NCBI GenBank assembly: GCA_000817115.1
Contig: JUEO01000001.1
Location: 248,001 to 312,000 of the forward strand
Source of the DNA: a marine actinobacterium MedAcidi-G2B
Lineage (GTDB): Bacteria; Actinomycetota; Acidimicrobiia; Acidimicrobiales; MedAcidi-G1
Length of the DNA stretch: 64,000 nt
Direction of reading: 5' to 3'
Both the position numbers and the translations under genes were made by a program. The notes under the pieces were generated by a model. That model did no database searches and had not been told where the DNA came from. It saw only the letters and a program-made list of their open reading frames with translations. Below, in pieces: positions 1-64,000 of the stretch (position 1 is the first letter of the stretch; each line of letters opens with the position of its first letter).

Positions 1-1
1 C

Positions 2-712
2 CTTAGTCATCTAGGGGGTGGAGGAGCTGCAGTGCAACCCGACCTCGTGCATAAGATTGAAAAAAAGATTGAGGGTCGTCCTTCAACTGGATATGGACTT
101 ACCGAAGTTAATGGTGTGATAGCGATGAACTCAGCTCATTTCTTTACTGCCAAACCTGAATCTACTGGACCTGTTGTTCCTATTCTTGAATCACGAATAG
201 TGGGTGAAGACGGAAAGGATCAGGGGGTAGGTCAATTAGGAGAATTGTGGGTCAGAGGAGGAAATGTGTTCCGCGGCTACCTAAACCGACCCGAAGCAAA
301 TGAAGAAATCCTTACTGACGGTTGGTTCCATACCGGTGATATTGGATATCTCGATGAAGACGGTTTCCTTTTTCTTGTAGATAGAGCGAAGGACATGGTT
401 TTACGAGGCGGAGAGAACGTTTATTCAGCTGAAGTAGAAGCAGCAATTTACGAGCACCCCTCTGTAGCAGAAGCAGCAGTATTTGCTGTACCTGATGAAC
501 GACTTGGCGAAGCCGTTGGAGTAGCAATTGTTCGACTGCCCGGTGCCGAATTAACTGCCAAAGAGATTCAAGACCATGTCCGTACGTTAATAGCGTCGTT
601 TAAAGTCCCGGAACACATTTGGTTTAGTGAACAAGCATTGCCGCGCAACGCAAATGGAAAATTTCTTAAGCGAGAGTTGCGTGAAACTTTGATAGGAACA
701 CCAACAGGATAA
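2..712 (+). CDS. AMP-dependent acyl-CoA synthetase, C-terminal part (5' end outside window)
   Basis: This is the C-terminal portion of an acyl-CoA ligase of the ANL superfamily, which activates a carboxylic acid to an acyl-adenylate and then a CoA thioester. The frame is open to the left edge, so the gene begins upstream; the internal GTG at 32 is not a credible start. Visible motifs are YGLTE (adenylate binding), the hinge region with DRAKDMVLRGGENVYS, and near the C-terminus NANGKFLKREL, which holds the catalytic lysine. The last 100 or so residues form the mobile C-terminal domain. It lies 4 bases before the next gene. The substrate cannot be told from this fragment; a fatty or medium-chain acid is usual for the family. 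Confidence 0.9.
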   Translation, partial: LSHLGGGGAAVQPDLVHKIEKKIEGRPSTGYGLTEVNGVIAMNSAHFFTAKPESTGPVVPILESRIVGEDGKDQGVGQLGELWVRGGNVFRGYLNRPEANEEILTDGWFHTGDIGYLDEDGFLFLVDRAKDMVLRGGENVYSAEVEAAIYEHPSVAEAAVFAVPDERLGEAVGVAIVRLPGAELTAKEIQDHVRTLIASFKVPEHIWFSEQALPRNANGKFLKRELRETLIGTPTG

Positions 713-716
713 ACAG

Positions 717-1349
717 ATGAATGCACAGCATTGGGCACAAATAGAAAGACAAAAGTTGTGTGACTTATTGGAAGCAATAGGTCCTGAAGCACCAACATTA
801 TGTGAAGGATGGTCTGCCGCACATTTGGCTGCTCACCTAGTTCTAAGAGAACGTAAACCGCTAGCGGCCCTTGGAATAATATTTGGGGGTGCGTTCGCTC
901 GCCACACAAAAAGAACCACAGAGCGATTAGCAGCGAAACCTTTCGAAGGTTTAATTAAAAAATTGAGAAAAGGCCCGCCATTACTTCTGAAAAGAATTGA
1001 CGGGCAAATGAATGTTCTTGAATACACCATTCATCATGAAGACGTTCGACGGGCTGTAGGAGAATGGGAAGAGCGAAAAGATCTTGATGAACTTCAAGAG
1101 ATTATTTGGAAAATCCAAAAGCGATCCGCTCAGCTAATGGCACGCAAACTTGAGGATATTGATCTTACTTTAAGTAGGCCATCAGGAGAAATAGCCCGTA
1201 TAGGCGAAACTGGTCGGCAAGTCACTTTGGTTGGAGAACCTATAGAACTTGCGATGTTCATGACTGGGCGACGTGAAAAATCTTTAGTGGAAATTTCAGG
1301 AGATGACTCAGCAATCACTGAAATGAGATTAGGGAATTTGGGTTACTGA
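717..1349 (+). CDS. TIGR03085-type protein (mycothiol maleylpyruvate isomerase-like fold)
   Basis: A 210-residue protein resembling the actinobacterial TIGR03085 family, related to the DinB/mycothiol-dependent maleylpyruvate isomerase fold. The N-terminal part (LCEGWSAAHLAAHLVLRE, about residues 28-46) carries the typical Cys-x-Gly-Trp turn followed by helices with His residues that could bind metal, and a second HH pair (YTIHHED) lies near residue 105. The biochemical role of the family is not established; metal binding and a thiol-linked reaction are inferred from the fold. It follows the acyl-CoA ligase by 4 bases, so the two are probably cotranscribed. Its 3' end overlaps the convergent glycerophosphodiesterase gene by 7 bases. 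Confidence 0.75.
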   Translation: MNAQHWAQIERQKLCDLLEAIGPEAPTLCEGWSAAHLAAHLVLRERKPLAALGIIFGGAFARHTKRTTERLAAKPFEGLIKKLRKGPPLLLKRIDGQMNVLEYTIHHEDVRRAVGEWEERKDLDELQEIIWKIQKRSAQLMARKLEDIDLTLSRPSGEIARIGETGRQVTLVGEPIELAMFMTGRREKSLVEISGDDSAITEMRLGNLGY

Positions 1350-2400
1350 GAGATTCGTTCCATAGCTTCTGGTCGCCCATTAATTATTCCATCTGCCCCC
1401 ATAGATACAAGCTCAAGATAATAATCATAATTTTCTTGCAAGGTGTCGCTCATCCAAACCCACACATCAACACCTGCGGTTTTTGCAGCTTCAAAAAAGC
1501 TAGGAACTAGAACTTCAACATCACCATAAAACGGAGGAACTTGAACCACCGCATGATCTCCGAGGGGTTCTCCGTTGAGAACCCAGGCAACCATTTCATC
1601 TGTTCCAGGACTAGTGGCAATATCAGGCCCAGCAGCCTGTTTGAATTCTGCAATAACATCCGAAGAAAAAGAAGCCACAATTACAGAATCATGGCGATTA
1701 AGTGCATCAATATCCGAGATCAAAGCAGCGATAGCTTCTGAAGCAAGTGCACCTTCATCTTTTATCTCAACATCCAACGGCATTTCTGGAAATGCTGAAG
1801 CGATGTCAAAAAAAGTTTCAATACGAAAATCTTCTGAAGTAAAACCATCTGGAGGAGATGTGTCCCCAGTACGTGCACCTCGCAACGGGTAGTCTCCTTC
1901 ACCAAGATCACGACAAGGCCAGCAAGTAGGGGACCACCACCATGCGTTATCTAAGAGCTGCAATTCAGCAACAGTCATTTCAGAGACCGTCCCCGAGACC
2001 CCAGTGTTTCCATCAACAGTTTCATCATGATGCACAACTAGAACCCCATCGGCAGTAATGCGAACATCCATCTCTAATATGTCAGCGCCCTCTACTACTG
2101 CTTGCTGAAAGGCATACATGGTTGAGTGTGGATAATCCTGGTCTCCTCCTGCGTGCGCAATATTCAATGGGAATGAGGCATTCAGTAAATCTGAGATAGA
2201 GGGTGGTTCAGGGGCAAGCGTTGTTGTGGTTGTAGTGCTCGTGGTGGTTGTAGTGCTCGTGGTGGTTGTAGTGCTCGTGGTGGTTGTAGTGCTCGTGGTG
2301 GTTGTAGTGCTCGTGGTGACGTGGACTCCTCACCGTTACTACAGGAGTTAAGAATTGCCAAAAAAAGAATTTGGGTAAGGAACAATCTTTTCATTGGCAT
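1343..2400 (-). CDS. Glycerophosphodiester phosphodiesterase lipoprotein, with a -1 frame break
   Basis: The catalytic part reads IAHAGGDQDYPHSTMYAF, LEMDVRITADGVLVVHHDE, then a TIM-barrel sequence ending in GADGIINGRPEAM, all typical of GDPD enzymes that release glycerol-3-phosphate from phosphodiesters. That frame is open back to a TGA at 2330-2332 and has no good ATG. A lipoprotein signal sequence (MKRLFLTQILFLAILNSC, from 2394 or 2400) lies just upstream in the frame one base off, and the Thr/Ser-rich 18-bp repeat joins them. Adding one base near 2320 gives a continuous 352-residue lipoprotein. So this is either a frameshift mutation or a sequence or assembly error; I see no slippery heptamer. 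It lies 17 bases downstream of the cupredoxin lipoprotein gene, probably the same operon. Confidence 0.8.
2231..2320 (-). repeat. Five 18-bp tandem repeats encoding a TSTTTT linker
   Basis: Five consecutive 18-base units (plus-strand unit TGTAGTGCTCGTGGTGGT; the last differs at its final bases) encode a Thr/Ser hexapeptide in the glycerophosphodiesterase frame. The unit is a multiple of three, so gain or loss of copies keeps the frame. The linker sits just after the lipobox cysteine and would tether the enzyme to the membrane. The frame break of the gene is at the end of the repeat nearest the signal peptide. Confidence 0.9.
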
Positions 2401-2417
2401 TATTTAAGAAGTCTTGG

Positions 2418-3805
2418 TTAGCCCACTACTACAGTTGCAGTCATATCAGGATGAAGAAAACAAAAGAAAGTAAATGACCCTGCTTCACTGGTGTCTAACT
2501 GGTAGTTATCTCCGGGACTAAGTAGCCCTGAGTCAAAAGCATTTAAATTTGGAGCGTCAGGAGTGCCAGCGCTGACTGTATGAGGTACTGAATCGCTGTT
2601 ATTAAAGAAGACGCTCTGCCCGATCTCTACTTCAATAATTGGGTCAAAAGCAAAGTTTGTAATCAAAGATTGTTGTGCCCCTTCTGGAAAATCTGAGCCT
2701 TTTATAAGTCGATCTTCCGCAATGCTGTCTTTGTTGCCCAGTGGAGCGATTGATGGATTCCACATTGAAAAGACGCCTAATTGACTGTCATGTTCAGGCA
2801 CAACCCATGCGTGAAGCATCCAGCCGATGGCATCATTCCAATTTCCCCCAGAATTTATACACTCCTGTTTCGTTACGAACGAATCACTCCCAGCATTGTT
2901 TCCTCGGCAGATATTGAAATGGGCGTGCCAGTTGTCTAAGTCAGATGCAAATGCTTCTGGGTGGCTCACACCAAACTCAGAAGGCGGAAGGATGAAAGCA
3001 GTACCGGTAAGTCTTAGTGGAGGTCCTTCCCACACTCCATTTCTGCAGCGACCTAACGCACCTTGATGCAAAGAACCATCGGCAGGAGCATAAATGAGAA
3101 TTTCAGGCTTAGCGGGATCAAAAATTCCATCAGAAACAAATCGCGGGCTATAAAAATGTGAACCCATATTTGGGGTTTGAATCTGGTCTGAAACAAAACC
3201 ACTACTACACGCAGTATTCACGTCTATATGACGCAACGCGAACTCTGACAAAGTGTTCAGTTGTGTCACCAGATCTGCTAACTCTTCTTCTGACATGTTT
3301 AATTCTTGAGGGACTGTTGCGCCACTGTCATGCAGTTCGACTAAGTCAAGATAAGAGCAGGGAAGAGACGGCTCATCACAACGGGTTTGTGTACCAACTG
3401 GTCCTTCTATAAGGGTGGGAACAACTCCACTAGAAGTTTCACGAAACACGTAACGGGTATAACCAGGAGCCCCACCAGCTTTAGGGTTCAAATCTGAAGG
3501 AATAAGATAAGCAGAGTCAACTTGGCTAAATGCAGCGGCTTGAGCAATATATTCCTCAAGCTGCTGGGCGTTCTTTACTGCATCCGGGTTAATTGTGGTA
3601 GTTGTTGCGGGTGCTTGGGTTGTTGCGGGTGCTTGGGTTGTTGCGGGTGCTTGGGTTGTTGCGGGTGCTTGGGTTGTTGTGTTGCGGGTGCTTGGGTTGT
3701 TGCGGGTGCAAGACTTTCGGGGTCTCCACTTGTTGACGTAGTGCAAGAAGCTCCAAAAGAAGAGAGAACAAGAGCGCAAATCAGAAAAAACCTTTTTTTA
3801 GACAT
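2418..3805 (-). CDS. Cupredoxin-domain lipoprotein with a large unknown domain, -1 frame break in the linker
   Basis: The start at 3805 gives a lipoprotein signal (MSKKRFFLICALVLSSFGASC) and then an APATTQ repeat linker. Inside the repeat at about 3673-3695 a unit is 23 instead of 18 bases long, which shifts the frame by -1; adding one base gives a continuous protein of about 462 residues. The C-terminal 100 residues look like a type 1 copper cupredoxin: VEIGQSVFFNN, a His in VPHT, then the Cys-His-Met cluster of FFCFLHPDM. The middle 250 residues contain several Cys and a WHAHFNIC ... GWMLHAWVVP stretch that I do not recognise. A cell-surface copper redox role is inferred. The neighbouring YceI and lipoprotein genes also encode exported proteins. 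Confidence 0.72.
3601..3710 (-). repeat. 18-bp tandem repeats encoding an APATTQ linker, with one aberrant unit
   Basis: Units of GTTGTTGCGGGTGCTTGG start at 3601, 3619, 3637 and 3655. The unit at 3673-3695 has five extra bases, and a final partial unit runs to about 3710. On the coding strand the units encode APATTQ. The 23-base unit breaks the reading frame between the signal peptide and the mature protein. It can be read as a normal unit with two extra Thr codons and one base missing. Confidence 0.92.
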
Positions 3806-3873
3806 AACTATTAGTTTAGAGCAAATTTCTGACTGTTGGGATATTGAATGAATTTAGGTTTAGCCTTATAAAC

Positions 3874-4653
3874 ATGCGAAAAAAACTTCTTATCGGTATC
3901 CCACTTCTCATCATTCTTGTGTTCGTTGCTATTTGGTTCTTTCTATTTCGAGATGATGCACCACCTCCTCCCGATGCACAGTCAGCGGCAGCAATTGCTG
4001 AAGCAGCCCAAACCACGACAACTATTCCCTCTACTACAAGTGGAGATTCAACAACCACAACTCAAGTTGTAACTACAACTACTGAAGCAGACACAAGTAT
4101 TGAAGGATCTTGGGTCGTGGATACCACAATCGGGTCGTTTGAAGACTTCTCAAGCTCCTATGTCGGATTTCGCATAGAGGAAGAATTAGCCCAAGGAATA
4201 GGAAAAACTACTGCAGTGGGTAGAACTCCAGTAGTAAGTGGAACTCTAGAATTCTCTAGTTCTGGACTTTTAAGTGCGGAGATCATTGCAGATCTTTCTC
4301 AAATCACTACAGATCGTAGTTGGCGAGATGACAATGTATATGACGCCTTGGACGCAGGGAATCATCCAAATGCCGTATTCTCCTTGGTCGGGCCTCTAAC
4401 ACTTGATGACCCAGAAACAGAAGGAATAGAGCACCCGATTTCGGCAATGGGAGAACTCACAATCAAGGGCATCACTCAAGAAGTTTCTGTTGAACTTATT
4501 GCACAGAGAATCGGTCAAATTATTACTGTTACTGGCCAGTTCCCAATGATCTTCAGCGATTTTGGAGTGGAAGTCCCCACCGCACCCATAGTCGTATCTG
4601 TTGAAGATAACGGTCTAATCGAAGTCCAACTATTCCTCACCCCTGCATCTTAA
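3874..4653 (+). CDS. Membrane-anchored YceI-family protein
   Basis: A 259-residue protein: an N-terminal membrane anchor (LLIGIPLLIILVFVAIWFFLF), a Thr/Ser-rich linker with TTTT runs (about residues 45-75), and a YceI-like lipid-binding beta-barrel. The barrel shows the usual landmarks: YVGFRIEEEL, SGTLEFS, DRSWRDDNVYDALDAGNHPNAVF and GELTIKGITQEVSVEL. YceI proteins bind polyisoprenoid-type lipids outside the cytoplasm; the exact ligand here is unknown. I chose the ATG at 3874 over the TTG at 3844 because it sits directly before the basic-hydrophobic anchor. Its linker is like those of the two frame-broken lipoproteins but intact. Confidence 0.85.
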   Translation: MRKKLLIGIPLLIILVFVAIWFFLFRDDAPPPPDAQSAAAIAEAAQTTTTIPSTTSGDSTTTTQVVTTTTEADTSIEGSWVVDTTIGSFEDFSSSYVGFRIEEELAQGIGKTTAVGRTPVVSGTLEFSSSGLLSAEIIADLSQITTDRSWRDDNVYDALDAGNHPNAVFSLVGPLTLDDPETEGIEHPISAMGELTIKGITQEVSVELIAQRIGQIITVTGQFPMIFSDFGVEVPTAPIVVSVEDNGLIEVQLFLTPAS

Positions 4654-4659
4654 GTAATC

Positions 4660-5325
4660 ATGGCCACGGAATACCAAGAACGGGCTACACGAGTTAGCGA
4701 AGCTTGGACTGCTCTACCTTTTTATGCGCTAATCCGAACAGCGATTTTGGGAATCATGTGGCCCTATTTTCGAGTTAAAACCACTGGACGGAAAAATATT
4801 CCTAAAGACGGACCGACTATTCTCGCTCCCGTTCACCGATCAAATCTAGATGGGCTCTTTATGGCACCTCTAATGCGACGTCGAATGCGTTCTTTGGCTA
4901 AAGAGAGTTTATTTAAATCTCGCCCCTTGGCATGGGCTTTAGCATCTTTAGGAGGGTTTCCGGTTCGACGTGGAGCGGCTGATCGAGAATCAATACGTAT
5001 AGCTCGGAATCTTTTATCAGAAGGAAACATTGTTCTTGTTTTCCCTGAAGGCACTCGACATGAAGGATCTCAAATCGCAGAGTTATTTGATGGAACCGCC
5101 TATTTAGCAGCTAAGACTGGATCAATAGTCGTTCCAGTAGGCATAAGCGGAACAGAAGAGGCGCTACCTTCAGGGGCTAAGTTTCCTCGACCTAAAAAAG
5201 TTCAAGTGGTTGTAGGCGAAGCGATCCAGCCGCCTGGATTAAAAGCAAAAAGAAGTGAACTTGCTGCGTGGACCAATCAATTATCAATGGCGCTTCAGAA
5301 AGCGCAGAATCAGGCCCTTGAATAA
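4660..5325 (+). CDS. 1-acyl-sn-glycerol-3-phosphate acyltransferase (PlsC family)
   Basis: A 221-residue acyltransferase that probably adds the second acyl chain to lysophosphatidate in phospholipid synthesis. It has the catalytic HX4D motif as HRSNLD (about residue 53), the substrate-binding FPEGTR motif (about residue 129), and GGFPVRRGAADRESI between them. Length fits the family. It starts 6 bases after the YceI gene and its end overlaps the convergent amidotransferase by 16 bases. PlsC-like proteins are multi-copy in actinobacteria, so the exact acceptor is uncertain. Confidence 0.87.
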   Translation: MATEYQERATRVSEAWTALPFYALIRTAILGIMWPYFRVKTTGRKNIPKDGPTILAPVHRSNLDGLFMAPLMRRRMRSLAKESLFKSRPLAWALASLGGFPVRRGAADRESIRIARNLLSEGNIVLVFPEGTRHEGSQIAELFDGTAYLAAKTGSIVVPVGISGTEEALPSGAKFPRPKKVQVVVGEAIQPPGLKAKRSELAAWTNQLSMALQKAQNQALE

Positions 5326-6026
5326 GAGAAGAATTCTCTGATCCAAGAAGCAATAATGTGACGATCTGATGGGGAGTCAAGAGAATTGTTAGCGGTCTCT
5401 AAAGAAGAATCATCAAAGAGGTGACTCCACTCATAATAGAGATCTCGAGTAAATTCGTTTGAAAATTCGGGATGAGGTTGCATAGAGAAAATATGGTCAC
5501 CCTTGGTGAACATCGCTATTCCACAACTCTTATTACCCCCCACCAGCTTGCCGCCTTCAGGTAGTTTTGTGACCTCATCTTCGTGGCAGAAAGAGACAAG
5601 AGGAGAAGCTTCACTTGGAGTCATCCATGGTTCCAAACAAAGAATGTCCGTTGGTTGAGCGCCTATTCCCCAAACTTCTCGACGTCTCACTTCACCACCT
5701 AAGGCGTGAGCTAATGCTTGATGTCCGAAACAAATTCCTACTGTTGGGGCTTTGTTGATGTCTAACTCACGAAGAAAATCAAAAAGATTGAACATCCACG
5801 GCTCTAAAGCAGTGATTGAAGAACGAGACCCTCCAACTATCCAGCCTTGTTGTTCAAAAGGATCTTCTGGTAACTGGCCTTTCACCACGTCATACACAGA
5901 AATGCTGACGGTCTCTTCACTCGTTGTAAGAAGGTCAGAAAAAAATTTTTGATACCCGCCATAGTTTTTGTACAAAGAGTCTTGAATTTCGTCGTTTAAT
6001 AAAAGACCTAAAGCTTTAGAACCCAT
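5310..6026 (-). CDS. Class I glutamine amidotransferase-like protein
   Basis: A 238-residue stand-alone class I glutamine amidotransferase domain. The nucleophile elbow is GICFGHQALAHALGG (Cys near residue 99) and the His-x-Glu pair is in QPHPEF (about residue 184). This matches the family resembling GMP synthase amidotransferase domains, often annotated as type 1 glutamine amidotransferase, whose substrates are mostly unknown. No synthase partner lies next to it. It could also act on gamma-glutamyl compounds. Confidence 0.82.
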   Translation of the reverse strand: MGSKALGLLLNDEIQDSLYKNYGGYQKFFSDLLTTSEETVSISVYDVVKGQLPEDPFEQQGWIVGGSRSSITALEPWMFNLFDFLRELDINKAPTVGICFGHQALAHALGGEVRRREVWGIGAQPTDILCLEPWMTPSEASPLVSFCHEDEVTKLPEGGKLVGGNKSCGIAMFTKGDHIFSMQPHPEFSNEFTRDLYYEWSHLFDDSSLETANNSLDSPSDRHIIASWIREFFSYSRA

Positions 6027-6100
6027 GAAATAACTTTAGAAGTTCTAAAACCTTTACGGCGGGTTCGGGCTTTGACCATAAGTCATGAGAGGCTAAGACG

Positions 6101-6967
6101 ATGCAGCAAAAAGCAATAATAGGCAGGGTAGCTGCACTACTTTCTGTTTTTTTACTTGCATCTGGCCCAAGCATCGTCAAGATTTCAGATCTACCAGAAA
6201 TGACCTTTATTTTCTGGAGACTATTAGCAGCTGGCTTCGGTTACTGGATAGCTATGAGCCTAACTGGTGGAAAACTTGGGAAAAAGGCGCTTCGAAGTTC
6301 CCTAAAAGGCGGAATAGTTTTCGGCGTAAATTTAGTTTTTTTTGTTATGGCTATGCGAAGAACGAGCGCAGCGAACGCGGTAATGATCGGAGCGCTCCAA
6401 CCTGTTGTTCTTCTCGGCGTAGCGGGTCGACTTTTCGGAGAGAAACCACCAAAAGTGGTTTATTTCTGGTCGCTAATAGCAATGGGTGGCGTCGCTTTCT
6501 TTACTTATGCATCGGACACTACCGGTGTGGCGACACGTCAAGGAGATCTATTAGCCCTGATAGGAATGCTCTTATTTAGTGCTTATTACGTCATATCTAA
6601 GCAAACTCGTGAAGAACTTGACTCAATGGTCTATCAATTAGGACTCACCATTGCAGCGGCTGTAACCATTATTCCGTTCGCGTTTGCTTTCGGACATGGA
6701 ATAAGCCCACCAACGGGAGGCGAGTGGTGGCCAGTAATTCTCATGGCTCTGCTTCCTGGCGCAGGGCACTGGCTCACTAACTACGCTCATGCTCATGTTC
6801 CACTTGTAACAATGAGTCTCGTGAATCTTCTATTCACTGTTGTTGCTCCAATTTATGCTTGGATACTGGTTGAAGAGAAACTTGGAGGAGCACAAGCACT
6901 TGGTATGGCAGTCGTTTTGATTGCTCTCTCCCAAGTCGTGACCAAACCTATTGAATCGTCTAGTTAA
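6101..6967 (+). CDS. EamA-family (DMT) transporter
   Basis: A 288-residue integral membrane protein with about ten predicted transmembrane helices in two EamA repeats, the drug/metabolite transporter layout. FWRLLAAGFGYWI and NAVMIGALQPVVLL are typical of the first repeat, and LLPGAGHWLTNYAHAHVPL of the second. A purine-rich GAGAGG lies 12-17 bases before the ATG. It is closely similar in layout and motifs to the transporter at 50.7-51.6 kb. Substrate unknown. Confidence 0.85.
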   Translation: MQQKAIIGRVAALLSVFLLASGPSIVKISDLPEMTFIFWRLLAAGFGYWIAMSLTGGKLGKKALRSSLKGGIVFGVNLVFFVMAMRRTSAANAVMIGALQPVVLLGVAGRLFGEKPPKVVYFWSLIAMGGVAFFTYASDTTGVATRQGDLLALIGMLLFSAYYVISKQTREELDSMVYQLGLTIAAAVTIIPFAFAFGHGISPPTGGEWWPVILMALLPGAGHWLTNYAHAHVPLVTMSLVNLLFTVVAPIYAWILVEEKLGGAQALGMAVVLIALSQVVTKPIESSS

Positions 6968-7031
6968 TGTTTAACAAAAATCAAAATAGACGAACGGCTA
7001 GTTCCTATTTTCAATTAAAGAGACTTAACTA

Positions 7032-7928
7032 GTGCAACGGGGGATCGCTTTTGGTTTAGGTGCCTATATCTGGTGGGGGTTCACTCCGGTTTATTGGAAG
7101 CAACTCAATCACATCCCTTCTTTAGATGTGACTTGCTTCCGCATGATATGGACGTTCGTTCTTTTATCAGGAGTTCACCTAGCCAGACACTCGTGGCAAG
7201 AGATTGCAGACCTTTTGAGAGACCGAAGGCAAAGATACTTACAAATCACCGCAGCGGGTCTTTTATCTACGAACTGGCTTGTGTTTGTTTGGGCAATAGG
7301 AGATGGCCAAGTAGTAGAGGCCAGCCTCGGTTATTTCATGAACCCACTAATCAATGTCTTATTGGGGTATTTATTCCTCGGAGAGAAATTCCGATCATCT
7401 CAAAAAATGTCAATTGGTTTAGCGCTAGCAGGTGTTCTTGTCTTGACTATCGCAGTTGGCTCAATCCCCGTCGTAGCTCTATATCTTGCTACAAGTTTTG
7501 GGTTCTACGGATTAGTGAAATCAAAAGTCGACCGTCCTGCACTGAACACTCTGACTGTTGAGGTCATGTTCATGTCCGTCCCAGCTCTCATTTACCTCAT
7601 CCTCAGAGGAGTTGATGGTTACGGAGCAATGGGTTTGACGGTATATGCGGATAATTTATGGCTTATCTCAACAGGTATAGCAACATCCATACCTCTCTTG
7701 TTTTTCTCAGTTGCAGTTCAAAGAGTTCCTCTTGGAGTACTAGGGATGATGCAGTATGTAGCACCCACGACACAACTGATCCTTGGGGTGATTGTTTACA
7801 ATGAAGTAATTGCCCAAGGAGAACTCGTGGGCTATTCCATCATTTGGGCGGCGGTCGCTTTATTTGCCATAGATGGTCTAGTTGCTTTGCGTCACAACAG
7901 CGAGAAGAATCTTTCAAACGTAGACTAG
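7032..7928 (+). CDS. rarD: RarD-type EamA transporter
   Basis: A 298-residue membrane protein with ten predicted helices. The N-terminus (YIWWGFTPVYWKQL) and the sequence SLGYFMNPLINVLLGYLFLGEKF are characteristic of RarD, a DMT-superfamily permease first noted as chloramphenicol-sensitivity protein in Gram-negatives. The physiological substrate is unknown. The start is GTG at 7032. It follows the other EamA gene by 64 bases and overlaps the convergent flavodoxin gene by 15 bases. Confidence 0.88.
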   Translation: MQRGIAFGLGAYIWWGFTPVYWKQLNHIPSLDVTCFRMIWTFVLLSGVHLARHSWQEIADLLRDRRQRYLQITAAGLLSTNWLVFVWAIGDGQVVEASLGYFMNPLINVLLGYLFLGEKFRSSQKMSIGLALAGVLVLTIAVGSIPVVALYLATSFGFYGLVKSKVDRPALNTLTVEVMFMSVPALIYLILRGVDGYGAMGLTVYADNLWLISTGIATSIPLLFFSVAVQRVPLGVLGMMQYVAPTTQLILGVIVYNEVIAQGELVGYSIIWAAVALFAIDGLVALRHNSEKNLSNVD

Positions 7929-8336
7929 TGAGAGAACCTCACTAGCAAAAGCAGGCGCTTCTAATTCAAGCTTGTGACGGTTGAGGGAACGAGCTGCAAT
8001 AACCGTAGCGCCATGTTCTTCAAGTAAAGAAGTCATCTTTTCTGCAGCATTTCCTGGGTTCAAAGCATGAGTCATGAAAGCCACAACTTTCTTATTCCAA
8101 AGTTTAGGAACCTTTTTTATTTTCCCAGAATCTCCTGGACGGTGACCTAGAAGTATCAGGCCATCAACCCAGGTTCCGACAAAAATCAAATCAGCGTCGG
8201 CTAACTCTTTGTAATCAATATTGCTAATCGGTCGAACTGTTACTTCAGCTCCTGAAGACTGAACAGCGCCTCCAATTAGTTCGGCAGCTCTTTTAGTGTT
8301 TCCAGTACGACTCTGGTGGAGCACAACAATCTTCAT
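7914..8336 (-). CDS. Flavodoxin-like protein
   Basis: A 140-residue flavodoxin-fold protein that should bind FMN and carry electrons. The N-terminus VVLHQSRTGNTKRAAELI is the phosphate-binding loop (T/S-x-T-G-x-T type, here SRTGNT). I chose the ATG at 8336, directly before the first beta strand; an upstream in-frame start at 8384 would overlap the neighbour and add a non-family extension. It lies 31 bases after the GGCT-like gene on the same strand. Confidence 0.82.
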   Translation of the reverse strand: MKIVVLHQSRTGNTKRAAELIGGAVQSSGAEVTVRPISNIDYKELADADLIFVGTWVDGLILLGHRPGDSGKIKKVPKLWNKKVVAFMTHALNPGNAAEKMTSLLEEHGATVIAARSLNRHKLELEAPAFASEVLSLVYV

Positions 8337-8367
8337 GCTTAGAGTCTGCCCGCAGCAAAGAGGGTTT

Positions 8368-8970
8368 TCACGCTTTAACTTCAAGAGCAGAAAGGTATTT
8401 CATAATTTCTGCACTAGTTAAACCCATTTCACTCATACCTGCCGCTAATACTGCACGATAAGACAGACTTGGTGGACCAGGTGGAGGTGGATGACTAGAC
8501 CCAAGCGTGAGTGCTGGAATTCCAATAATTGGATCTAGAGAAATCAATAGATCAATCAATCCATTATTCGTTTTAAAAGCTTCGCCTGGTTCCGGAAACC
8601 TATCCGGGAAAGAGACTTCTCTTGTTTCTTTACGGTTTTCTTGAGCAACAATATCTGCGAGTTGCCCACGGGTTACCCGCCAAGCACGTCCAACTGCTGT
8701 GACCTTTTCTTCTAAAAGTGCTTTATGTGGACACCAAGCCACCCCTCCGTCCCACCGTTGGCTGTATCCCCCAAATCGAATCGGAAGAGAGATTTCCACT
8801 CTTCGATCATCTCGTGGAAAAGTTGGATCTTTTGCGCCTCTATGTTCTCCCCACAGAGACTCTTTTGTAGACCCTTCTAAGTACGCCAACATCCGTGCCG
8901 TGAGAAGATTGGACCCGTAAGCGACATACCAGACTTCCTCATCAGGGTTAGAAACTATTTGGTCGTTCAC
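8368..8970 (-). CDS. Gamma-glutamylcyclotransferase-like protein
   Basis: A 200-residue protein whose N-terminal VWYVAYGSNLLTARMLAYL matches the YGSNL phosphate/substrate loop of the gamma-glutamylcyclotransferase fold. Related actinobacterial proteins have no confirmed reaction. A proline-rich stretch (SHPPPPGPPS) lies near residue 155. It overlaps the surE gene start-to-end by 4 bases (8967-8970), so translation is probably coupled. Hydrolysis or cyclisation of a gamma-glutamyl compound is possible but inferred only from the fold. Confidence 0.7.
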   Translation of the reverse strand: MNDQIVSNPDEEVWYVAYGSNLLTARMLAYLEGSTKESLWGEHRGAKDPTFPRDDRRVEISLPIRFGGYSQRWDGGVAWCPHKALLEEKVTAVGRAWRVTRGQLADIVAQENRKETREVSFPDRFPEPGEAFKTNNGLIDLLISLDPIIGIPALTLGSSHPPPPGPPSLSYRAVLAAGMSEMGLTSAEIMKYLSALEVKA

Positions 8971-9791
8971 TGTGTAAAAAGTTTGTCCAAAGCCCGAGCT
9001 GCTGGGTCGTTTTCTGGTGGGTCTTCAGCGGGAATATAACCCAACCAAGTAAGACTGACATAATCCTTCATGACAGCACCACCATCAGTGTCTTCGGGCA
9101 AAGGTGAAGGATCACCCCAGTTCATATCTACTTTGTAGCTGCCTGAATGACCTGGTTTAGCTATAAGTTCTGCTTTTGACAACGAGCGCATCGGTTCAAA
9201 TCCAATTTTAGTGTTACGCCATCCCGCCATTTCATTCAATGGCAAGTTTGGAACATTAACATTGAGAACAGAAGCTTCTTGAGGGGGATTTTCTATAACT
9301 GCAGAAGTAACAATTCTTGCAACTTCTGCAGCTGAGCTCCATATTTGTTTATCAAGAACCTCGCTAGCAGCTTGACCTTCAACGCCCCAATCAGTGACAG
9401 CTTGACTAATTGCAATTCCGGTTACACCCCCATTGCGTGCTGTAAGAGCAGCCCCAATAGTTCCTGAATGATAAACAGACCTGCCGACGTTAATCCCCGG
9501 GTTTATTCCGGACACCACTAAGTCAAACGGCTCTCCGAATAAGCCAAGTCGCGCATAGATGATGCAAAGACCCGGAGGTCCACTTACGGACCACGAAGTT
9601 TCAATACCGTCTATATGAGCATCATGAACTTCTGGACGAATGAGATGCACAGAGCCCAGAGCTGCACCAGCACCTGAGTACTCTCTATCAGGAGCAACTA
9701 CGGTCACATCACCAAGCCCTGTTAAAGAACGAGCTAACTCATGGAGCCCTAAAGAGTCAATGCCATCATCGTTAGTTACCAAAATACGCAT
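8967..9791 (-). CDS. surE: 5'/3'-nucleotidase SurE
   Basis: A 274-residue SurE phosphatase, a metal-dependent enzyme that dephosphorylates nucleoside monophosphates and is linked to stationary-phase survival. The N-terminus MRILVTNDDGIDSLGL holds the metal-binding Asp-Asp pair, and VVSGINPGINVGRSVYHSGTIGAAL has the conserved Asn and Ser residues of the family. Length is normal. It is translationally coupled to the downstream GGCT-like gene by a 4-base overlap. Confidence 0.92.
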   Translation of the reverse strand: MRILVTNDDGIDSLGLHELARSLTGLGDVTVVAPDREYSGAGAALGSVHLIRPEVHDAHIDGIETSWSVSGPPGLCIIYARLGLFGEPFDLVVSGINPGINVGRSVYHSGTIGAALTARNGGVTGIAISQAVTDWGVEGQAASEVLDKQIWSSAAEVARIVTSAVIENPPQEASVLNVNVPNLPLNEMAGWRNTKIGFEPMRSLSKAELIAKPGHSGSYKVDMNWGDPSPLPEDTDGGAVMKDYVSLTWLGYIPAEDPPENDPAARALDKLFTQ

Positions 9792-9845
9792 AGAGACGAC
9801 AGTAGCCCGAAGAAATGAACAACTGGTATATAGATCATTAATTCA

Positions 9846-11744
9846 TTAATCGCTTATATGGAGCGAGCTACTCAACTTCTCCCACAAAGCCATTAGACGA
9901 GCCGCTTCATCTTTCGCATTATTATGCGCTGTAACTGCTCTATCAACATTTTCTGGATCTTGATAAAGATCAGAACTAGCGAGCGCTTCTTGAGCCGCTA
10001 AGACTTCAGCTTCCGCCAACTCCCATTCCTGCTCAACCTTCTGGAGGCGACGTTTTATTTTTAAAGCATCGTCGCTTGGCTTTTTCTTCTTTGTGGAGGG
10101 TCCAACTTTTTGTGGAGAATTTTCAACGGATTTTGAAGAACTCTCTTGTCCAGGAAATAGAACATGATCTGGGACTCCGTCATGCCAGGAAGTCACACCG
10201 TCACGCACTTCTACTAGCGAATCAGCGACCGAGCGAATCAAGTGCCTATCGTGAGTTATCAAAATGACAGTCCCCGGATAAACATTCAAGGCATCTTCTA
10301 AGACATCACAACTAGGTAAATCAAGATGATTAGTCGGCTCATCAAGAATTAAAAGATTCACTGGCATAGCTAAAGTTTTAGCCAAAGCTAATCGAGTCTG
10401 TTCTCCTCCGGAGAGGTCTCCTACTTTCCTGTCTGCTGCCTCTTCACGGAATCCAAAAGAAGCTAAGTATGTTCTAAGATTACGGCCATCGGTTTCAACC
10501 CCTGGTACTGTCCGTAATTCTTCAAGCACTGAGCGCTTTTCATCAAGAATTTCTGTTTGCAACTGGTTAAAACTTGATAAGTCAACGTTAGTGCCAAGTT
10601 TCAAATCACCTTTCAGAGGTGCTAGTTGACCGGTGAGTAGTTTCACCAAGGTGGTTTTCCCGGCACCGTTTGGTCCGACTAAAGCAACTGTGCTGCCGCG
10701 CTCAACAGAAAAGGAAACTTCCTGCAGAACGACGTCCTCGTCGTAACCAGCCGTAACTTCATTAAGTTCAGCAACTAAACGCGATGAACGGCGGGGAGAA
10801 GGAAACCCAAATCGGATTTTTTGATCTCCAACGTCTTCCACAACGATTTTTTCCATTTTGTCTAATGCTTTAATCCTGCTTTGTACCTGTCGTGCTTTGG
10901 TTGCCTTATAGCGAAACCGTTCAATAAATTGCTCTGTTTTCTCAATTTGACGGGTTTGTTGTGCCGCTGCCGCACGTTTCGAGGCAAGTAATTCTTCTCG
11001 AGCTACAACAAAATCTGCGAATCCTCCTACATATTCAGAGACATGAGTACCAGAGAGTTCTAGTATTCGATTCGCTACGCCATCGATAAAATCTCGATCG
11101 TGACTGACAAACAAAAGACCTTTATGCCAGTTTTTTAAATGTTCTTCAAGCCAGTTAACTGAATCAATGTCTAAGTGATTTGTTGGCTCGTCCATTACTA
11201 AAAGATCAGGAGAGGAGAGGAGTAGTCTGGCGAGAGCAATTCTCATTCTCCAACCGCCAGACATTTCACCCATTGGCCGTTCATGGTCTTCCGGACTGAA
11301 GCCGAGACCAGAAAGAATTCGGTGCGCATCAGACTCTGTTGAATAACCACCGATTTGTTCAAAACGTGACTGGGCTTCGCCTAAGGCCCTTAAATGCCGA
11401 GCCTGTTCATGACCTGAACTACAAGCAACCAGATTCCCTAATTTCTCAATTTCGCCACTTAGGTGAGTGACCTGTTCAGCTCCCAACATCACCTGCTGGA
11501 AAACTGATCTTCCAGTTTCCGGGGGAAGCTCTTGAGGGAGATATCCGACTCGAAGCTCTTTTGGCCGGTGAACTTTTCCTTGGTCTGGAGATTGAATTCC
11601 CACCAAAATTTCCAACAAGGTAGTTTTCCCAGTTCCATTTCCTCCAACTAGAGCAACTTTTCTGCCAGGACCAAGTTGAAGCGAAACATTCGAAAAAAGC
11701 GTACGTGGGCCGAAAGATCTAGATAATTCTGAAGCGGTCAGCAT
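9846..11744 (-). CDS. ABC-F family ATPase (Uup/EttA-like)
   Basis: A 632-residue soluble protein with two ABC domains and no membrane helices, the ABC-F layout; such proteins act on the ribosome (translation rescue or antibiotic protection). Domain 1 has Walker [10 protein letters not shown] (about residue 34), signature [15 protein letters not shown] and Walker [12 protein letters not shown] charged linker rich in Arg/Lys/Gln (about 240-300) follows. Domain 2 has [24 protein letters not shown] and [10 protein letters not shown]. The tail from about 535 is Lys/Glu-rich and probably coiled-coil, as in Uup. Which ABC-F subgroup it belongs to is not resolved. Confidence 0.9.
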
Positions 11745-11753
11745 AAAACAAAT

Positions 11754-12689
11754 TCAGATAGTTGGAGGGTCCCAGCGAACCACAGCAGCAGCAGAAGTCA
11801 TCCCAGCTCCAAAACCAACTAAAAGTATCAGATCGCCAGAATCGACCCTTTCAGCATTGAGGGCGTCAACGAGAGCTAGTGGGATAGAAGCTGCTGATGT
11901 GTTACCGGTATAATTTAAGACCAACGCGGCTTTTTCAATCGAAATATCTAGACGTTTCAAAGCCGCTTCAATTATGCGAACGTTTGCTTGATGTGGAACA
12001 ACTAACTTTATCTGATCAGAAGTTACACCTGCTTTATCCATAGCATTTATAGCTGCAGCCTCCATAGCAAGAACAGCTTTACGAAAAACTGCTTGTCCAT
12101 CCATCACTATGTTGTCGCCATGTTCACAATAAAGAAGATCTGCTGCATCTCCACTGGACATCAAATCCCAACCAAGCAAAGAGGGCTTGTCAGCAGAATT
12201 TTCAACAATAACTGCACCTGCTCCGTCACCAAAGAGAATACAAGTACCACGGTCCTCCCAATTAGTAATTGAACTTAGAGAGTCGCTGCCAATAACTAGG
12301 ATTCGTTCCATGCCGCCCTGAATGAATTGCATTGCAGTCACGAGGCCATAAACGAAACCAGAACACGCAGCATTGAGATCAAAGGCCCCGCAACTCAAAC
12401 CGAGACTATCTTGAATCACAGAAGCGCTAGCAGGAATTTGCTGATCTGGAGAAGTAGTAGCTAATAAAAGAAGGTCAATTTGATCAGGAGAAACTCCAGC
12501 CATCTTCATAGCTTCAAGCGCAGCAGCAGCAGACATTTCAGTTACTTTGCCATCAATATGTCTAGTTTTTATACCTGTTCGAGCAGTAATCCATTCATCA
12601 GAAGTATCTACCATCTGAGCAAGTTCGTCGTTGGTCAGCACCCGATCAGGCAAATTAGTAGCCCATCCAGTTATTCGTCCATATGACAT
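11754..12689 (-). CDS. fabH: 3-oxoacyl-ACP synthase III (FabH)
   Basis: A 311-residue thiolase-fold synthase that condenses acetyl-CoA (or a short acyl-CoA) with malonyl-ACP to start fatty acid synthesis. The catalytic triad is visible: Cys in NAACSGFVYGL (about residue 107), His in VVPHQANVRII (about 234) and Asn in LNYTGNTSAASIP (about 264). SDEWITARTGIKTRHI near the N-terminus is typical. It is located away from other fab genes in this window, just upstream of and on the same strand as the ABC-F gene. Confidence 0.93.
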   Translation of the reverse strand: MSYGRITGWATNLPDRVLTNDELAQMVDTSDEWITARTGIKTRHIDGKVTEMSAAAALEAMKMAGVSPDQIDLLLLATTSPDQQIPASASVIQDSLGLSCGAFDLNAACSGFVYGLVTAMQFIQGGMERILVIGSDSLSSITNWEDRGTCILFGDGAGAVIVENSADKPSLLGWDLMSSGDAADLLYCEHGDNIVMDGQAVFRKAVLAMEAAAINAMDKAGVTSDQIKLVVPHQANVRIIEAALKRLDISIEKAALVLNYTGNTSAASIPLALVDALNAERVDSGDLILLVGFGAGMTSAAAVVRWDPPTI

Positions 12690-12771
12690 ATCGTGCGCTC
12701 TTTACTGAGGAGAAGTTTTCTTACTCTCACCACGCTACCTCAGACAAGAGGAAGGTAGGGTCTGCTGAGTT

Positions 12772-13509
12772 ATGAATGATCACGAACTAGCCGGCCTACT
12801 GGCCCAAGAAACAGGTTCTCTGCTACTAGAGGTAAGAGAAAAAGCTTTTGCATCTGGCAGATCTGGAAAAGAAGTTCAAATGCTTGGAGATCGTTTATCA
12901 CATGAATATTTAGTTCAGAAGCTTGCTGAATTTCGGCCAGATGACGCAGTTTTGTCTGAAGAGGGAACCGATGACCTTGAGAGACTTAAAGCTCAACGTA
13001 CATGGATAGTGGATCCACTCGATGGCACTCGAGATTATGCATATCCCGACAGTAGGGAATGGGCAGTACATGTTGCCTTAGTAGTTGAGGGGCAACCCGT
13101 TGCGGCAGCGGTAGCTCTTCCAGCAGATAATCATCTTTTTGGAACAAATCAGACTCCGTTTCATTTTCCCCCAGCCCGACAAGAACCGATCGTCATCACT
13201 AGCCGAAGTCAATGGGGAGAAGCTGAAGAAGTAGCGAGAGCTATTGGTGGAACAGCCCAAGCATGTGGATCTGCCGGGTTTAAAGCCATGGCAGTGGTAT
13301 CGGGAGCAGTTGATGTTTATGTGCACCCCAGTGGTCTTTACGAATGGGATACTTGTGCTCCGGCGGCAGTAGCAGAGGCAGCCGGGTTCGACGTTAGTGG
13401 AGTAGATGGTGAACGTCTTCATTTTAATAAACCCCGTCCAGTTGTGGCAGGGCTTTTGATCTCTCGTCCTGAATACACAGAAGTGGTAAAAGAAACTCTT
13501 CGCTGGTGA
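12772..13509 (+). CDS. cysQ: 3'(2'),5'-bisphosphate nucleotidase, CysQ-like
   Basis: A 245-residue inositol monophosphatase-superfamily enzyme. SEEG near residue 62, WIVDPLDGTRDY (about 80-91) and LYEWDTCAPAAVAEAAGF (about 187-204) are the three metal-binding motifs. Actinobacterial members next to no inositol genes are usually CysQ, which removes the 3'-phosphate from PAP/PAPS in sulfate assimilation. An inositol or fructose-bisphosphate phosphatase activity cannot be excluded. It diverges from fabH with an 82-base gap that must hold both promoters. Confidence 0.8.
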   Translation: MNDHELAGLLAQETGSLLLEVREKAFASGRSGKEVQMLGDRLSHEYLVQKLAEFRPDDAVLSEEGTDDLERLKAQRTWIVDPLDGTRDYAYPDSREWAVHVALVVEGQPVAAAVALPADNHLFGTNQTPFHFPPARQEPIVITSRSQWGEAEEVARAIGGTAQACGSAGFKAMAVVSGAVDVYVHPSGLYEWDTCAPAAVAEAAGFDVSGVDGERLHFNKPRPVVAGLLISRPEYTEVVKETLRW

Positions 13510-13539
13510 TTTATTAAAAGGTGTAATTTTCTAAAATTT

Positions 13540-13725
13540 TAAGGTAATCTTTCTGTACCTTATGCAAGGCGAAGCTGGTGTGAATCCAGCGCTGTCCCGC
13601 AACTGTGTACTCAAATTTTGAGTGAGCCAGGTCGACCTTCATAGGGCTTCGGCAAAAATTCTCGCGGAAGAGCGGCTGCTGACAGTTTCCCCTGTCACCC
13701 CGTTTTGACGAGGTATAGACAGGAG
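13540..13725 (+). ncRNA. Cobalamin (AdoCbl) riboswitch
   Basis: The leader before the B12 transporter carries the conserved cobalamin aptamer: GCTGGTGTGAATCCAGC at 13574-13590, then GCTGTCCCGCAACTGTG (the B12 box, 13591-13607), a short hairpin ACTCAAATTTTGAGT, and GAGCCAGGTCGACC at 13624-13637. Spacing and order match the known class. Binding of adenosylcobalamin is expected to switch off expression of the operon. The 5' boundary is approximate. Confidence 0.93.
13681..13725 (+). promoter_or_regulatory. Riboswitch expression platform sequestering the ribosome binding site
   Basis: CCTGTC at 13691-13696 can pair with GACAGG at 13718-13723, which includes the start of the Shine-Dalgarno AGGAG (13721-13725) of the downstream ATG at 13730. 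The same CCTGTC can instead pair with GACAG at 13681-13685 across a 6-base loop. The two hairpins are mutually exclusive, which suggests control of translation initiation, not transcription termination. There is no U-tract. Confidence 0.65.
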
Positions 13726-13729
13726 AAAA

Positions 13730-14698
13730 ATGTTTAATTTACGGTTCTATACAAAGCGAATCGTGGTTGTAATGGCAATGCTATTTACAACAGTTCTAGG
13801 ATCTGCTTGTAGTTCTCAGCAAGGTTCTGAAGTAATCGCAATTTCGGCAAATTCGGAAACTACAACTACGACAGAAGTAGTTCTTGAGACTACGACCACA
13901 ACAGAGGCTGAATCTTTGGATGAGCCTTCAGCGCCAGACTACCCCCAAGCCATCATCTCATTGTCGGCAACAGCGACAGAGATACTCTTTGCTATAGGAG
14001 CGGGAGACCAGGTAATTGCGGTTGATGAATATTCAACGTACCCCGCAGAAGCACCAATGACAGATTTGTCAGGCTTCACTCCTAATGTTGAAGCAATAGC
14101 AGAATATGGACCTGATCTAGTGGTCATTTCTTATGACCCAGGAGATCTTGTTGCAGGTTTGGAACTTCTAGATATAGAGGTGTTGATACAGGGAACAGCT
14201 TCATCTCTTGAAGGAACTTATTCTCAAATATCTGAATTAGGAGAAAAAACTGGGCATTCTGAAACTGCAGAAGAACTAAATGAGTCTATTGTTTCAGACC
14301 TAGCTTCTCTGGCTGAAGATCCAGTAGGAGCAGGTCTAACTTATTTCCATGAGGTTGACAACACTCTTTACACGGCAACCTCTTCAACTTTCATTGGCCA
14401 ACTCTATGCACTTTTAGGGTTAGAAAATATTGCAGATCCTGCAGACGACCAAGGATTCGGGTACCCGCAACTATCTCCAGAATACATAATTAGCGCCAAC
14501 CCAGATTTAATCTTTCTCGCTGATGCAGAATGGGGAGAGTCGGTAGAGACTTTAGCTGAACGACCAGGATGGCCAGAACTAACTGCCGTACAAAATAATC
14601 GAGTTGTTGAGTTAGATGAGACTTCTGGGCGTTGGGGCCCTCGAGTTGTTGACTTCTTAACTCAAATACATACTGCAATAACAGATTTAATGAATTAA
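13730..14698 (+). CDS. btuF: Cobalamin ABC transporter substrate-binding lipoprotein
   Basis: A 322-residue periplasmic-binding-type protein with a lipoprotein signal ending in SACSS (Cys near residue 27) and a Thr/Glu-rich linker (TTTTTE runs, about residues 43-63). The rest matches the TroA/BtuF helical-backbone fold: ISLSATATEILFAIGAGDQVIAVDEYS, PNVEAIAEYGPDLVVIS and LIFLADAEW. Similar proteins bind iron chelates, but the cobalamin riboswitch directly upstream points to B12 or a corrinoid. First gene of a three-gene operon. Confidence 0.87.
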   Translation: MFNLRFYTKRIVVVMAMLFTTVLGSACSSQQGSEVIAISANSETTTTTEVVLETTTTTEAESLDEPSAPDYPQAIISLSATATEILFAIGAGDQVIAVDEYSTYPAEAPMTDLSGFTPNVEAIAEYGPDLVVISYDPGDLVAGLELLDIEVLIQGTASSLEGTYSQISELGEKTGHSETAEELNESIVSDLASLAEDPVGAGLTYFHEVDNTLYTATSSTFIGQLYALLGLENIADPADDQGFGYPQLSPEYIISANPDLIFLADAEWGESVETLAERPGWPELTAVQNNRVVELDETSGRWGPRVVDFLTQIHTAITDLMN

Positions 14699-14710
14699 GT
14701 TAGTCAAAAT

Positions 14711-15781
14711 ATGAGACCTTCAATCCAAGTCAACGATTCGGAAAAACATGAAGGTCCAGCAAAACTAAAAATCTGGTGGCTAGTTGTAGCCATCTTGGCT
14801 GCAGGAACAGTTGTTGCACTAGGTCTGATACTAGGCCCGGCTTCTCTTGGAGTCAGAGAAGTATTAGTTGAAATGTTAGATCGGTTACCCTATATCGATA
14901 CTGATTCAGGGCTATCAGCACGCGAACAAGCAATTGTGTGGGAAATTCGCCTTCCGCGGGTGGTTTTAGGATTACTTGTGGGATCAATGTTGGCTACGGC
15001 TGGTGCCTCATATCAAGGAGTATTTCGCAATCCTCTAGCCGATCCTTATCTCCTAGGGGTTGCAGCTGGAGCAGGATTTGGAGCAACCGTTGCAATTGTT
15101 TCAGGCCTTGGTGACGGTATAGGAACTTTTGATGCTGTTCCAATGCTGGCTTTTGCGGGGGCCCTTATAGCTGTAACACTCACTTACTTAGTTGGATTTT
15201 CTGCAGGACGTATTGATCCAGTGACAAGTTTGGTACTAGCAGGCGTAGCAGTAGCAAGTTTTTTTACTGCAGTTCAGACATTTGTGCAACAGCGTGATTC
15301 CGAAACGATTCGTCAAGTCTATTTCTTTGTACTCGGCCAACTTCGGACTGCTGGATGGGACGAAGTGGTACTCGTTTCTCCGTATGTTGGACCCTGTCTG
15401 CTCATCTTATTGTTGTTAAGACGACGGCTAGATGTTCTCGGAGTTGGTGACGAAGAAGCCGGATCATTGGGTGTAGATGTTCGGCTGGTTCGGTTGACGG
15501 CAGTGTTGGCGGCATCATTAGGAACTGCCGCTGTTGTTGCAGTAAGTGGACTCATTGGCTTTGTTGGCATCATCGTTCCTCATACCATTAGGCTCATTTT
15601 TGGTTTCAGCTATAGAGTGATTCTGCCTTTAACAGTTCTATTTGGTGGAGCATTTCTAGTTGGAGCAGATTTAGTAGCCCGGCTGACTCTTGAGCCTGCA
15701 GAAATTCCGATTGGGGTTGTTACTGCCTTCTTGGGGGCACCATTTTTTGTCATAGTTCTTCGGACTTCTAGGCGGCTCTGA
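14711..15781 (+). CDS. btuC: Cobalamin ABC transporter permease (FecCD/BtuC family)
   Basis: A 356-residue permease with about ten predicted helices. LGVREVLVEML, EIRLPRVVLGLLVGSMLATAGASYQGVFRNPLADPYLLGV (read in two pieces) and the cytoplasmic coupling region GLIGFVGIIVPHTIRLIFG are hallmarks of the FecCD family. It starts 12 bases after the binding-protein gene, and its final base is shared with the ATPase start. It should form the channel of the B12 importer. Confidence 0.9.
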   Translation: MRPSIQVNDSEKHEGPAKLKIWWLVVAILAAGTVVALGLILGPASLGVREVLVEMLDRLPYIDTDSGLSAREQAIVWEIRLPRVVLGLLVGSMLATAGASYQGVFRNPLADPYLLGVAAGAGFGATVAIVSGLGDGIGTFDAVPMLAFAGALIAVTLTYLVGFSAGRIDPVTSLVLAGVAVASFFTAVQTFVQQRDSETIRQVYFFVLGQLRTAGWDEVVLVSPYVGPCLLILLLLRRRLDVLGVGDEEAGSLGVDVRLVRLTAVLAASLGTAAVVAVSGLIGFVGIIVPHTIRLIFGFSYRVILPLTVLFGGAFLVGADLVARLTLEPAEIPIGVVTAFLGAPFFVIVLRTSRRL

Positions 15782-16569
15782 TGGAAACAATTTCTTGCAG
15801 ATCTCTTCGCGTGAATTTTGGTGTAACTGAAGTTTTACGCGGGATTAACTTAGAGGTACCAAAAGGTGGATGGACAACAATTGTAGGTCCAAACGGTTCA
15901 GGAAAAACGACGCTTCTTCGCGCTATTGCAGGACTTCAAAAATCCCAGGGTTTGATACAAATTAACGGACATGCTCTTGGTGCTTACAGTCGTAAAGAGG
16001 TCGCTAAACAGATAGCAATCGTCCCTCAGCAGCCAGTTATCCCACATGGCATGAAAGTCCTTGATTACGTGCTTTTAGGACGAACTTCGCATCTTGGGTT
16101 CTTTGAAACTGAAAAAAAGTCTGACATAGAAAAGGCGCATTCAGCGCTAGATGAGCTTGACGTCGGTTTTGCTGAGTCAAGAACGATGGGTACCTTGTCC
16201 GGAGGAGAGATACAAAGAGTAGTTGTGGCGAGAGCTTTGACACAAGGATCTCCAGTCTTATTGCTAGATGAGCCAACCACTGCATTAGATATAGGTCATC
16301 AGCAAGAGATGTTGGAAGCAGTGGACGGATTGAGGCAACGCCGTGACTTGACGGTTTTAGCAACAATGCATGATCTGACTCTTGCTGGCCAATATGCAGA
16401 TTCTCTAATTCTGCTAGAACGTGGCGAAGCGGTTGCTTCAGGAACGCCACAAGAGGTATTGACTGAAGAACAGGTCACTCAACATTATGGAGCTTCAATA
16501 AAAGTTATCGATGATGGTTTTGGCCCCATTGTTACGCCCGTAAGGAGAAAAACTAATTTGCCAGAGTAA
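15781..16569 (+). CDS. btuD: Cobalamin ABC transporter ATPase
   Basis: A 262-residue ABC ATPase: Walker A GPNGSGKTT (about residue 38), Q-loop IVPQQPV, signature LSGGEIQRVVVARALTQ (about 139-155), Walker B LLLDEPTTALD and the switch His in TMHDLTLAG. It overlaps the permease stop by one base (TGATGG junction), so it is coupled. It powers the importer; the sequence alone resembles FecE and BtuD equally, and the riboswitch decides the assignment. Its 3' end overlaps the convergent hibernation-factor gene by 17 bases. Confidence 0.88.
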   Translation: METISCRSLRVNFGVTEVLRGINLEVPKGGWTTIVGPNGSGKTTLLRAIAGLQKSQGLIQINGHALGAYSRKEVAKQIAIVPQQPVIPHGMKVLDYVLLGRTSHLGFFETEKKSDIEKAHSALDELDVGFAESRTMGTLSGGEIQRVVVARALTQGSPVLLLDEPTTALDIGHQQEMLEAVDGLRQRRDLTVLATMHDLTLAGQYADSLILLERGEAVASGTPQEVLTEEQVTQHYGASIKVIDDGFGPIVTPVRRKTNLPE

Positions 16570-17371
16570 TTAGTCCGTAATGTCCGTCAAATCTTCGATA
16601 TAAAATCTGCCCTCTTCCATTTTGTGAGTCAGCGAAGAAAACAAAAGGTTCTTCTCCAACGGCTAGCAAAGCTTTGGCTTCGGCTAGGGGGAGATGGTTA
16701 AGAACTAGTGGGCTAGGGAGAATAGGAGGTCTTGTATTTCCAGGAAGAGTTTCTCCAGCTGTTACAGGCATTGCGTATAACTTTCCACCTCCGTTTCGAT
16801 AGACCACTCTGTCAATATTCTGATCACAGTCAAAAAAGAGATAAAAGTCATGATCTAATTGATCCATCTCATCAGCAGCTTCTTCTAAACTGATAGGCCG
16901 CATAGCTAAACTCTTGTGTCTAACTACTTCACGTTCATCGATGGGGATTGTTGAATACCCAGGGACTTGCCCGCGTTCCTCTGAACTCGTTTCATGGCGG
17001 TCAGTTTCCTGTCTTGCTGTTCGGCGTAAGCGATTGAGAGTTTGTTTACGTCTATCCTCAAAACGTTTACGTCTTCTCCTGAGGCGTCTACTTATTTTGT
17101 CAACCAGTAAGTCGACAGCTTCAGTCATTGAGCGCCCGGTAGCGTGGGCGCGAATAGGAGTTCCGTTCAGATCTAATGAAGCTTCGGCTATTGCTGGTAA
17201 CTCCAGTTTAGACTTTGAACGAATCTTGAGTTTCACTACTGCAGCAATTACAGGTTCGTGTCCGAACTCGCATAGGTGTCGGATTTTTGTTAGAGCATTC
17301 TCTCTATCTTTAGATTCAACATCTCCAATAGTAAGGAGATCGATATCACAAATATCATGCGGCTTAACCAA
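16553..17371 (-). CDS. Long ribosome hibernation promoting factor with two C-terminal domains
   Basis: A 272-residue protein of the HPF/RaiA (S30AE) family that stalls and dimerises ribosomes in starvation. Residues about 20-110 are the ribosome-binding domain, with a basic helix (KISRRLRRRRKRFEDRR). Two copies of the S30AE C-terminal domain follow: about 158-205 (ISLEEAADEMD ... VVYRNGGGKLYAM) and 222-270 (LPLAEAKALLA ... ILYRRFDGHYGLITL). Duplicated C-terminal domains are known from the mycobacterial RafH type. The start is TTG at 17371, supported by GGGGGA about 6 bases upstream. Confidence 0.85.
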   Translation of the reverse strand: MVKPHDICDIDLLTIGDVESKDRENALTKIRHLCEFGHEPVIAAVVKLKIRSKSKLELPAIAEASLDLNGTPIRAHATGRSMTEAVDLLVDKISRRLRRRRKRFEDRRKQTLNRLRRTARQETDRHETSSEERGQVPGYSTIPIDEREVVRHKSLAMRPISLEEAADEMDQLDHDFYLFFDCDQNIDRVVYRNGGGKLYAMPVTAGETLPGNTRPPILPSPLVLNHLPLAEAKALLAVGEEPFVFFADSQNGRGQILYRRFDGHYGLITLAN

Positions 17372-17464
17372 GTCATTCCCCCAATTCAGAATTTATATTT
17401 TGATGTAACTGATCTTCGCGTATTTATCCACCGATGTCATGTAAATTCGGTACAGAATTCATAG

Positions 17465-18190
17465 ATGAGCATTTTGTTATCTGAAGCACTTGGTTTATCC
17501 CCTCGCGAAATGGTTTGCACCGTCGGAGGAGGAGGTAAAACAACAATGGTTCTAACCCTTGCTTCAGAGGCGTTAGCAGCCCATCATCCAGTAGTAGTGA
17601 CAACCACAACCAAGATGGGACTAAATGAATCCAGCGGACTTATTTCAGTTAGTGGCGATAATCCGCTGCAGGAAAGCCAAGCGGTTCGTTGGATAGGGAA
17701 AATTGAGGGCAAAAGAGTTCTTGGCCGCAGAAAAGAAGAGATAGATGTATTTTTCTCAAATTTTTCAGGGTGGCTTCTTGTTGAATCAGATGGCGCTCGA
17801 CGTCGACCGATAAAAGCGCCAGCAGATCATGAACCATCTATACCGGCACAGGCAACTGTAGTGGTGTTAAACATTGGACTTGACGCAATAGGGAAGCCGA
17901 TTATTGATGTAGCTCACCGGCCAGAGATAATGGCAAAGATACTAAGGGAAAATATTGATGCTCCAATCACTCCTGAAATGGTCGCGTCTTTAGTGATTCA
18001 TGATTTAGGAGGCAAAAGACAGATCCCAGACTCTTCTCGGTTTCTACTGGCATTAACTAAGTGCACTGAAGAACGTGAAGTTTTTGCTAACCAAGTAATA
18101 GACATTCTTCTTGAGAAAAGAGAATCCCCTGAAAGGGCAATTTTAATTGGAGAACCTGGAGAGGTTATAAAGTCCGAAATTCTTATGTAA
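17465..18190 (+). CDS. yqeC: YqeC-like selenium-dependent hydroxylase accessory protein
   Basis: A 241-residue protein with an N-terminal P-loop ([16 protein letters not shown], about residues 18-33), then [19 protein letters not shown] and [21 protein letters not shown], the pattern of the YqeC family. In other bacteria this family travels with yqeB and molybdenum-hydroxylase genes and is thought to help mature a selenium-dependent hydroxylase. No such partner is visible here, so the function in this genome is open. Its 3' end overlaps the convergent fumarase gene by 8 bases. Confidence 0.8.
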
Positions 18191-19838
18191 TTTCCACAGA
18201 AGTTGTGACTTGGTTATAAAAATCATTTCCTTTATCGTCAATAACGATGAAGGCCGGAAAGTCTTCAACAACAATACGCCATATAGCTTCCATTCCTAAT
18301 TCCGAATATTCAAGCACTTCAACTTTTTTGATGGAATCTTTTGCTAAGCGCGCTGCCGGACCCCCAATGGACCCAAGATAAAACCCTCCGTGTCGTGAAC
18401 AAGACTCCGAGACCTGAGTTGATCGGTTACCTTTAGCAAGCATCACTAAACTTCCACCAACAGATTGGAATCGTTCAACGTATGGGTCCATACGTCCCGC
18501 AGTCGTTGGCCCAAAAGAACCCGATGCATATCCCTCCGGCGTCTTTGCTGGGCCAGCGTAGTAAACAGGGTGATTTTTTAAATAGTCCGGCATTTCTTCA
18601 CCAGAATCAAGCAATTCAGCAATTTTTGCATGAGCAATATCTCTAGCTACTACAAGAGTTCCTGTAAGTGAAAGACGTGTAGTCACTGGATGCTTGGACA
18701 GCTCGTTCTGTATCGCTGCCATTGGCTGATCAAGATTAATCGGAATTACTTCATCTGTAAGTTCGTTGCCAACTACCTCGGGAAGGAAACGCGCAGGATC
18801 CTCTTCAAGAACTTCGAGAAACACTCCATCTTTAGTAATTTTTCCTAATGCCTGTCGATCTGCTGAGCAAGAAACAGCGATACCAACAGGATTTGAAGCA
18901 CCATGACGAGGTAAACGAATCACTCGAACATCATGACAAAAGTATTTACCTCCAAATTGCGCTCCAATACCAAAATTGCGTGTCATTTCTAAAACACGTT
19001 CTTCCCAATCCAAATCGCGGAAAGCATGCCCGGAAATAGTTCCAGATGTAGGCAAGTTATCGAGGTAATGTGCCGACGCGTATTTGGCGACTTTCAAAGT
19101 ATGTTCTGCTGAAGTGCCACCAATAACAACAGCTAAGTGGTAAGGAGGGCAAGCAGATGTGCCTAGATTCCGAAGCTTCTCTTCAAGAAATACACTTAAA
19201 CTTTCAGGATTTAGTAGAGCCTTTGTTTCTTGGTAAAGAAAACTCTTATTTGCTGATCCGCCACCTTTGGCCATAAAAAGAAACTTGTATTCTTCTCCAT
19301 GGGTGGACTCAATCTCAATTTGAGCTGGCAAATTATTGTTCGTGTTTTCCTCTGTGAACATATCCAGAGGAGCTAACTGAGAGTATCTGAGATTGCTATT
19401 TTGATAGGTGTCATATATCCCGCGTGATATTTCTTCTCGATCGTCGCCTTCTGTTAGAACCTGCTGTCCTTTCTTGGCGGACACAATCGCGGTGCCGGTA
19501 TCTTGACAAGAGGGAAGTACCCCACCTGCCGCAATACAAGCATTCTGAAGTAATTCAGTAGCAACAAACCGGTCGTTGGTAGAAGCTTCAGGATCATCAA
19601 GGATTGCTGCCACTTGCGATAAGTGCTCGGGACGCAAAAGATGTGCTATGTCGCGCATGGCAGTAGCGGTTAATAAACGGATTGCTTCGTTGCTGACTTC
19701 CAAGAACTCTTTCCCGTGAGGGCCTTCAACTAGTTGGACTCCTTCGTCAGAGATTTTTCGAAAATTCGTTGTTGTATAGGGGTCACTAGTAAGTGGCAAC
19801 AAATCAGTGAAGTTGAACTTCGCTTCATTCATAAACAC
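18183..19838 (-). CDS. fumA: Fumarate hydratase class I
   Basis: A 551-residue iron-sulfur fumarase that hydrates fumarate to malate in the TCA cycle, with the alpha and beta parts fused as in FumA/FumB. Cluster-ligand Cys are in PSCQDTGTA (about residue 108), AVSCSADRQ (about 330) and [10 protein letters not shown]. The C-terminal portion has [16 protein letters not shown], typical of the beta domain. Class I enzymes are oxygen-sensitive, unlike class II FumC. It is followed on the same strand, upstream, by an F420-dependent oxidoreductase gene. Confidence 0.92.
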
Positions 19839-19869
19839 AACGGTAGCGCTGTGTTAAGCAACACTGGGG

Positions 19870-20907
19870 TTAATTAGAAGATAACTCTGAAACGATAGGA
19901 GCCCAGAACTCAAGATTTAAGTGTCGAGAAACAGAATAGAAGGTCATTCTGTCAACACAATCACCCCAACGAGCGGTAATTCGGCTAGCAATTTGATCGG
20001 GTTCACCGACTATGGCAAAAGTTTCAAGTATCTCATCATCAATAAGATCCCCCATGGCGACCCACTCGCCTTTCTTTGAAAGAGTGTTCAATTCGGTTTG
20101 AAGATCACCCCATCCATGCATATCTAAAACAGGTCTATAAGCCGGAGTAGACGCATAAAAAGCGATTTGTTGACGAATTCCTCTAGCGGCATCTTCCATT
20201 TCGTCTTCGTTTCGTCCAGTGACAATAAATCCAGGTCCAGAAATTTCAAAGTCGGCAAGGGTTCGTCCCGAAGCAGCTAAGCCTTTTTCTAATGCCGGCA
20301 GAGTTACTTCACGCAAGTACGCCTCTGTGGAGAAACTATGACAGACGATGCCGTCACATACTTCGCCGGCAACTTCAGTCATCATCGGTCCAACAGCAGA
20401 AATAAAAATCTTTGGTATGCCCGACGGATTGGGACCAGGATTGAAGAAAGGGGTCATAAGGGTGTGTTGATAAAATTCGCCACGAAAGTTAAGCCGTTCC
20501 CCGGTTTCCCACGCATCCCAGATAGTCCGGGTAGCTAGGATCATTTCCCGCATTCGAGCTGCAGGCCGAGACCATTCCATGGAAAAACGCTTAGTTATAT
20601 GCGGTTTAATCTGAGTACCTAACCCAAGAATAAATCGTCCGCCACTATACCTCTGTAGGTCATATCCCAAATTCGCTAGAAGCATAGGGTTACGAGCGAA
20701 ACCCACTGCAATCCCTGTTCCAAGTTCAATACTTTCCGTATGCTCAGCTGCGATCATATGCGGTAGAAACGGGTCATGGCTTGTTTCTGCAGTCCACGCA
20801 CCCGCATACCCACCCGCTTCAATTTCTTTAGCAGCAGCAGCTATTTCAGAGAACCCACCACTGTTAGAGGTGGGTAAGGCCATTGGTAATCCACTATCAA
20901 TCTTCAT
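19870..20907 (-). CDS. F420-dependent LLM-class oxidoreductase (TIGR03617-like)
   Basis: A 345-residue luciferase-like monooxygenase-fold protein. GYAGAWTAETSHDPFLPHMIAAEHT, ELGTGIAVGFARNPM and RFILGLGTQIKPHI match the actinobacterial F420-dependent TIGR03617 family. It would use reduced coenzyme F420 as hydride donor; substrate unknown. I chose the ATG at 20907 (MKIDSGLPMALPT); an upstream in-frame start would run into the divergent gene. Other F420-linked genes lie at 48.0-49.7 kb. Confidence 0.87.
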   Translation of the reverse strand: MKIDSGLPMALPTSNSGGFSEIAAAAKEIEAGGYAGAWTAETSHDPFLPHMIAAEHTESIELGTGIAVGFARNPMLLANLGYDLQRYSGGRFILGLGTQIKPHITKRFSMEWSRPAARMREMILATRTIWDAWETGERLNFRGEFYQHTLMTPFFNPGPNPSGIPKIFISAVGPMMTEVAGEVCDGIVCHSFSTEAYLREVTLPALEKGLAASGRTLADFEISGPGFIVTGRNEDEMEDAARGIRQQIAFYASTPAYRPVLDMHGWGDLQTELNTLSKKGEWVAMGDLIDDEILETFAIVGEPDQIASRITARWGDCVDRMTFYSVSRHLNLEFWAPIVSELSSN

Positions 20908-20953
20908 GACAAAACCATAGCGCAGAGAGAAACCGGCGATATGGTCCGGACAT

Positions 20954-21574
20954 ATGGAACTTATTTTGATTCGACATGGCTTACCCGTAAGAGTTGACAA
21001 CTCTGACACCGGTGAAGAAGCTGACCCTTCTCTTTCTCCTTTAGGGGAGCGTCAAGCTCAGGCACTCGCTGACTGGTTAATTGAAGGACCCGGAGCACAA
21101 AAAGTTGATGCAATTTACTCGAGTCCCAAAAAACGAGCATTCGAGACAGTGCAACCTTTAGCAAACGGCCTAGGACAAGAAATAACTATTGAGCCGCGAG
21201 TAGTCGAATACGATGCTGGAGAAACTGCGTACATCCCCATTGAAGAAATCAAAGGAGAGCCCGAATGGTATGAAATGATCGCAGCAGGCATACCCGACCC
21301 CAAAGCTTTCCAAGAACAGGTAATAGATGGGCTTGAATCAATTATTTCAAACCACTCTGGCGACAGGGTAGTGGTTGGTTGCCACGGAGGGGTTATAGCG
21401 GTTTATCTCGCTCATCTCATGGGAGTAAGGCAGCCATTATTTTTTGAGGCGCACTACACCTCAATAAATAGAGTGATGGGAGCCTCAACCGGTGAACGAA
21501 GCGTTGTCTCAATGAACGAACTTGGTCACCTACAAGTAGCTAATGTTCCGCTTTCCTCTCACCCGAAAAGTTAA
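20954..21574 (+). CDS. Histidine phosphatase family protein
   Basis: A 206-residue phosphatase with the phospho-His motif LIRHGLP at residues 5-11, the second conserved Arg in IYSSPKKRAFETVQPLA, Glu in PRVVEYDAGE, and the second catalytic His in VVGCHGGVIAVYLAHL. Members dephosphorylate sugars, nucleotides or proteins; the substrate is not evident here. It diverges from the F420 oxidoreductase by 46 bases and overlaps the convergent acetoacetyl-CoA synthetase by 4 bases. Confidence 0.87.
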   Translation: MELILIRHGLPVRVDNSDTGEEADPSLSPLGERQAQALADWLIEGPGAQKVDAIYSSPKKRAFETVQPLANGLGQEITIEPRVVEYDAGETAYIPIEEIKGEPEWYEMIAAGIPDPKAFQEQVIDGLESIISNHSGDRVVVGCHGGVIAVYLAHLMGVRQPLFFEAHYTSINRVMGASTGERSVVSMNELGHLQVANVPLSSHPKS

Positions 21575-23496
21575 TCTAATTCGGGGAAATTTTTGAAATA
21601 ATCTAAGGCTTCTGGATTTGCAAGCGACTCAACATTAGAAATAGGAAGTCCTTCAATAACGTTCTTTACCGCGAGTTCAACAAGCTTCCCTGATCTTGTG
21701 CGAGGAAGATCAGGAACATTCAAAATTATGGCTGGCACATGCCGGGGAGAAGCGCCGTCACGAATTGACTGACGGAGACGGTTCGCTAAGGAGTCATCAA
21801 ATAAAAATCCATCAGCAACCACTACAAAGAGAATAATTCTGACATCACTCATCCAGGATTGCCCTACAGCAAGGCTTTCTGAAATTTCATCAAAAAGATC
21901 AACTCTTCGATATATCTCTGAAGTTCCTATACGGACTCCACCAGGGTTGAGCGTTGCATCAGACCTCCCAAGAATAATGAAGCCACCTGCTGCAGTTTTC
22001 TCAGCAAAATCACCTTGATGCCACAGACCTGGAAACTTTTCAAAATAAGTGGATTTATAACTAATATCTTCTGGATCATTCCAGAAACCTATAGGCATAG
22101 AAGGAAATGCTGATTTACACACCAATTCACCTTGAACACCAACATCAACTGAACTTCCATCATCATTTAGAACTTCTATATCTTGACCAAGAATTGGTCC
22201 TTGTATCTGTCCAGCAAAAACTGGCTTATTAGGGTTACCTCCTACTAAACACCCACAAAGGTCTGTTCCCCCAGAAATTGAAGCGAGATGAACATCTTCT
22301 TTCCATCTTTCATAAACATGGGTAAAACTTTCTGGACTAAGAGGGCTCCCAGTGGAACAGATCGTTCGTAGAGTCTTTAAGTCATGAGTTTCTATCGGAC
22401 GCAAACCTGCGGAAGAAACAGAGTCAATGAATTTAGCTGAAACGCCTAAAAGAGTTATGCCGTTTTGGTCTACTAAATCAAATAATCGTGATCCATCCGG
22501 GTAAAAAGGGGACCCATCAAAAACAATAAGTGTGGCTTCTGCAGCCAACCCAGCTGCTAGCCAATTCCACATCATCCATCCAGCAGTAGTGAAGTAGAAA
22601 ACACGATCTCCTGGACGAACATCACAATGTAGACGATGTTCTACAAGATGTTTGAGAAGCAAGCCACCTGCTCTATGAACAATGCACTTCGGAGCCCCAG
22701 TTGTGCCAGAAGAATACAGAATATAGAGAGGGTGATCGAATGGAAGATTTGTGAAAGAAACTTCTTTCGGTTCAAATAAAGAACGAAACTCTTCAAAAGT
22801 CTTACATTCTCCTAACAGAGAGACTTCACTTTCGTCATCTGAAACAACTACAACTTGCTCCACGCTTGGGAGCTCTTTTGTGACATCAATAATTTTTTCA
22901 ATCAAACTAAATTGTCGACCACCGTACTGATAACTAGTAGTAGTAAAGAGAACCTTTGGTTTTATTTGGCCAAATCGATCAAGCACGCCCTTTGATCCGA
23001 AGTCTGGAGACACCGAAGAGAAGACAGCTCCGATTGATGCACAAGCAAGCATTACAGCATAAATCTCTATTCCGTTTGGCAACCAAGCAGCGACTCGGTC
23101 TTTTTCTGTGACTCCTAAAGCTCGCAAGGATTGTTGGAGTTGTGAGACAAGGCCATGTAGTTCAGCCCAAGAAACTTGATCTGAGAGTCCATCCTCCGAG
23201 TAAGAAATTATCGCTGGAGCATCGTCCGAGCGACGTAATAAATTTCTGGCGTAGTTCAAAGAAGATCCAGAAAAAAACCTTGCTTCAAATAGATCAGACC
23301 CAGATGAAAATGCTGGACTCTCTCCACGTTCTCCGATTACCTGAAAGTGTCGCCAAACCAGATCCCAAAATTCGGATGGATTTTTTACAGACCATTCATG
23401 CAGATCTTCTTCTGGAATACCAGCGGCAGCAGAAAATAAAGTCATTTGGCTAGAGCCTGATTTCTCATGAGACGGGGCCCATAAATAATTATCCAT
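21571..23496 (-). CDS. acsA: Acetoacetyl-CoA synthetase
   Basis: A 641-residue acyl-CoA ligase of the acetoacetate-CoA ligase type, converting acetoacetate, ATP and CoA to acetoacetyl-CoA. ILYSSGTTGAPKCIVHRAGG is the AMP-binding P-loop, SISGGTDLCGCLVGG the adenylate motif, LGRSDATLNPGGVRIGTSEIYR the hinge, and LPRTRSGKLVELAVKN near the end holds the catalytic Lys. FWDLVWRHFQVIGE in the N-terminal cap also fits this family better than acetyl-CoA synthetase. Probable role: use of ketone bodies or polyhydroxybutyrate products. Confidence 0.88.
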   Translation of the reverse strand: MDNYLWAPSHEKSGSSQMTLFSAAAGIPEEDLHEWSVKNPSEFWDLVWRHFQVIGERGESPAFSSGSDLFEARFFSGSSLNYARNLLRRSDDAPAIISYSEDGLSDQVSWAELHGLVSQLQQSLRALGVTEKDRVAAWLPNGIEIYAVMLACASIGAVFSSVSPDFGSKGVLDRFGQIKPKVLFTTTSYQYGGRQFSLIEKIIDVTKELPSVEQVVVVSDDESEVSLLGECKTFEEFRSLFEPKEVSFTNLPFDHPLYILYSSGTTGAPKCIVHRAGGLLLKHLVEHRLHCDVRPGDRVFYFTTAGWMMWNWLAAGLAAEATLIVFDGSPFYPDGSRLFDLVDQNGITLLGVSAKFIDSVSSAGLRPIETHDLKTLRTICSTGSPLSPESFTHVYERWKEDVHLASISGGTDLCGCLVGGNPNKPVFAGQIQGPILGQDIEVLNDDGSSVDVGVQGELVCKSAFPSMPIGFWNDPEDISYKSTYFEKFPGLWHQGDFAEKTAAGGFIILGRSDATLNPGGVRIGTSEIYRRVDLFDEISESLAVGQSWMSDVRIILFVVVADGFLFDDSLANRLRQSIRDGASPRHVPAIILNVPDLPRTRSGKLVELAVKNVIEGLPISNVESLANPEALDYFKNFPELD

Positions 23497-23539
23497 CGCC
23501 GACGAGCGTAGTCAGAGTTGAACGAGCCACAATAGATGA

Positions 23540-24040
23540 GTGAATAAAAAAATAGAATCTCAAGGCTTATGGTTTGAAGAGTTAACAGTCGGATTAGTGA
23601 TTCAGCATGATATAAAACACACAGTTTTGGAATCCGAGAATGAAGATTTTTGTCTGAAAACGCATAACCCTCAGCCTTTACACCTGGATCCCAAGTTTGC
23701 GGCTACAACGGTTTTTGGACAGCGAATAGTCAATAGTTTGCTTACTTTAAGCTTGGCAGTCGGGGTAAGTGTTCGAGATACAACTCTTGGAACCACCGTG
23801 GCAAATCTCGGATTTGAGGAAACAACTTTCCCTAATCCAGTCTTTTTAGATGACACTTTGTCATTTGAGACAGAAGTTGTTGATTCTCGAGCATCTTCTT
23901 CTCGACCGGAAACTGGAATTGTTACTTTTGAACACCGTGTATTCAATCAAATGGGAAATTTGGTTTGTCGTTGCCGTAGAAACGCTTTGATGCATCGAAG
24001 ACCTTCAACTCAAAAGCCGGTGGGGGGTACTGATGTCTAA
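23540..24040 (+). CDS. MaoC-like (R)-hydratase domain protein
   Basis: A 166-residue single hot-dog protein. NPQPLHLDPKFAATTVFGQRIVNSLLTLSLAVG carries the MaoC hydratase motif with its Asp and His. This family hydrates enoyl-CoA thioesters or acts as mesaconyl-CoA hydratase. Start is GTG at 23540. It overlaps the next gene by 8 bases, so the pair is coupled, and it diverges from acetoacetyl-CoA synthetase by 43 bases. The precise CoA substrate is unknown. Confidence 0.83.
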   Translation: MNKKIESQGLWFEELTVGLVIQHDIKHTVLESENEDFCLKTHNPQPLHLDPKFAATTVFGQRIVNSLLTLSLAVGVSVRDTTLGTTVANLGFEETTFPNPVFLDDTLSFETEVVDSRASSSRPETGIVTFEHRVFNQMGNLVCRCRRNALMHRRPSTQKPVGGTDV

Positions 24041-24692
24041 TCGAAGTGAAATGCATTTAAAAAGCTTGAAGATTAGCACTAGTTCAGCGAGTTGGAATTC
24101 AGCCGGATTTCACATAACGGAAGTTAAGCCAAAAATTTCTGCTTGTGTCCTCAATGGCGTTCTACTTGAGTTTGATAATGAGCCTAGTGAGCAGGGAATT
24201 TATGCCATCGGAACAGAAAGCATTGATGGAGACATCGATGGGCTGAATTTTTTTATCGAGTCAACTGAAGTTAAAGAAACTCATTTGGATTCAAGGCACC
24301 CAAATTTTGTCAGTCGAATAGACCATCTTGTAGTCACAACCTCGGACTGTGACCGAACAACGAAAGCATTCGAAGAGGCAGGTATTGAAGTTCGTCGAGT
24401 TAGAAACTTTAGCCTTGGCACAACAGGAATGAGGCAAACATTTTTTTGGCTAGGTGACGTAATCCTTGAACTCGTTGGACCTGAAGTCAAGAGTGATGAT
24501 GAATTAACAAAAATCTGGGGCCTAGCTCTTATTTCTGAAGAAATAGAAAAAACTGTTGATTTTCTTGGAGACTTTGCGACTCCACTCAAACCCGCAGTTC
24601 AACCAGGCCGGCTAATCACAACAATAAAGACAAAGGTTCTAGGCATAGATGATGCTTTAGCTATTATGACTCCCCATAAAAACAGGGGATAA
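24033..24692 (+). CDS. VOC-superfamily (glyoxalase-like) protein
   Basis: A 219-residue protein with a VOC-type module in its second half: RIDHLVVTTSDCDRTTKAFEEAGIEVRR (about residues 90-118) and GDVILELVGP (about 145-154). The first 85 residues are a diverged repeat with less similarity (VLLEFDNEPSEQGIYAIGTE). VOC enzymes isomerise, lyse or epimerise small metabolites with a bound metal. Coupling to the MaoC gene suggests shared acyl-CoA metabolism, but that is inference. Confidence 0.72.
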   Translation: MSNRSEMHLKSLKISTSSASWNSAGFHITEVKPKISACVLNGVLLEFDNEPSEQGIYAIGTESIDGDIDGLNFFIESTEVKETHLDSRHPNFVSRIDHLVVTTSDCDRTTKAFEEAGIEVRRVRNFSLGTTGMRQTFFWLGDVILELVGPEVKSDDELTKIWGLALISEEIEKTVDFLGDFATPLKPAVQPGRLITTIKTKVLGIDDALAIMTPHKNRG

Positions 24693-24743
24693 CTTTACTC
24701 TAGATATTCTCATTCATTCCCAATAGCGTCTAGAATCTAATTT

Positions 24744-25199
24744 ATGGGCTACTCCAAATCAGAGATTGAAGAGATCCACATCACCGTGGGCCGTAGATTG
24801 CATGCCGCAAAAATGCGTTACAGCAGATCCCGGTATGCCGTGGTGAAGGTTCTTCTGGAAGGTGGCCGGCCAATGACGCTGCCAGAGATACTTGAAGAAG
24901 GAAAGACTCACGGACTGGCACAAAGTTCTGCATACAGGAATCTCAGCGAAATGTCGGAGATAGGAGTCGTTCGACATCTGCACTCTGGTGATGACCACGG
25001 TCGGTTTGAGTTAGATGAATCTTTGACTGGACACCATCATCACCTTGAATGCACTGAATGTGGTCGTTTAGAAGATTTCGTGGTACCAGAAGAATTCGAA
25101 CAAATCATAAAGGATTTAGTTAAAGCAACTGAGCAGCAAGGATTTATAGCTGGTAGTCACCGCTTTGACGTACTCGGACGATGTCTAGAATGTGTTTAA
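24744..25199 (+). CDS. fur: Fur-family metal-responsive repressor
   Basis: A 151-residue Fur-family regulator. The winged helix spans about residues 18-80 (AQSSAYRNLSEMSEIGVVRHL), followed by the metal site HHHHLECTECG (about 96-106) and a second CxxC in RCLECV at the C-terminus. Two CxxC pairs indicate a structural zinc. It could be the iron (Fur) or zinc (Zur) regulator; sequence by eye cannot decide. It is followed after 3 bases by a Nudix gene. Confidence 0.87.
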   Translation: MGYSKSEIEEIHITVGRRLHAAKMRYSRSRYAVVKVLLEGGRPMTLPEILEEGKTHGLAQSSAYRNLSEMSEIGVVRHLHSGDDHGRFELDESLTGHHHHLECTECGRLEDFVVPEEFEQIIKDLVKATEQQGFIAGSHRFDVLGRCLECV

Positions 25200-25202
25200 T
25201 TC

Positions 25203-25691
25203 ATGTCTCAAAAACGTCAAGCTGCACGAGTGGTTCTATTAAACCAATCCAACGAAATTTTTCTTATTCATTCTGAAGACCCTATTGACCCTTTCAAACC
25301 ATCTTGGTGGGAAATTCCAGGCGGAGGAGTCGGGTGGGGAGAAGATTCTGCTACAGCCGCCGCAAGAGAGTTATGGGAAGAAACTGGAATAGAAGCAGAA
25401 ATGGGACCGGTGATATGGACACAGCAAGTCCAGTTCACTTTCGGACCCTACTTCTTCGACAACGATGAAAAAATTCATATTGCATGGTGTGACGGAGGAG
25501 AGTACCAGCCAAAACATCTTGAAGCATTGGAGGCAGCGGCGTTCATAGAAGCTCAATGGTGGTCTGTGGAAGATTTATTGTCTTCAGATTTTCCTGTTTT
25601 GCCTGAACGTCTAAGAGAATTTTTCCCTGATCTAACTCAAGGGAACATCCCCTCCACGCCTATAGATATTTCTCCTAAGAACTCTGATTAA
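25203..25691 (+). CDS. Nudix hydrolase
   Basis: A 162-residue Nudix protein. The Nudix box is intact: GGGVGWGEDSATAAARELWEETG (about residues 39-61), with the REL and EE residues that bind magnesium. It would cleave a nucleoside diphosphate linked to another moiety. Substrate not apparent. It is 3 bases downstream of the Fur gene and overlaps the convergent TetR gene by 17 bases. Confidence 0.9.
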   Translation: MSQKRQAARVVLLNQSNEIFLIHSEDPIDPFKPSWWEIPGGGVGWGEDSATAAARELWEETGIEAEMGPVIWTQQVQFTFGPYFFDNDEKIHIAWCDGGEYQPKHLEALEAAAFIEAQWWSVEDLLSSDFPVLPERLREFFPDLTQGNIPSTPIDISPKNSD

Positions 25692-26289
25692 GGTCTTCGA
25701 TCAGTCCCGCTATGCCACGCGTGACCATTTTTGAAGTCAAATAAGCCATCTCTTCAGCAGGTTTTCTCTGCCCGTCCTGCATCCAGTGACGGAGAACCCC
25801 CAAAATTAAACCAAATGCTCCGGAAGCCGCGGCAACTGATTTTTCAATATCGAAATTTACTGAAAAGTTTTTAGCCAAACGCAAAGTCATGTTGTCTTGT
25901 ATTTTCCGAAGCTCATCTCTAACTTCTGCGTCTTGGATATCTGCCCTTCCATAAAGAAAGTTGAAAGCATCTGGATTATTTTCAAAGAATTTAAAGAACC
26001 CTGATATCCCTAACTCAGCCCATTCCAAAGGACCGCTAGAAGATTTGCGGTGTGAATCAATCGAGTCCTGAACTTGAACCAAAATTTCACGCAGAACTGA
26101 GAAATACATTTCTTGCTTTGATTCAAAATGTTGATATAAAACCGGCTTTGTTACCCCGGCTTTTGCAGCCAAGTCATTCATTGATGTTTCGTGGTACCCC
26201 TGACGAGCAAAAACATGCAAAGCAGTTTCTAATAGTTGTTGACGACGTTCAGAAGCAGGAAGCCGCACAACCGTTGAACTATTAGCCAT
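25675..26289 (-). CDS. TetR-family transcriptional regulator
   Basis: A 204-residue repressor with an N-terminal TetR helix-turn-helix: RRQQLLETALHVFARQGYHETSMNDLAAKAGVTKPVLYQHFESKQEMYFSVL, read at about residues 11-62. The C-terminal ligand-binding part is helical and of usual length. Its ligand and target are unknown; in actinobacteria similar regulators often control lipid or efflux genes. No divergent partner is close. Confidence 0.87.
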   Translation of the reverse strand: MANSSTVVRLPASERRQQLLETALHVFARQGYHETSMNDLAAKAGVTKPVLYQHFESKQEMYFSVLREILVQVQDSIDSHRKSSSGPLEWAELGISGFFKFFENNPDAFNFLYGRADIQDAEVRDELRKIQDNMTLRLAKNFSVNFDIEKSVAAASGAFGLILGVLRHWMQDGQRKPAEEMAYLTSKMVTRGIAGLIEDLNQSS

Positions 26290-26337
26290 ACTTTCAACGT
26301 AGTCAGGAAGAGGAACCCATTTCTTATTGGGTAGAAA

Positions 26338-26589
26338 TTATTCTTTGTCTAAATCATCTGCTGCTTTTACCGCATGATGCAAAACAATAGATGGGGCAAG
26401 AAAAAATGAACCGCATATAAGCAAAATAACTAACGAAATAGCTACAGCATTTGTAAAACTTGTCATGAAACCAATAGCAAAAATGACAAGCGCAATAAGA
26501 AAGGAGCAGTATCCACAGCGCTGCCCTACTTGAGCTAGTCGCGCTAACCGCTTTCTTTGAAGAAGAACAGGGTCATCAGGAAGAGACAT
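26338..26589 (-). CDS. Small two-helix membrane protein of unknown function
   Basis: An 83-residue protein with a basic N-terminus (LLQRKRLARLAQVGQRCGYC) and two hydrophobic segments, about residues 28-46 and 49-69, then an acidic tail (AADDLDKE). I do not recognise the family. The ATG at 26589 overlaps the end of the glycosyltransferase gene by 14 bases, so it is probably translated from the same mRNA. Confidence 0.65.
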   Translation of the reverse strand: MSLPDDPVLLQRKRLARLAQVGQRCGYCSFLIALVIFAIGFMTSFTNAVAISLVILLICGSFFLAPSIVLHHAVKAADDLDKE

Positions 26590-27640
26590 GAGTCCAGCCT
26601 GCCTCAATGATCAGGTTCTCCAAACGTTGAGACATTTTTTTAAAAGAAAGCTCGCGTGAAGCTACTTTATGGTTGTGCTCTAGAAGAATATTCAATCCAT
26701 CTGAATCATTTAATCTCTCACGCATGGCTCCAGTATCTTCAGAGGCAAACCAGTGAAACCCTAAGCCCCTTAACTCATCAGCAACTGGATAGTTGCCAAC
26801 AAAAACTGGTCGACGGTATAGCGCTGCTTCAATTGGGGGATTGCCAAAACCTTCCCAAGTAGATGGAAAAGCAATAAGGTCAGCGGCAGCATAAATATCA
26901 GAACGGTTGTCAAGCGAAGCATGGATAACTGGGCAGTTCGCTGAAGAAAGTTCTTTGGCAAGTTTTGATTCATAACCATCTTCCGCTGGTCCAGAGATCC
27001 AATATGTTCCTCCAAGACTTTCAGTTACCTGTATCGCTTGATGAATACCTTTGCGTTCGATGGCTCGTACCGGATGGGCTACAAGAAGCATTTCATCAGG
27101 GACACAAAGTCTGTCTCGAGTCTCATCTCTGTCGCCCTGCTCCACGTCTATGTCGAAGCCGTTATAAATAGTGGTGGCATCAATACCTCGCTCGGACATT
27201 TGCCGACGAGTCAACTCATTTATAGTCACATGACGCCAAGCCGGATCATCAACCGGAAGGTCTTCTATATGAGCAAATCGTTTACGTTGCCAGGGAGGAT
27301 CATGATGGTGAATAATTGCTGGACGCCCCCTCAAAGCCTCCACGGCGCAATTTGATGCAGCAAGGTTTAGCGGAATTGAGAGAAGATTCTCGACCACGAC
27401 TAAATCTTGACCTTCAAGAGCATCACAAAGTTTGTTTATATCTGGAACTTTGCTTTCTCCTATTCCGAGTCCTTCTATTACTCTTGTATCACCAGAAGCT
27501 TTCCATCCTGGCTCAAAGGAACCTGCTACCCAAGAAATATCAAAACCAAGTTCAGCAAGAACCACAGCCCAATTTTGAGCGACAACTGAAACACCGTCGG
27601 TAGGGCCGAATCTAAATGATAAGAAAGAACATGTAGGCAT
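26576..27640 (-). CDS. Glycosyltransferase family 4 protein
   Basis: A 354-residue GT-B fold glycosyltransferase. The N-terminus SFRFGPTDGVSVVAQNWAVVLAELGFDISW has the Gly-rich acceptor loop, and AADLIAFPSTWEGFGNPPIEAALYRRPVFV (about 255-284) is the donor-binding Glu-x7-Glu-like motif of GT4. Its start codon shares two bases with the divergent GH63-like gene, so the two genes may serve one glycoside. Donor sugar and acceptor are not determined. Confidence 0.85.
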   Translation of the reverse strand: MPTCSFLSFRFGPTDGVSVVAQNWAVVLAELGFDISWVAGSFEPGWKASGDTRVIEGLGIGESKVPDINKLCDALEGQDLVVVENLLSIPLNLAASNCAVEALRGRPAIIHHHDPPWQRKRFAHIEDLPVDDPAWRHVTINELTRRQMSERGIDATTIYNGFDIDVEQGDRDETRDRLCVPDEMLLVAHPVRAIERKGIHQAIQVTESLGGTYWISGPAEDGYESKLAKELSSANCPVIHASLDNRSDIYAAADLIAFPSTWEGFGNPPIEAALYRRPVFVGNYPVADELRGLGFHWFASEDTGAMRERLNDSDGLNILLEHNHKVASRELSFKKMSQRLENLIIEAGWTHVSS

Positions 27641-28808
27641 GGATCACTCAAGACTATTTGATACTAATTTGAAAAATTCAGTTAACCAGATAATGGAAGA
27701 GAATTGGGTTACTGAAGGTTACGCTGCCCCAAATAAGAAGACATACCCTTGGCAGTGGCTTTGGGACTCTTGTTTCCATTCACTTATTTGGCTTGAACTG
27801 GGTAGACCTGACCGAGCAGAGCAAGAATTGACAGAAATATTCCGTCCACAATCAGATTCAGGCTTTGTCCCTCATATCAATTACGTTTGTGATCCAGATA
27901 TACATTCTGATCTCTGGGGACGTTCACATGGATCTTCAATTACTCAGCCCCCCATGTACGGACACGCAATTGCAGCACTTGATCGTGCTGGGATACACAT
28001 AGACCAAGCATTACTATCGTCAGCAACCGCAGGTTTATCTTTTCTAATAAACGAACGAGCACGCCACGATTCAGGTCTGTTACTGCTGTGTCATCCGTGG
28101 GAGTCAGGAGCAGATGACAGTCCAAGGTGGGATGATTTTTGTCCCGGCGGGTTTGATAAAGAGCGTTGGAAGAAACAAAAAAATATTTTAGTAGAGACAA
28201 TAGAGCAAACTTCTGATGGCTCTCCGGTAAGAAATCCAGAATTCCAAGTAGCTTCAATAGGTTTTAATGCTCTTGTTGCCTTCAATGCCCGAGAATTGGC
28301 TGAAGTTACCGGAGATACAAGCATGAGGGACTCAGCAAATGAGATAACGCATGCAATAGCAGAAAGGTGGGATGAATCTTCTTCAACATGGATAGATGCT
28401 GGACCCCACGCCGATCAATCCGGAAGTTGTCGAACACTCGATGCGTTATTGCCATTATTGGTAGTAGAAGAAAAACAGCTTCCGCCCAAACTAGTAGAAC
28501 AATTTGATTCAGTTGAAGCGTTCAAAGGACAATTCGGGCCAAGAGGGGTTCACCTAAAGGAGAAAGTATTTAATCCAAAGCAATATTGGCGCGGCCCTGT
28601 TTGGCCACAGCTTTCATACTTGATGAGTCTCGCTGTTTCTAGATTTGATTTGCAAACAGCTAAACAACTTACATTGGCAACAGCCAATGGAGCACAAGCT
28701 TCAGGTTGTGCTGAATACTGGCATCCAGAGACAGGAGAAGGCTTGGGGGCGATTCCTCAATCCTGGGCGGGGCTTTCGCTCGTCTCAACGAAAAGTTTGC
28801 TCAGCTGA
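27639..28808 (+). CDS. GH63-like glycoside hydrolase (MGH1-type domain)
   Basis: A 389-residue (alpha/alpha)6-barrel glycosidase. WLWDSCFHSLIWLELGRPDRA, HPWESGADDSPRWDDF (the proposed acid Asp lies here), YWRGPVWPQLSYLMSLA and EYWHPETGEGLGAIPQSWAGL (proposed base Glu) match the group that includes mannosylglycerate and glucosylglycerate hydrolases and the C-terminal domain of GH63. Similarity to trehalase-type enzymes also exists. A role with the adjacent GT4 in turnover of a compatible solute is inference. Confidence 0.78.
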   Translation: MDHSRLFDTNLKNSVNQIMEENWVTEGYAAPNKKTYPWQWLWDSCFHSLIWLELGRPDRAEQELTEIFRPQSDSGFVPHINYVCDPDIHSDLWGRSHGSSITQPPMYGHAIAALDRAGIHIDQALLSSATAGLSFLINERARHDSGLLLLCHPWESGADDSPRWDDFCPGGFDKERWKKQKNILVETIEQTSDGSPVRNPEFQVASIGFNALVAFNARELAEVTGDTSMRDSANEITHAIAERWDESSSTWIDAGPHADQSGSCRTLDALLPLLVVEEKQLPPKLVEQFDSVEAFKGQFGPRGVHLKEKVFNPKQYWRGPVWPQLSYLMSLAVSRFDLQTAKQLTLATANGAQASGCAEYWHPETGEGLGAIPQSWAGLSLVSTKSLLS

Positions 28809-29345
28809 GCCGAGAAGTTCTGATTCATCGTCATGAAATAAATAGCAATGCACACCACGAAATTGAGCAATTTCGTGTTCAAAATTTGTTCGATTAGGAG
28901 TCAAGTAGTTGATTTCTAACTCAGAAAGTTCGTAAATGACTCCCACGAAATCTTCAAAACTTTCATAACATTGGCTCACTGCAAAAGCATTCATTTCTTC
29001 ATCTCCAGGCCACACCGCACCATTTCGCGCTGGATGCTGGACAAGTCGATAAATCTCAAACTGGTGTGGAGAATCACAGGGAACATGAGTATTAATTTCA
29101 ATATGTCGGTCATTGCTAACCCACGCATACATGTTGAAACAATCACCTTCAGCTAGATCATGAAGGTTTACGGGCACCCCATACCAATCAGGTGCGTCCT
29201 CATCTTCAAGTGAAGGGCGGGCTTCTATGACAGTTGTGCTTGGAGAGTTGCCTACAGAATCTGAAGTTGCCCTATTTCCACTTCCGCAAGCCGAGGCTAA
29301 TAAACCAAAAAAAATTAGCACATAAAAAAAACGATAAACACGCAT
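28785..29345 (-). CDS. Septum-formation-family lipoprotein
   Basis: A 186-residue lipoprotein: signal with lipobox LLASACGSG (Cys near residue 20), then an exported domain with LAEGDCFN, VPCDSPHQFEIYRLV and RGVHCYLFH. The Cys spacing and CDSPHQFEI-type motif match the actinobacterial septum-formation family (Pfam-type Septum_form). Its molecular role is not known. Chosen start is the ATG at 29345, directly before the hydrophobic signal. It overlaps the convergent GH63-like gene by 24 bases and diverges from ccmA. Confidence 0.75.
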   Translation of the reverse strand: MRVYRFFYVLIFFGLLASACGSGNRATSDSVGNSPSTTVIEARPSLEDEDAPDWYGVPVNLHDLAEGDCFNMYAWVSNDRHIEINTHVPCDSPHQFEIYRLVQHPARNGAVWPGDEEMNAFAVSQCYESFEDFVGVIYELSELEINYLTPNRTNFEHEIAQFRGVHCYLFHDDESELLGSAEQTFR

Positions 29346-29383
29346 AAGATTAGAGTAGCGAAACTGAAAGGTACCGTGACATC

Positions 29384-30043
29384 GTGAATGTAATTGAACT
29401 TCGTGGAGCAATGGTATTTCTTGGAAGATTCCCGGCTTTGGCAGGGGTCAATTTAACTGTTGAATCTGGAGAAATAGTTGCTTTGCAAGGAGCGAATGGA
29501 GCAGGAAAAACTACTCTTCTCAAGCTTTGTGCTGGGCTTCTGCCTTTAGGTTCAGGTTCAGGAAAAGTGTTAGGGCATGATTTATTTACAGAGCAGCAGT
29601 CAATTCGCCGATCAGTCGCAATGCTGGGGCACACAAGTGGCCTCTATGAGGATTTAACTGCAAGAGAAAATGTTATCTTCTGGGCTCAGGCCTCCGGATT
29701 AGATAAAGCTACAGCTCATGAACGAGCCGAGAATGCTATTAGAAGAATGGGAGTTGAAGAACGCCTACTCAGTCTTCCAGTCTCTCGTTTATCGGCTGGA
29801 CAAAAAAGAAGAACCTCGCTGGCTTCTCTTACCGTAAGACGACCTGAACTTTGGTTATTGGATGAACCGCATTCTGGGCTAGACCAAGATGGAAGAGAAG
29901 CAATTGACTCATTTATCAAGGAAGTTGTAGGTGTAGGAGGAACGGTAATCATTGCTTCACATGAACTTGACAGAGTTAGTTCTCTTTCTCCACGAGTAAT
30001 AACAGTTGCCGGCGGAATCGCTTTGGAGAATGAAGATCAATGA
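29384..30043 (+). CDS. ccmA: Heme exporter ATPase CcmA
   Basis: A 219-residue ABC ATPase: Walker A GANGAGKTT (about residue 35), signature LSAGQKRRTSLASLTVRRPELWLLDEP with Walker B, and switch His in IIASHELDR. The position directly before ccmB and the ccm operon defines it as CcmA, which releases heme-loaded CcmE from CcmC. Start is GTG at 29384. It overlaps ccmB by 4 bases. Confidence 0.92.
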   Translation: MNVIELRGAMVFLGRFPALAGVNLTVESGEIVALQGANGAGKTTLLKLCAGLLPLGSGSGKVLGHDLFTEQQSIRRSVAMLGHTSGLYEDLTARENVIFWAQASGLDKATAHERAENAIRRMGVEERLLSLPVSRLSAGQKRRTSLASLTVRRPELWLLDEPHSGLDQDGREAIDSFIKEVVGVGGTVIIASHELDRVSSLSPRVITVAGGIALENEDQ

Positions 30044-30714
30044 AGCAATTTATGCATGACCTTCTTCTTGTAGCGAAAAAAGATCTACGTATTGAAATCA
30101 GATCAAGAGTTATTATCAACCAGGTAGTTCCATTTGCAATACTTGTATTGGTTTTATTCGGTTTCGCTCTCGATGCTGACCAAAAAACCCTCCGTACGTT
30201 CTCTCCTGGATTGTTTTGGATTGCAGTGCTGCTTTCACTATTGCTCGCTATCCAAAGATCGGTTTCACTAGAAACAGTTAATGATTCTTTAACAGGACTC
30301 AAATTGGCCGGGCTGTCACCAGTCGCAATTTTCTTTGGAAAATCAATAGCAATTTTTACACAAATAGTATTTTTAGAACTTCTCTTGACTGGAGGAATAA
30401 TAATTTTCTATGGATCAGTTATTGAAGACCCAGCATTATGGGTAGTAGCAGGACTTGTAACTGCTCTAGCAGTATCGGTGACTGGTACCCTCTATGGTGC
30501 TTTAGCTTCAGGGCTTGAAGTTCGAGAAACACTTTTACCAATCTTGTTACTTCCGGTGTTGGCCCCTGTGCTTATAGGGGCTACAAAGGCTTATAGCGGA
30601 GCTCTTGGAGAGACAGTTTCAAATGGTTGGCAATGGACAGGGCTTTTGTCACTATTCGCATTAATAGCCGCGACACTGGGTTCACTGGCTTATGGGGTGT
30701 TGGTAGAAGAGTAA
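30040..30714 (+). CDS. ccmB: Heme exporter membrane subunit CcmB
   Basis: A 224-residue protein with about six predicted helices. The N-terminal LLVAKKDLRIEIRSRVIINQVVPFAILVLVLFGFAL and the central LLLAIQRSVSLETVNDSLTGLKLAGLS match CcmB, with the conserved amphipathic region before helix 2. It pairs with CcmA in the CcmABCD complex. ATGA-type overlap with ccmA; 18 bases to ccmC. Confidence 0.92.
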   Translation: MKQFMHDLLLVAKKDLRIEIRSRVIINQVVPFAILVLVLFGFALDADQKTLRTFSPGLFWIAVLLSLLLAIQRSVSLETVNDSLTGLKLAGLSPVAIFFGKSIAIFTQIVFLELLLTGGIIIFYGSVIEDPALWVVAGLVTALAVSVTGTLYGALASGLEVRETLLPILLLPVLAPVLIGATKAYSGALGETVSNGWQWTGLLSLFALIAATLGSLAYGVLVEE

Positions 30715-30732
30715 AATGTTAAGAGAAGCGAA

Positions 30733-31530
30733 ATGAGTTCAAGGAAAATGTTTAAGCAAAATCAAGGTGTCACCAGCTCTCCTAAATCACGACTATTAGG
30801 ATTCGCCACTTTGCTGGGTTTAATCACACTTTTTGTCTTTGCTTTCTTTCTCACAGATCCTGATGTGCGTCTTCATCCCACAACAGGAGAAGAGATAGGC
30901 CAATTTGATGCAGTTCGGCTACTTTACCTACATGTCCCAATGGCAATCATTGGCCCCTATTTGGCTCCTCTAGTGGGCGCTGTCGCATCGGTTGGTTATT
31001 TAATTAAACGAACACCATGGTGGGACGTAACTGCACATGCCGCAATTGAAGTAGGAGCTATATTCTGCGGATTAGTTCTTGTACAGGGCTCTATCTGGGG
31101 TCGGCCAGTATGGAACACATGGTGGGAATGGGGAGATGTTCGGATAATGACCACCTTGATTCTCTTCTTGATGCTCCTTAGTTATCTGGCTCTTCGTCGT
31201 GTAGTCGCTGATGAACACAAGCAAGCTCGCAGATCAGCAATTGTGGCTTTAGTTGCAGCAGTAAACCTTCCGATTATTAATCGCTCTGTTGAGTGGTGGG
31301 AGAGCCGTACGCTTCATCAAAAATCAACTTTGAGTGAACTCAAAATTGAAGATCTAACTTTTTTTACACTCATGATGGGAATCGTTGTTTTCTTAATGCT
31401 TTTTACGTGGCTTGTTTTGCACCGCTTTAGATTGGGATGGCTTGAAAAAGAATCTTTAAAACAGGAAGCCTTGACAGCAATTGAAGAAAGAAGAGCTGAG
31501 GCGGCAACTAATGAAGAGGAAACATCATGA
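30733..31530 (+). CDS. ccmC: Heme lyase component CcmC
   Basis: A 265-residue membrane protein with six predicted helices and the tryptophan-rich WWD signature WGRPVWNTWWEWGDVR (about residues 120-135). Conserved His lie in YLHVPMAI and near ESRTLHQK. CcmC transfers heme to CcmE. The C-terminus is a charged tail (EERRAEAATNEEE). The stop overlaps the ccmD start (ATGA). Confidence 0.93.
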   Translation: MSSRKMFKQNQGVTSSPKSRLLGFATLLGLITLFVFAFFLTDPDVRLHPTTGEEIGQFDAVRLLYLHVPMAIIGPYLAPLVGAVASVGYLIKRTPWWDVTAHAAIEVGAIFCGLVLVQGSIWGRPVWNTWWEWGDVRIMTTLILFLMLLSYLALRRVVADEHKQARRSAIVALVAAVNLPIINRSVEWWESRTLHQKSTLSELKIEDLTFFTLMMGIVVFLMLFTWLVLHRFRLGWLEKESLKQEALTAIEERRAEAATNEEETS

Positions 31531-31688
31531 CGCATTTAGGGTATTTGATTGCAGGTTGGGGAATAACTTTAGTTGTGATCCTTGTTTATTTAGTTTCAGT
31601 GTTTCGTCGAGCACGTTCCGTTGCTTCTCGGGTGCCTTCGGGGCGGCAAAGGTGGATGACTTCTTCAGAGAATGAGATCCGTGACTGA
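31527..31688 (+). CDS. ccmD: CcmD, small heme-exporter subunit
   Basis: A 53-residue protein beginning MTHLGYLIAGWGITL, with one hydrophobic helix (WGITLVVILVYLVSVF) followed by a basic stretch (RRARSVASRVPSGRQRW). Small size, single helix and RR-containing cytoplasmic tail are the CcmD pattern, and it lies between ccmC and ccmE as in other operons. CcmD helps release holo-CcmE. It starts in a 4-base overlap with ccmC and overlaps the start of ccmE by 17 bases. Confidence 0.87.
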   Translation: MTHLGYLIAGWGITLVVILVYLVSVFRRARSVASRVPSGRQRWMTSSENEIRD

Positions 31689-32199
31689 AGACTTTACTCC
31701 TTCACCGGCTCGACCTGAGAAGTCAAAGTATCGACGCGGACCTATTGCAGTAATAGTTCTTTTGTTGGCTGCGGTTGCTGCAGTGTTGTTTTTGACTCTT
31801 GGAGATGCGACTTTAGTTTTTTATGAGGTAGATGAAGTAGTTGAGCGAAGAGAAGAGCTAGTTGACAAACGCTTCAGAGTTGTAGGTACCCCGCTGCCAG
31901 GAATCGTAGAAACAACTATTGGAGGAGAGTCAGCGGTCGTCTTCACATTTTGCGCTCAGGGAATTTATGCAGATGTAGTGCACGTTGGAGATCCTGCTGA
32001 ATTGTTTCAACCTGGAGTTCCTGTAGTGCTTCAAGGCGAATGGGTATCCGAGTCTTTGCTGGAACTTCAGACTCTTCCAAATGCGAGAAGAGACGGTTGG
32101 TATCTTTCTACTGACCATATGGTGGTTAAACACGATAATGATTATCGAACCGACCCTGACCGTGTAACAGAGATTGAATCTTGTGGGCTGAAGGAATGA
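31672..32199 (+). CDS. ccmE: Periplasmic-side heme chaperone CcmE
   Basis: A 175-residue protein with one N-terminal helix (PIAVIVLLLAAVAAVLFLTL) and an OB-fold domain. The heme-attachment motif is present as KHDNDY (His-x3-Tyr, about residue 153), the classical His type and not the Cys variant. It carries heme covalently to CcmF. The residues VLQGEWVSESLLEL match the conserved core. Confidence 0.92.
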   Translation: MRSVTEDFTPSPARPEKSKYRRGPIAVIVLLLAAVAAVLFLTLGDATLVFYEVDEVVERREELVDKRFRVVGTPLPGIVETTIGGESAVVFTFCAQGIYADVVHVGDPAELFQPGVPVVLQGEWVSESLLELQTLPNARRDGWYLSTDHMVVKHDNDYRTDPDRVTEIESCGLKE

Positions 32200-32206
32200 A
32201 GAGTCA

Positions 32207-34153
32207 GTGAACACAACATTAGGTTCAGGTTTTGTAGCTTTGGGCCTCGCCGCATCCCTATTAGGGGTTTTAACAATCATTCATGGATTAGCCACTGGAT
32301 CGCAACGCTCGTTACTTCGTATCCAATGGTTTGTGCTCATTGTTGGAATAGCAGCCGTTGGACAGTTCGCTGTGATGGAAAACGCATTGATTACTCGAGA
32401 TTTTACTGTTGCGTTTGTTGCCGAACATGGGAGTTACCGAACTCCCGCTTTGTTTAATTTTGCAACTCTGTGGTCAGCCTTAGAGGGCTCCATACTGCTC
32501 TGGGTGTTGATCCTTGTTGGATATTTGGTCCTAGTATTTTTGAGGTTCCGAAAACGCGTAACTGACCCAGTAGTCACCTGGGCTTTACTAACGCTGTTTG
32601 TTATCTGCTTGTTTTTCTTTCTGCTTCTTGCAGGTCCAGCATTTCCATTTCATGAGTTCAATCCGTGGCCTGGGTATGACGGTCCAGGTCCAAACCCTCT
32701 ACTCCAGAATCATGTATTGATGGCTTTCCACCCCCCAGTGCTTTATCTCGGGTATGTAGGATTTTCTGTCCCGTTTGCATTCGCAATCGCACTACTTGTG
32801 ACAAGACGCCATGGAGAAGGGTGGCTTACAGAAGCAAGAAGATGGACACTCACTGCTTGGGGTTGTCTAACAGTTGGCATTTTGCTTGGAGCTTGGTGGT
32901 CTTATGAAGTACTGGGGTGGGGAGGCTATTGGGGTTGGGATCCAGTAGAAAATGCTTCCCTCTTACCTTGGCTGACAGGAACTGCCTATCTTCATTCAGT
33001 AATGGTTCAAGAACAAAAAGGCATGCTTAGAGTCTGGAACTTGTCACTGCTTTGCTCCACGTTTGCTTTGACAATTCTAGGAACATTTATTACCCGCTCA
33101 GGAGTCTTAGATTCGGTGCATGCCTTCACTGAATCAGGCATTGGGCCGATGTTTCTTGCATTCTTTACTCTGGTGGTGGTCAGCGTTCTTGCGCTAATAA
33201 TTTTAAGAGGAGACGACATTCGCACTGAAGGTTCTATAGACACTCCAATTTCTAGAACAGGAGCATTTTTAACTAATAACTTGCTCTTTGCTGGTTTCGC
33301 TTTTGTGGTTCTCCTTGGAACAGTTTTCCCACTGATAGTTGAAGCTATTAATGGGAATCGCATATCGGTTGGAAACCCTTATTTTGTCAGTATGACAATG
33401 CCAATTGGATTCTTACTTCTCTTCTTAATGGCAATCGCTCCAGCTCTTCCATGGGGGAAAGCAGGGGGCGAAGTATTATCTAAAAGACTTTGGTGGCCAG
33501 GAGTTTTTGGCACCTTAGTAACTGTTGCAGGGGTCCTACTTGGAGCAAGAGGATGGACCACAACTCTTGCAATTGGACTAGCCGGATTTGCAATAGGTGG
33601 AGCAGCACGTCCACTTATTCTCGCAGTTAGATCTCGTGGATTCGCAGGACTTTTCGGCAGATCAAGTGGCGGGATGGTGGTGCACATTGGTGTGGCAATT
33701 ATTGCGGTAGCTCTGGCTGTCTCTTCCGCATTTGTCCGGCAAACCGAATTTCGCTTTTCAGCAGTTGGGGATTCAGCTGTCTTCGCAGGGCACCAACTTG
33801 TTTTTCAAGGAAACGCTGTTGTAGAGAAAGAAGAAAAAATTGAAACGCAAGTAAAAGTAGCAATTGACGGAAAAATATTTACTCCCTCTATCAATATTTT
33901 CCCATTTAGTGGTCAACCCATAGGTACTCCAAGTACTCGATCTACATGGAAAGATGATGTCCAACTTTCTGTACTGAAAATTCCAGAAAATGAAGACGAT
34001 TCCACCGTAGTGCGCATAACGGTCCAGCCTTTGGTGTGGTGGATTTGGGTTGGTGGTGGAGTAATGGCTTTAGGAGCGATGATGTCTGCAGTTCCTTCTC
34101 GTCGACGCAATAGGGATAGCGAGGAAGCATTTGCAAACGAGGTAACGATATGA
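32207..34153 (+). CDS. ccmF: Cytochrome c heme lyase CcmF
   Basis: A 648-residue multi-helix protein with the WWD signature in GAWWSYEVLGWGGYWGWDPVENASLLPWL (about residues 226-254) and the preceding WSALEGSILLW. It joins heme from CcmE to the CxxCH cysteines of apocytochromes. Start GTG at 32207, 7 bases after ccmE. It overlaps ccmG by 4 bases. Length is in the CcmF range. Confidence 0.95.
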   Translation: MNTTLGSGFVALGLAASLLGVLTIIHGLATGSQRSLLRIQWFVLIVGIAAVGQFAVMENALITRDFTVAFVAEHGSYRTPALFNFATLWSALEGSILLWVLILVGYLVLVFLRFRKRVTDPVVTWALLTLFVICLFFFLLLAGPAFPFHEFNPWPGYDGPGPNPLLQNHVLMAFHPPVLYLGYVGFSVPFAFAIALLVTRRHGEGWLTEARRWTLTAWGCLTVGILLGAWWSYEVLGWGGYWGWDPVENASLLPWLTGTAYLHSVMVQEQKGMLRVWNLSLLCSTFALTILGTFITRSGVLDSVHAFTESGIGPMFLAFFTLVVVSVLALIILRGDDIRTEGSIDTPISRTGAFLTNNLLFAGFAFVVLLGTVFPLIVEAINGNRISVGNPYFVSMTMPIGFLLLFLMAIAPALPWGKAGGEVLSKRLWWPGVFGTLVTVAGVLLGARGWTTTLAIGLAGFAIGGAARPLILAVRSRGFAGLFGRSSGGMVVHIGVAIIAVALAVSSAFVRQTEFRFSAVGDSAVFAGHQLVFQGNAVVEKEEKIETQVKVAIDGKIFTPSINIFPFSGQPIGTPSTRSTWKDDVQLSVLKIPENEDDSTVVRITVQPLVWWIWVGGGVMALGAMMSAVPSRRRNRDSEEAFANEVTI

Positions 34154-34677
34154 CACCACTACGTATTACCTCAGCAATCGTAGGAGTCTTGATGTTGATT
34201 CTTATCGGGATAATGGCGACACGAGATTCCGGAAATGATCGAATGACTACATATCTTGTTGGAGAGGCAGCTCCAGAAATCAAAGCCGAAACACTTCGAG
34301 GAGAGTTGTGGGATTTAGACAATCAACGTGGGCGGTGGGTAATCGTCAATTTTTTCTCCACAACCTGTGTGCCGTGCATAAAAGAACATCCTGAACTTGT
34401 CAAATTTTCAGAAGACCATAAAAGAGTAGACGATGTCCGAATTGTTACCGTTTCTTTCTCTGACACGGAAACAGCCGTTAAAGAGTTCTTCGAACTTAAT
34501 GGAGGAGACTGGCCAGTGCTTGCCTCCGACACAGAGCGTGTCGCTGTAGATTGGGGAGTAGTCGCAGTTCCTGAATCTTACCTTGTGTCACCGTCTGGAT
34601 TTGTGGCTGCAAAGGTCTTAGGGGGAGTCACACAAAACTATCTTGAAGATCTATTAGCTGAGGTTCAAACTAAATGA
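34150..34677 (+). CDS. ccmG: Thiol:disulfide oxidoreductase CcmG (TlpA/ResA-like)
   Basis: A 175-residue membrane-anchored thioredoxin-fold protein: an N-terminal helix (SAIVGVLMLILIGIMA), then FFSTTCVPCIKEHPELVKF with the CxxC active site (CVPC, about residues 74-77) and the cis-Pro region VAVPESYLVSPSGF. It keeps apocytochrome cysteines reduced. Coupled on both sides by 4-base overlaps. Confidence 0.92.
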   Translation: MTPLRITSAIVGVLMLILIGIMATRDSGNDRMTTYLVGEAAPEIKAETLRGELWDLDNQRGRWVIVNFFSTTCVPCIKEHPELVKFSEDHKRVDDVRIVTVSFSDTETAVKEFFELNGGDWPVLASDTERVAVDWGVVAVPESYLVSPSGFVAAKVLGGVTQNYLEDLLAEVQTK

Positions 34678-35891
34678 CTCGTTATCGCTGGCTTCTGCTA
34701 CTTGTGATTGTTGTTGGAGCGTTAATTTTCTCTGAATTGACGGAACAGCCTGTACTGACGAATGCAGACAAAGTTCAACGAATTGCCGACGACCTAGCTT
34801 GTCCTGTTTGTGACGGACAATCAGTAGCAGAATCAGATGTGCCGATAGCTCAAGCTATACGAACTGAAATTGCTCGTATGGTTGATGAAGGACAGACGGA
34901 CAGTGCAATTAGAGCAGACTTAGTATCTCGATTTGGTGAGAGTGTTGATTACACGCCACAGAAGTCAGGCTTAACAGGACTCGTTTGGACGTTGCCAATT
35001 TTGATTGGTGCTATAGCAGTAGTTCTTTTGATAGTTACTTTCAAGAAGTGGCAAAGTAAAGAGAAATTGAAATCGACTTTTTTTGAGAACAAACGCGCAA
35101 TGACAATAATGTTCGTTATTGGCGTGCCGCTCATCGCTTGGATTGCTATATCGCAATTCACAGGAAGTCGAGGAGCCAGTGATGCAGCGACTGGAGACAT
35201 TCGTTCTTCAACTCGAACACTCTTAATAGAGGCACAAGCGGCAACAGATGAAAATAAGGTTCTTATCTATGATGAAGTGTTAATAATTCAGCCTTCTAAT
35301 GTTGAAGCGCTAGCGTACCGAGGTTGGACGTTTTGGCGAACAGGAAATTTTGAAGCAGCCAGAAAAGACCTTTCTGCAGCAATTGAGATTGACCCAAATT
35401 ACCCAGATGCAAGAGTCTTCAGAGCCTCACAACTTTTTTCTGACAGGGATTATGTTGGAGCTGCATCAGACTTAGTTGCCCTTGACTCTTTAGATGCTCC
35501 TCCGATTATTTGGGACTTAGTTTCCGCTAGCAACCTTCGAGAGAGAGTTGCTTCCGCACTAGCTTCTGAAGGAGACCTAGTTGAGGCGTTACAACTTTTA
35601 GATTCTGGAATTGACAGAAATGCTGAAGATGCTTCACTACTTGCAGAAAGAGGGTGGCTGCTAGCTAATACTTTTGAAATTAGCCTCATAGGAGCTGCTA
35701 TAGAATCTCTTGATGAAGCTCTGATTTATGACCCACAGCATCCGAACGCTTTGGCCTATCGAGCATTAGTTAGATCTGTGTTGTTAGAGGATCAAGAAGG
35801 ATCTGCTTCAGATATCAGAGCTTTTCAGGAGTTGCCAGACCCCCCAGAACTGTTAGTTCAATTGCTACAAAGTCAAGGCCTGCTTGGTTGA
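34674..35891 (+). CDS. ccmH: CcmH-CcmI fusion (cytochrome c maturation)
   Basis: A 405-residue protein. Residues 1-130 are CcmH: signal/anchor, then ADDLACPVCDGQSVAESDVPIA with the CxxC (about 41-44), and a membrane helix GLVWTLPILIGAIAVVLLIV. Then come a second helix (about 140-160) and a TPR region (about 180-400; EVLIIQPSNVEALAYRGWTFWRTGNF) like CcmI, which binds the apocytochrome C-terminus. The usual family motif is CPVCQGQS; here CPVCDGQS. Last gene of the ccm operon; its stop abuts the convergent gene without a gap. Confidence 0.88.
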   Translation: MTRYRWLLLLVIVVGALIFSELTEQPVLTNADKVQRIADDLACPVCDGQSVAESDVPIAQAIRTEIARMVDEGQTDSAIRADLVSRFGESVDYTPQKSGLTGLVWTLPILIGAIAVVLLIVTFKKWQSKEKLKSTFFENKRAMTIMFVIGVPLIAWIAISQFTGSRGASDAATGDIRSSTRTLLIEAQAATDENKVLIYDEVLIIQPSNVEALAYRGWTFWRTGNFEAARKDLSAAIEIDPNYPDARVFRASQLFSDRDYVGAASDLVALDSLDAPPIIWDLVSASNLRERVASALASEGDLVEALQLLDSGIDRNAEDASLLAERGWLLANTFEISLIGAAIESLDEALIYDPQHPNALAYRALVRSVLLEDQEGSASDIRAFQELPDPPELLVQLLQSQGLLG

Positions 35892-36359
35892 TTACTGAAA
35901 TGCGGGAGGTGACGAGTAGTAGGAACCTAATAACTGATCCTCAGAAAAAGATAGTGCCCAAATTGAACCTTTAGCACAAGATCTCCCGCCTCTAATTTGA
36001 AGGCCTTCATTTATTAGATCACCTAAAATTTCAGGAATTACGTCACCGTGGCTGCAAGCGACAACGTCGTATGGGGCAGTTAGAATTTTTTTAATTAGGG
36101 TTGTTGCAGCCGTATGCGAACCTTCAAAAAGATCAGGATCAATCTCTATCTCTAAATTTAGATGACGGGCTAAGGGGGCTACTGACTGTTGACAGCGAAC
36201 TGCTCGACTTGACAAAACCTTTTGTATTGGTTGAGAGTGCAGGGCTTCTTTTATCTGCTCCGCTTGAAGAACCCCGTGAGCATCCAATGGTCGTTCGAAG
36301 TCATTTCTTCCAAAATCGTATCTCGCTCCAGATGAAGCATGTCGTATGAGATAAATCAT
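35892..36359 (-). CDS. SixA-like histidine phosphatase
   Basis: A 155-residue minimal phosphoglycerate-mutase-fold protein. IYLIRHASSG (residues 2-11) carries the catalytic His, VLSSRAVRCQQSVAPLA the second Arg, and DVVACSHGDVIPEILGDL the second His. Small size resembles SixA, which dephosphorylates phosphohistidine domains. Target unknown. A 145-base gap separates it from the divergent mrp gene. Confidence 0.82.
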   Translation of the reverse strand: MIYLIRHASSGARYDFGRNDFERPLDAHGVLQAEQIKEALHSQPIQKVLSSRAVRCQQSVAPLARHLNLEIEIDPDLFEGSHTAATTLIKKILTAPYDVVACSHGDVIPEILGDLINEGLQIRGGRSCAKGSIWALSFSEDQLLGSYYSSPPAFQ

Positions 36360-36504
36360 TTAAGAGAAAGTCTCAATCGGTGTATTGCTGAAACAAATTC
36401 TGTAGGTGTTAGTGGTGGCTTGTCCACACAGGTATCCTAGCGAACATAGAGGCAATGCTTGTTAGATCCCGTGATGTATTAAAAGTAGCTAGTTAGGAGA
36501 CCCT

Positions 36505-37647
36505 GTGACGGTAACTGAAGACCAGATAGTAAATGCCTTAGAACCAGTTCAGGATCCTGAACTGCGTAGAAGCATTGTTGAACTTGGAATGGTTCACAAT
36601 GTTGTAGTTGATGGATCAAAAGTAGTGGTATTAATAGCGCTCACTATTCCTGGTTGTCCTTTAAAGAACCAAATCAAAGAATCCATAGATCAAGTTCTTT
36701 ACCCGATTGAAGGGGTAACTGAAGTTGATGTTGATTTCACAGTTATGTCAGATGAGCAGCGTGAATCTGTTCGGTTAATGGTTCATGGAGATCCACAGTC
36801 TACAGCTGGAACAAATCCTGCTCAGGGTCATGCAGAGGGACGGGAAGTTCCATTTGGGCGTTCTGGAAGTAAAACAAGAGTTCTGCTGATTGCTTCTGGC
36901 AAAGGAGGGGTAGGGAAGTCTTCAGTGACAGCAAACTTAGCCGTTGCGTTAGCGCTGCGAGGTAGAGATGTTGCAGTAGTTGATGCAGACGTATGGGGAT
37001 TTTCTATACCGCGGATGTTAGGAGTACAAGCACCACCAACCGTTATTGACGACATGCTTATTCCTCCAGTAGCGCATGGAGTGCGCTGTATATCAATGGG
37101 ATTTTTTGCAGAAGAGGATCAACCTGTAATCTGGCGCGGACCAATGCTACATAAAGCTCTTGAACAGTTTCTAACAGATGTCTATTGGGATGACCCAGAT
37201 TTCCTACTTGTTGACCTTCCTCCAGGCACTGGAGACATTTCAATTTCTTTAGCAGGGTTTCTTCCTACCGCTCAGATGATTGTTGTAACAACGCCACAAC
37301 CTGCTGCTCAAAAAGTAGCGCAGAGAGCAGCGTATATGGCAGAGAAAGTCAACGTTTCAGTAAATGGTGTCGTTGAGAACATGTCTTGGTTCACGGGAGA
37401 AGATGGTACTCGTTACCAACTATTTGGTGAAGGAGGTGGGCAAGAGCTTGCAGAGCAACTAGGTGTTCCCCTTTTAGGCAGAGTCCCTCTTATCCCTGCT
37501 TTAAGGGAAGGAGCAGACACAGGCAACCCAGTTGCTGCTGATCCTTCAACTGAATCAGGGAAAGTGTTTGAAGAGTTGGCCAGGGCTGTAGATGAAGATC
37601 TCAAACCAACCCGACGTTCTCACCCAGAACTAAATTTGTTGGGATAG
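36505..37647 (+). CDS. mrp: Mrp/NBP35-family P-loop ATPase (iron-sulfur carrier)
   Basis: A 380-residue protein with an N-terminal MIP18/DUF59 domain (about residues 1-90; ALEPVQDPELRRSIVELGMV) and a ParA-like ATPase with deviant Walker A ASGKGGVGKSSVTANLA (about 132-148) and DFLLVDLPPGTGD. Mrp proteins carry iron-sulfur clusters to target enzymes. The metal-binding CxxC of some Mrp proteins is not evident; VNGVVENMSWF replaces the common ENMS-Y-C pattern. GTG start at 36505 follows TAGGAG. Confidence 0.9.
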   Translation: MTVTEDQIVNALEPVQDPELRRSIVELGMVHNVVVDGSKVVVLIALTIPGCPLKNQIKESIDQVLYPIEGVTEVDVDFTVMSDEQRESVRLMVHGDPQSTAGTNPAQGHAEGREVPFGRSGSKTRVLLIASGKGGVGKSSVTANLAVALALRGRDVAVVDADVWGFSIPRMLGVQAPPTVIDDMLIPPVAHGVRCISMGFFAEEDQPVIWRGPMLHKALEQFLTDVYWDDPDFLLVDLPPGTGDISISLAGFLPTAQMIVVTTPQPAAQKVAQRAAYMAEKVNVSVNGVVENMSWFTGEDGTRYQLFGEGGGQELAEQLGVPLLGRVPLIPALREGADTGNPVAADPSTESGKVFEELARAVDEDLKPTRRSHPELNLLG

Positions 37648-37683
37648 TTTCATAACAGGAATCAAATAGAGCAAGGAAGAATT

Positions 37684-37914
37684 GTGGATATACGCATAGG
37701 AGTATCTGACACTCCAAAAGAAATAACAGTTGAGTTATCTGATAAGACAGATCTAAAAAAACTTAAAAAGGATATTGACTCAGCACTCTCTCAAGAAACT
37801 ACCCTTTTCTGGTTTACTGATACCAAAGGCCGACAAGTAGGGATTCCAACAAACAAAATAGCTTACGTAGACATCGGAGCTGCCGGTTCCGGTAACCCTG
37901 TTGGCTTTAGTTGA
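37684..37914 (+). CDS. DUF3107 family protein
   Basis: A 76-residue protein starting MDIRIGVSDTPKEITVELSD and ending in WFTDTKGRQVGIPTNKIAYVDIG, matching the actinobacterial DUF3107 family, small ATP-binding-annotated proteins of unknown role. GTG start at 37684 after AAGGAAG. It lies between mrp and the sensor kinase on the same strand. Confidence 0.85.
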   Translation: MDIRIGVSDTPKEITVELSDKTDLKKLKKDIDSALSQETTLFWFTDTKGRQVGIPTNKIAYVDIGAAGSGNPVGFS

Positions 37915-37959
37915 TTCAAAAATCTTAGTCCCTGTCAAAGTCTGACCTAGGCTGACTAT

Positions 37960-39468
37960 ATGGCTACGTTGACCGAACTTTGTCACTCTCACACCAAATT
38001 AGACAGTGACCAGGTATCGCATTTACAGAATTTGACAGCCATCTGGGGTTTACTAGCGGATCTTTCATTTGCTGATCTCTTACTTTATGGAATGGATTCT
38101 TCCCACTCCGAAAATACTTTGGTCTTATTAGGGCATATTCGACCCACAACTGGAACCACAATTTATCGTGCAGACATGATTGGTCAGACTTTTGAGTCTC
38201 GCCAACGACCTCTGATTACTGATTGTTTTAACGAAGAAAAAGATATTGATGGATTAATTCAAGCTGGCCCCGATCGAGAAAATTCTGTGCGTGCAATTCC
38301 AGTTCGCCTAGGCGATCAAGTTATAGCTGTATTGGCTAGAGAGCGAGTGCATTCAACTGATAAAGCTAGCAGTGTGCTGGAAAGAACATATCGGCGAGTA
38401 TTCCATCGATTTGTAGAGATGATAGAGAGGGGAGAGTTTCCTTACCGAGAGGAAGAGCGCTTGCGTCATCGAACTCCACGTGTAGGTGATGGGCTTTTAC
38501 TAGTTGATGATCAGGGCCTTATTGAATTTGCCTCACCAAATGCCGTATCAGCATTGCATCGTCTAGGAATGCATCGTGCTGCAGTTGGTTCACGTCTCGA
38601 AGAGACAAATTTAGGATCAGCAATGCTTAGGCAAGCGTTTGCTCGGCGTACAGCAGTTATCGAAGAAGCTACTCACGGGACAGAAGTCGTGGTCGTGTCT
38701 CATTGTTTGCCCATGCTTGATAAACGCTCAGCAACCGGGGCGATAGTGCTTCTTCGTGACGTAACTGATCTTAGACGTCGTGATCGGGAGTTAGTGTCGA
38801 AAGATACAACCATTCGCGAAGTTCATCACAGAGTTAAAAATAATCTTCAAACGATCTCCTCACTTTTACGTCTACAAAGCCGTCGGCTAAAAACTGAGGA
38901 AGCGCGCGCAGCAGTGGAAGAATCCGTGCGAAGAATTAGTGCCATCTCAGTGGTTCATGAGACTCTTGCCCAAAGCGCAGAAGATGACGCCGAGTTCACC
39001 GAAATAGTGAGATTGCTTGTCAGACTTGTTGAAGAAACGGTTTCTCTGCCAGAACGGCCTTTACGATTTAGCGTTGAAGGAGAAGGTGGAACTTTGCCAT
39101 CACAAGTCACTACCACATTGGCTGTTGTAGTCACAGAACTATTGCAAAACGCGGTAGACCATGGATATGCCCAACCGAATCTTTCCAGCAAGGAAACATC
39201 TGGCAATGTGATAATTCAGATTGATCGACGGCCAGAAGGGCTGAATATCCAAGTTATAGATGATGGGATAGGGCTGCCAGAGGGATTTGAGATTGAAAAA
39301 GCACAAGGTCTAGGTTTAACCATTGTCCGCACTTTTATTGAAGGAGAATTAGGAGGATCACTGACTTTGAAACCAGTTAATAAAGCAAGCGGCGCTATCG
39401 CAGAGGTTCAAGTTCCAGCTAGTCGATTACTTGGGCCTTGGGATGATGCTCAGGAGCCAGAAGTCTAA
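37960..39468 (+). CDS. pdtaS: PdtaS-like sensor histidine kinase
   Basis: A 502-residue cytoplasmic kinase with no membrane helices. Domains: an N-terminal GAF-like domain (about 1-150), a PAS domain (about 170-275; GLLLVDDQGLIEFASPNAV), a HisKA_2 dimerisation domain with EVHHRVKNNLQTISSLLRLQSRR (His near residue 288), and a HATPase domain (VVTELLQNAVDHGY, DDGIGLPEGF, GLGLTIVRTF). In mycobacteria PdtaS phosphorylates the RNA-binding antiterminator PdtaR; no pdtaR is in this window. Confidence 0.9.
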   Translation: MATLTELCHSHTKLDSDQVSHLQNLTAIWGLLADLSFADLLLYGMDSSHSENTLVLLGHIRPTTGTTIYRADMIGQTFESRQRPLITDCFNEEKDIDGLIQAGPDRENSVRAIPVRLGDQVIAVLARERVHSTDKASSVLERTYRRVFHRFVEMIERGEFPYREEERLRHRTPRVGDGLLLVDDQGLIEFASPNAVSALHRLGMHRAAVGSRLEETNLGSAMLRQAFARRTAVIEEATHGTEVVVVSHCLPMLDKRSATGAIVLLRDVTDLRRRDRELVSKDTTIREVHHRVKNNLQTISSLLRLQSRRLKTEEARAAVEESVRRISAISVVHETLAQSAEDDAEFTEIVRLLVRLVEETVSLPERPLRFSVEGEGGTLPSQVTTTLAVVVTELLQNAVDHGYAQPNLSSKETSGNVIIQIDRRPEGLNIQVIDDGIGLPEGFEIEKAQGLGLTIVRTFIEGELGGSLTLKPVNKASGAIAEVQVPASRLLGPWDDAQEPEV

Positions 39469-39495
39469 AGACTGGATAAGTTGCCTACATACGTT

Positions 39496-40212
39496 ATGAA
39501 TAATTTCCAATTGCCTGTTAAACCTTTAGTTATTGCTCATAGAGGGGCGTCAATCGACCATTATGAAAATACAATTGCAGCCTTTCAAGCGGCAAAAGAG
39601 CAAGGAGCGGATTGGGTCGAGCTAGATGTCCGAAGATCAGAAGATGGAGTTCTTGTGGTACATCATGACGCACATCTTGAAGACGGACGTCTCATTAGAG
39701 AAATAGATTCAAAAAATCTTCCACCATATATTCCAAGCCTTGCGGAGGCTTTCGAATCAATTGAAGGACTTGGTGTAAATGTTGAAGTAAAAAGTCTTCC
39801 AGGTGAACCTGATAGAGCAGACGTAACAATGGTATGTGAAGCAGTGGTTGGTCTTGCGCAGGCTTATCGCCCACCTGAACTGCTGAGGGTTTCTTCTTTT
39901 GACATAAATGCTGTGAATCACATTCGTAGCACTGACGAAACTTTACCAACAGGATGGCTGGTGTTAGAACGTACCGGTTCCAACCAAATTCTTGACCGCG
40001 TATTACGGCATGGTCATGGGGCAGTACATCCATGGGATGAATTAGTCGACGAGAAGTTTGTGACTCAAGCACATAAACGAGGTCTTAAAGTATTCGTTTG
40101 GACGGTAGACGAAGAGGAGAGAATAGAAGAACTTTTATCTTGGTCTGTTGATGCGATCATCACTAATCGACCTGCGTTAGCGCGTCGAATAGTTGATGAA
40201 CGTTTTAACTAA
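39496..40212 (+). CDS. Glycerophosphodiester phosphodiesterase, cytoplasmic
   Basis: About 238 residues, with no signal peptide. VIAHRGASIDHYENTIAAF, WVELDVRRSEDGVLVVHHDAHL and the C-terminal GLKVFVWTVDEEERIEELLSWSVDAIITNRP are the GDPD TIM-barrel motifs. It hydrolyses glycerophosphodiesters to glycerol-3-phosphate. I use the ATG at 39496; a TTG at 39481 is also in frame and has a weak GGA upstream. It overlaps the convergent lipid-kinase gene by 4 bases and is a cytoplasmic counterpart to the exported copy at 1.3-2.4 kb. Confidence 0.9.
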   Translation: MNNFQLPVKPLVIAHRGASIDHYENTIAAFQAAKEQGADWVELDVRRSEDGVLVVHHDAHLEDGRLIREIDSKNLPPYIPSLAEAFESIEGLGVNVEVKSLPGEPDRADVTMVCEAVVGLAQAYRPPELLRVSSFDINAVNHIRSTDETLPTGWLVLERTGSNQILDRVLRHGHGAVHPWDELVDEKFVTQAHKRGLKVFVWTVDEEERIEELLSWSVDAIITNRPALARRIVDERFN

Positions 40213-41165
40213 TAAATATCCCTAGTGCCCAGAGGCAAAACAAGGTTCAAAGCTTCTGGTTCATGCCTAAAAGTAAATTCTTTCTCTTTTCCTAAGTAGT
40301 CGCCATCTACCTGCCATGGAACAGGGCCATACCCTGAAGCAGACCCTCCTGAAATATTAACCTGATAGTCAATAATGGGGCTGTCGTTGATATGGCCACT
40401 CCCTAATCCAAGTGAGGAGGAAAGTACAGGAAGCAGGCGGCTTGGAGATAGAGATTGAAAGGTAACTACAGCGAGCGGGGTATGAAGATTGGTTTCAGGT
40501 GAGAAAGAAATTTCTCGTGAACCCAAATATGTATAAGGGTCTGTGTTCAAACAGACCGCAAACATTCCACTAGTCTCAGTCATTCCAATATCTGCATCTT
40601 CGCCAGATGAGGAAATATGAAATGAAGGTTCTTTATGGTTGTAGTGCCGTAACCAGGTGTTAATTGTTGCAGCAACAAATAAGGGATGCCCAGCAAACCT
40701 TTTCAGGAAACCTCCTTGCCGCTCTACCTGTTCAACAACTGCAGCATCAAAACCGATCCCAGCGTGGAATAAAAAGTAGCGATCGTTCATTACTCCCAAG
40801 CCAATTCGACGTACCGACCCTGCTTCTAGGGCGTCAAGTAAAGACCCAGTAGCCTCTACTGGGTCATCGGGCAATCCAATAGTTCTGGCAAAAACATTTG
40901 TAGACCCTCCAGGAAGAGCAGCTAACGCGGTCTCAGTTCCAGCTAACCCATTGGCAACTTCGTTAAGAGTCCCGTCGCCTCCTAAAACAACTACAAGATC
41001 AAAGTTGTCATTTGCGGCACTCTGAGCGAGCCGAGTGGCATGACCGCGCCGGCTAGTAGCAGCTACTTCAAGTCGGTGGTCAGCAGAAAGTGCCTTTTGA
41101 ATAACTATTCGTGTACGGGCAGTTACCGACGAGGCGGAAGGATTAACCACTAAAAGCAATTTCAT
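40209..41165 (-). CDS. Diacylglycerol/sphingosine kinase-family lipid kinase
   Basis: A 318-residue DAGK-catalytic-domain protein. LLLVVNPSASS at the N-terminus, LVVVLGGDGTLNEVANGLAGT (the ATP-binding GGDGT motif, about residues 57-77) and ALPGGSTNVFARTIGLP are diagnostic. Bacterial members phosphorylate diacylglycerol or related lipids. Start at ATG 41165 fits the family N-terminus; an upstream in-frame start gives a non-family extension. It lies next to a GDPD gene, another lipid-turnover enzyme. Confidence 0.88.
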   Translation of the reverse strand: MKLLLVVNPSASSVTARTRIVIQKALSADHRLEVAATSRRGHATRLAQSAANDNFDLVVVLGGDGTLNEVANGLAGTETALAALPGGSTNVFARTIGLPDDPVEATGSLLDALEAGSVRRIGLGVMNDRYFLFHAGIGFDAAVVEQVERQGGFLKRFAGHPLFVAATINTWLRHYNHKEPSFHISSSGEDADIGMTETSGMFAVCLNTDPYTYLGSREISFSPETNLHTPLAVVTFQSLSPSRLLPVLSSSLGLGSGHINDSPIIDYQVNISGGSASGYGPVPWQVDGDYLGKEKEFTFRHEPEALNLVLPLGTRDIY

Positions 41166-41352
41166 ACTATTAACGAGAGTACCGCTGAAGGCGCTATTAG
41201 TCATTACAAACTGAACGAAAGCGAAATTTTTACTGAATTAAAGCCAAGAACTATTGGAATAAAGGCAAATTTTTTTAAAGTGACTGATGACCATTCAAGA
41301 AAATTACCCGCGAACTGTTGTCAAACACTTTATATAAGGCAGAATATTTCCC

Positions 41353-42132
41353 ATGAACATTGTTGTATGTGTAAAACAAATTCCCGATCCCGCTGACCCA
41401 GGGGCATTGGATCCTGAAACTAAGACTCTTAAAAGAGACGTGAAGCTTATTCTTGACGAGTCAGATTCTTATGGCGTTGAAATGGCCTTACAGCTTGTAG
41501 ATGAAGCTGGTGAAGGTGAAGTACGTCTAGTGTCAATGGCTCCAAATAATGAAATGAGTGGTTTACGTACTGCTCTTGCGATGGGAGCAGAGAGTGCAGT
41601 ACTTGTGAGCGATGATTCTCTAGCAGGTTCCGATGCGCTGTCAACTGCCAAAGTCTTAGCTGCTGCAATAAATCGCTGCGAACCAACACTGATACTTACA
41701 GCAACAGAATCAAGTGATGGATATACGGGAACTGTTCCAGCTCAGATAGCTGAAATTCTTGACCTTCCTTCAGTCACGTTCGCAAAAGAGATCTCAGTTG
41801 ATGGTGAAGTTGTCTCCGTAAAGAGACAAACCGAAGAGGGCTATGACGAGGTCGAATGCCCTCTCCCTTGTGTCGTTTCAGTTACCGCCGGAGTAGTTGA
41901 ACCACGTTATCCATCCTTCAAGGGAATCATGGCGGCAAAAAACAAACCAGTTGAAGAACTTGATTTAGCAGCTTTAGGGATAGAAGAAGGAACTGTTGGC
42001 TGGAGTGGAGCAAGGCAAGAAATCATAGAAATAGCACAAGCTCCTGAACGCGAAGCTGGAGAAATTATTGTTGACGAAGGTGATGCTCACGAACGCATCA
42101 TGGCATTTTTAGACGAACTCAAGGTTCTTTAG
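41353..42132 (+). CDS. etfB: Electron transfer flavoprotein beta subunit
   Basis: A 259-residue ETF beta subunit, starting VVCVKQIPDPADPGALDP and with GAESAVLVSDDSLAGSDALSTAKVLAAAI and QRQTEEGYDEVECPLPCVVSVTAG-like conserved sequence. With the alpha subunit it binds FAD and AMP and passes electrons from acyl-CoA dehydrogenases to the quinone pool. It is 9 bases upstream of etfA, after an AGGAGG ribosome site for the latter. Confidence 0.94.
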   Translation: MNIVVCVKQIPDPADPGALDPETKTLKRDVKLILDESDSYGVEMALQLVDEAGEGEVRLVSMAPNNEMSGLRTALAMGAESAVLVSDDSLAGSDALSTAKVLAAAINRCEPTLILTATESSDGYTGTVPAQIAEILDLPSVTFAKEISVDGEVVSVKRQTEEGYDEVECPLPCVVSVTAGVVEPRYPSFKGIMAAKNKPVEELDLAALGIEEGTVGWSGARQEIIEIAQAPEREAGEIIVDEGDAHERIMAFLDELKVL

Positions 42133-42141
42133 GAGGCAATT

Positions 42142-43110
42142 ATGAGCATCTCAACTATTTGGATTTATGGTGAAGCGACCAACGGATCAGTCTCAACTAC
42201 AACATTAGAGTTGATCACTGGGGCTCGTCAGTTAGCAGACACGGTAGAGGTAATAGTTCACGGCGACGCCTCAGCTTTAGCTTCTCAGTTAGGAGAATAT
42301 GGAGCTAAAGGCGTTAGATCCATTGGTGATTTAGGGGATTCACTGGCTGGTCCACAAATCGCTTCGGCAATAGCGGGAGCTATTAACGAAGGTAATGGCC
42401 CAGACGCAGTTCTATGTGCAACCACTTATGACGGCAGAGATGTCGCTGGGCGGTTATCAGCGAAATTAGATACACCAGTTATAACGAATGTTGTTGAGTT
42501 GAAAGTAGATGGTGATCGTCTACTAGGAGTTGAACCGGTTTTCGGTGGTGCAACTAACGTCACAACTGGATTTACTGGTTCTGGTGCTGCAATATTTCTC
42601 GTAAGACCTAAATCGTTTGAGGCAGATCCATCAGGTGGAGGTGCTGCAAGCGTAAGTGATATTTCGATCGGTGATACCGGAAATACGAACACCTCTGTCG
42701 TAAAAGACAGATTTGTTGAAGAGACAACTGGCCCCAAACTAGATGAAGCTGCAATAGTTGTTTCTGGTGGACGTGGCCTAGGTGAGCCAGATAAATACGA
42801 GATGATTGAGAATCTCGCAAAATTATTGAAAGCTGCTCCAGGTGCTTCACGTGCCGTGGTTGACTCGGGATGGGTGCCGTATTCTTACCAAGTTGGACAG
42901 ACAGGAAAAGTGGTCAAACCGACGGTGTACTTGGCTTGCGGTATCTCAGGAGCCACTCAGCACCTAGTTGGTATGAAAGGATCTGCGAACATCATCGCAA
43001 TCAATAAAGATGAAGAAGCTCCAATCTTTGGAGTCGCAGACCTTGGCATCGTAGGAGATGTACATAAAGTGCTGCCACAACTTATTTCTGCACTTCAAGA
43101 ACGCGGCTAA
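42142..43110 (+). CDS. etfA: Electron transfer flavoprotein alpha subunit
   Basis: A 322-residue ETF alpha subunit. The C-terminal FAD domain is clear: IVVSGGRGLGEPDKYEMIENLAKLL (about 205-230), ASRAVVDSGWVPYSYQVGQTGKVVKPTVYLACGISGATQHLVGM and IIAINKDEEAPIF. It carries the FAD and docks with dehydrogenases. A TAGGAGG ribosome site lies 8 bases upstream of the ATG. Confidence 0.95.
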   Translation: MSISTIWIYGEATNGSVSTTTLELITGARQLADTVEVIVHGDASALASQLGEYGAKGVRSIGDLGDSLAGPQIASAIAGAINEGNGPDAVLCATTYDGRDVAGRLSAKLDTPVITNVVELKVDGDRLLGVEPVFGGATNVTTGFTGSGAAIFLVRPKSFEADPSGGGAASVSDISIGDTGNTNTSVVKDRFVEETTGPKLDEAAIVVSGGRGLGEPDKYEMIENLAKLLKAAPGASRAVVDSGWVPYSYQVGQTGKVVKPTVYLACGISGATQHLVGMKGSANIIAINKDEEAPIFGVADLGIVGDVHKVLPQLISALQERG

Positions 43111-43149
43111 AACGAAGTAAGACAACTTTTTAACAGGCGTCTTATAGGC

Positions 43150-44133
43150 CTAGTCTTTTCGATCTTGTGCCGCTAACGCCCAAGATAGTCCTTCAAGGGG
43201 ATCTTCAACCGCAACTTTGAGCTTCCATCCTTTCGAAAGCGGATCATCATCCCATATCCACCAATTCATCTCGTTTAAGGCTTGATTTAAATCGTTAGTA
43301 TCTGGTGGCCAAATATTTTCTTGATCTAATCCAGCTAAAGCAGTAGCACACCACCAGACTTCAAAACGTCCTTTAGCATTGCCTGGTCGACGACCAAACG
43401 CTCCTCCTGAAGAAGCAGCCCAAGTCATATGTTTCCAAATCTCAGAGAGAGTAACCTGCTTAGCTTTAACTTCTCTGACCCCTAATGAAGAAATTGCTGT
43501 CGCCGCACTCCCATCAACCCTTACTGCCGTAGAACTCCCATTTGACTGATCTGTCCATGTTTGAACAAGGTTACGTAGGGCCTCGGTGGCTGAATCATGT
43601 TCTATTGCGCTAGGACTAGGTAAAGCAAGAGGACTTAACTCCTCAAAACTTGGAGCTGTATCTGCGACTGCATATTTTTCTATCTGAATACTTTTGATAG
43701 AGCATTCCCATTCTGTAAGAAATAGAGGAAGGTCAAGAGGGTCTTCTTTCAGCTTGAGATCAGACAAGTCTTCACCTCGAAAAACTCTTTCATGAGCAAT
43801 TAATGCTCGAAAAAGATCAGAAGACAAGTATGAGGAAATCTCCTCCCATGTATGAGAAGAAGCAGCAACTTCAGTGAGAGGAGCCAAACCAAAAACTTGT
43901 GCATCTCGATCTACGGCTCGTGCAGCAAATTCTCCAGGAGACTCAAGAGCAAGGCGATGTTCCGCATGATCCCCAGCAGGCCAGAGCTGATGACCTCTGT
44001 CGCTGGCTTGCCGAGAACGAATAGCAATGCTTTCAAGAAGTGGCCAAGATTTATCTACACAACATTGATCAATCAATCGCAGAAGTCCATCTAGATCACC
44101 AAGCTCGAGCAAATGATCAAGATCACTATTCAT
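43150..44133 (-). CDS. Unknown protein in the SCO1664/DUF3090 operon
   Basis: A 327-residue soluble protein with no signal or membrane helix. The N-terminus is acidic and Leu-rich (DLDHLLELGDLDGLLRLIDQCC). The C-terminal part is Trp-rich: HMTWAASSGGAFGRRPGNAKGRFEVWWCATALAG, then MNWWIWDDDPLSKGWKLKVAVEDPLEGLSWALAAQ. I do not recognise the family. It starts in a 4-base overlap with the kinase-like gene and is the last gene of a four-gene coupled operon, so it probably works with those proteins. Confidence 0.75.
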   Translation of the reverse strand: MNSDLDHLLELGDLDGLLRLIDQCCVDKSWPLLESIAIRSRQASDRGHQLWPAGDHAEHRLALESPGEFAARAVDRDAQVFGLAPLTEVAASSHTWEEISSYLSSDLFRALIAHERVFRGEDLSDLKLKEDPLDLPLFLTEWECSIKSIQIEKYAVADTAPSFEELSPLALPSPSAIEHDSATEALRNLVQTWTDQSNGSSTAVRVDGSAATAISSLGVREVKAKQVTLSEIWKHMTWAASSGGAFGRRPGNAKGRFEVWWCATALAGLDQENIWPPDTNDLNQALNEMNWWIWDDDPLSKGWKLKVAVEDPLEGLSWALAAQDRKD

Positions 44134-44885
44134 AGAAGTGGCCAGGGGACACGACGCCCAGTCGTATCATGAGGAAGAGTTCCGCCGGAACATACCGCCT
44201 GAACTCTAGAAATTAGAGCATCGACTTCCATGGCAGTCAGGAGATCTAGTAGAGGTTCTGAAGGCCCTTCAGAAAGGAATTGATTCAAGTCGTCAATCAA
44301 ATTTGAATCAATTGGTTCACCAGCCCAGTCCCAAATAACAGTCCGAACTTTGAATTGATGATGAAAATTTAAGGCATTATCAACCGCCCAAATTTTGCCA
44401 TCTTTGCCCTCTAGAACATGGCCTGCTTTCCGGTCAGTGTTATTCGATATCAGATCAAATACAGCCAGTTTTTTTAGTTCCTTCAAGTGAGAAGGGTTGT
44501 CACGTAGCGAGAAATAATGCTGTTCATAATCGCACGGGATGTATAGCTGAATTGATCCTTTACCAAGCGGTCCAGAACGAGTCACGGTTGGGGGGATCAT
44601 CCCCCAGCCGAGTTGTTTTGCTAGTTCCCAAGTAGCTACTTCACGTATATAAATTCCAGGGGGAAAGTCATGAAGAGGTCTTTCGCCAGAAGAAGGTTTG
44701 TACACACCTTGAATAAATGAATTATTAAAGCTGATATCAACTAAAAAAGTCGCATTTGAAGACCAAGGCATACGTCCCAGAACGTCTAGTTCGCCTTCCA
44801 TCAACATTCTTATAGCTAAAGAATCTTCTAGAGGGCCACGGTCTCTAAAAGGGCTAGAAGCATCTGAAGACCCATCAGTTTGCAC
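44130..44885 (-). CDS. SCO1664-family phosphatidylinositol 3/4-kinase-like protein
   Basis: About 251 residues. Kinase-like landmarks are SNATFLVDI and QGVYKPSSGERPLHDFP (the Lys of YKP could contact ATP), FDLISNNTDRKAGHVL (catalytic-loop-like) and WAVDNALNFHHQF (metal-binding Asp-like). This matches the actinobacterial SCO1664 family, annotated as PI3/4-kinase-like, with unknown substrate. I prefer the GTG at 44885, which overlaps the DUF3090 stop by 11 bases; an ATG at 44807 or a start at 44960 are alternatives. It overlaps the next gene by 4 bases. Confidence 0.8.
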   Translation of the reverse strand: MQTDGSSDASSPFRDRGPLEDSLAIRMLMEGELDVLGRMPWSSNATFLVDISFNNSFIQGVYKPSSGERPLHDFPPGIYIREVATWELAKQLGWGMIPPTVTRSGPLGKGSIQLYIPCDYEQHYFSLRDNPSHLKELKKLAVFDLISNNTDRKAGHVLEGKDGKIWAVDNALNFHHQFKVRTVIWDWAGEPIDSNLIDDLNQFLSEGPSEPLLDLLTAMEVDALISRVQAVCSGGTLPHDTTGRRVPWPLL

Positions 44886-45375
44886 AAGGGCACCAACCCT
44901 CGTTGGTTGACTCCAATGGGGCTTCACACCAAGGACAAGGAGGTCTCCCAGCGTCAACAAGATCTCTAGCCTGCGCTATGAACGTCGCAACTTGCTGACG
45001 GTTTAATGGGAATCGAGCTTGGGCGGGAATATCGTCCTCATCGCGTAAGAGCTCTTCTGCGAAGAGAATTATTCGATCGTTACTTTGTTGATAAGTGACA
45101 CCAAGACTTCCAACTACCCAAGCAGGTTCCCCAGGCTCAATGAATGAATCATCTGAGGAGAGAAAGTCTTCGCCTTCTAGGTCGGAAGGCGGGAGGTCAT
45201 CAAGCATTCGGTTCAGGAACTCTGCAAGACCTGCGACTTGCTGTTTTTCTAGTTTGAGCGAAATCAGATCATTTATCCGTCTTGCTTGCAGGTAGAAAAC
45301 CCTTCTTCCTTCAGGCCCGGTTGTACCTGCGGTAAATGAATCAGTATCTTCCCAGTTGATTTCCAGACCACTCAT
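44875..45375 (-). CDS. DUF3090 family protein with C-terminal Cys cluster
   Basis: A 166-residue protein. The body is acidic (PPSDLEGEDFLSSDDSFIEPGEPAW) and the C-terminus holds a zinc-ribbon-like CPWCEAPLESTNEGWCPCAN with four Cys. This matches the actinobacterial DUF3090 family found beside SCO1664 homologues. Function unknown. It overlaps the phosphomutase-like gene by 4 bases and the kinase-like gene by 11, so the operon is translationally coupled. Confidence 0.85.
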   Translation of the reverse strand: MSGLEINWEDTDSFTAGTTGPEGRRVFYLQARRINDLISLKLEKQQVAGLAEFLNRMLDDLPPSDLEGEDFLSSDDSFIEPGEPAWVVGSLGVTYQQSNDRIILFAEELLRDEDDIPAQARFPLNRQQVATFIAQARDLVDAGRPPCPWCEAPLESTNEGWCPCAN

Positions 45376-46013
45376 GATGCCACCAAATTACTAAGCGGTC
45401 CGCTGTTATTCATTGTTAGGACAATAGGCCGATTTTCGTTATACAGAACAGCGCTCGCAGAACAAGGACCAACAACGATTCTCTGAAAGAGGTCTAGAGG
45501 AGTTCCTAATGCTGCAGCTAAAGCGGCTTTGATTGGATCTGCATGCGAAACACAGATGATAGTTTCATTCGGATGCTTGGAAACTAGATCAGATACCTGA
45601 GAAGTTATTCGAGCTTGCATTTCCATAAATGACTCGCCTCCAGGAAAACGAAATTGTGATGGTTGAGACTGGACAGTCCGCCAGTCTTGGAGTTTGAAAA
45701 GGTCCTTCAATTTTCTTCCAGTCCATTTACCAAAGTCGCATTCAATTAAGCCTTTCGCAGTACGAACGCGTCGACCAACTGCTTTAGCTATAGGAGCGGC
45801 AGTTTCTTTTGTTCGTTCCATCGGGGAAGCGTAAATGGCAGAAACTTCTTTGCCAAGAAAAAATGGTTCTCCAGCACTTATATGGGCAGCCACAGATTCT
45901 GCTTGTTTTTTTCCAGAATCAGAAAGATGAAGATTGGGGGCACGTCCAGGTAGAACAGCCCCAGTAGTTGGAGTACTTCCGTGACGAATATAAAGAACAA
46001 GTGTGGAGGTCAT
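45372..46013 (-). CDS. MSMEG_4193-type histidine phosphatase
   Basis: A 213-residue phosphoglycerate-mutase-fold protein. LYIRHGSTPTTGAVLPGRAPNLHLS (His at about residue 9), IYASPMERTKETAAPIA, GLIECDFGKWTGRKL and ICVSHADPIKAALAAAL carry the catalytic His pair, Arg and Glu. It resembles the actinobacterial MSMEG_4193 putative phosphomutase family. First gene of the four-gene operon; its start is only 24 bases from the divergent uracil-DNA glycosylase start. Confidence 0.87.
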   Translation of the reverse strand: MTSTLVLYIRHGSTPTTGAVLPGRAPNLHLSDSGKKQAESVAAHISAGEPFFLGKEVSAIYASPMERTKETAAPIAKAVGRRVRTAKGLIECDFGKWTGRKLKDLFKLQDWRTVQSQPSQFRFPGGESFMEMQARITSQVSDLVSKHPNETIICVSHADPIKAALAAALGTPLDLFQRIVVGPCSASAVLYNENRPIVLTMNNSGPLSNLVAS

Positions 46014-46037
46014 GGCTTAATAATCTACCCTGCCAGA

Positions 46038-46712
46038 GTGGATCCGATTCGAACTTTAGGGAAAGTAAACAAAGAAGTGACTCTGTGCATCGCCTGCCCA
46101 CGTTTAGTTGACTGGAGAGAGAAAGTTTCAATTGAAAAACGTGCAGCCTTCATCGAAGAAGAATATTGGGGTAAAGGAGTTCCAGGTTTTGGAGATGAGA
46201 AGGCGCGTATCCTCATAGTGGGACTTGCTCCAGCAGCTCATGGGGCAAACCGCACAGGCAGAGTATTCACCGGAGACAGGTCGGGGGATTTTTTATTTGC
46301 TGCCTTACATAGGGCGGGGCTAGCTAACCAACCTGACTCAACGAACCGTGAAGATGGCTTAGAACTAAATGATGTTTATGTGACAGCCCCTGTCAAATGT
46401 GCTCCTCCAGCAAATAAACCTACTCCTGAAGAGAAAGCAAACTGTCGGCCGTTCTTTCAACGAGAATTACAGGCACTTGACCAAGTGAAAGTAGTTTTGG
46501 TGCTCGGTCAGATCGGATATCAATCAACAGCCACAGAGCTGGGATTAAATCCCAAACCAAAATTTGGACATGGAGTAGAAGCTTCTCTCCCAAACGGAAA
46601 AACTATTCTCTGCTCCTACCATGTGAGTCAACAAAATACTTTTACGGGAAAACTAACAGAGCCGATGTTTGATTCAGTTTTGAGGAGAGCTAAAGATCTC
46701 GCTAAAGCCTAA
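46038..46712 (+). CDS. Type 5 uracil-DNA glycosylase (UdgB-like)
   Basis: About 224 residues. CIACPRLVDWREK near the N-terminus supplies iron-sulfur Cys, ILIVGLAPAAHGANRTGRVFTGDRSGDFLFAALHRAGL is the UDG core, NDVYVTAPVKCAPPANKPTPEE follows, and LCSYHVSQQNTFTGKLTEPMFD is the family-5 C-terminal motif. It removes uracil (and related bases) from DNA. GTG at 46038 is my chosen start; the longer in-frame reading would overlap the divergent gene. Confidence 0.87.
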   Translation: MDPIRTLGKVNKEVTLCIACPRLVDWREKVSIEKRAAFIEEEYWGKGVPGFGDEKARILIVGLAPAAHGANRTGRVFTGDRSGDFLFAALHRAGLANQPDSTNREDGLELNDVYVTAPVKCAPPANKPTPEEKANCRPFFQRELQALDQVKVVLVLGQIGYQSTATELGLNPKPKFGHGVEASLPNGKTILCSYHVSQQNTFTGKLTEPMFDSVLRRAKDLAKA

Positions 46713-46741
46713 TAAAGCGAACAGATTGGTAACATCTTCTT

Positions 46742-47119
46742 GTGAAAAAGATTAAACGCTCTCGTCTCACCATATTTCCAATCATCTTGACATTTCTCCT
46801 ATTCGCTGCTGGATGTGCGAATTCAGCAACTCCGAGTGAGTGGGAAGAACAAGCTGTTGATGGACAAGGTTTGGCTGAACGCAACTTCCTAGACTCGTGT
46901 CACGCCGCTAATGAAGACTTGACTGAAATGGTTAGAGAAGAATTTTGCGGGTGTCTCCTTGATGGAATAAAACAAGCGGTGACGTTTAGCGAATTTAAAA
47001 AGCTAGATGATCACATCAAAAAACACAGCAATGAAATCACCGCAAGTGGACTTGGAGATGCTTTCCCATGGTTCGTTGAGGTTAATGAAAATTGCGCCGG
47101 CTCTACTGTCCAGGGCTAG
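46742..47119 (+). CDS. Small lipoprotein of unknown function
   Basis: A 125-residue protein with a lipoprotein signal (IFPIILTFLLFAAGCANS, Cys near residue 26). The mature part has Cys in LDSCHAANEDL, EEFCGCLLDG and NENCAGS, which could form disulfides. I do not recognise the family. GTG start. Its stop is directly followed by the DapA-like gene ATG with no gap, so the two are cotranscribed. Confidence 0.75.
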   Translation: MKKIKRSRLTIFPIILTFLLFAAGCANSATPSEWEEQAVDGQGLAERNFLDSCHAANEDLTEMVREEFCGCLLDGIKQAVTFSEFKKLDDHIKKHSNEITASGLGDAFPWFVEVNENCAGSTVQG

Positions 47120-48046
47120 ATGAATCCTCAAGAGTTTCTATTCCCACACGGGGTTCTTTCTCCGATCCTCACTCCGCTAACTAGCAACTACCAAGTAGAC
47201 GTAGATTTACTAGTCAGTCATGCCCAAAAAGTTTTGAACGATGGCTGTGTTGGAATTGTTCCATTTGGAACCACTGGAGAAGCATTATCTGTGGGGAGAG
47301 AGGAGCGAATCACCTCTCTTGAAGCTCTCATTAAAAGTGGTATTGATCCATCTAAATTACTAGTTGGAACCGGCCAAACTAGTTTAGATGAAACACTTAT
47401 TCTCACCCGGCACGCGGTGGAGATGAATAGTGCAGGGGTTCTTGTATTACCGCCGTTTTATTACAAGAATCCTAGTGGAGAGGGTCTCTACAAGTATTTT
47501 GCTTCACTGATAGACCAGATCGATGATGATCGGCTACGGGTATTTCTCTACCACATTCCTCAAGTGGCAGGAGTCGGTTTGCCTATTTCTGTAGTGGAAA
47601 AACTATTTCAGAATTTCCCTAAAGTGGTTGTAGGGATAAAAGATTCTTCGGGAAATTGGGAGAACACTAAATTACTTTTAGAAATTGAAGGTCTGGACGT
47701 GTACCCAGGTTCAGAACGGACGTTACTTGACGCTTTGTCACACAACTCACGAGGATGCATTACAGCAACAGCTAACGTGGCAGCTCCGATATTAAACAGA
47801 GTGATTACTTTCTATCAGAATCAACAAGATGAAGAAGCGGCTAAGGCACATTCTGTAGTGATGAAATTTCGTGAAGTTCTTGAGAAATACCCACCGATCG
47901 CTGCATTGAAATCTATTAAAGAAAAACAAGACAACGAGAAAAAGTGGAACAAAATTTCCTTCCCGCTAGAGCCACTTCTTGAACATGAATCGTTGGAAGT
48001 TAACGCAGCTTTTGAAGAAATGGTTTCGGTGTTTAACCAGCTGTGA
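47120..48046 (+). CDS. dapA: Dihydrodipicolinate synthase / N-acetylneuraminate lyase family aldolase
   Basis: A 308-residue class I aldolase. The Schiff-base Lys is in VVVGIKDSSGNWE (about residue 174), the proton-relay Tyr in VFLYHIPQVAGV, and the pyruvate-binding VPFGTTGEALSVGREER is near residue 47. The family includes DapA of lysine synthesis and several pyruvate aldolases with other substrates. Lysine and threonine genes are at 53.7-58.8 kb, not adjacent, so whether this is true DapA is open. Confidence 0.75.
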   Translation: MNPQEFLFPHGVLSPILTPLTSNYQVDVDLLVSHAQKVLNDGCVGIVPFGTTGEALSVGREERITSLEALIKSGIDPSKLLVGTGQTSLDETLILTRHAVEMNSAGVLVLPPFYYKNPSGEGLYKYFASLIDQIDDDRLRVFLYHIPQVAGVGLPISVVEKLFQNFPKVVVGIKDSSGNWENTKLLLEIEGLDVYPGSERTLLDALSHNSRGCITATANVAAPILNRVITFYQNQQDEEAAKAHSVVMKFREVLEKYPPIAALKSIKEKQDNEKKWNKISFPLEPLLEHESLEVNAAFEEMVSVFNQL

Positions 48047-49190
48047 CTTCAAGTCCTGCTCGGGCTTGAGGATTAGCCCAATCCGGCCAACGGCTCCTAC
48101 TTTTGGCGGAAAGTTTATGCATCAGAGCTATTGCGCCTGGGTCGCTATCACCAGGTTTTCCTTCAATAACGCCTTCTTCGAGCATTTTCATGATGATTTG
48201 GCGACCTAATTCAGTTCGAACAATTGTCAGCGTCCAATCGTTGTTTTCGCCGATACCTCCTGTGGAAATATCAGCATGTTCAGCTGCAAAATCAGGACAA
48301 TGATTGCAGCCTTCTCTAGTCCATGCATGGCACTCCTTCAAATTGATCTCATGGTAGTCACCATTACGCATCCAAATTTGAAACACACCTTTGATGTTCA
48401 TCTTGACCATATCCTCTTTGGCTAACCCGTATTTAGCCCAAAAAAGATCTTCAAATATTGAATCATCAAAAGATTTAGAGCAAAGAAGTCCAATATTTAG
48501 TTTTATTGGTTTACCTGCTTTGCCAACACGGCGATGCCACATCACTGGACCAATTGAGGTTTGACAACTCATTCCAACTAAAGCAAGAGATTCAAGTTTC
48601 TTTTCGCGAGCCTCTTTTATAGCAAGAGTATTAGCGGAATATGTGTACCGGCTTCCAGCCCCTGCTAGTACAGACTTACGATCAGTAGCTAAGGCGGGCA
48701 CGGCTTTCCAGTTTGTTATATCTTCGCTTTCACTTGCCTCAAGATGTGAAGTCAGAGCCCCATCAATAACATTATTTTCTAAACACCAGATAAGAATGGC
48801 AGAGACAAGTCCTCCATCTTGACCTAGTTGATGAACCGTGTTATCTGAAGCACGTGTTAAAAGAACATCTTTGTAAATACCTGACATTTCATCGTCATTG
48901 CGAGGGCGTGCAAATAAGTGGTTGTCCGCCTCAGTTTCCCAATCCCTAAATCTCGGGCAAGCCCTCGTACAAGAAGTGCATCCCTTTTGTCCATGGCCGC
49001 AATCGGAAAGACCTAACTCTTCTTCAAGGTGAAAAGGCGTATAAGCGCCCGGCGCATGTTTATATCCAATCACATCGTGTGGACAGGCAATTACGCAACC
49101 CGCACAGCCTGTGCAAAGACCCGAGGTGATGACCTCGTCGTAAAGCTCTTTCCATTGGAATGTCCACTTTTTTGTAGTAGTCATAATCAA
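48033..49190 (-). CDS. FrhB-like F420-linked iron-sulfur oxidoreductase
   Basis: A 385-residue protein with an N-terminal 4Fe-4S motif CTGCAGCVIACPHDV (about residues 25-39), a second CTSCTRACPRF (about 71-81), and a flavin/F420 domain (GQDGGLVSAILIWCLENNVIDGAL; GAGSRYTYSANTLAI). Matches the coenzyme F420 hydrogenase/dehydrogenase beta-subunit family, which links F420H2 to other redox carriers. Partner subunits are not in the window. It overlaps the convergent aldolase gene by 14 bases. Confidence 0.85.
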   Translation of the reverse strand: MIMTTTKKWTFQWKELYDEVITSGLCTGCAGCVIACPHDVIGYKHAPGAYTPFHLEEELGLSDCGHGQKGCTSCTRACPRFRDWETEADNHLFARPRNDDEMSGIYKDVLLTRASDNTVHQLGQDGGLVSAILIWCLENNVIDGALTSHLEASESEDITNWKAVPALATDRKSVLAGAGSRYTYSANTLAIKEAREKKLESLALVGMSCQTSIGPVMWHRRVGKAGKPIKLNIGLLCSKSFDDSIFEDLFWAKYGLAKEDMVKMNIKGVFQIWMRNGDYHEINLKECHAWTREGCNHCPDFAAEHADISTGGIGENNDWTLTIVRTELGRQIIMKMLEEGVIEGKPGDSDPGAIALMHKLSAKSRSRWPDWANPQARAGLEVTAG

Positions 49191-49215
49191 AATCTAGCCT
49201 AAAAAATGAGTTAAG

Positions 49216-49287
49216 CGCCCCTGGCAGGACTCGAACCTGCGCTCACGGCTCCGGAAGCCGATGCTCTATCCGCTGAGCTACAGGGGC
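49216..49287 (-). tRNA. tRNA-Arg(CCG)
   Basis: Reverse complement gives a 72-base cloverleaf: acceptor GCCCCTG paired with CAGGGGC plus discriminator G, D-stem GCTC/GAGC, anticodon loop TTCCGGA (anticodon CCG), and T-arm GCAGG-TTCGAGT-CCTGC. The CCA end is not encoded. One pair at the base of the anticodon stem is T-T. It decodes CGG. Confidence 0.95.
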
Positions 49288-49312
49288 GGGTAAATCAGAA
49301 CAACTATAAACG

Positions 49313-49699
49313 CTAACTATTTACACTGACGATGATCGCACAACCTGAAGGTTTTTCTGAAGATTTTTTGAACCATGCCAGAATATCCAAATGAATAAGG
49401 TAGGCCATAAATCCATATTTGGCTTTTATCGCTTTTAAGACTCTCAAGAATTCTTTACCTACTACTGCTTCGGCAGTTCCACTAATTACTTCTGAGCCTT
49501 CCTTGACTATCCCTCGAATATTGCACGGCTGCAAAGTTATGTTTGGGTTGTTTGATAACCGTTTTACTTTCCAAGCATCTGCGTCAGAAGTGAATCCAAA
49601 AGTACCATCTCCTAAATCTGCAATCCAAACAGGTAATGGCTTTGGTGTGCCTGAACGAGTGAACGTTGTAAAAGAGACGTACTTTTCACTACCGATCAT
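49313..49699 (-). CDS. PPOX-class F420-dependent oxidoreductase
   Basis: A 128-residue split-barrel protein. TFTRSGTPKPLPVWIADLGDGTFGFTSDADAWKVKRLSNNPNITLQP matches the actinobacterial F420-dependent pyridoxamine-oxidase-like families (Rv1155/Rv2074 type), which reduce varied substrates with F420H2. It overlaps the ROK kinase gene by 4 bases on the same strand, so they are coupled. Confidence 0.85.
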   Translation of the reverse strand: MIGSEKYVSFTTFTRSGTPKPLPVWIADLGDGTFGFTSDADAWKVKRLSNNPNITLQPCNIRGIVKEGSEVISGTAEAVVGKEFLRVLKAIKAKYGFMAYLIHLDILAWFKKSSEKPSGCAIIVSVNS

Positions 49700-50646
49700 T
49701 TAGACAATTCTCCCATTTCATGAACTAAAAGTCCTGCTCCAAGAGAACCAGCGTCTATTCCTAATTCAGCAAGACGAATCGGCACTTCAGGACGGTATTC
49801 CCAGCCAAACATAAATTCTGGAAGCCATTTCTCGACTCCAGAGGTCAACAGATCTCCAATTTGAACCAGCCCTCCTCCGATAATTATCTGTTCCGCATCC
49901 AAGACGGTGATCAGGTTTGAGACTCCAATAGCTACTTGGCGACAAAATTCATCAAAAATGACTAAAGACTGTTCATCTTCACTGGATAAGCCTTTGGAAA
50001 CATGAAGGCCAGTAATTTGTTCTTTTGAACCAGCCAACTTCAGTCCGAGAGCAAATTTTCCTTCTTCAGCTGCCTGTCTTCCTAGCCGTCCTAGAGCATT
50101 GCCAGAAGCAAAATACTCCCAAGATCCGCTAAGGCCAGTGATGTGAGTTGGGCCGTCTGATTTCGTAGTAGCGTGACCCGCTTCACCTGCAAATCCATGA
50201 GCTCCCAAAACAATGTTTTGATTAATAACTAGTCCAGTTCCTATCCCTGTGCCTAAGGCGACAAAAGCAAAGTTGTCAACTCCTCGTCCTGCACCTAGTC
50301 GCGCTTCAGCCCAAGCTCCGGCTGTTGCGTCATTGCCAACAAAGACCGGAAGGCCAGTTAATTTTTGCAGACGTGCTCCGATTGGAAACTCAACAAGATC
50401 TGGCAAATTAGGAGAGTAATGAACTATGCCGTCACGACCGATTAATCCAGCGATAGCTAAACCGATTCCCGTCACTTCTTCAGTTGAGTAGGTTTTTAGC
50501 TCTTCTACTAGTGCAACGAGATTTTCCAATAGCTGTTTTTCATTGCCATCACTTGGACTATGAGCCCTAGAAAGAATCTCGCCAGAATCTGAGTCAATTA
50601 AAAGGGCACGAATGTTCGTCCCACCTATATCAAAACCAATAATCAT
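49696..50646 (-). CDS. ROK-family sugar kinase lacking the usual zinc cysteines
   Basis: A 316-residue ROK kinase, probably glucokinase-like. GFDIGGTNIRALLID is the phosphate-binding loop, FVGNDATAGAWAEARLGAGRGV has the catalytic Asp, and GTGIGTGLV follows. The canonical zinc site CxCGxxGCxE is replaced: HITGLSGSWE occupies the same place (about residues 168-177), so all three Cys are missing, while the preceding GH (GEAGH) remains. Sugar specificity unknown. Confidence 0.85.
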   Translation of the reverse strand: MIIGFDIGGTNIRALLIDSDSGEILSRAHSPSDGNEKQLLENLVALVEELKTYSTEEVTGIGLAIAGLIGRDGIVHYSPNLPDLVEFPIGARLQKLTGLPVFVGNDATAGAWAEARLGAGRGVDNFAFVALGTGIGTGLVINQNIVLGAHGFAGEAGHATTKSDGPTHITGLSGSWEYFASGNALGRLGRQAAEEGKFALGLKLAGSKEQITGLHVSKGLSSEDEQSLVIFDEFCRQVAIGVSNLITVLDAEQIIIGGGLVQIGDLLTSGVEKWLPEFMFGWEYRPEVPIRLAELGIDAGSLGAGLLVHEMGELSK

Positions 50647-50700
50647 TAAGAACAGGATATGACTCTATTAAGTCAGAGATACACCTAGGGTAAGTGCTTA

Positions 50701-51597
50701 ATGGTTATTAGAAATTCTCCTCAACTAAGTTTCGGCCATTTAGCTTCAATAATGGCCGCTATTTGCTGGTCAGCTGGAAATGTAATAGTCGCAGGAACGG
50801 ATCTACCAGGACTCCAAATTGCGTTCTGGCGCCTCTTACTTGGGGGAGTGCTTTACTCAACAGTTTATTTTCTTACAGGAAGACGAATAAGCCTAAGAAA
50901 TATAAGGTTAGTGGCTTTACCGGGCATTCTTTTGGGTTTGGAACTCGCAGTCTTCTTTACGGCGCTTCGCAATACCACTGTGGCTAACGCAACCATGATC
51001 GGAGCTTTACAAACAATTGTTCTCCTGGCGGTAGCATCCAGACGATTCCAAGAGTCAGTTACCAGATGGCTGATTGGGGCATCTCTTATAGCTACCGGCG
51101 GGGTGGCTTTAGTTATCTTAGGATCCTCTGATGAGTTGACATGGAGCCCTCGCGGAGATGCTCTAGCTTTTGCTGCCATGATTCTATTCTCTCTTTATTT
51201 TGTTGCCGTAAAAAATGTACGTAGTGAAGTGGACACATTTACCCTTCAATCCTTATCGATGCTTGTTGCTTCAATCACTGTATTTCCCATAGTTGCAGTA
51301 GAAGTTGGAACATTAGCCATTCCATTTCCCACTTGGAAAGAATGGATCACACTTCTTATTCTTTTAGCTGTTCCTGGAACAGGTCATCTACTAATGAATT
51401 GGGCTCATTTGCATGTAACTCTCTCATTTGCAGGAGTCATAATGCTTTCTATCCCTGTCATTTCTTCCGTAGGTGCATGGCTATTTCTTGATGAGCGTGT
51501 CACTGAGATACAAATAATCGGAATGGTTGTTGTTATCTCAACCTTGTTTCTAGTAGCGAAACGCGAAGCTGCGATAAGCGCCACGATAAGAGATTAG
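50701..51597 (+). CDS. EamA-family (DMT) transporter
   Basis: A 298-residue membrane protein with ten predicted helices in two EamA repeats (IAFWRLLLGGVLY, TVANATMIGALQTIVLLAVA; LAVPGTGHLLMNWAHLHVTL). Layout and motifs are nearly those of the transporter at 6.1-7.0 kb, so the two are probably paralogues. Substrate unknown. It diverges from the ROK kinase by 54 bases. Confidence 0.87.
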   Translation: MVIRNSPQLSFGHLASIMAAICWSAGNVIVAGTDLPGLQIAFWRLLLGGVLYSTVYFLTGRRISLRNIRLVALPGILLGLELAVFFTALRNTTVANATMIGALQTIVLLAVASRRFQESVTRWLIGASLIATGGVALVILGSSDELTWSPRGDALAFAAMILFSLYFVAVKNVRSEVDTFTLQSLSMLVASITVFPIVAVEVGTLAIPFPTWKEWITLLILLAVPGTGHLLMNWAHLHVTLSFAGVIMLSIPVISSVGAWLFLDERVTEIQIIGMVVVISTLFLVAKREAAISATIRD

Positions 51598-51648
51598 TTA
51601 GGAAATGAAGTAGAATTATTTCTACGAATTATGGAAAGGATCCAAAAT

Positions 51649-51945
51649 ATGAGTATTGATGGAACATGGAATGTAACTCTTCAAAGTCCGATGGGCTCAC
51701 AAGAAGGCACTCTTACTCTGGCGACTGACGGAGACACTCTGACAGGAACTATGTCTGGGCCTCAGGGGGCTATGGATATTGAAGACGGACAAGTTGGTGA
51801 TGGTTCTTACTCATGGAAAGTTAATATCACTTCTCCAATGGCAATAACAATTGAATCGACAGCAACAGTAGATGGAGACACAATCACCGGAGAGTCCAAA
51901 TTAGGGGCATTCGGTACAGCAACATTTACTGGGACAAGAGCTTAA
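51649..51945 (+). CDS. Small beta-rich protein of unknown function
   Basis: A 98-residue protein built of alternating strands: GTWNVTLQSPMGSQEGTLTLATDGDTLTGTMSGPQGAMDIEDGQVGD, then a second half ending GESKLGAFGTATFTGTR. Gly- and Thr-rich with a repeated GT-x4-T-L/F pattern, it resembles small lipocalin/beta-barrel-like proteins of unknown role. No signal peptide. The ATG at 51649 follows GGAAAGGA by 8 bases, a good ribosome site; an ATG at 51631 is upstream but weaker. Confidence 0.7.
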   Translation: MSIDGTWNVTLQSPMGSQEGTLTLATDGDTLTGTMSGPQGAMDIEDGQVGDGSYSWKVNITSPMAITIESTATVDGDTITGESKLGAFGTATFTGTRA

Positions 51946-52024
51946 ATTCGTACGGAAAACTCTGCTTTTTCTTTAGTCGAAAACCATACCCGGCATAGGA
52001 AGCGCTTGGGGTAACATCAAGGTA

Positions 52025-52038
52025 GTAGCGGAAGCTAC
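52025..52038 (+). other. Hairpin with GGAA tetraloop in the argS leader
   Basis: GTAGC and GCTAC flank a GGAA loop, a 5-bp stem closed by a GNRA-type tetraloop, about 25 bases before the argS ATG. No T-box sequence is present in the 118-base gap. Could influence ribosome access; could be chance. Confidence 0.3.
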
Positions 52039-52063
52039 ATAGTTCCTTTACTTTGGATTTTTG

Positions 52064-53704
52064 ATGGATGTACGTGGCAGCCTTATCGAAGCTATACAAA
52101 AAGCTTTATTAGAATCAGCAGTAGATCTCTCTCTCGAAGAGATCCAATTGGAGCGCCCTGCGAACTCTGACCATGGGGATTGGTCAACTAATATTGCTCT
52201 TGCTATTTCTAAAACCCTTAATCGAAACCCGCGAGATCTTGCATCTGAAATCGCAACAACTTTAGAGCATCAATCGCCCACTCATGTAGAGAAAATTGAA
52301 ATCGCTGGACCAGGGTTCATCAATTTCAAATTAGAAGATTCTTGGCTTCATGACGTTTTAACTCAGGTAGTAGACGCAGGTACTGAGAACTGGGCAAGAC
52401 ACCAAATTGGTGAAAATCAGAAAGTTATTATTGAATTTGTGAGCGCAAACCCGACCGGACCGCTACACGCAGGTCATGGAAGAGGAGCTTGCTTCGGAGA
52501 CTCAGTAGCACGTCTATACCAAAGATGCGGATATTCGGTTCAACGTGATTTTTATATCAATGATCGGGGAACGCAGATGAAGCTTTATGCCGAGTCGTTG
52601 GCGGCAAAAGCATCCGATAAAGAAATTCCAGTTGATGGATATAAAGGCGAGTACATACAGGAATGGGCAGCAGAGATGCCACAGGGTGCTGACCCATTTG
52701 AATGGGGGTACCAACGTTCATTACGTTCTCACCGAGAGGCATTAGAGGCGTTGAATATCTACTTCGACAACTGGTTTTCAGAGCGATCAATGGTGAACTC
52801 AGGGGCGATTGAAGAAACCTTGACTGATTTACGCAATGCTGATGCTGTGTTTGACTCAGATGGAGCAGTTTGGCTTCGAAGCACAAATTGGGGAGATGAT
52901 AAAGATCGTGTTCTCGTTAAATCGGATGGCGAATACACCTACCTGCTTCCAGATGTGGCTTATCACCGAAATAAATTCGAGAGAGCTGAAGTATTAGTAA
53001 ATGTTTGGGGAGCAGATCATCATGGGTATATCACGCGTATGCATGCTGCTATGTCTGCCTTAGGCCATAAACCAGAAGATCTAAAAATAGCAATCACTCA
53101 GATGGTTCGACTGCAGCGCGGAGGGCAAGAAGTAAAGCTTTCAAAACGTACGGGCGACATCGTTGAACTATCTGAGGTGATAGAAGAAGTTGGTTCAGAT
53201 GCGGCACGCTTTACCTACTTACTACTTTCAGTAGATTCTTCTCAGAATTTTGATTTGGAATTAGTTGCACAACAAGTAAATGAAAATCCTGTTTTTTATG
53301 TTCAATATGCTCATGCCAGAATCCATTCAATAATGAAAAAATCTCAAGAAGCAGGAATAACGCGAAGCCCTTTAAGCGAAATTAATTTGTCAGTTCTTAA
53401 CCACCCAAGCGAATTAGCGTTACTTCGCTCTTTGCAAGAATTACCTACTGCAGTTCTACGCTCAACACAAGAAGTAGCTCCACATCGCATAACAAATTGG
53501 TCACGAGACTTCGCATCTTTATTTCATAGTTTTTACCATGACTGCCGAGTATTTGGCGAAGACATAGATTCTTCTACTACTCAAGCGCGACTTTGGTTAG
53601 CCGAAGCAGCTCGCATTGGCCTAGTGATTTCACTAGACCTCTTAGGTGTCAGCGCACCAACAGAGATGTGGCGAGATGAAGAAGGAGAAGAAATCAATGG
53701 CTAA
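52064..53704 (+). CDS. argS: Arginyl-tRNA synthetase
   Basis: A 546-residue class I synthetase that charges tRNA-Arg. The HIGH signature is in SANPTGPLHAGHGRGACFGD (about residues 126-145), and KMSKS is VKLSKRTGDIV (about 358-368). The N-terminal Arg-S additional domain and the C-terminal DALR-type anticodon domain (VQYAHARIHSIMKK onward) are in place. First gene of the operon with lysA; it overlaps lysA by 8 bases. Confidence 0.95.
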   Translation: MDVRGSLIEAIQKALLESAVDLSLEEIQLERPANSDHGDWSTNIALAISKTLNRNPRDLASEIATTLEHQSPTHVEKIEIAGPGFINFKLEDSWLHDVLTQVVDAGTENWARHQIGENQKVIIEFVSANPTGPLHAGHGRGACFGDSVARLYQRCGYSVQRDFYINDRGTQMKLYAESLAAKASDKEIPVDGYKGEYIQEWAAEMPQGADPFEWGYQRSLRSHREALEALNIYFDNWFSERSMVNSGAIEETLTDLRNADAVFDSDGAVWLRSTNWGDDKDRVLVKSDGEYTYLLPDVAYHRNKFERAEVLVNVWGADHHGYITRMHAAMSALGHKPEDLKIAITQMVRLQRGGQEVKLSKRTGDIVELSEVIEEVGSDAARFTYLLLSVDSSQNFDLELVAQQVNENPVFYVQYAHARIHSIMKKSQEAGITRSPLSEINLSVLNHPSELALLRSLQELPTAVLRSTQEVAPHRITNWSRDFASLFHSFYHDCRVFGEDIDSSTTQARLWLAEAARIGLVISLDLLGVSAPTEMWRDEEGEEING

Positions 53705-54968
53705 TCCGATTCCTTCAAGACTGCTACCCGATAACACCTCAATAGATGAAAATGGTTCTGGTTCTATAGCCGGATGCAACCTTGTTGAATTAGCAGAAGA
53801 ATACGGTACCCCACTTTTTGTTTACGACGAGAACCACTTGAGAGCCCGCTGCCGAGAAGCTGTAAAAGCGTTTGGTGAGGGCGTAGCTTACGCAGGAAAA
53901 GCTTTTCTGTGTGGCGCTATGTCCCGGCTGGTGGTCGAAGAAGGCATGAATATAGATGTAGCGACTGGAGGCGAACTTTACATGGCACTTCATGCCGGCA
54001 TCGATGGCAGCCGTTTAATCATGCACGGCAACAACAAAAGTGAAAGTGAATTGAGAATGGCTTTAGAGGCCGGTGTTTCACGAATCGTCGTTGACTCTTT
54101 TGACGAACTTGACCGATTACAAATACTTCACAAAGAAACAGGGATATCTCCAAAAATTTTACTGCGCATCACTCCAGGTGTTGAAGCACACACACATGAA
54201 TTTATATCAACAGGTCAGGACGACTCTAAATTTGGTTTTACTGTCTCAACTGGTATGGCCCTTGAGGCTGTAGAAAGAGCCGTGAAGACAGAAGCAGTAG
54301 AACTAGTGGGCATTCATGCACACATAGGAAGTCAAGTTTTCAAAGTGGATTCTTTTATACGAGCAGTGGAAGTAATGGCAGAGTTCTCTAACCCGCTTGA
54401 ATTGCCAGAACTATCTATAGGTGGTGGGCTAGGTGTTTCTTATTTAGAAGACGATCATGCTCCTTCAATCACAGAGTGGGGTGAAGCAGTTCAGACTGCA
54501 TGCATGCAAACGGGAATAAAAGCAAAAGTTACAGCTGAGCCAGGACGTGCTATCGCGGCTGCAGCAGCAATAACTCTTTATCGAATCGGAACTATTAAAG
54601 AATTAGAAGGCTTAAGAACATATGTCGCTGTCGATGGAGGAATGAGTGATAACCCAAGACCTGTTCTCTATGGTTCCGGTTACGAAACCTTTCTTCCTCG
54701 ATCTATGAACAAGAAGAGGGATCGCTCAATCCGTATGGTTGGAAAACATTGTGAATCTGGAGACTTGCTAGTACGGGAGGGATGGATTCCTTCCAATGCG
54801 GCAATTGGTGACGTTATAGCAACACCTGTAACGGGTGCTTATGGGCATTCGATGGGATCAAACTACAACCAAGTTTTACGGCCTCCTGTAATCTTCGTTA
54901 AAGATGGAGAAGCCACTGAAGTAGTAGCTAGAGAAACTTTTGCTGACTTGGTTAGACGAGAACGTTAA
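53697..54968 (+). CDS. lysA: Diaminopimelate decarboxylase
   Basis: A 423-residue PLP-dependent decarboxylase making L-lysine from meso-diaminopimelate. The PLP Lys is in VAYAGKAFL (about residue 63), with GELYMALHAGID, HAHIGSQVF, SIGGGLGVSY and EPGRAIAAAAA (phosphate-binding). ATG at 53697 follows AGGAGAAG and overlaps the argS end; upstream in-frame readings are non-family. Diaminopimelate for lysine and cell wall links it to the aspartate pathway below. Confidence 0.94.
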   Translation: MANPIPSRLLPDNTSIDENGSGSIAGCNLVELAEEYGTPLFVYDENHLRARCREAVKAFGEGVAYAGKAFLCGAMSRLVVEEGMNIDVATGGELYMALHAGIDGSRLIMHGNNKSESELRMALEAGVSRIVVDSFDELDRLQILHKETGISPKILLRITPGVEAHTHEFISTGQDDSKFGFTVSTGMALEAVERAVKTEAVELVGIHAHIGSQVFKVDSFIRAVEVMAEFSNPLELPELSIGGGLGVSYLEDDHAPSITEWGEAVQTACMQTGIKAKVTAEPGRAIAAAAAITLYRIGTIKELEGLRTYVAVDGGMSDNPRPVLYGSGYETFLPRSMNKKRDRSIRMVGKHCESGDLLVREGWIPSNAAIGDVIATPVTGAYGHSMGSNYNQVLRPPVIFVKDGEATEVVARETFADLVRRER

Positions 54969-55010
54969 ATCGTACCCAATCAGCTCACTTACAGGAGTAG
55001 CGTTGTATCT

Positions 55011-56309
55011 ATGAAATCATCCTCTATACGTATAGGACTGCTTGGTTGCGGCAATGTCGGAGCGGCGCTAGTCCAGCTATTAACTGAACAACATGAGTCT
55101 GTGGAACACCGTACAGGCTTGAACCTAAGCATTGAAGCTATTGCTGTTAAGGATTTAGATAAAGATCGATCTATCCCCCTACCTGATGAGGTATTCACCA
55201 CTGATTCAGAATCAATTGTGAATAATCCTGAGATCAATTTAATTATTGAAGTAATGGGAAATATTGAACCGGCCCGTGAACTGATTTTGCAGGCTTTAAA
55301 CTCAGGCAAAGCTGTAGTGACAGCTAATAAAGAACTTCTAGCGGCTCACGGAGCGGAACTCTATTCCGCAGCAGAAAATTCTGGAGTAGATCTTCTATTT
55401 GAAGCGGCTGTAGCAGGTGGAATTCCAATTGTTAGACCGCTAAGAGAGTCCTTAGCAGGCGAACCAATCACTCAGATCCGCGGGATCATAAATGGCACAA
55501 CAAACTTTATTCTGAGCCGGATGTCTCAAGACGGGGTTTCATTTGAGGAAGCATTAAAAGAAGCCCAGGAGCTCGGATTCGCAGAATTAGATTCAACTTA
55601 TGACGTTGAAGGGTACGATGCTGGCGCCAAAGTAGCCATCATTGCAACTTTGGCATTTGGAGTTGAAGTGACTTCTCAAGACGTTCAGCATGAAGGTATT
55701 TCAAAGATCACAGTTGAAGATATAAAATTTGCTAACCGACTTGGCCATTGCATAAAGCTATTGGCTGTAGCAGAGCAAAAAATAAATGAAAATGGAAACT
55801 CAGAAGTCGGAGCGCGTGTTTATCCGGCTCTAGTTCCTTTAAGCCATCCACTAGCAGCTGTAAATGGTAGTTTCAACGCTGTCTTTGTTGAGGGTGATGC
55901 TGTTGGTGAGCTCATGTTTTATGGACCAGGGGCAGGTGGACGGCCAACAGCTTCCGCAGTTTTTGGTGACGTGATTGATGCTGCCGGGAACCTACAGCGC
56001 AGTCATGGGGCGTTAATTGGAGCGCTTGATAAGCCGAATATAATCCCTCCTGAAAATTTAGAATCACCTTTCTACCTGAATCTAAAAGTTGAAGACCAAC
56101 CAGGTGTCCTTGCTCAGGTAGCGGAAGTTTTTGGTGGCCATGGAGTCTCAATCCAATCCATGGAGCAAGAAGGCATGGGCTCAGAAGCACGACTCATTTT
56201 TATTACCCACTCAAGCCGGGAAAAAGATGTGTTCTCCACCATCGAAAGTCTCAATTCTCTAAGTGTTGTAAGCAGCGTTGACAGTGTGTTGAGAGTAATT
56301 GGTGATTAA
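55011..56309 (+). CDS. hom: Homoserine dehydrogenase
   Basis: A 432-residue NAD(P)-dependent enzyme reducing aspartate semialdehyde to homoserine. GLLGCGNVGAALV is the dinucleotide fold, VTANKELLAAHG and GIINGTTNFILSRM are family motifs, and YDVEGYDAGAKVAI binds substrate. Residues about 345-430 form an ACT domain (PGVLAQVAEVFGGHGVSIQSMEQEG) that usually gives threonine feedback. Two bases before thrC. Confidence 0.95.
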   Translation: MKSSSIRIGLLGCGNVGAALVQLLTEQHESVEHRTGLNLSIEAIAVKDLDKDRSIPLPDEVFTTDSESIVNNPEINLIIEVMGNIEPARELILQALNSGKAVVTANKELLAAHGAELYSAAENSGVDLLFEAAVAGGIPIVRPLRESLAGEPITQIRGIINGTTNFILSRMSQDGVSFEEALKEAQELGFAELDSTYDVEGYDAGAKVAIIATLAFGVEVTSQDVQHEGISKITVEDIKFANRLGHCIKLLAVAEQKINENGNSEVGARVYPALVPLSHPLAAVNGSFNAVFVEGDAVGELMFYGPGAGGRPTASAVFGDVIDAAGNLQRSHGALIGALDKPNIIPPENLESPFYLNLKVEDQPGVLAQVAEVFGGHGVSIQSMEQEGMGSEARLIFITHSSREKDVFSTIESLNSLSVVSSVDSVLRVIGD

Positions 56310-56311
56310 AT

Positions 56312-57688
56312 ATGCATTATGTCAGCACCCGAGGCAAGGCTCCAATACTTGATTTTAGTGGCGTCTTACTTGAGGGGTTAGCTAATGACGGTGGGCTCTA
56401 TATCCCAGATGTGTGGCCACAATTATCTGATTCAGACACCGGAGATTATTTAAAAACCGCCGTCGAAACAATGAGTCTTTTCCTGGGGCCCAGCATCTCT
56501 TCTGAAGCCTTTGAAGGAATAGTGAAAGAAGCCTATTCGAGCTTCAGGGACGAAGAGATAACTCCACTTGTTGATATGGGGCAAGGCTTATATTTACTCG
56601 AACTATTTCACGGTCCAACTCTTGCTTTTAAAGACATCGCTCTTCAACTAGTGGGCAAACTTTTCGATCATGAGTTAAAGAGACAAGGTAAACGGGTAAC
56701 GATTGTAGGAGCGACTTCTGGAGATACAGGTTCAGCGGCCATTGAGGCTTGCCGCGACAAAGAAAACATTGAAATGGTGATTCTTCATCCTGCTGGCAGA
56801 GTTTCAGAAATACAGCGCAGACAAATGACAACAGTACGAGCAGAGAACATTCATAATGTGGCCATACAAGGGACCTTTGACGACTGTCAAGATCTAGTTA
56901 AAGCCATGTTTGCCGATCATGATTTTCGTAACCGGATGCAACTTTCGGCAATCAACTCAATTAATTGGGCCAGAGTTATGGCACAGATTGTTTATTTTGT
57001 AGTAGCTGCAGAAAGGCTAGGTGGTCGTAAATCACCAATAGCCTTTTCGGTTCCAACAGGAAACTTTGGAAATGTTTTCTCTGGTTATGCGGCTCATATG
57101 AGCGGAGTGAACATAACTCAGTTAGTTGTTGGTTCAAATACAAATGACATACTTACTCAATTCTTCAACACTGGAACTATGCAAATTAATGAAGTAACAC
57201 CTACAACGTCTCCAAGTATGGATATTCAAATTTCATCAAATCTTGAAAGACTTCTATTTGAATTATTGAATAGAGATGGGCAAAAAGTAGACGAAATGCT
57301 TAAAGAATTCAGAGAAAGGAAAATGATCAGTATTGATCCAGATATTCGAGAAGCTCTAAGTAATCAATGGGATGGTGCTTGTTTTACTGATGATGAAGTA
57401 AAAAAGTGCATATCTGAAGAGGTGGACAATTCGGGAATAGTTCTAGATCCACATAGCGCAATTGGGGTACTAGCAGCCCGAGAATGTCGGAAAGATAAAT
57501 CAGTCCCCATGGTTACGCTTGCTACTGCTCATCCTGCAAAGTTTCCTGACGCTGTAGAAGATGCAACAGGAATACGTCCTGAACTGCCCATTCATTTGGC
57601 CGACCTTCTAGAACGATCAGAAGAGTACACTCAACAACCTAATGATTTGGCTACTGTCCAGAACTATATTGAAGAGGTAGTCAGATGA
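56312..57688 (+). CDS. thrC: Threonine synthase (long type)
   Basis: A 458-residue PLP enzyme converting O-phosphohomoserine to threonine. The PLP Lys is in HGPTLAFKDIALQ (about residue 110), with ATSGDTGSAAIEA (phosphate loop) and SVPTGNFGNVFSGYAA. Length and N-terminus (MHYVSTRG) are those of the E. coli-like long class. It overlaps the ApgM-family gene by 4 bases (ATGA). Confidence 0.95.
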   Translation: MHYVSTRGKAPILDFSGVLLEGLANDGGLYIPDVWPQLSDSDTGDYLKTAVETMSLFLGPSISSEAFEGIVKEAYSSFRDEEITPLVDMGQGLYLLELFHGPTLAFKDIALQLVGKLFDHELKRQGKRVTIVGATSGDTGSAAIEACRDKENIEMVILHPAGRVSEIQRRQMTTVRAENIHNVAIQGTFDDCQDLVKAMFADHDFRNRMQLSAINSINWARVMAQIVYFVVAAERLGGRKSPIAFSVPTGNFGNVFSGYAAHMSGVNITQLVVGSNTNDILTQFFNTGTMQINEVTPTTSPSMDIQISSNLERLLFELLNRDGQKVDEMLKEFRERKMISIDPDIREALSNQWDGACFTDDEVKKCISEEVDNSGIVLDPHSAIGVLAARECRKDKSVPMVTLATAHPAKFPDAVEDATGIRPELPIHLADLLERSEEYTQQPNDLATVQNYIEEVVR

Positions 57689-58827
57689 AATATGTCGTAT
57701 GTATCCCTGATGGCTGCGCAGATTTGCCAGTTCCAGAACTTGACGGTCGTACACCATTGGAAGTAGCAAATACTCCACACTTAGACGCTCTTGCAGCAAG
57801 AGGTACAGTTGGTCGCGCACAAGTAATACCTGAAGGAATGCCACCTGGTAGTGACGTGGGAAATATGTCTATCTTTGGGTTTGATCCTTCTCAATTCCAT
57901 ACAGGACGTGCTCCGATTGAAGCAGCCGCTTTGGGACTTTCTTTAGATGCGAATCAAATAGCGTTTCGATGCAACTTAGTTTCTGTTGAAAACAACGTCA
58001 TGGTTGACTATGCCGGGGGTAGTCCAAGTTCCGATTCGGCGGCAGTGGTTATAGATCAGTTAAACAGTGAATTAGGAAGTGACGAAATCTCCTTTCACTC
58101 TGGTGTGAGCTTCCGCCATTCTGTAGTTGCTCCATCCGATTGGGTAGAAGCCTCTTGTATGCCTCCCCATGACCTAACAGGAGATTCTCTGATTTTGCCA
58201 TCTGGTCCCGGTTCAGAAACTCTTATCAACATCATGGAAGAATCAAAAAGAGTTCTAGCAGAATCAAGCCTTGAAGCCACACAAATTTGGCTGTGGGGGC
58301 AAGGCTTTATGCCCCAGATGCCTCGTTTCTTTGACTTATATAAAAAATCAGCTGGTTTGGTTACAGCGGTTGACTTACTACGAGGTATAGCCACTCTTAC
58401 TGGGATTGAAGTTTGTAATATCCCTGGAGCGACAGGACAATGCGATACCGATTATGAAGGAAAACGCGATATCGCACTTCAACGACTACAAGAAGGGATG
58501 GATTTATTCATCATTCATGTTGAAGCAACTGATGAAGCTGGACATGCAGGTGATGTAGAGGCCAAAGTAGAGGCTTTGGAAAACTGGGATAAAAGAATTC
58601 TTAAAGATCTGATACCAGGTCTTGACGACTTAGGACCGTGGCGTATGTTGATGCTTCCAGATCACGCCACCCCCTTAACAACACGTACTCACAACTCAAA
58701 CCCAGTTCCCTATCTAATGGTTGATTCACAAAACGATGGAACCGGAGGAGTATTCACAGAAAATGGGGTAGCGGATTGTCCACTAGTAAAAGGTCATAGT
58801 CTTTTGCCGGAATTAGTGCGAAATTGA
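57685..58827 (+). CDS. ApgM-family protein, probable homoserine kinase
   Basis: A 380-residue alkaline-phosphatase-superfamily protein like archaeal-type, cofactor-independent phosphoglycerate mutase. PDGCADLPVPELDGRTPLEVANTPHLDALA opens it, the phospho-Ser loop is PPGSDVGNMSIFGFDP (about 51-66), and metal residues are in ATDEAGHAGD, LPDHATPLT and RTHNSNPVPY. Its place right after hom-thrC, where actinobacteria normally keep thrB, and an existing family annotation (TIGR02535, proposed homoserine kinase) suggest it makes O-phosphohomoserine. Phosphoglycerate mutase activity remains possible. Confidence 0.82.
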   Translation: MKYVVCIPDGCADLPVPELDGRTPLEVANTPHLDALAARGTVGRAQVIPEGMPPGSDVGNMSIFGFDPSQFHTGRAPIEAAALGLSLDANQIAFRCNLVSVENNVMVDYAGGSPSSDSAAVVIDQLNSELGSDEISFHSGVSFRHSVVAPSDWVEASCMPPHDLTGDSLILPSGPGSETLINIMEESKRVLAESSLEATQIWLWGQGFMPQMPRFFDLYKKSAGLVTAVDLLRGIATLTGIEVCNIPGATGQCDTDYEGKRDIALQRLQEGMDLFIIHVEATDEAGHAGDVEAKVEALENWDKRILKDLIPGLDDLGPWRMLMLPDHATPLTTRTHNSNPVPYLMVDSQNDGTGGVFTENGVADCPLVKGHSLLPELVRN

Positions 58828-59092
58828 GTTCTTAATGTCAGAAGTTAATTCTTGAGTATTGTGGATCTTTGTTAGAGGTTGTGTTGAAGGTAAAATATTT
58901 AGGTAGAATAAATATGTATCAGAATAAGGACGGCGCCTTGACTGATAAAAATCATTCGTTAGAAACGAAATCTGTGCCAATTCTTTAAAGACTTGTTCAC
59001 ATTCGTCGAATTGATCCATCTGGACCAAATGGTTCTGATCAACCCTGATGAGAACTTCCAACCGGGCATTTGCCCACGATAAACCAAGGTGT
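58828..59092 (+). other. 265-base gap before rho; possible leader or minus-strand small gene
   Basis: This is the longest gene-free stretch. It probably holds the rho promoter and leader. On the minus strand a frame is open across the whole gap, from an ATG at 59100 (inside the rho start) to a stop at 58813 (inside the ApgM-family gene), about 95 residues, or 68 from the ATG at 59019. Its product (starting [19 protein letters not shown]) is of unknown family. I do not call it a gene. I see no strong terminator or aptamer here. Confidence 0.4.
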
Positions 59093-60694
59093 ATGAGCAT
59101 GGACTCCACCCAATTAGAACGTGAAACATTAGAAAGCAAAGATCGCGACGCCCTTGTAACGATGGCTACAGCACTGGGTGGTAAACCTGGTTCTAGAGCG
59201 CGTAAAGCAGAGATAGTTGATTTGATTCTTGAGATGACAGCAGGAACTAAGGGATCATCAAATGGATCTCAAGCAAAAGAGACTCCGAAAGTTGAAGAGG
59301 CAGATCAGCAAGAACCATTGGCTGATTGGGAGGTCCAAGTAGCCGAAGAGGAAAGTAGCGCGACGGTGAAAGAATCCACAGAAGACACCGCCGATGATTC
59401 AGGTGGAACAAAAAAAGAAAGTTCTGAAGTTCGAGTACAAAAAAATCAGGGTACGCAAAATAGACAGAATGATCAAGCGGGCCCTGGAAATCGTAGACGA
59501 CGTAGGCGTGGTGGACGTGACCATGGGTCTGATGAAGCTTGGGATGGCGAACCAGTTTCAGTTGAAGGATATGTAGATCTACGAGATGAAGGGTATGGAT
59601 TCTTACGTACGACTGGTTTCAAACCATCAAAGACTGATGCCTATATTTCAGTGAAGCAGGTGCGCCAACTCAACTTACGCAAAGGTGACTATCTCGTCGG
59701 AGAGTCTCGTCCTCCAAACCGGAGCGAAAAAAATCCAGCATTACTTCGGATCGACACTATCAATGGGGAAGATCCAGAAGGAATAAAGAACCGCCCCAAG
59801 TTTGAAGACCTGACTCCTCTTTTCCCTGATGAAAAGCTCAATATGGAACTTTCAGATGATCCGAACAATATGACAGCTCGAATTATTGATCTCCTTTCCC
59901 CGATTGGTAAAGGTCAACGTGGTCTTATCGTGTCGCCGCCTAAAGCGGGAAAAACGACGATTATGAAACAAATAGCTCGTTCAATAGAAACTAATAATCC
60001 TGAAGTAAAACTAATTGTATTGCTAGTAGATGAGCGTCCAGAGGAAGTTACTGACATGCAACGATGGTTAGCCCATGGTGAAGTGGCTGCATCCACGTTT
60101 GATCGCCCCAGTGAAGAACATACACAAATTGCAGAACTGACGATTGAGCGTGCAAAACGTATGGTCGAAAATGGCAAAGATGTCGTAATTATTCTTGATG
60201 GAATCACTCGTCTATCCAGGGCCTACAACCTCGCCGCTCCTGCAACAGGAAGAATCATGTCCGGTGGTGTCGATAGTGGGGCTTTATACCCACCTAAACG
60301 TTTTTTTGGAGCAGCACGAAATGTAGAAGAGGGAGGTTCTCTTACTATTCTCGCTACTGCGTTAGTTGAAACCGGATCAAAGATGGATGAAGTCATCTTT
60401 GAAGAATTTAAAGGAACAGGAAATATGGAACTTCGTCTAGATAGACGAATTGCCGAACGTCGAATTTACCCTGCAATAGATGTTGATGCATCTTCAACTA
60501 GACACGAAGAACTGTTGTTTGAGCGTAAAGAACTCAATCAAGTATGGAAATTACGACGAGTCCTAAACGGATTAGCTTCAGACACTGGAGGAGCAGCTGC
60601 AGGTCTGGAACTCCTTACAGACCGTTTAAAAACCTTTAATAGCAATGAAGAGTTTTTAGCCGAAGTGGCTAAAGGCCCAAACATGGGTGCTTAA
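59093..60694 (+). CDS. rho: Transcription termination factor Rho
   Basis: A 533-residue hexameric RNA helicase that ends transcripts. An N-terminal Rho_N helical domain ([10 protein letters not shown]-like, about 8-50) precedes a charged insertion rich in Glu, Ser and Arg ([11 protein letters not shown]), common in actinobacterial Rho. The RNA-binding fold has [11 protein letters not shown], Walker A is [15 protein letters not shown], and Walker [20 protein letters not shown] at 59093 follows AAGG; a start at 59048 is in frame but lacks support. Confidence 0.94.
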
Positions 60695-60757
60695 ATAAAG
60701 AAAATCAAGACCTTGCAGGTTGGTGATACCCATTCTTGCTCGCAGACTGGATCAGTT

Positions 60758-61012
60758 ATGAAAACAGATATTCACCCAAACTACAGACCAGTAGTGTTTC
60801 AAGATTTGACTGATGGCACCCATTTTCTTATTCGTTCAACTATTGAAACGTCAGAGACCATCACTCTTGATGATGGTGTTGAATACCCATTAGCAAAAGT
60901 TGAGATTACTTCAGCTAGTCATCCGTTCTTTACTGGAACAATGAAGATTATTGATACTGCTGGACGTGTTGAACGCTTTGAACGTCGCTACGGTTCACGC
61001 CGTAAAGGCTAG
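60758..61012 (+). CDS. rpmE2: 50S ribosomal protein L31, type B
   Basis: An 84-residue protein: [28 protein letters not shown], then [19 protein letters not shown] and a basic C-terminus. It has no Cys, so it is the zinc-free type B L31. I use the ATG at 60758 ([11 protein letters not shown]), the family N-terminus. It lies between rho and the prfA region, where type A rpmE commonly sits. Confidence 0.93.
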
Positions 61013-61061
61013 ATTCCCAAAGCTTGGGTAAAACCTGAGCGATTTCTCCTATAGGTGCAAT

Positions 61062-62063
61062 TTGTCTATTGAACCAGAACGCCGCGCTGAGTTACTCAAA
61101 GCAAAACTTATCGGCATAGTCAAGTCTGCAGGATACGACGCCACAGAGATAAAAACGGAAAGCAACAATTCTCATTCGGCGCTTCTCACCAAAGATCGAT
61201 GTTGGGTGCTTGCTGGAGATGAGAATCCACAATCTGTCCTTGGTAAAGGCATCTTCTTACTTGCCCGAAACCCGGAGTTAGAACTTTACGTGGTATTCGA
61301 AGATATAGAGACTGCAGGTATCGCCGCACGACAAGCAATTGGGCTTAAAGGCGAAACTAAAATTATGCATTTCCATAAAGGCGAACTTACTCAAGTAAGT
61401 TCCGCTCCTTTCCCTGATACTCCGATTGCACCAGTTCTTTCAGAAGATTTTGAAGCGATGTGTAGAGAAGCAGGAGTATCAATCGTCTGTGAGAATGGAA
61501 TCTGGAGAGGGGAAATCCTTGGACTAGAAGTAGTGAGAGTGGATGAAGGAGACATTCAAGTAGGTGTGGGGCGTTTTGACCGTGAAGCCGGCGAACTTTT
61601 AAACAAAGGTAAAAGTCGGGTTGAACAGTTAGTTAGCGCTGCAAACCAAGTTCGCACACAACGGACAGCAGCAGCAGGAGCTCATCCACTTGCCACGTTG
61701 TCAAGAGAGAGATGGCTTAGACATAAGTTACTATCCGAACCAGAAATCATCGGATTATCAGAGATGACTCCTCTCGACTCAATTCACGAGTCAAAGAACT
61801 TAAAAGATTTTTTTCCAGCAGCGGCAATCGGAATAGATAAAGATCACAAGCAAGTGCTATGTGTATGTTCCGTAGGAATAGATATAGGTTTGATCCCATT
61901 AACCGCAGAACTGGCAGCCTTACACAAGCCTGGACGAATAGTTATTGCTCTCCCACCTCAAGACATGCTTCCTTTGATCATTGAAGCAAGCCATCTTTTA
62001 AACACGCCGTCTACTCTTATTGGAGTCGATGGAGAGTGGGCCTGCCCCACAAGAAGCCAATAG
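61062..62063 (+). CDS. Unknown protein between rpmE2 and prfA
   Basis: A 333-residue soluble protein with no signal, membrane helix or motif I recognise. It has mixed alpha/beta content, a central stretch EQLVSAANQVRTQRTAAAGAH and a hydrophobic C-terminal fold (CSVGIDIGLIPLTAELAALHKPGRIVIALPP). Start appears to be TTG at 61062, with a weak ribosome site; the frame is closed upstream at 61029. It is in the rho-prfA-prmC operon and probably overlaps none of prfA if that starts at 62081. Confidence 0.7.
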   Translation: MSIEPERRAELLKAKLIGIVKSAGYDATEIKTESNNSHSALLTKDRCWVLAGDENPQSVLGKGIFLLARNPELELYVVFEDIETAGIAARQAIGLKGETKIMHFHKGELTQVSSAPFPDTPIAPVLSEDFEAMCREAGVSIVCENGIWRGEILGLEVVRVDEGDIQVGVGRFDREAGELLNKGKSRVEQLVSAANQVRTQRTAAAGAHPLATLSRERWLRHKLLSEPEIIGLSEMTPLDSIHESKNLKDFFPAAAIGIDKDHKQVLCVCSVGIDIGLIPLTAELAALHKPGRIVIALPPQDMLPLIIEASHLLNTPSTLIGVDGEWACPTRSQ

Positions 62064-62080
62064 AGCGATACTCTGAATTC

Positions 62081-63160
62081 ATGAAGGAACAGATTTCGAA
62101 TCTTGAGAAAGAGCAAGAAGAAGCAGAAAAAGAGTTATCTGACCCCGAGGTTATTGGTGATCCTTCTCTTCTGGAGAAAGCCGGAAAACGCTTAAAAGAA
62201 ATCGGAGAAATCTTAGAAGTAGGCAAACCACTAAAGGCTATGTATGACGATCTGGAAGCTGCCAAAGAACTTCTTGACATCGCTTCTGATGATGACAGGC
62301 AGCAACTGCGAAAAGAAATTGAAGATCTAGAGTCAAAAATTCCTGACTTTGAAGAACAACTACGATTTAGGCTGCTACCAAGCGACCCAAATGATGGAAA
62401 AAACGTAATTCTTGAAATAAGAGGAGCTGAAGGCGGAGAAGAAGCAAATTTATTCGCCCGTGACTTACACGACATGTATGTAGCTCTCGCTGGCTTACAT
62501 AAATGGAAAGTAGAACCTTTAGGCGCCCAAGAGGGAGGTATGGGTGGATACAGCGCTGTTTCAATTCTCATCAGCGGTTCTTCTGCTTGGACAAGACTTA
62601 AGCACGAAGGGGGAGTCCATCGAGTGCAAAGGGTGCCCGTGACAGAATCGCAAGGAAGGGTTCATACTTCGTCAGCCACGGTGAGTGTTCTCCCAGAAGC
62701 TCAGGAAGTGGATATCGAAATCTCTGACAATGAATTACAAGTTGATGTTTATCGCTCTTCAGGGCCGGGAGGTCAGTCAGTCAATACGACAGATTCAGCG
62801 GTAAGAATCACACACCTGCCTACAGGGCTAGTTGTCTCAATGCAAGACGAGAAAAGCCAATTACAGAATAAAGCGAAAGCATTAAGAGTTTTACGTTCAC
62901 GCTTAATGCAAAACGAACAAGACAAGTTGCAAGCCGAGGCATCTGCGGCTCGTAAAGGCCAAGTAGGAACAGGTGGAAGGTCAGAAAAAATAAGAACGTA
63001 CAACTTCAAAGAGAATCGTGTGACAGACCACAGGATTGGACTAACTCTTCACAAACTGGAGCGAATTTTGACAGGAGATTTAGATGAAGTTATTGATGAA
63101 CTTTTGACAAATGAGCGCTCGCAACAACTCATAGAAAGAGCGGGAACTGATAGCCCATGA
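62081..63160 (+). CDS. prfA: Peptide chain release factor 1
   Basis: A 359-residue release factor. The GGQ motif is in SSGPGGQSVNTTDSAVRITHLPTG (about residues 214-237), and the codon-recognition PxT is PVTESQGRVHTSSATV (about 186-201), so it reads UAA and UAG. The ATG at 62081 gives MKEQISNLEKEQEEAEKELSDPEV, which matches the normal N-terminus; a GTG at 62036 would extend it and overlap the previous gene. The ATGA junction couples it to prmC. Confidence 0.93.
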   Translation: MKEQISNLEKEQEEAEKELSDPEVIGDPSLLEKAGKRLKEIGEILEVGKPLKAMYDDLEAAKELLDIASDDDRQQLRKEIEDLESKIPDFEEQLRFRLLPSDPNDGKNVILEIRGAEGGEEANLFARDLHDMYVALAGLHKWKVEPLGAQEGGMGGYSAVSILISGSSAWTRLKHEGGVHRVQRVPVTESQGRVHTSSATVSVLPEAQEVDIEISDNELQVDVYRSSGPGGQSVNTTDSAVRITHLPTGLVVSMQDEKSQLQNKAKALRVLRSRLMQNEQDKLQAEASAARKGQVGTGGRSEKIRTYNFKENRVTDHRIGLTLHKLERILTGDLDEVIDELLTNERSQQLIERAGTDSP

Positions 63161-64000
63161 AAAGTGATTCCCCAGAAGGAACGGTGTCCTGGGGAGACGT
63201 GCTACGTGAAGCGACTGAACGATTTAATCAATCAGGTTTTTCAGAAATGGAAGCACGATGGTTAGTTGAAGAAGTTGCAAGTTGTGAATTAGTTGGTGCT
63301 TCTCTAAATGACTTAGTTAGTAATAGACAAATGGCGCTCTATGACAACCTTTTACTTCGTCGCTTAAGTGGAGAACCCCTGCAGTATGTTCTAGGGCATT
63401 GGCAGTTCAGGGATCTGGATTTGATGGTTGATCAAAGAGTGTTGATACCCCGCCCGGAAACAGAAACAGTAGTAAGCCATGTTTTGAACGAAGTAGACCG
63501 CCATGGCGGAGAAGTTTTTGTTGCAGATTTAGGAACGGGATCTGGGGCCATCGGATTATCAATTGCTCTTGAACGCTCTTTGACCAGAGTGTGGTGTACC
63601 GACTTATCAGAAGAGGCTTTGTCGGTTGCGAAAGCCAATCTTGCAGGCTTAGGACAACCAGCGAGACGGGTCACTCTCTGCCATGGGTCTTGGTTTAACG
63701 CTCTACCTGAGTCTCTTAAAGGCAAACTTCATGTAGTTGCTTCCAATGCTCCATATATCTCGACTACAGAAGTGCTCCCAACGGAAGTAAAAGATTGGGA
63801 ACCATCTTTAGCTTTATACGGAGGGGCAGGTGGAACAGATCATCTTGAAAAAATTATCGAAGAGTCAATTCCATGGCTAACGCCACAAGGCTCTTTAGTC
63901 TTAGAAATATCGCCTAAACAAGCAGGAGCAATGTCTGAATTAGCTACTTCCGCAGGTTTCAACGAAGTGCTTGTATTATCAGATCTTGCAGATAAGCCCC
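63157..64000 (+). CDS. prmC: Release factor glutamine methyltransferase PrmC (3' end outside window)
   Basis: 281 residues are visible; the gene runs off the right edge. It methylates the GGQ glutamine of release factors. PRPETETVV, FVADLGTGSGAIGLSIAL (SAM-binding) and VCTDLSEEALSVAKANL-type sequence fit HemK/PrmC. The catalytic NPPY motif reads SNAPYIS instead (codons AAT GCT CCA TAT at about 63749-63760). Overlaps prfA by 4 bases. Confidence 0.9.
   Translation, partial: MKSDSPEGTVSWGDVLREATERFNQSGFSEMEARWLVEEVASCELVGASLNDLVSNRQMALYDNLLLRRLSGEPLQYVLGHWQFRDLDLMVDQRVLIPRPETETVVSHVLNEVDRHGGEVFVADLGTGSGAIGLSIALERSLTRVWCTDLSEEALSVAKANLAGLGQPARRVTLCHGSWFNALPESLKGKLHVVASNAPYISTTEVLPTEVKDWEPSLALYGGAGGTDHLEKIIEESIPWLTPQGSLVLEISPKQAGAMSELATSAGFNEVLVLSDLADKP

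Follow-up and report, generated by a model that had tools for sequence, protein, structure and literature searches.

A conserved actinobacterial kinase/phosphatase gene set with a DUF6183 gene in a marine actinobacterium, and its association with inositol-phosphate synthase

The protein families SCO1664, DUF3090 and MSMEG_4193 (TIGR03843, TIGR03847, and TIGR03848, respectively) are known as a conserved actinobacterial trio encoded side by side. A 2013 review described SCO1664 as invariably close to mshC (PMC4255298), the DUF3090 family has been described as putative metal-binding (PMC9425974), and the Mycobacterium tuberculosis histidine phosphatase Rv2135c was measured to be an acid phosphatase with no mutase activity (PMC3866925). 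A literature search for DUF6183, TIGR03843, TIGR03847, and TIGR03848 found no paper. Within inositol chemistry, the phosphatase converting PIP to PI in mycobacteria was described as yet-unidentified in 2019 (PMC6506517) and likewise in PMC4634129, a PgpA-like enzyme carries out this conversion in Bacteroides (PMC9246714), and MshA2 is drawn as the phosphatase step from GlcNAc-Ins-P to GlcNAc-Ins (PMC4360819, PMC2628429).

The window, which is the whole stretch of 64,000 nucleotides analysed here, carries four minus-strand genes, referred to as H, Z, K, and D (Table 1). The first three belong to the same three families in the same side-by-side arrangement and are kept together in the taxonomic order of the window, as expected from an earlier note that had read them as the known actinobacterial set. 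The locus is unlike the known trio in that H and Z score slightly below the NCBIfam cut-offs, a DUF6183 gene stands in fourth place, and mshC is not nearby. The proposal of an undescribed system in the same note does not hold wholly, since the link between SCO1664 and mshC was published in 2013 (PMC4255298) and the activity of Rv2135c has been measured (PMC3866925). The present analysis adds the family and spread of D, the close structural match between K and type II phosphatidylinositol (PI) 4-kinases, and the association with INO1.

Table 1. Features of the H-Z-K-D locus, with positions counted along the window.
Feature	Position	Strand	Details
H, histidine phosphatase branch 1, closest to the MSMEG_4193 "putative phosphomutase" subfamily	45372..46013	-	213 aa, ATG, first gene
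RHG motif of H, residues 10-12, catalytic His 11	45978..45986	-	from translation
Z, DUF3090	44875..45375	-	166 aa, ATG, second gene, 4-base overlap with H
C-terminal Cys cluster of Z, CxxC...CxC, residues 147-164, putative metal site	44884..44937	-	from sequence
K, SCO1664-family kinase	44130..44885	-	251 aa from GTG 44885, third gene, 11-base overlap with Z
Invariant Lys 63 of K, expected ATP-binding lysine	44697..44699	-	alignment of 30 members
Catalytic loop of K, NNTDRKAGH, residues 148-156, expected catalytic Asp 151	44418..44444	-	N148, D151, R152, K153, H156 invariant
Invariant Asp 169 of K, expected metal-binding Asp	44379..44381	-	alignment of 30 members
D, divergent DUF6183	43150..44133	-	327 aa, ATG, fourth gene, 4-base overlap with K
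Signature of D, GGAxGRRxGxAxGRF, residues 243-257, just before Trp 260-261	43363..43407	-	invariant or nearly so (21 relatives)

The overlaps of 4, 11, and 4 bases described previously were found in the open reading frames. Both 4-base overlaps (H/Z and K/D) are of the ATGA type, and the 11-base overlap of Z and K holds only with GTG 44885 as the start of K. The mechanical reading frame of K opens at TTG 44960; same-genus relatives align from GTG 44885 onward, which places the start of K at the end of Z, and this start is therefore preferred. Such tight overlaps do not extend to most other genera, where the K-D gap is some 5-112 bases, so that translational coupling is largely a trait of this genus. 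The four genes are probably co-transcribed. Downstream of the operon, an ETF alpha gene is convergent on D. A gene for a family-4-like uracil-DNA glycosylase (45981-46712, plus strand) is divergent from H and is a neighbour kept in relatives; its true start is likely GTG 46038, with ~24 bases between its start codon and that of H. A promoter scan found no site at the start of H and nothing beyond chance. An 11-pair G+C-rich inverted repeat (CGGTTGGGGGGATCATCCCCCAGCCG, 44585-44610) lies within the coding region of K and is probably coding-driven. The assembly carrying the operon is 1.44 Mb in size and 85% complete.

Pfam and NCBIfam matches agreed on H as a histidine phosphatase, as had been noted before. 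It was matched by His_Phos_1 at 2.4e-43, and its translation carries RHG at residues 10-12 and, closer to the C-terminus, SHAD, as found in branch 1. TIGR03848 (MSMEG_4193) was the best of 12 NCBIfam families with 196 bits, and because this is below the cut-off of 203.85, H is filed only as a histidine phosphatase nearest to the MSMEG_4193 subfamily. Rv2135c, which we take to be the orthologue of H, is likewise a histidine phosphatase, but has RHA where H has RHG. Z was matched by Pfam PF11290 (1.1e-30, 107 bits against a cut-off of 27) and by TIGR03847 with 109.1 bits, just under the cut-off of 117.25. A search by sequence for solved structural relatives of Z or D found none.

K was assigned to TIGR03843 with 236.6 bits (cut-off 172.4), covering 252 of 253 model positions. 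Its structure was predicted from 26 sequences with a mean pLDDT of 88.3, and the best PDB matches of the model were type II PI 4-kinases (Foldseek E 3e-8; VIA Z score 18.6, 3.2 A over 216 residues). Fam20, CtkA, and HipT/HipA followed with VIA Z scores of 16.1, 13.2, and 11.2-10.2, respectively. PI3_PI4_kinase was the commonest Pfam match, found in 24 of the 26 family members (best 9.3e-7), and HipA_2 was also matched by six of them, while by sequence the best PDB profile match of K was FAM20A (E 0.003). An alignment of 30 members from across the phylum shows no variation at Lys 63, Glu 82, Asn 148, Asp 151, Lys 153, His 156, and Asp 169, whose catalytic roles are assigned by motif and fold and not from a solved complex. 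Since the predicted fold matches and the catalytic residues are invariant, the model makes K a convincing kinase of the PI3/PI4-kinase-like superfamily, in agreement with the earlier description of the SCO1664 protein as kinase-like. K resembles PI4KIIalpha/beta over nearly the whole domain at 20% identity, including the superfamily Lys, the catalytic-loop Asp, and the metal Asp; unlike them it is bacterial, much smaller, and no more than a putative lipid kinase. The Fam20 and HipA/CtkA kinases share the superfamily but score lower, at 10-16. These kinases act on proteins or xylose, and Fam20 is secreted. The fold thus leaves the type of substrate unfixed, because the next-best matches Fam20, CtkA, and HipA phosphorylate proteins or sugars.

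The earlier note could not name a family for D; the profile search placed it in DUF6183 (PF19681), with 35.6 bits against a gathering cut-off of 26.6 over residues 90-273. A DUF6183 match at E 0.01 was obtained for 15 of 21 relatives of D. In the sample surveyed, strong matches of 178-295 bits occurred in one genus of large-genome actinobacteria only, and D, which passes the gathering score but lies far below these, is by sequence a divergent member of the family. The Trp-rich character reported for D is reflected in 11 Trp columns that are invariant in the 21 relatives. The predicted structure (pLDDT 91.9) consists of N-terminal helical repeats at residues 1-118 and a C-terminal alpha/beta domain at about 174-327, which contains the GGAxGRRxGxAxGRF signature. 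Foldseek returned no significant match for the D model. In the VIA list for residues ~174-327, the RNA polymerase III repressor Maf1 stood at the top four times (Z score 7.0-8.0, 3.2-3.7 A over 119-127 residues). Unrelated proteins can also reach a Z score of 7-8, which is too low to name a function for D, and the resemblance is a weak lead only. From the architecture of the model and the linkage of its gene, D may be an accessory or scaffold protein.

K and D were surveyed across the phylum in 296 genomes, with one marginal K match set aside and related genomes counted as independent. D occurred in 52 genomes, which fall into 16 family groups, K occurred in 120, and K was present in 44 of the 52 genomes with D compared to 76 of the 244 without. 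The first of these counts also answers the question of whether D is mostly found without the other genes, as it is accompanied by K in most of its genomes. Together with the DUF6183 match, the presence in 16 families rules out D as a lineage-specific orphan; the earlier note had considered it a possible lineage-specific partner. In the own genome and its relatives (n = 61), K occurred in 58 and D in 34, and one sister genus had K without D in every genome examined. Wherever D is present in the order of the window, it follows closely after K, with Z ahead and H too where the contig allows.

The gap between the matched stretches of K and D was -1 to 64 bases in 12 of the 13 genomes of the order with both genes and 3.8 kb in the thirteenth, while in the 31 such genomes outside the order K and D were on different contigs or far apart. 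Among 79 D loci in the genome collection, K was directly upstream on the same strand in 53, two loci were cut by contig ends, and 24 were non-adjacent. With K directly upstream of D in 53 of these 79 loci, the H-Z-K-D arrangement is kept much more often than chance would allow. One of the 24 non-adjacent loci had H-Z-K ~1 kb upstream, and K was found elsewhere in the genome in 14 of 20 genomes with non-adjacent D. At L158:4289-6945, K and D share one neighbourhood with ~1 kb between them, which may be an intermediate of the linked and unlinked states. D is a widespread co-traveller of K and forms an operon with it only within the order of the window. On a tree of D, adjacency to K required at least six changes by parsimony, clustered by lineage; the tree gives no direction. 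Unlinked D genes had two recurring neighbour layouts, read from translations as GreA, SDR, metallo-hydrolase, acyl-CoA dehydrogenase, and DnaE-like, and no functional theme emerged among these generic-looking genes.

Six loci (L087, L090, L094, L102, L120, and L133) carried a stretch of 1.4 kb between H and Z (e.g., L133:3321-4721). In the three loci read, this was a gene for a ~470-aa alkylsulfatase-type metallo-beta-lactamase in the same direction, and the copy in L133 was matched by Lactamase_B and Alkyl_sulf_dimr in Pfam. None of the four proteins was matched by a PADLOC model at E 0.01, and a defence system was ruled out on this basis.

The published association with mshC was found again in part. 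All 29 genomes with an MshC over the curated cut-off had K, which was located within 1.7 kb in 27 of them. A second class of MshC-like proteins with about 340-446 bits, between true MshC at over 590 and CysS-like matches at roughly 300, occurred in 49 of 296 genomes including the own genome, and K was present in 44 of the 49. This class may represent either a deeply branching MshC lineage or a distinct ligase. Outside the window, a CysS-like (301 bits) and an MshC-like gene (433 bits) stand in tandem at G000:C1:218317-220710. With K as a proxy for the set, strict co-occurrence with mycothiol was not found, as 47 of the 120 K genomes lacked an MshC-like protein over about 340 bits. Of the 120 genomes with K, 116 had INO1 (inositol-phosphate synthase), compared to 90 of the 176 without K; it was present among genomes without an MshC-like protein in 44 of 47 with K compared to 86 of 171 without. 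Because INO1 covers 44 of the 47 K genomes that lack an MshC-like protein, the set statistically follows inositol-phosphate synthesis more closely than mycothiol, an association that shared ancestry could partly explain. The 90 INO1 genomes without K indicate that inositol metabolism can do without the set. INO1 is encoded in the own genome, together with MshA-, MshB-, and MshC-like genes. The mycothiol genes of this genome lie away from the operon, at a distance of ~72 kb for the MshC-like gene, and no direct linkage of the operon to mshC was found in the order of the window.

The reading we tentatively lean towards, at less than even chances, is that K and H work as a kinase/phosphatase pair on a substrate containing inositol, assisted by the accessory proteins Z and D. 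The four genes would form one transcription unit built on the conserved actinobacterial kinase/phosphatase set. K would use ATP to phosphorylate a molecule that carries inositol, the likeliest being an inositol phospholipid or a soluble glycosyl-inositol from the mycothiol route, and H would dephosphorylate that compound or a neighbouring one. Z, which has the Cys cluster, may be a structural or regulatory partner, and D, with its helical repeats and small alpha/beta domain, an accessory or scaffold working with the set, a partnership suggested because K is present in 44 of the 52 D genomes. The co-transcription of the genes, the inositol in the substrate, the single pool shared by H and K, the direction of the reactions, and the roles of Z and D are parts that we infer. 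The inositol-substrate reading is put forward because the K model is topped by type II PI 4-kinases, with PI3_PI4_kinase matches and invariant catalytic residues, because INO1 tracks K even without an MshC-like protein, because all 29 MshC genomes have K and the own genome holds INO1, MshA-, MshB-, and MshC-like genes, and because Rv2135c, taken as a relative of H, is an acid phosphatase without mutase activity. Nevertheless, K may be a Fam20-, HipA-, or CtkA-like protein kinase with H as its counter-phosphatase, the regulated protein perhaps being Z or D and no inositol substrate being involved. This is somewhat unlikely; one operon with a kinase, a phosphatase, and non-enzymatic partners would fit, and Fam20 (16.1), CtkA (13.2), and HipT/HipA (11.2-10.2) come next in structure, with FAM20A as the best PDB sequence-profile match (E 0.003) and HipA_2 in six members, but type II PI 4-kinases score higher, PI3_PI4_kinase is the commonest Pfam match, and the INO1 association would be left unexplained.

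A role confined to mycothiol, with H as MshA2 (GlcNAc-Ins-P to GlcNAc-Ins) and K tuning precursor supply, is given a slim chance. The presence of K in all genomes with MshC over the cut-off, 27 of 29 within 1.7 kb, the linkage noted in PMC4255298, the drawing of MshA2 as a phosphatase step (PMC4360819, PMC2628429), and the MshA-, MshB-, and MshC-like genes of the own genome would agree with it, whereas 47 of 120 K genomes without an MshC-like protein over about 340 bits, the distance of the operon from mshC in the order of the window, and the lack of a clear job for K speak against it. A similarly slim chance is given to four unrelated housekeeping neighbours whose cluster persists by operon inertia; the 470-aa metallo-beta-lactamase gene of the alkylsulfatase type between H and Z in several relatives and the unlinked D outside the order are consistent with such a history, but the H-Z-K block is kept across the order, and D goes along with K even where the two are unlinked. 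Within the preferred inositol-substrate reading, H is a reasonable candidate for one of two phosphatase steps in actinobacterial inositol metabolism that appear to have no gene assigned, PIP to PI and GlcNAc-Ins-P to GlcNAc-Ins, and to our knowledge MshA2 has no gene assigned. It is quite unlikely that K and H are specifically a bacterial phosphoinositide kinase and phosphatase, with H catalysing the step from PIP to PI, K the reverse or a second phosphorylation, e.g., to the PI 3-phosphate that mycobacteria are reported to make under stress, and D as a dedicated regulator. Synthesis of PI 3-phosphate in mycobacteria was reportedly described by Morita et al. in 2010, and we know of no kinase identified for it.

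A conserved kinase/phosphatase pair that tracks INO1 opens the questions of the PIP phosphatase, MshA2, and PI 3-phosphate to direct test. The importance would be high if H or K does fill an open inositol step and moderate otherwise, and the set is a testable candidate for the missing steps in actinobacterial inositol chemistry.
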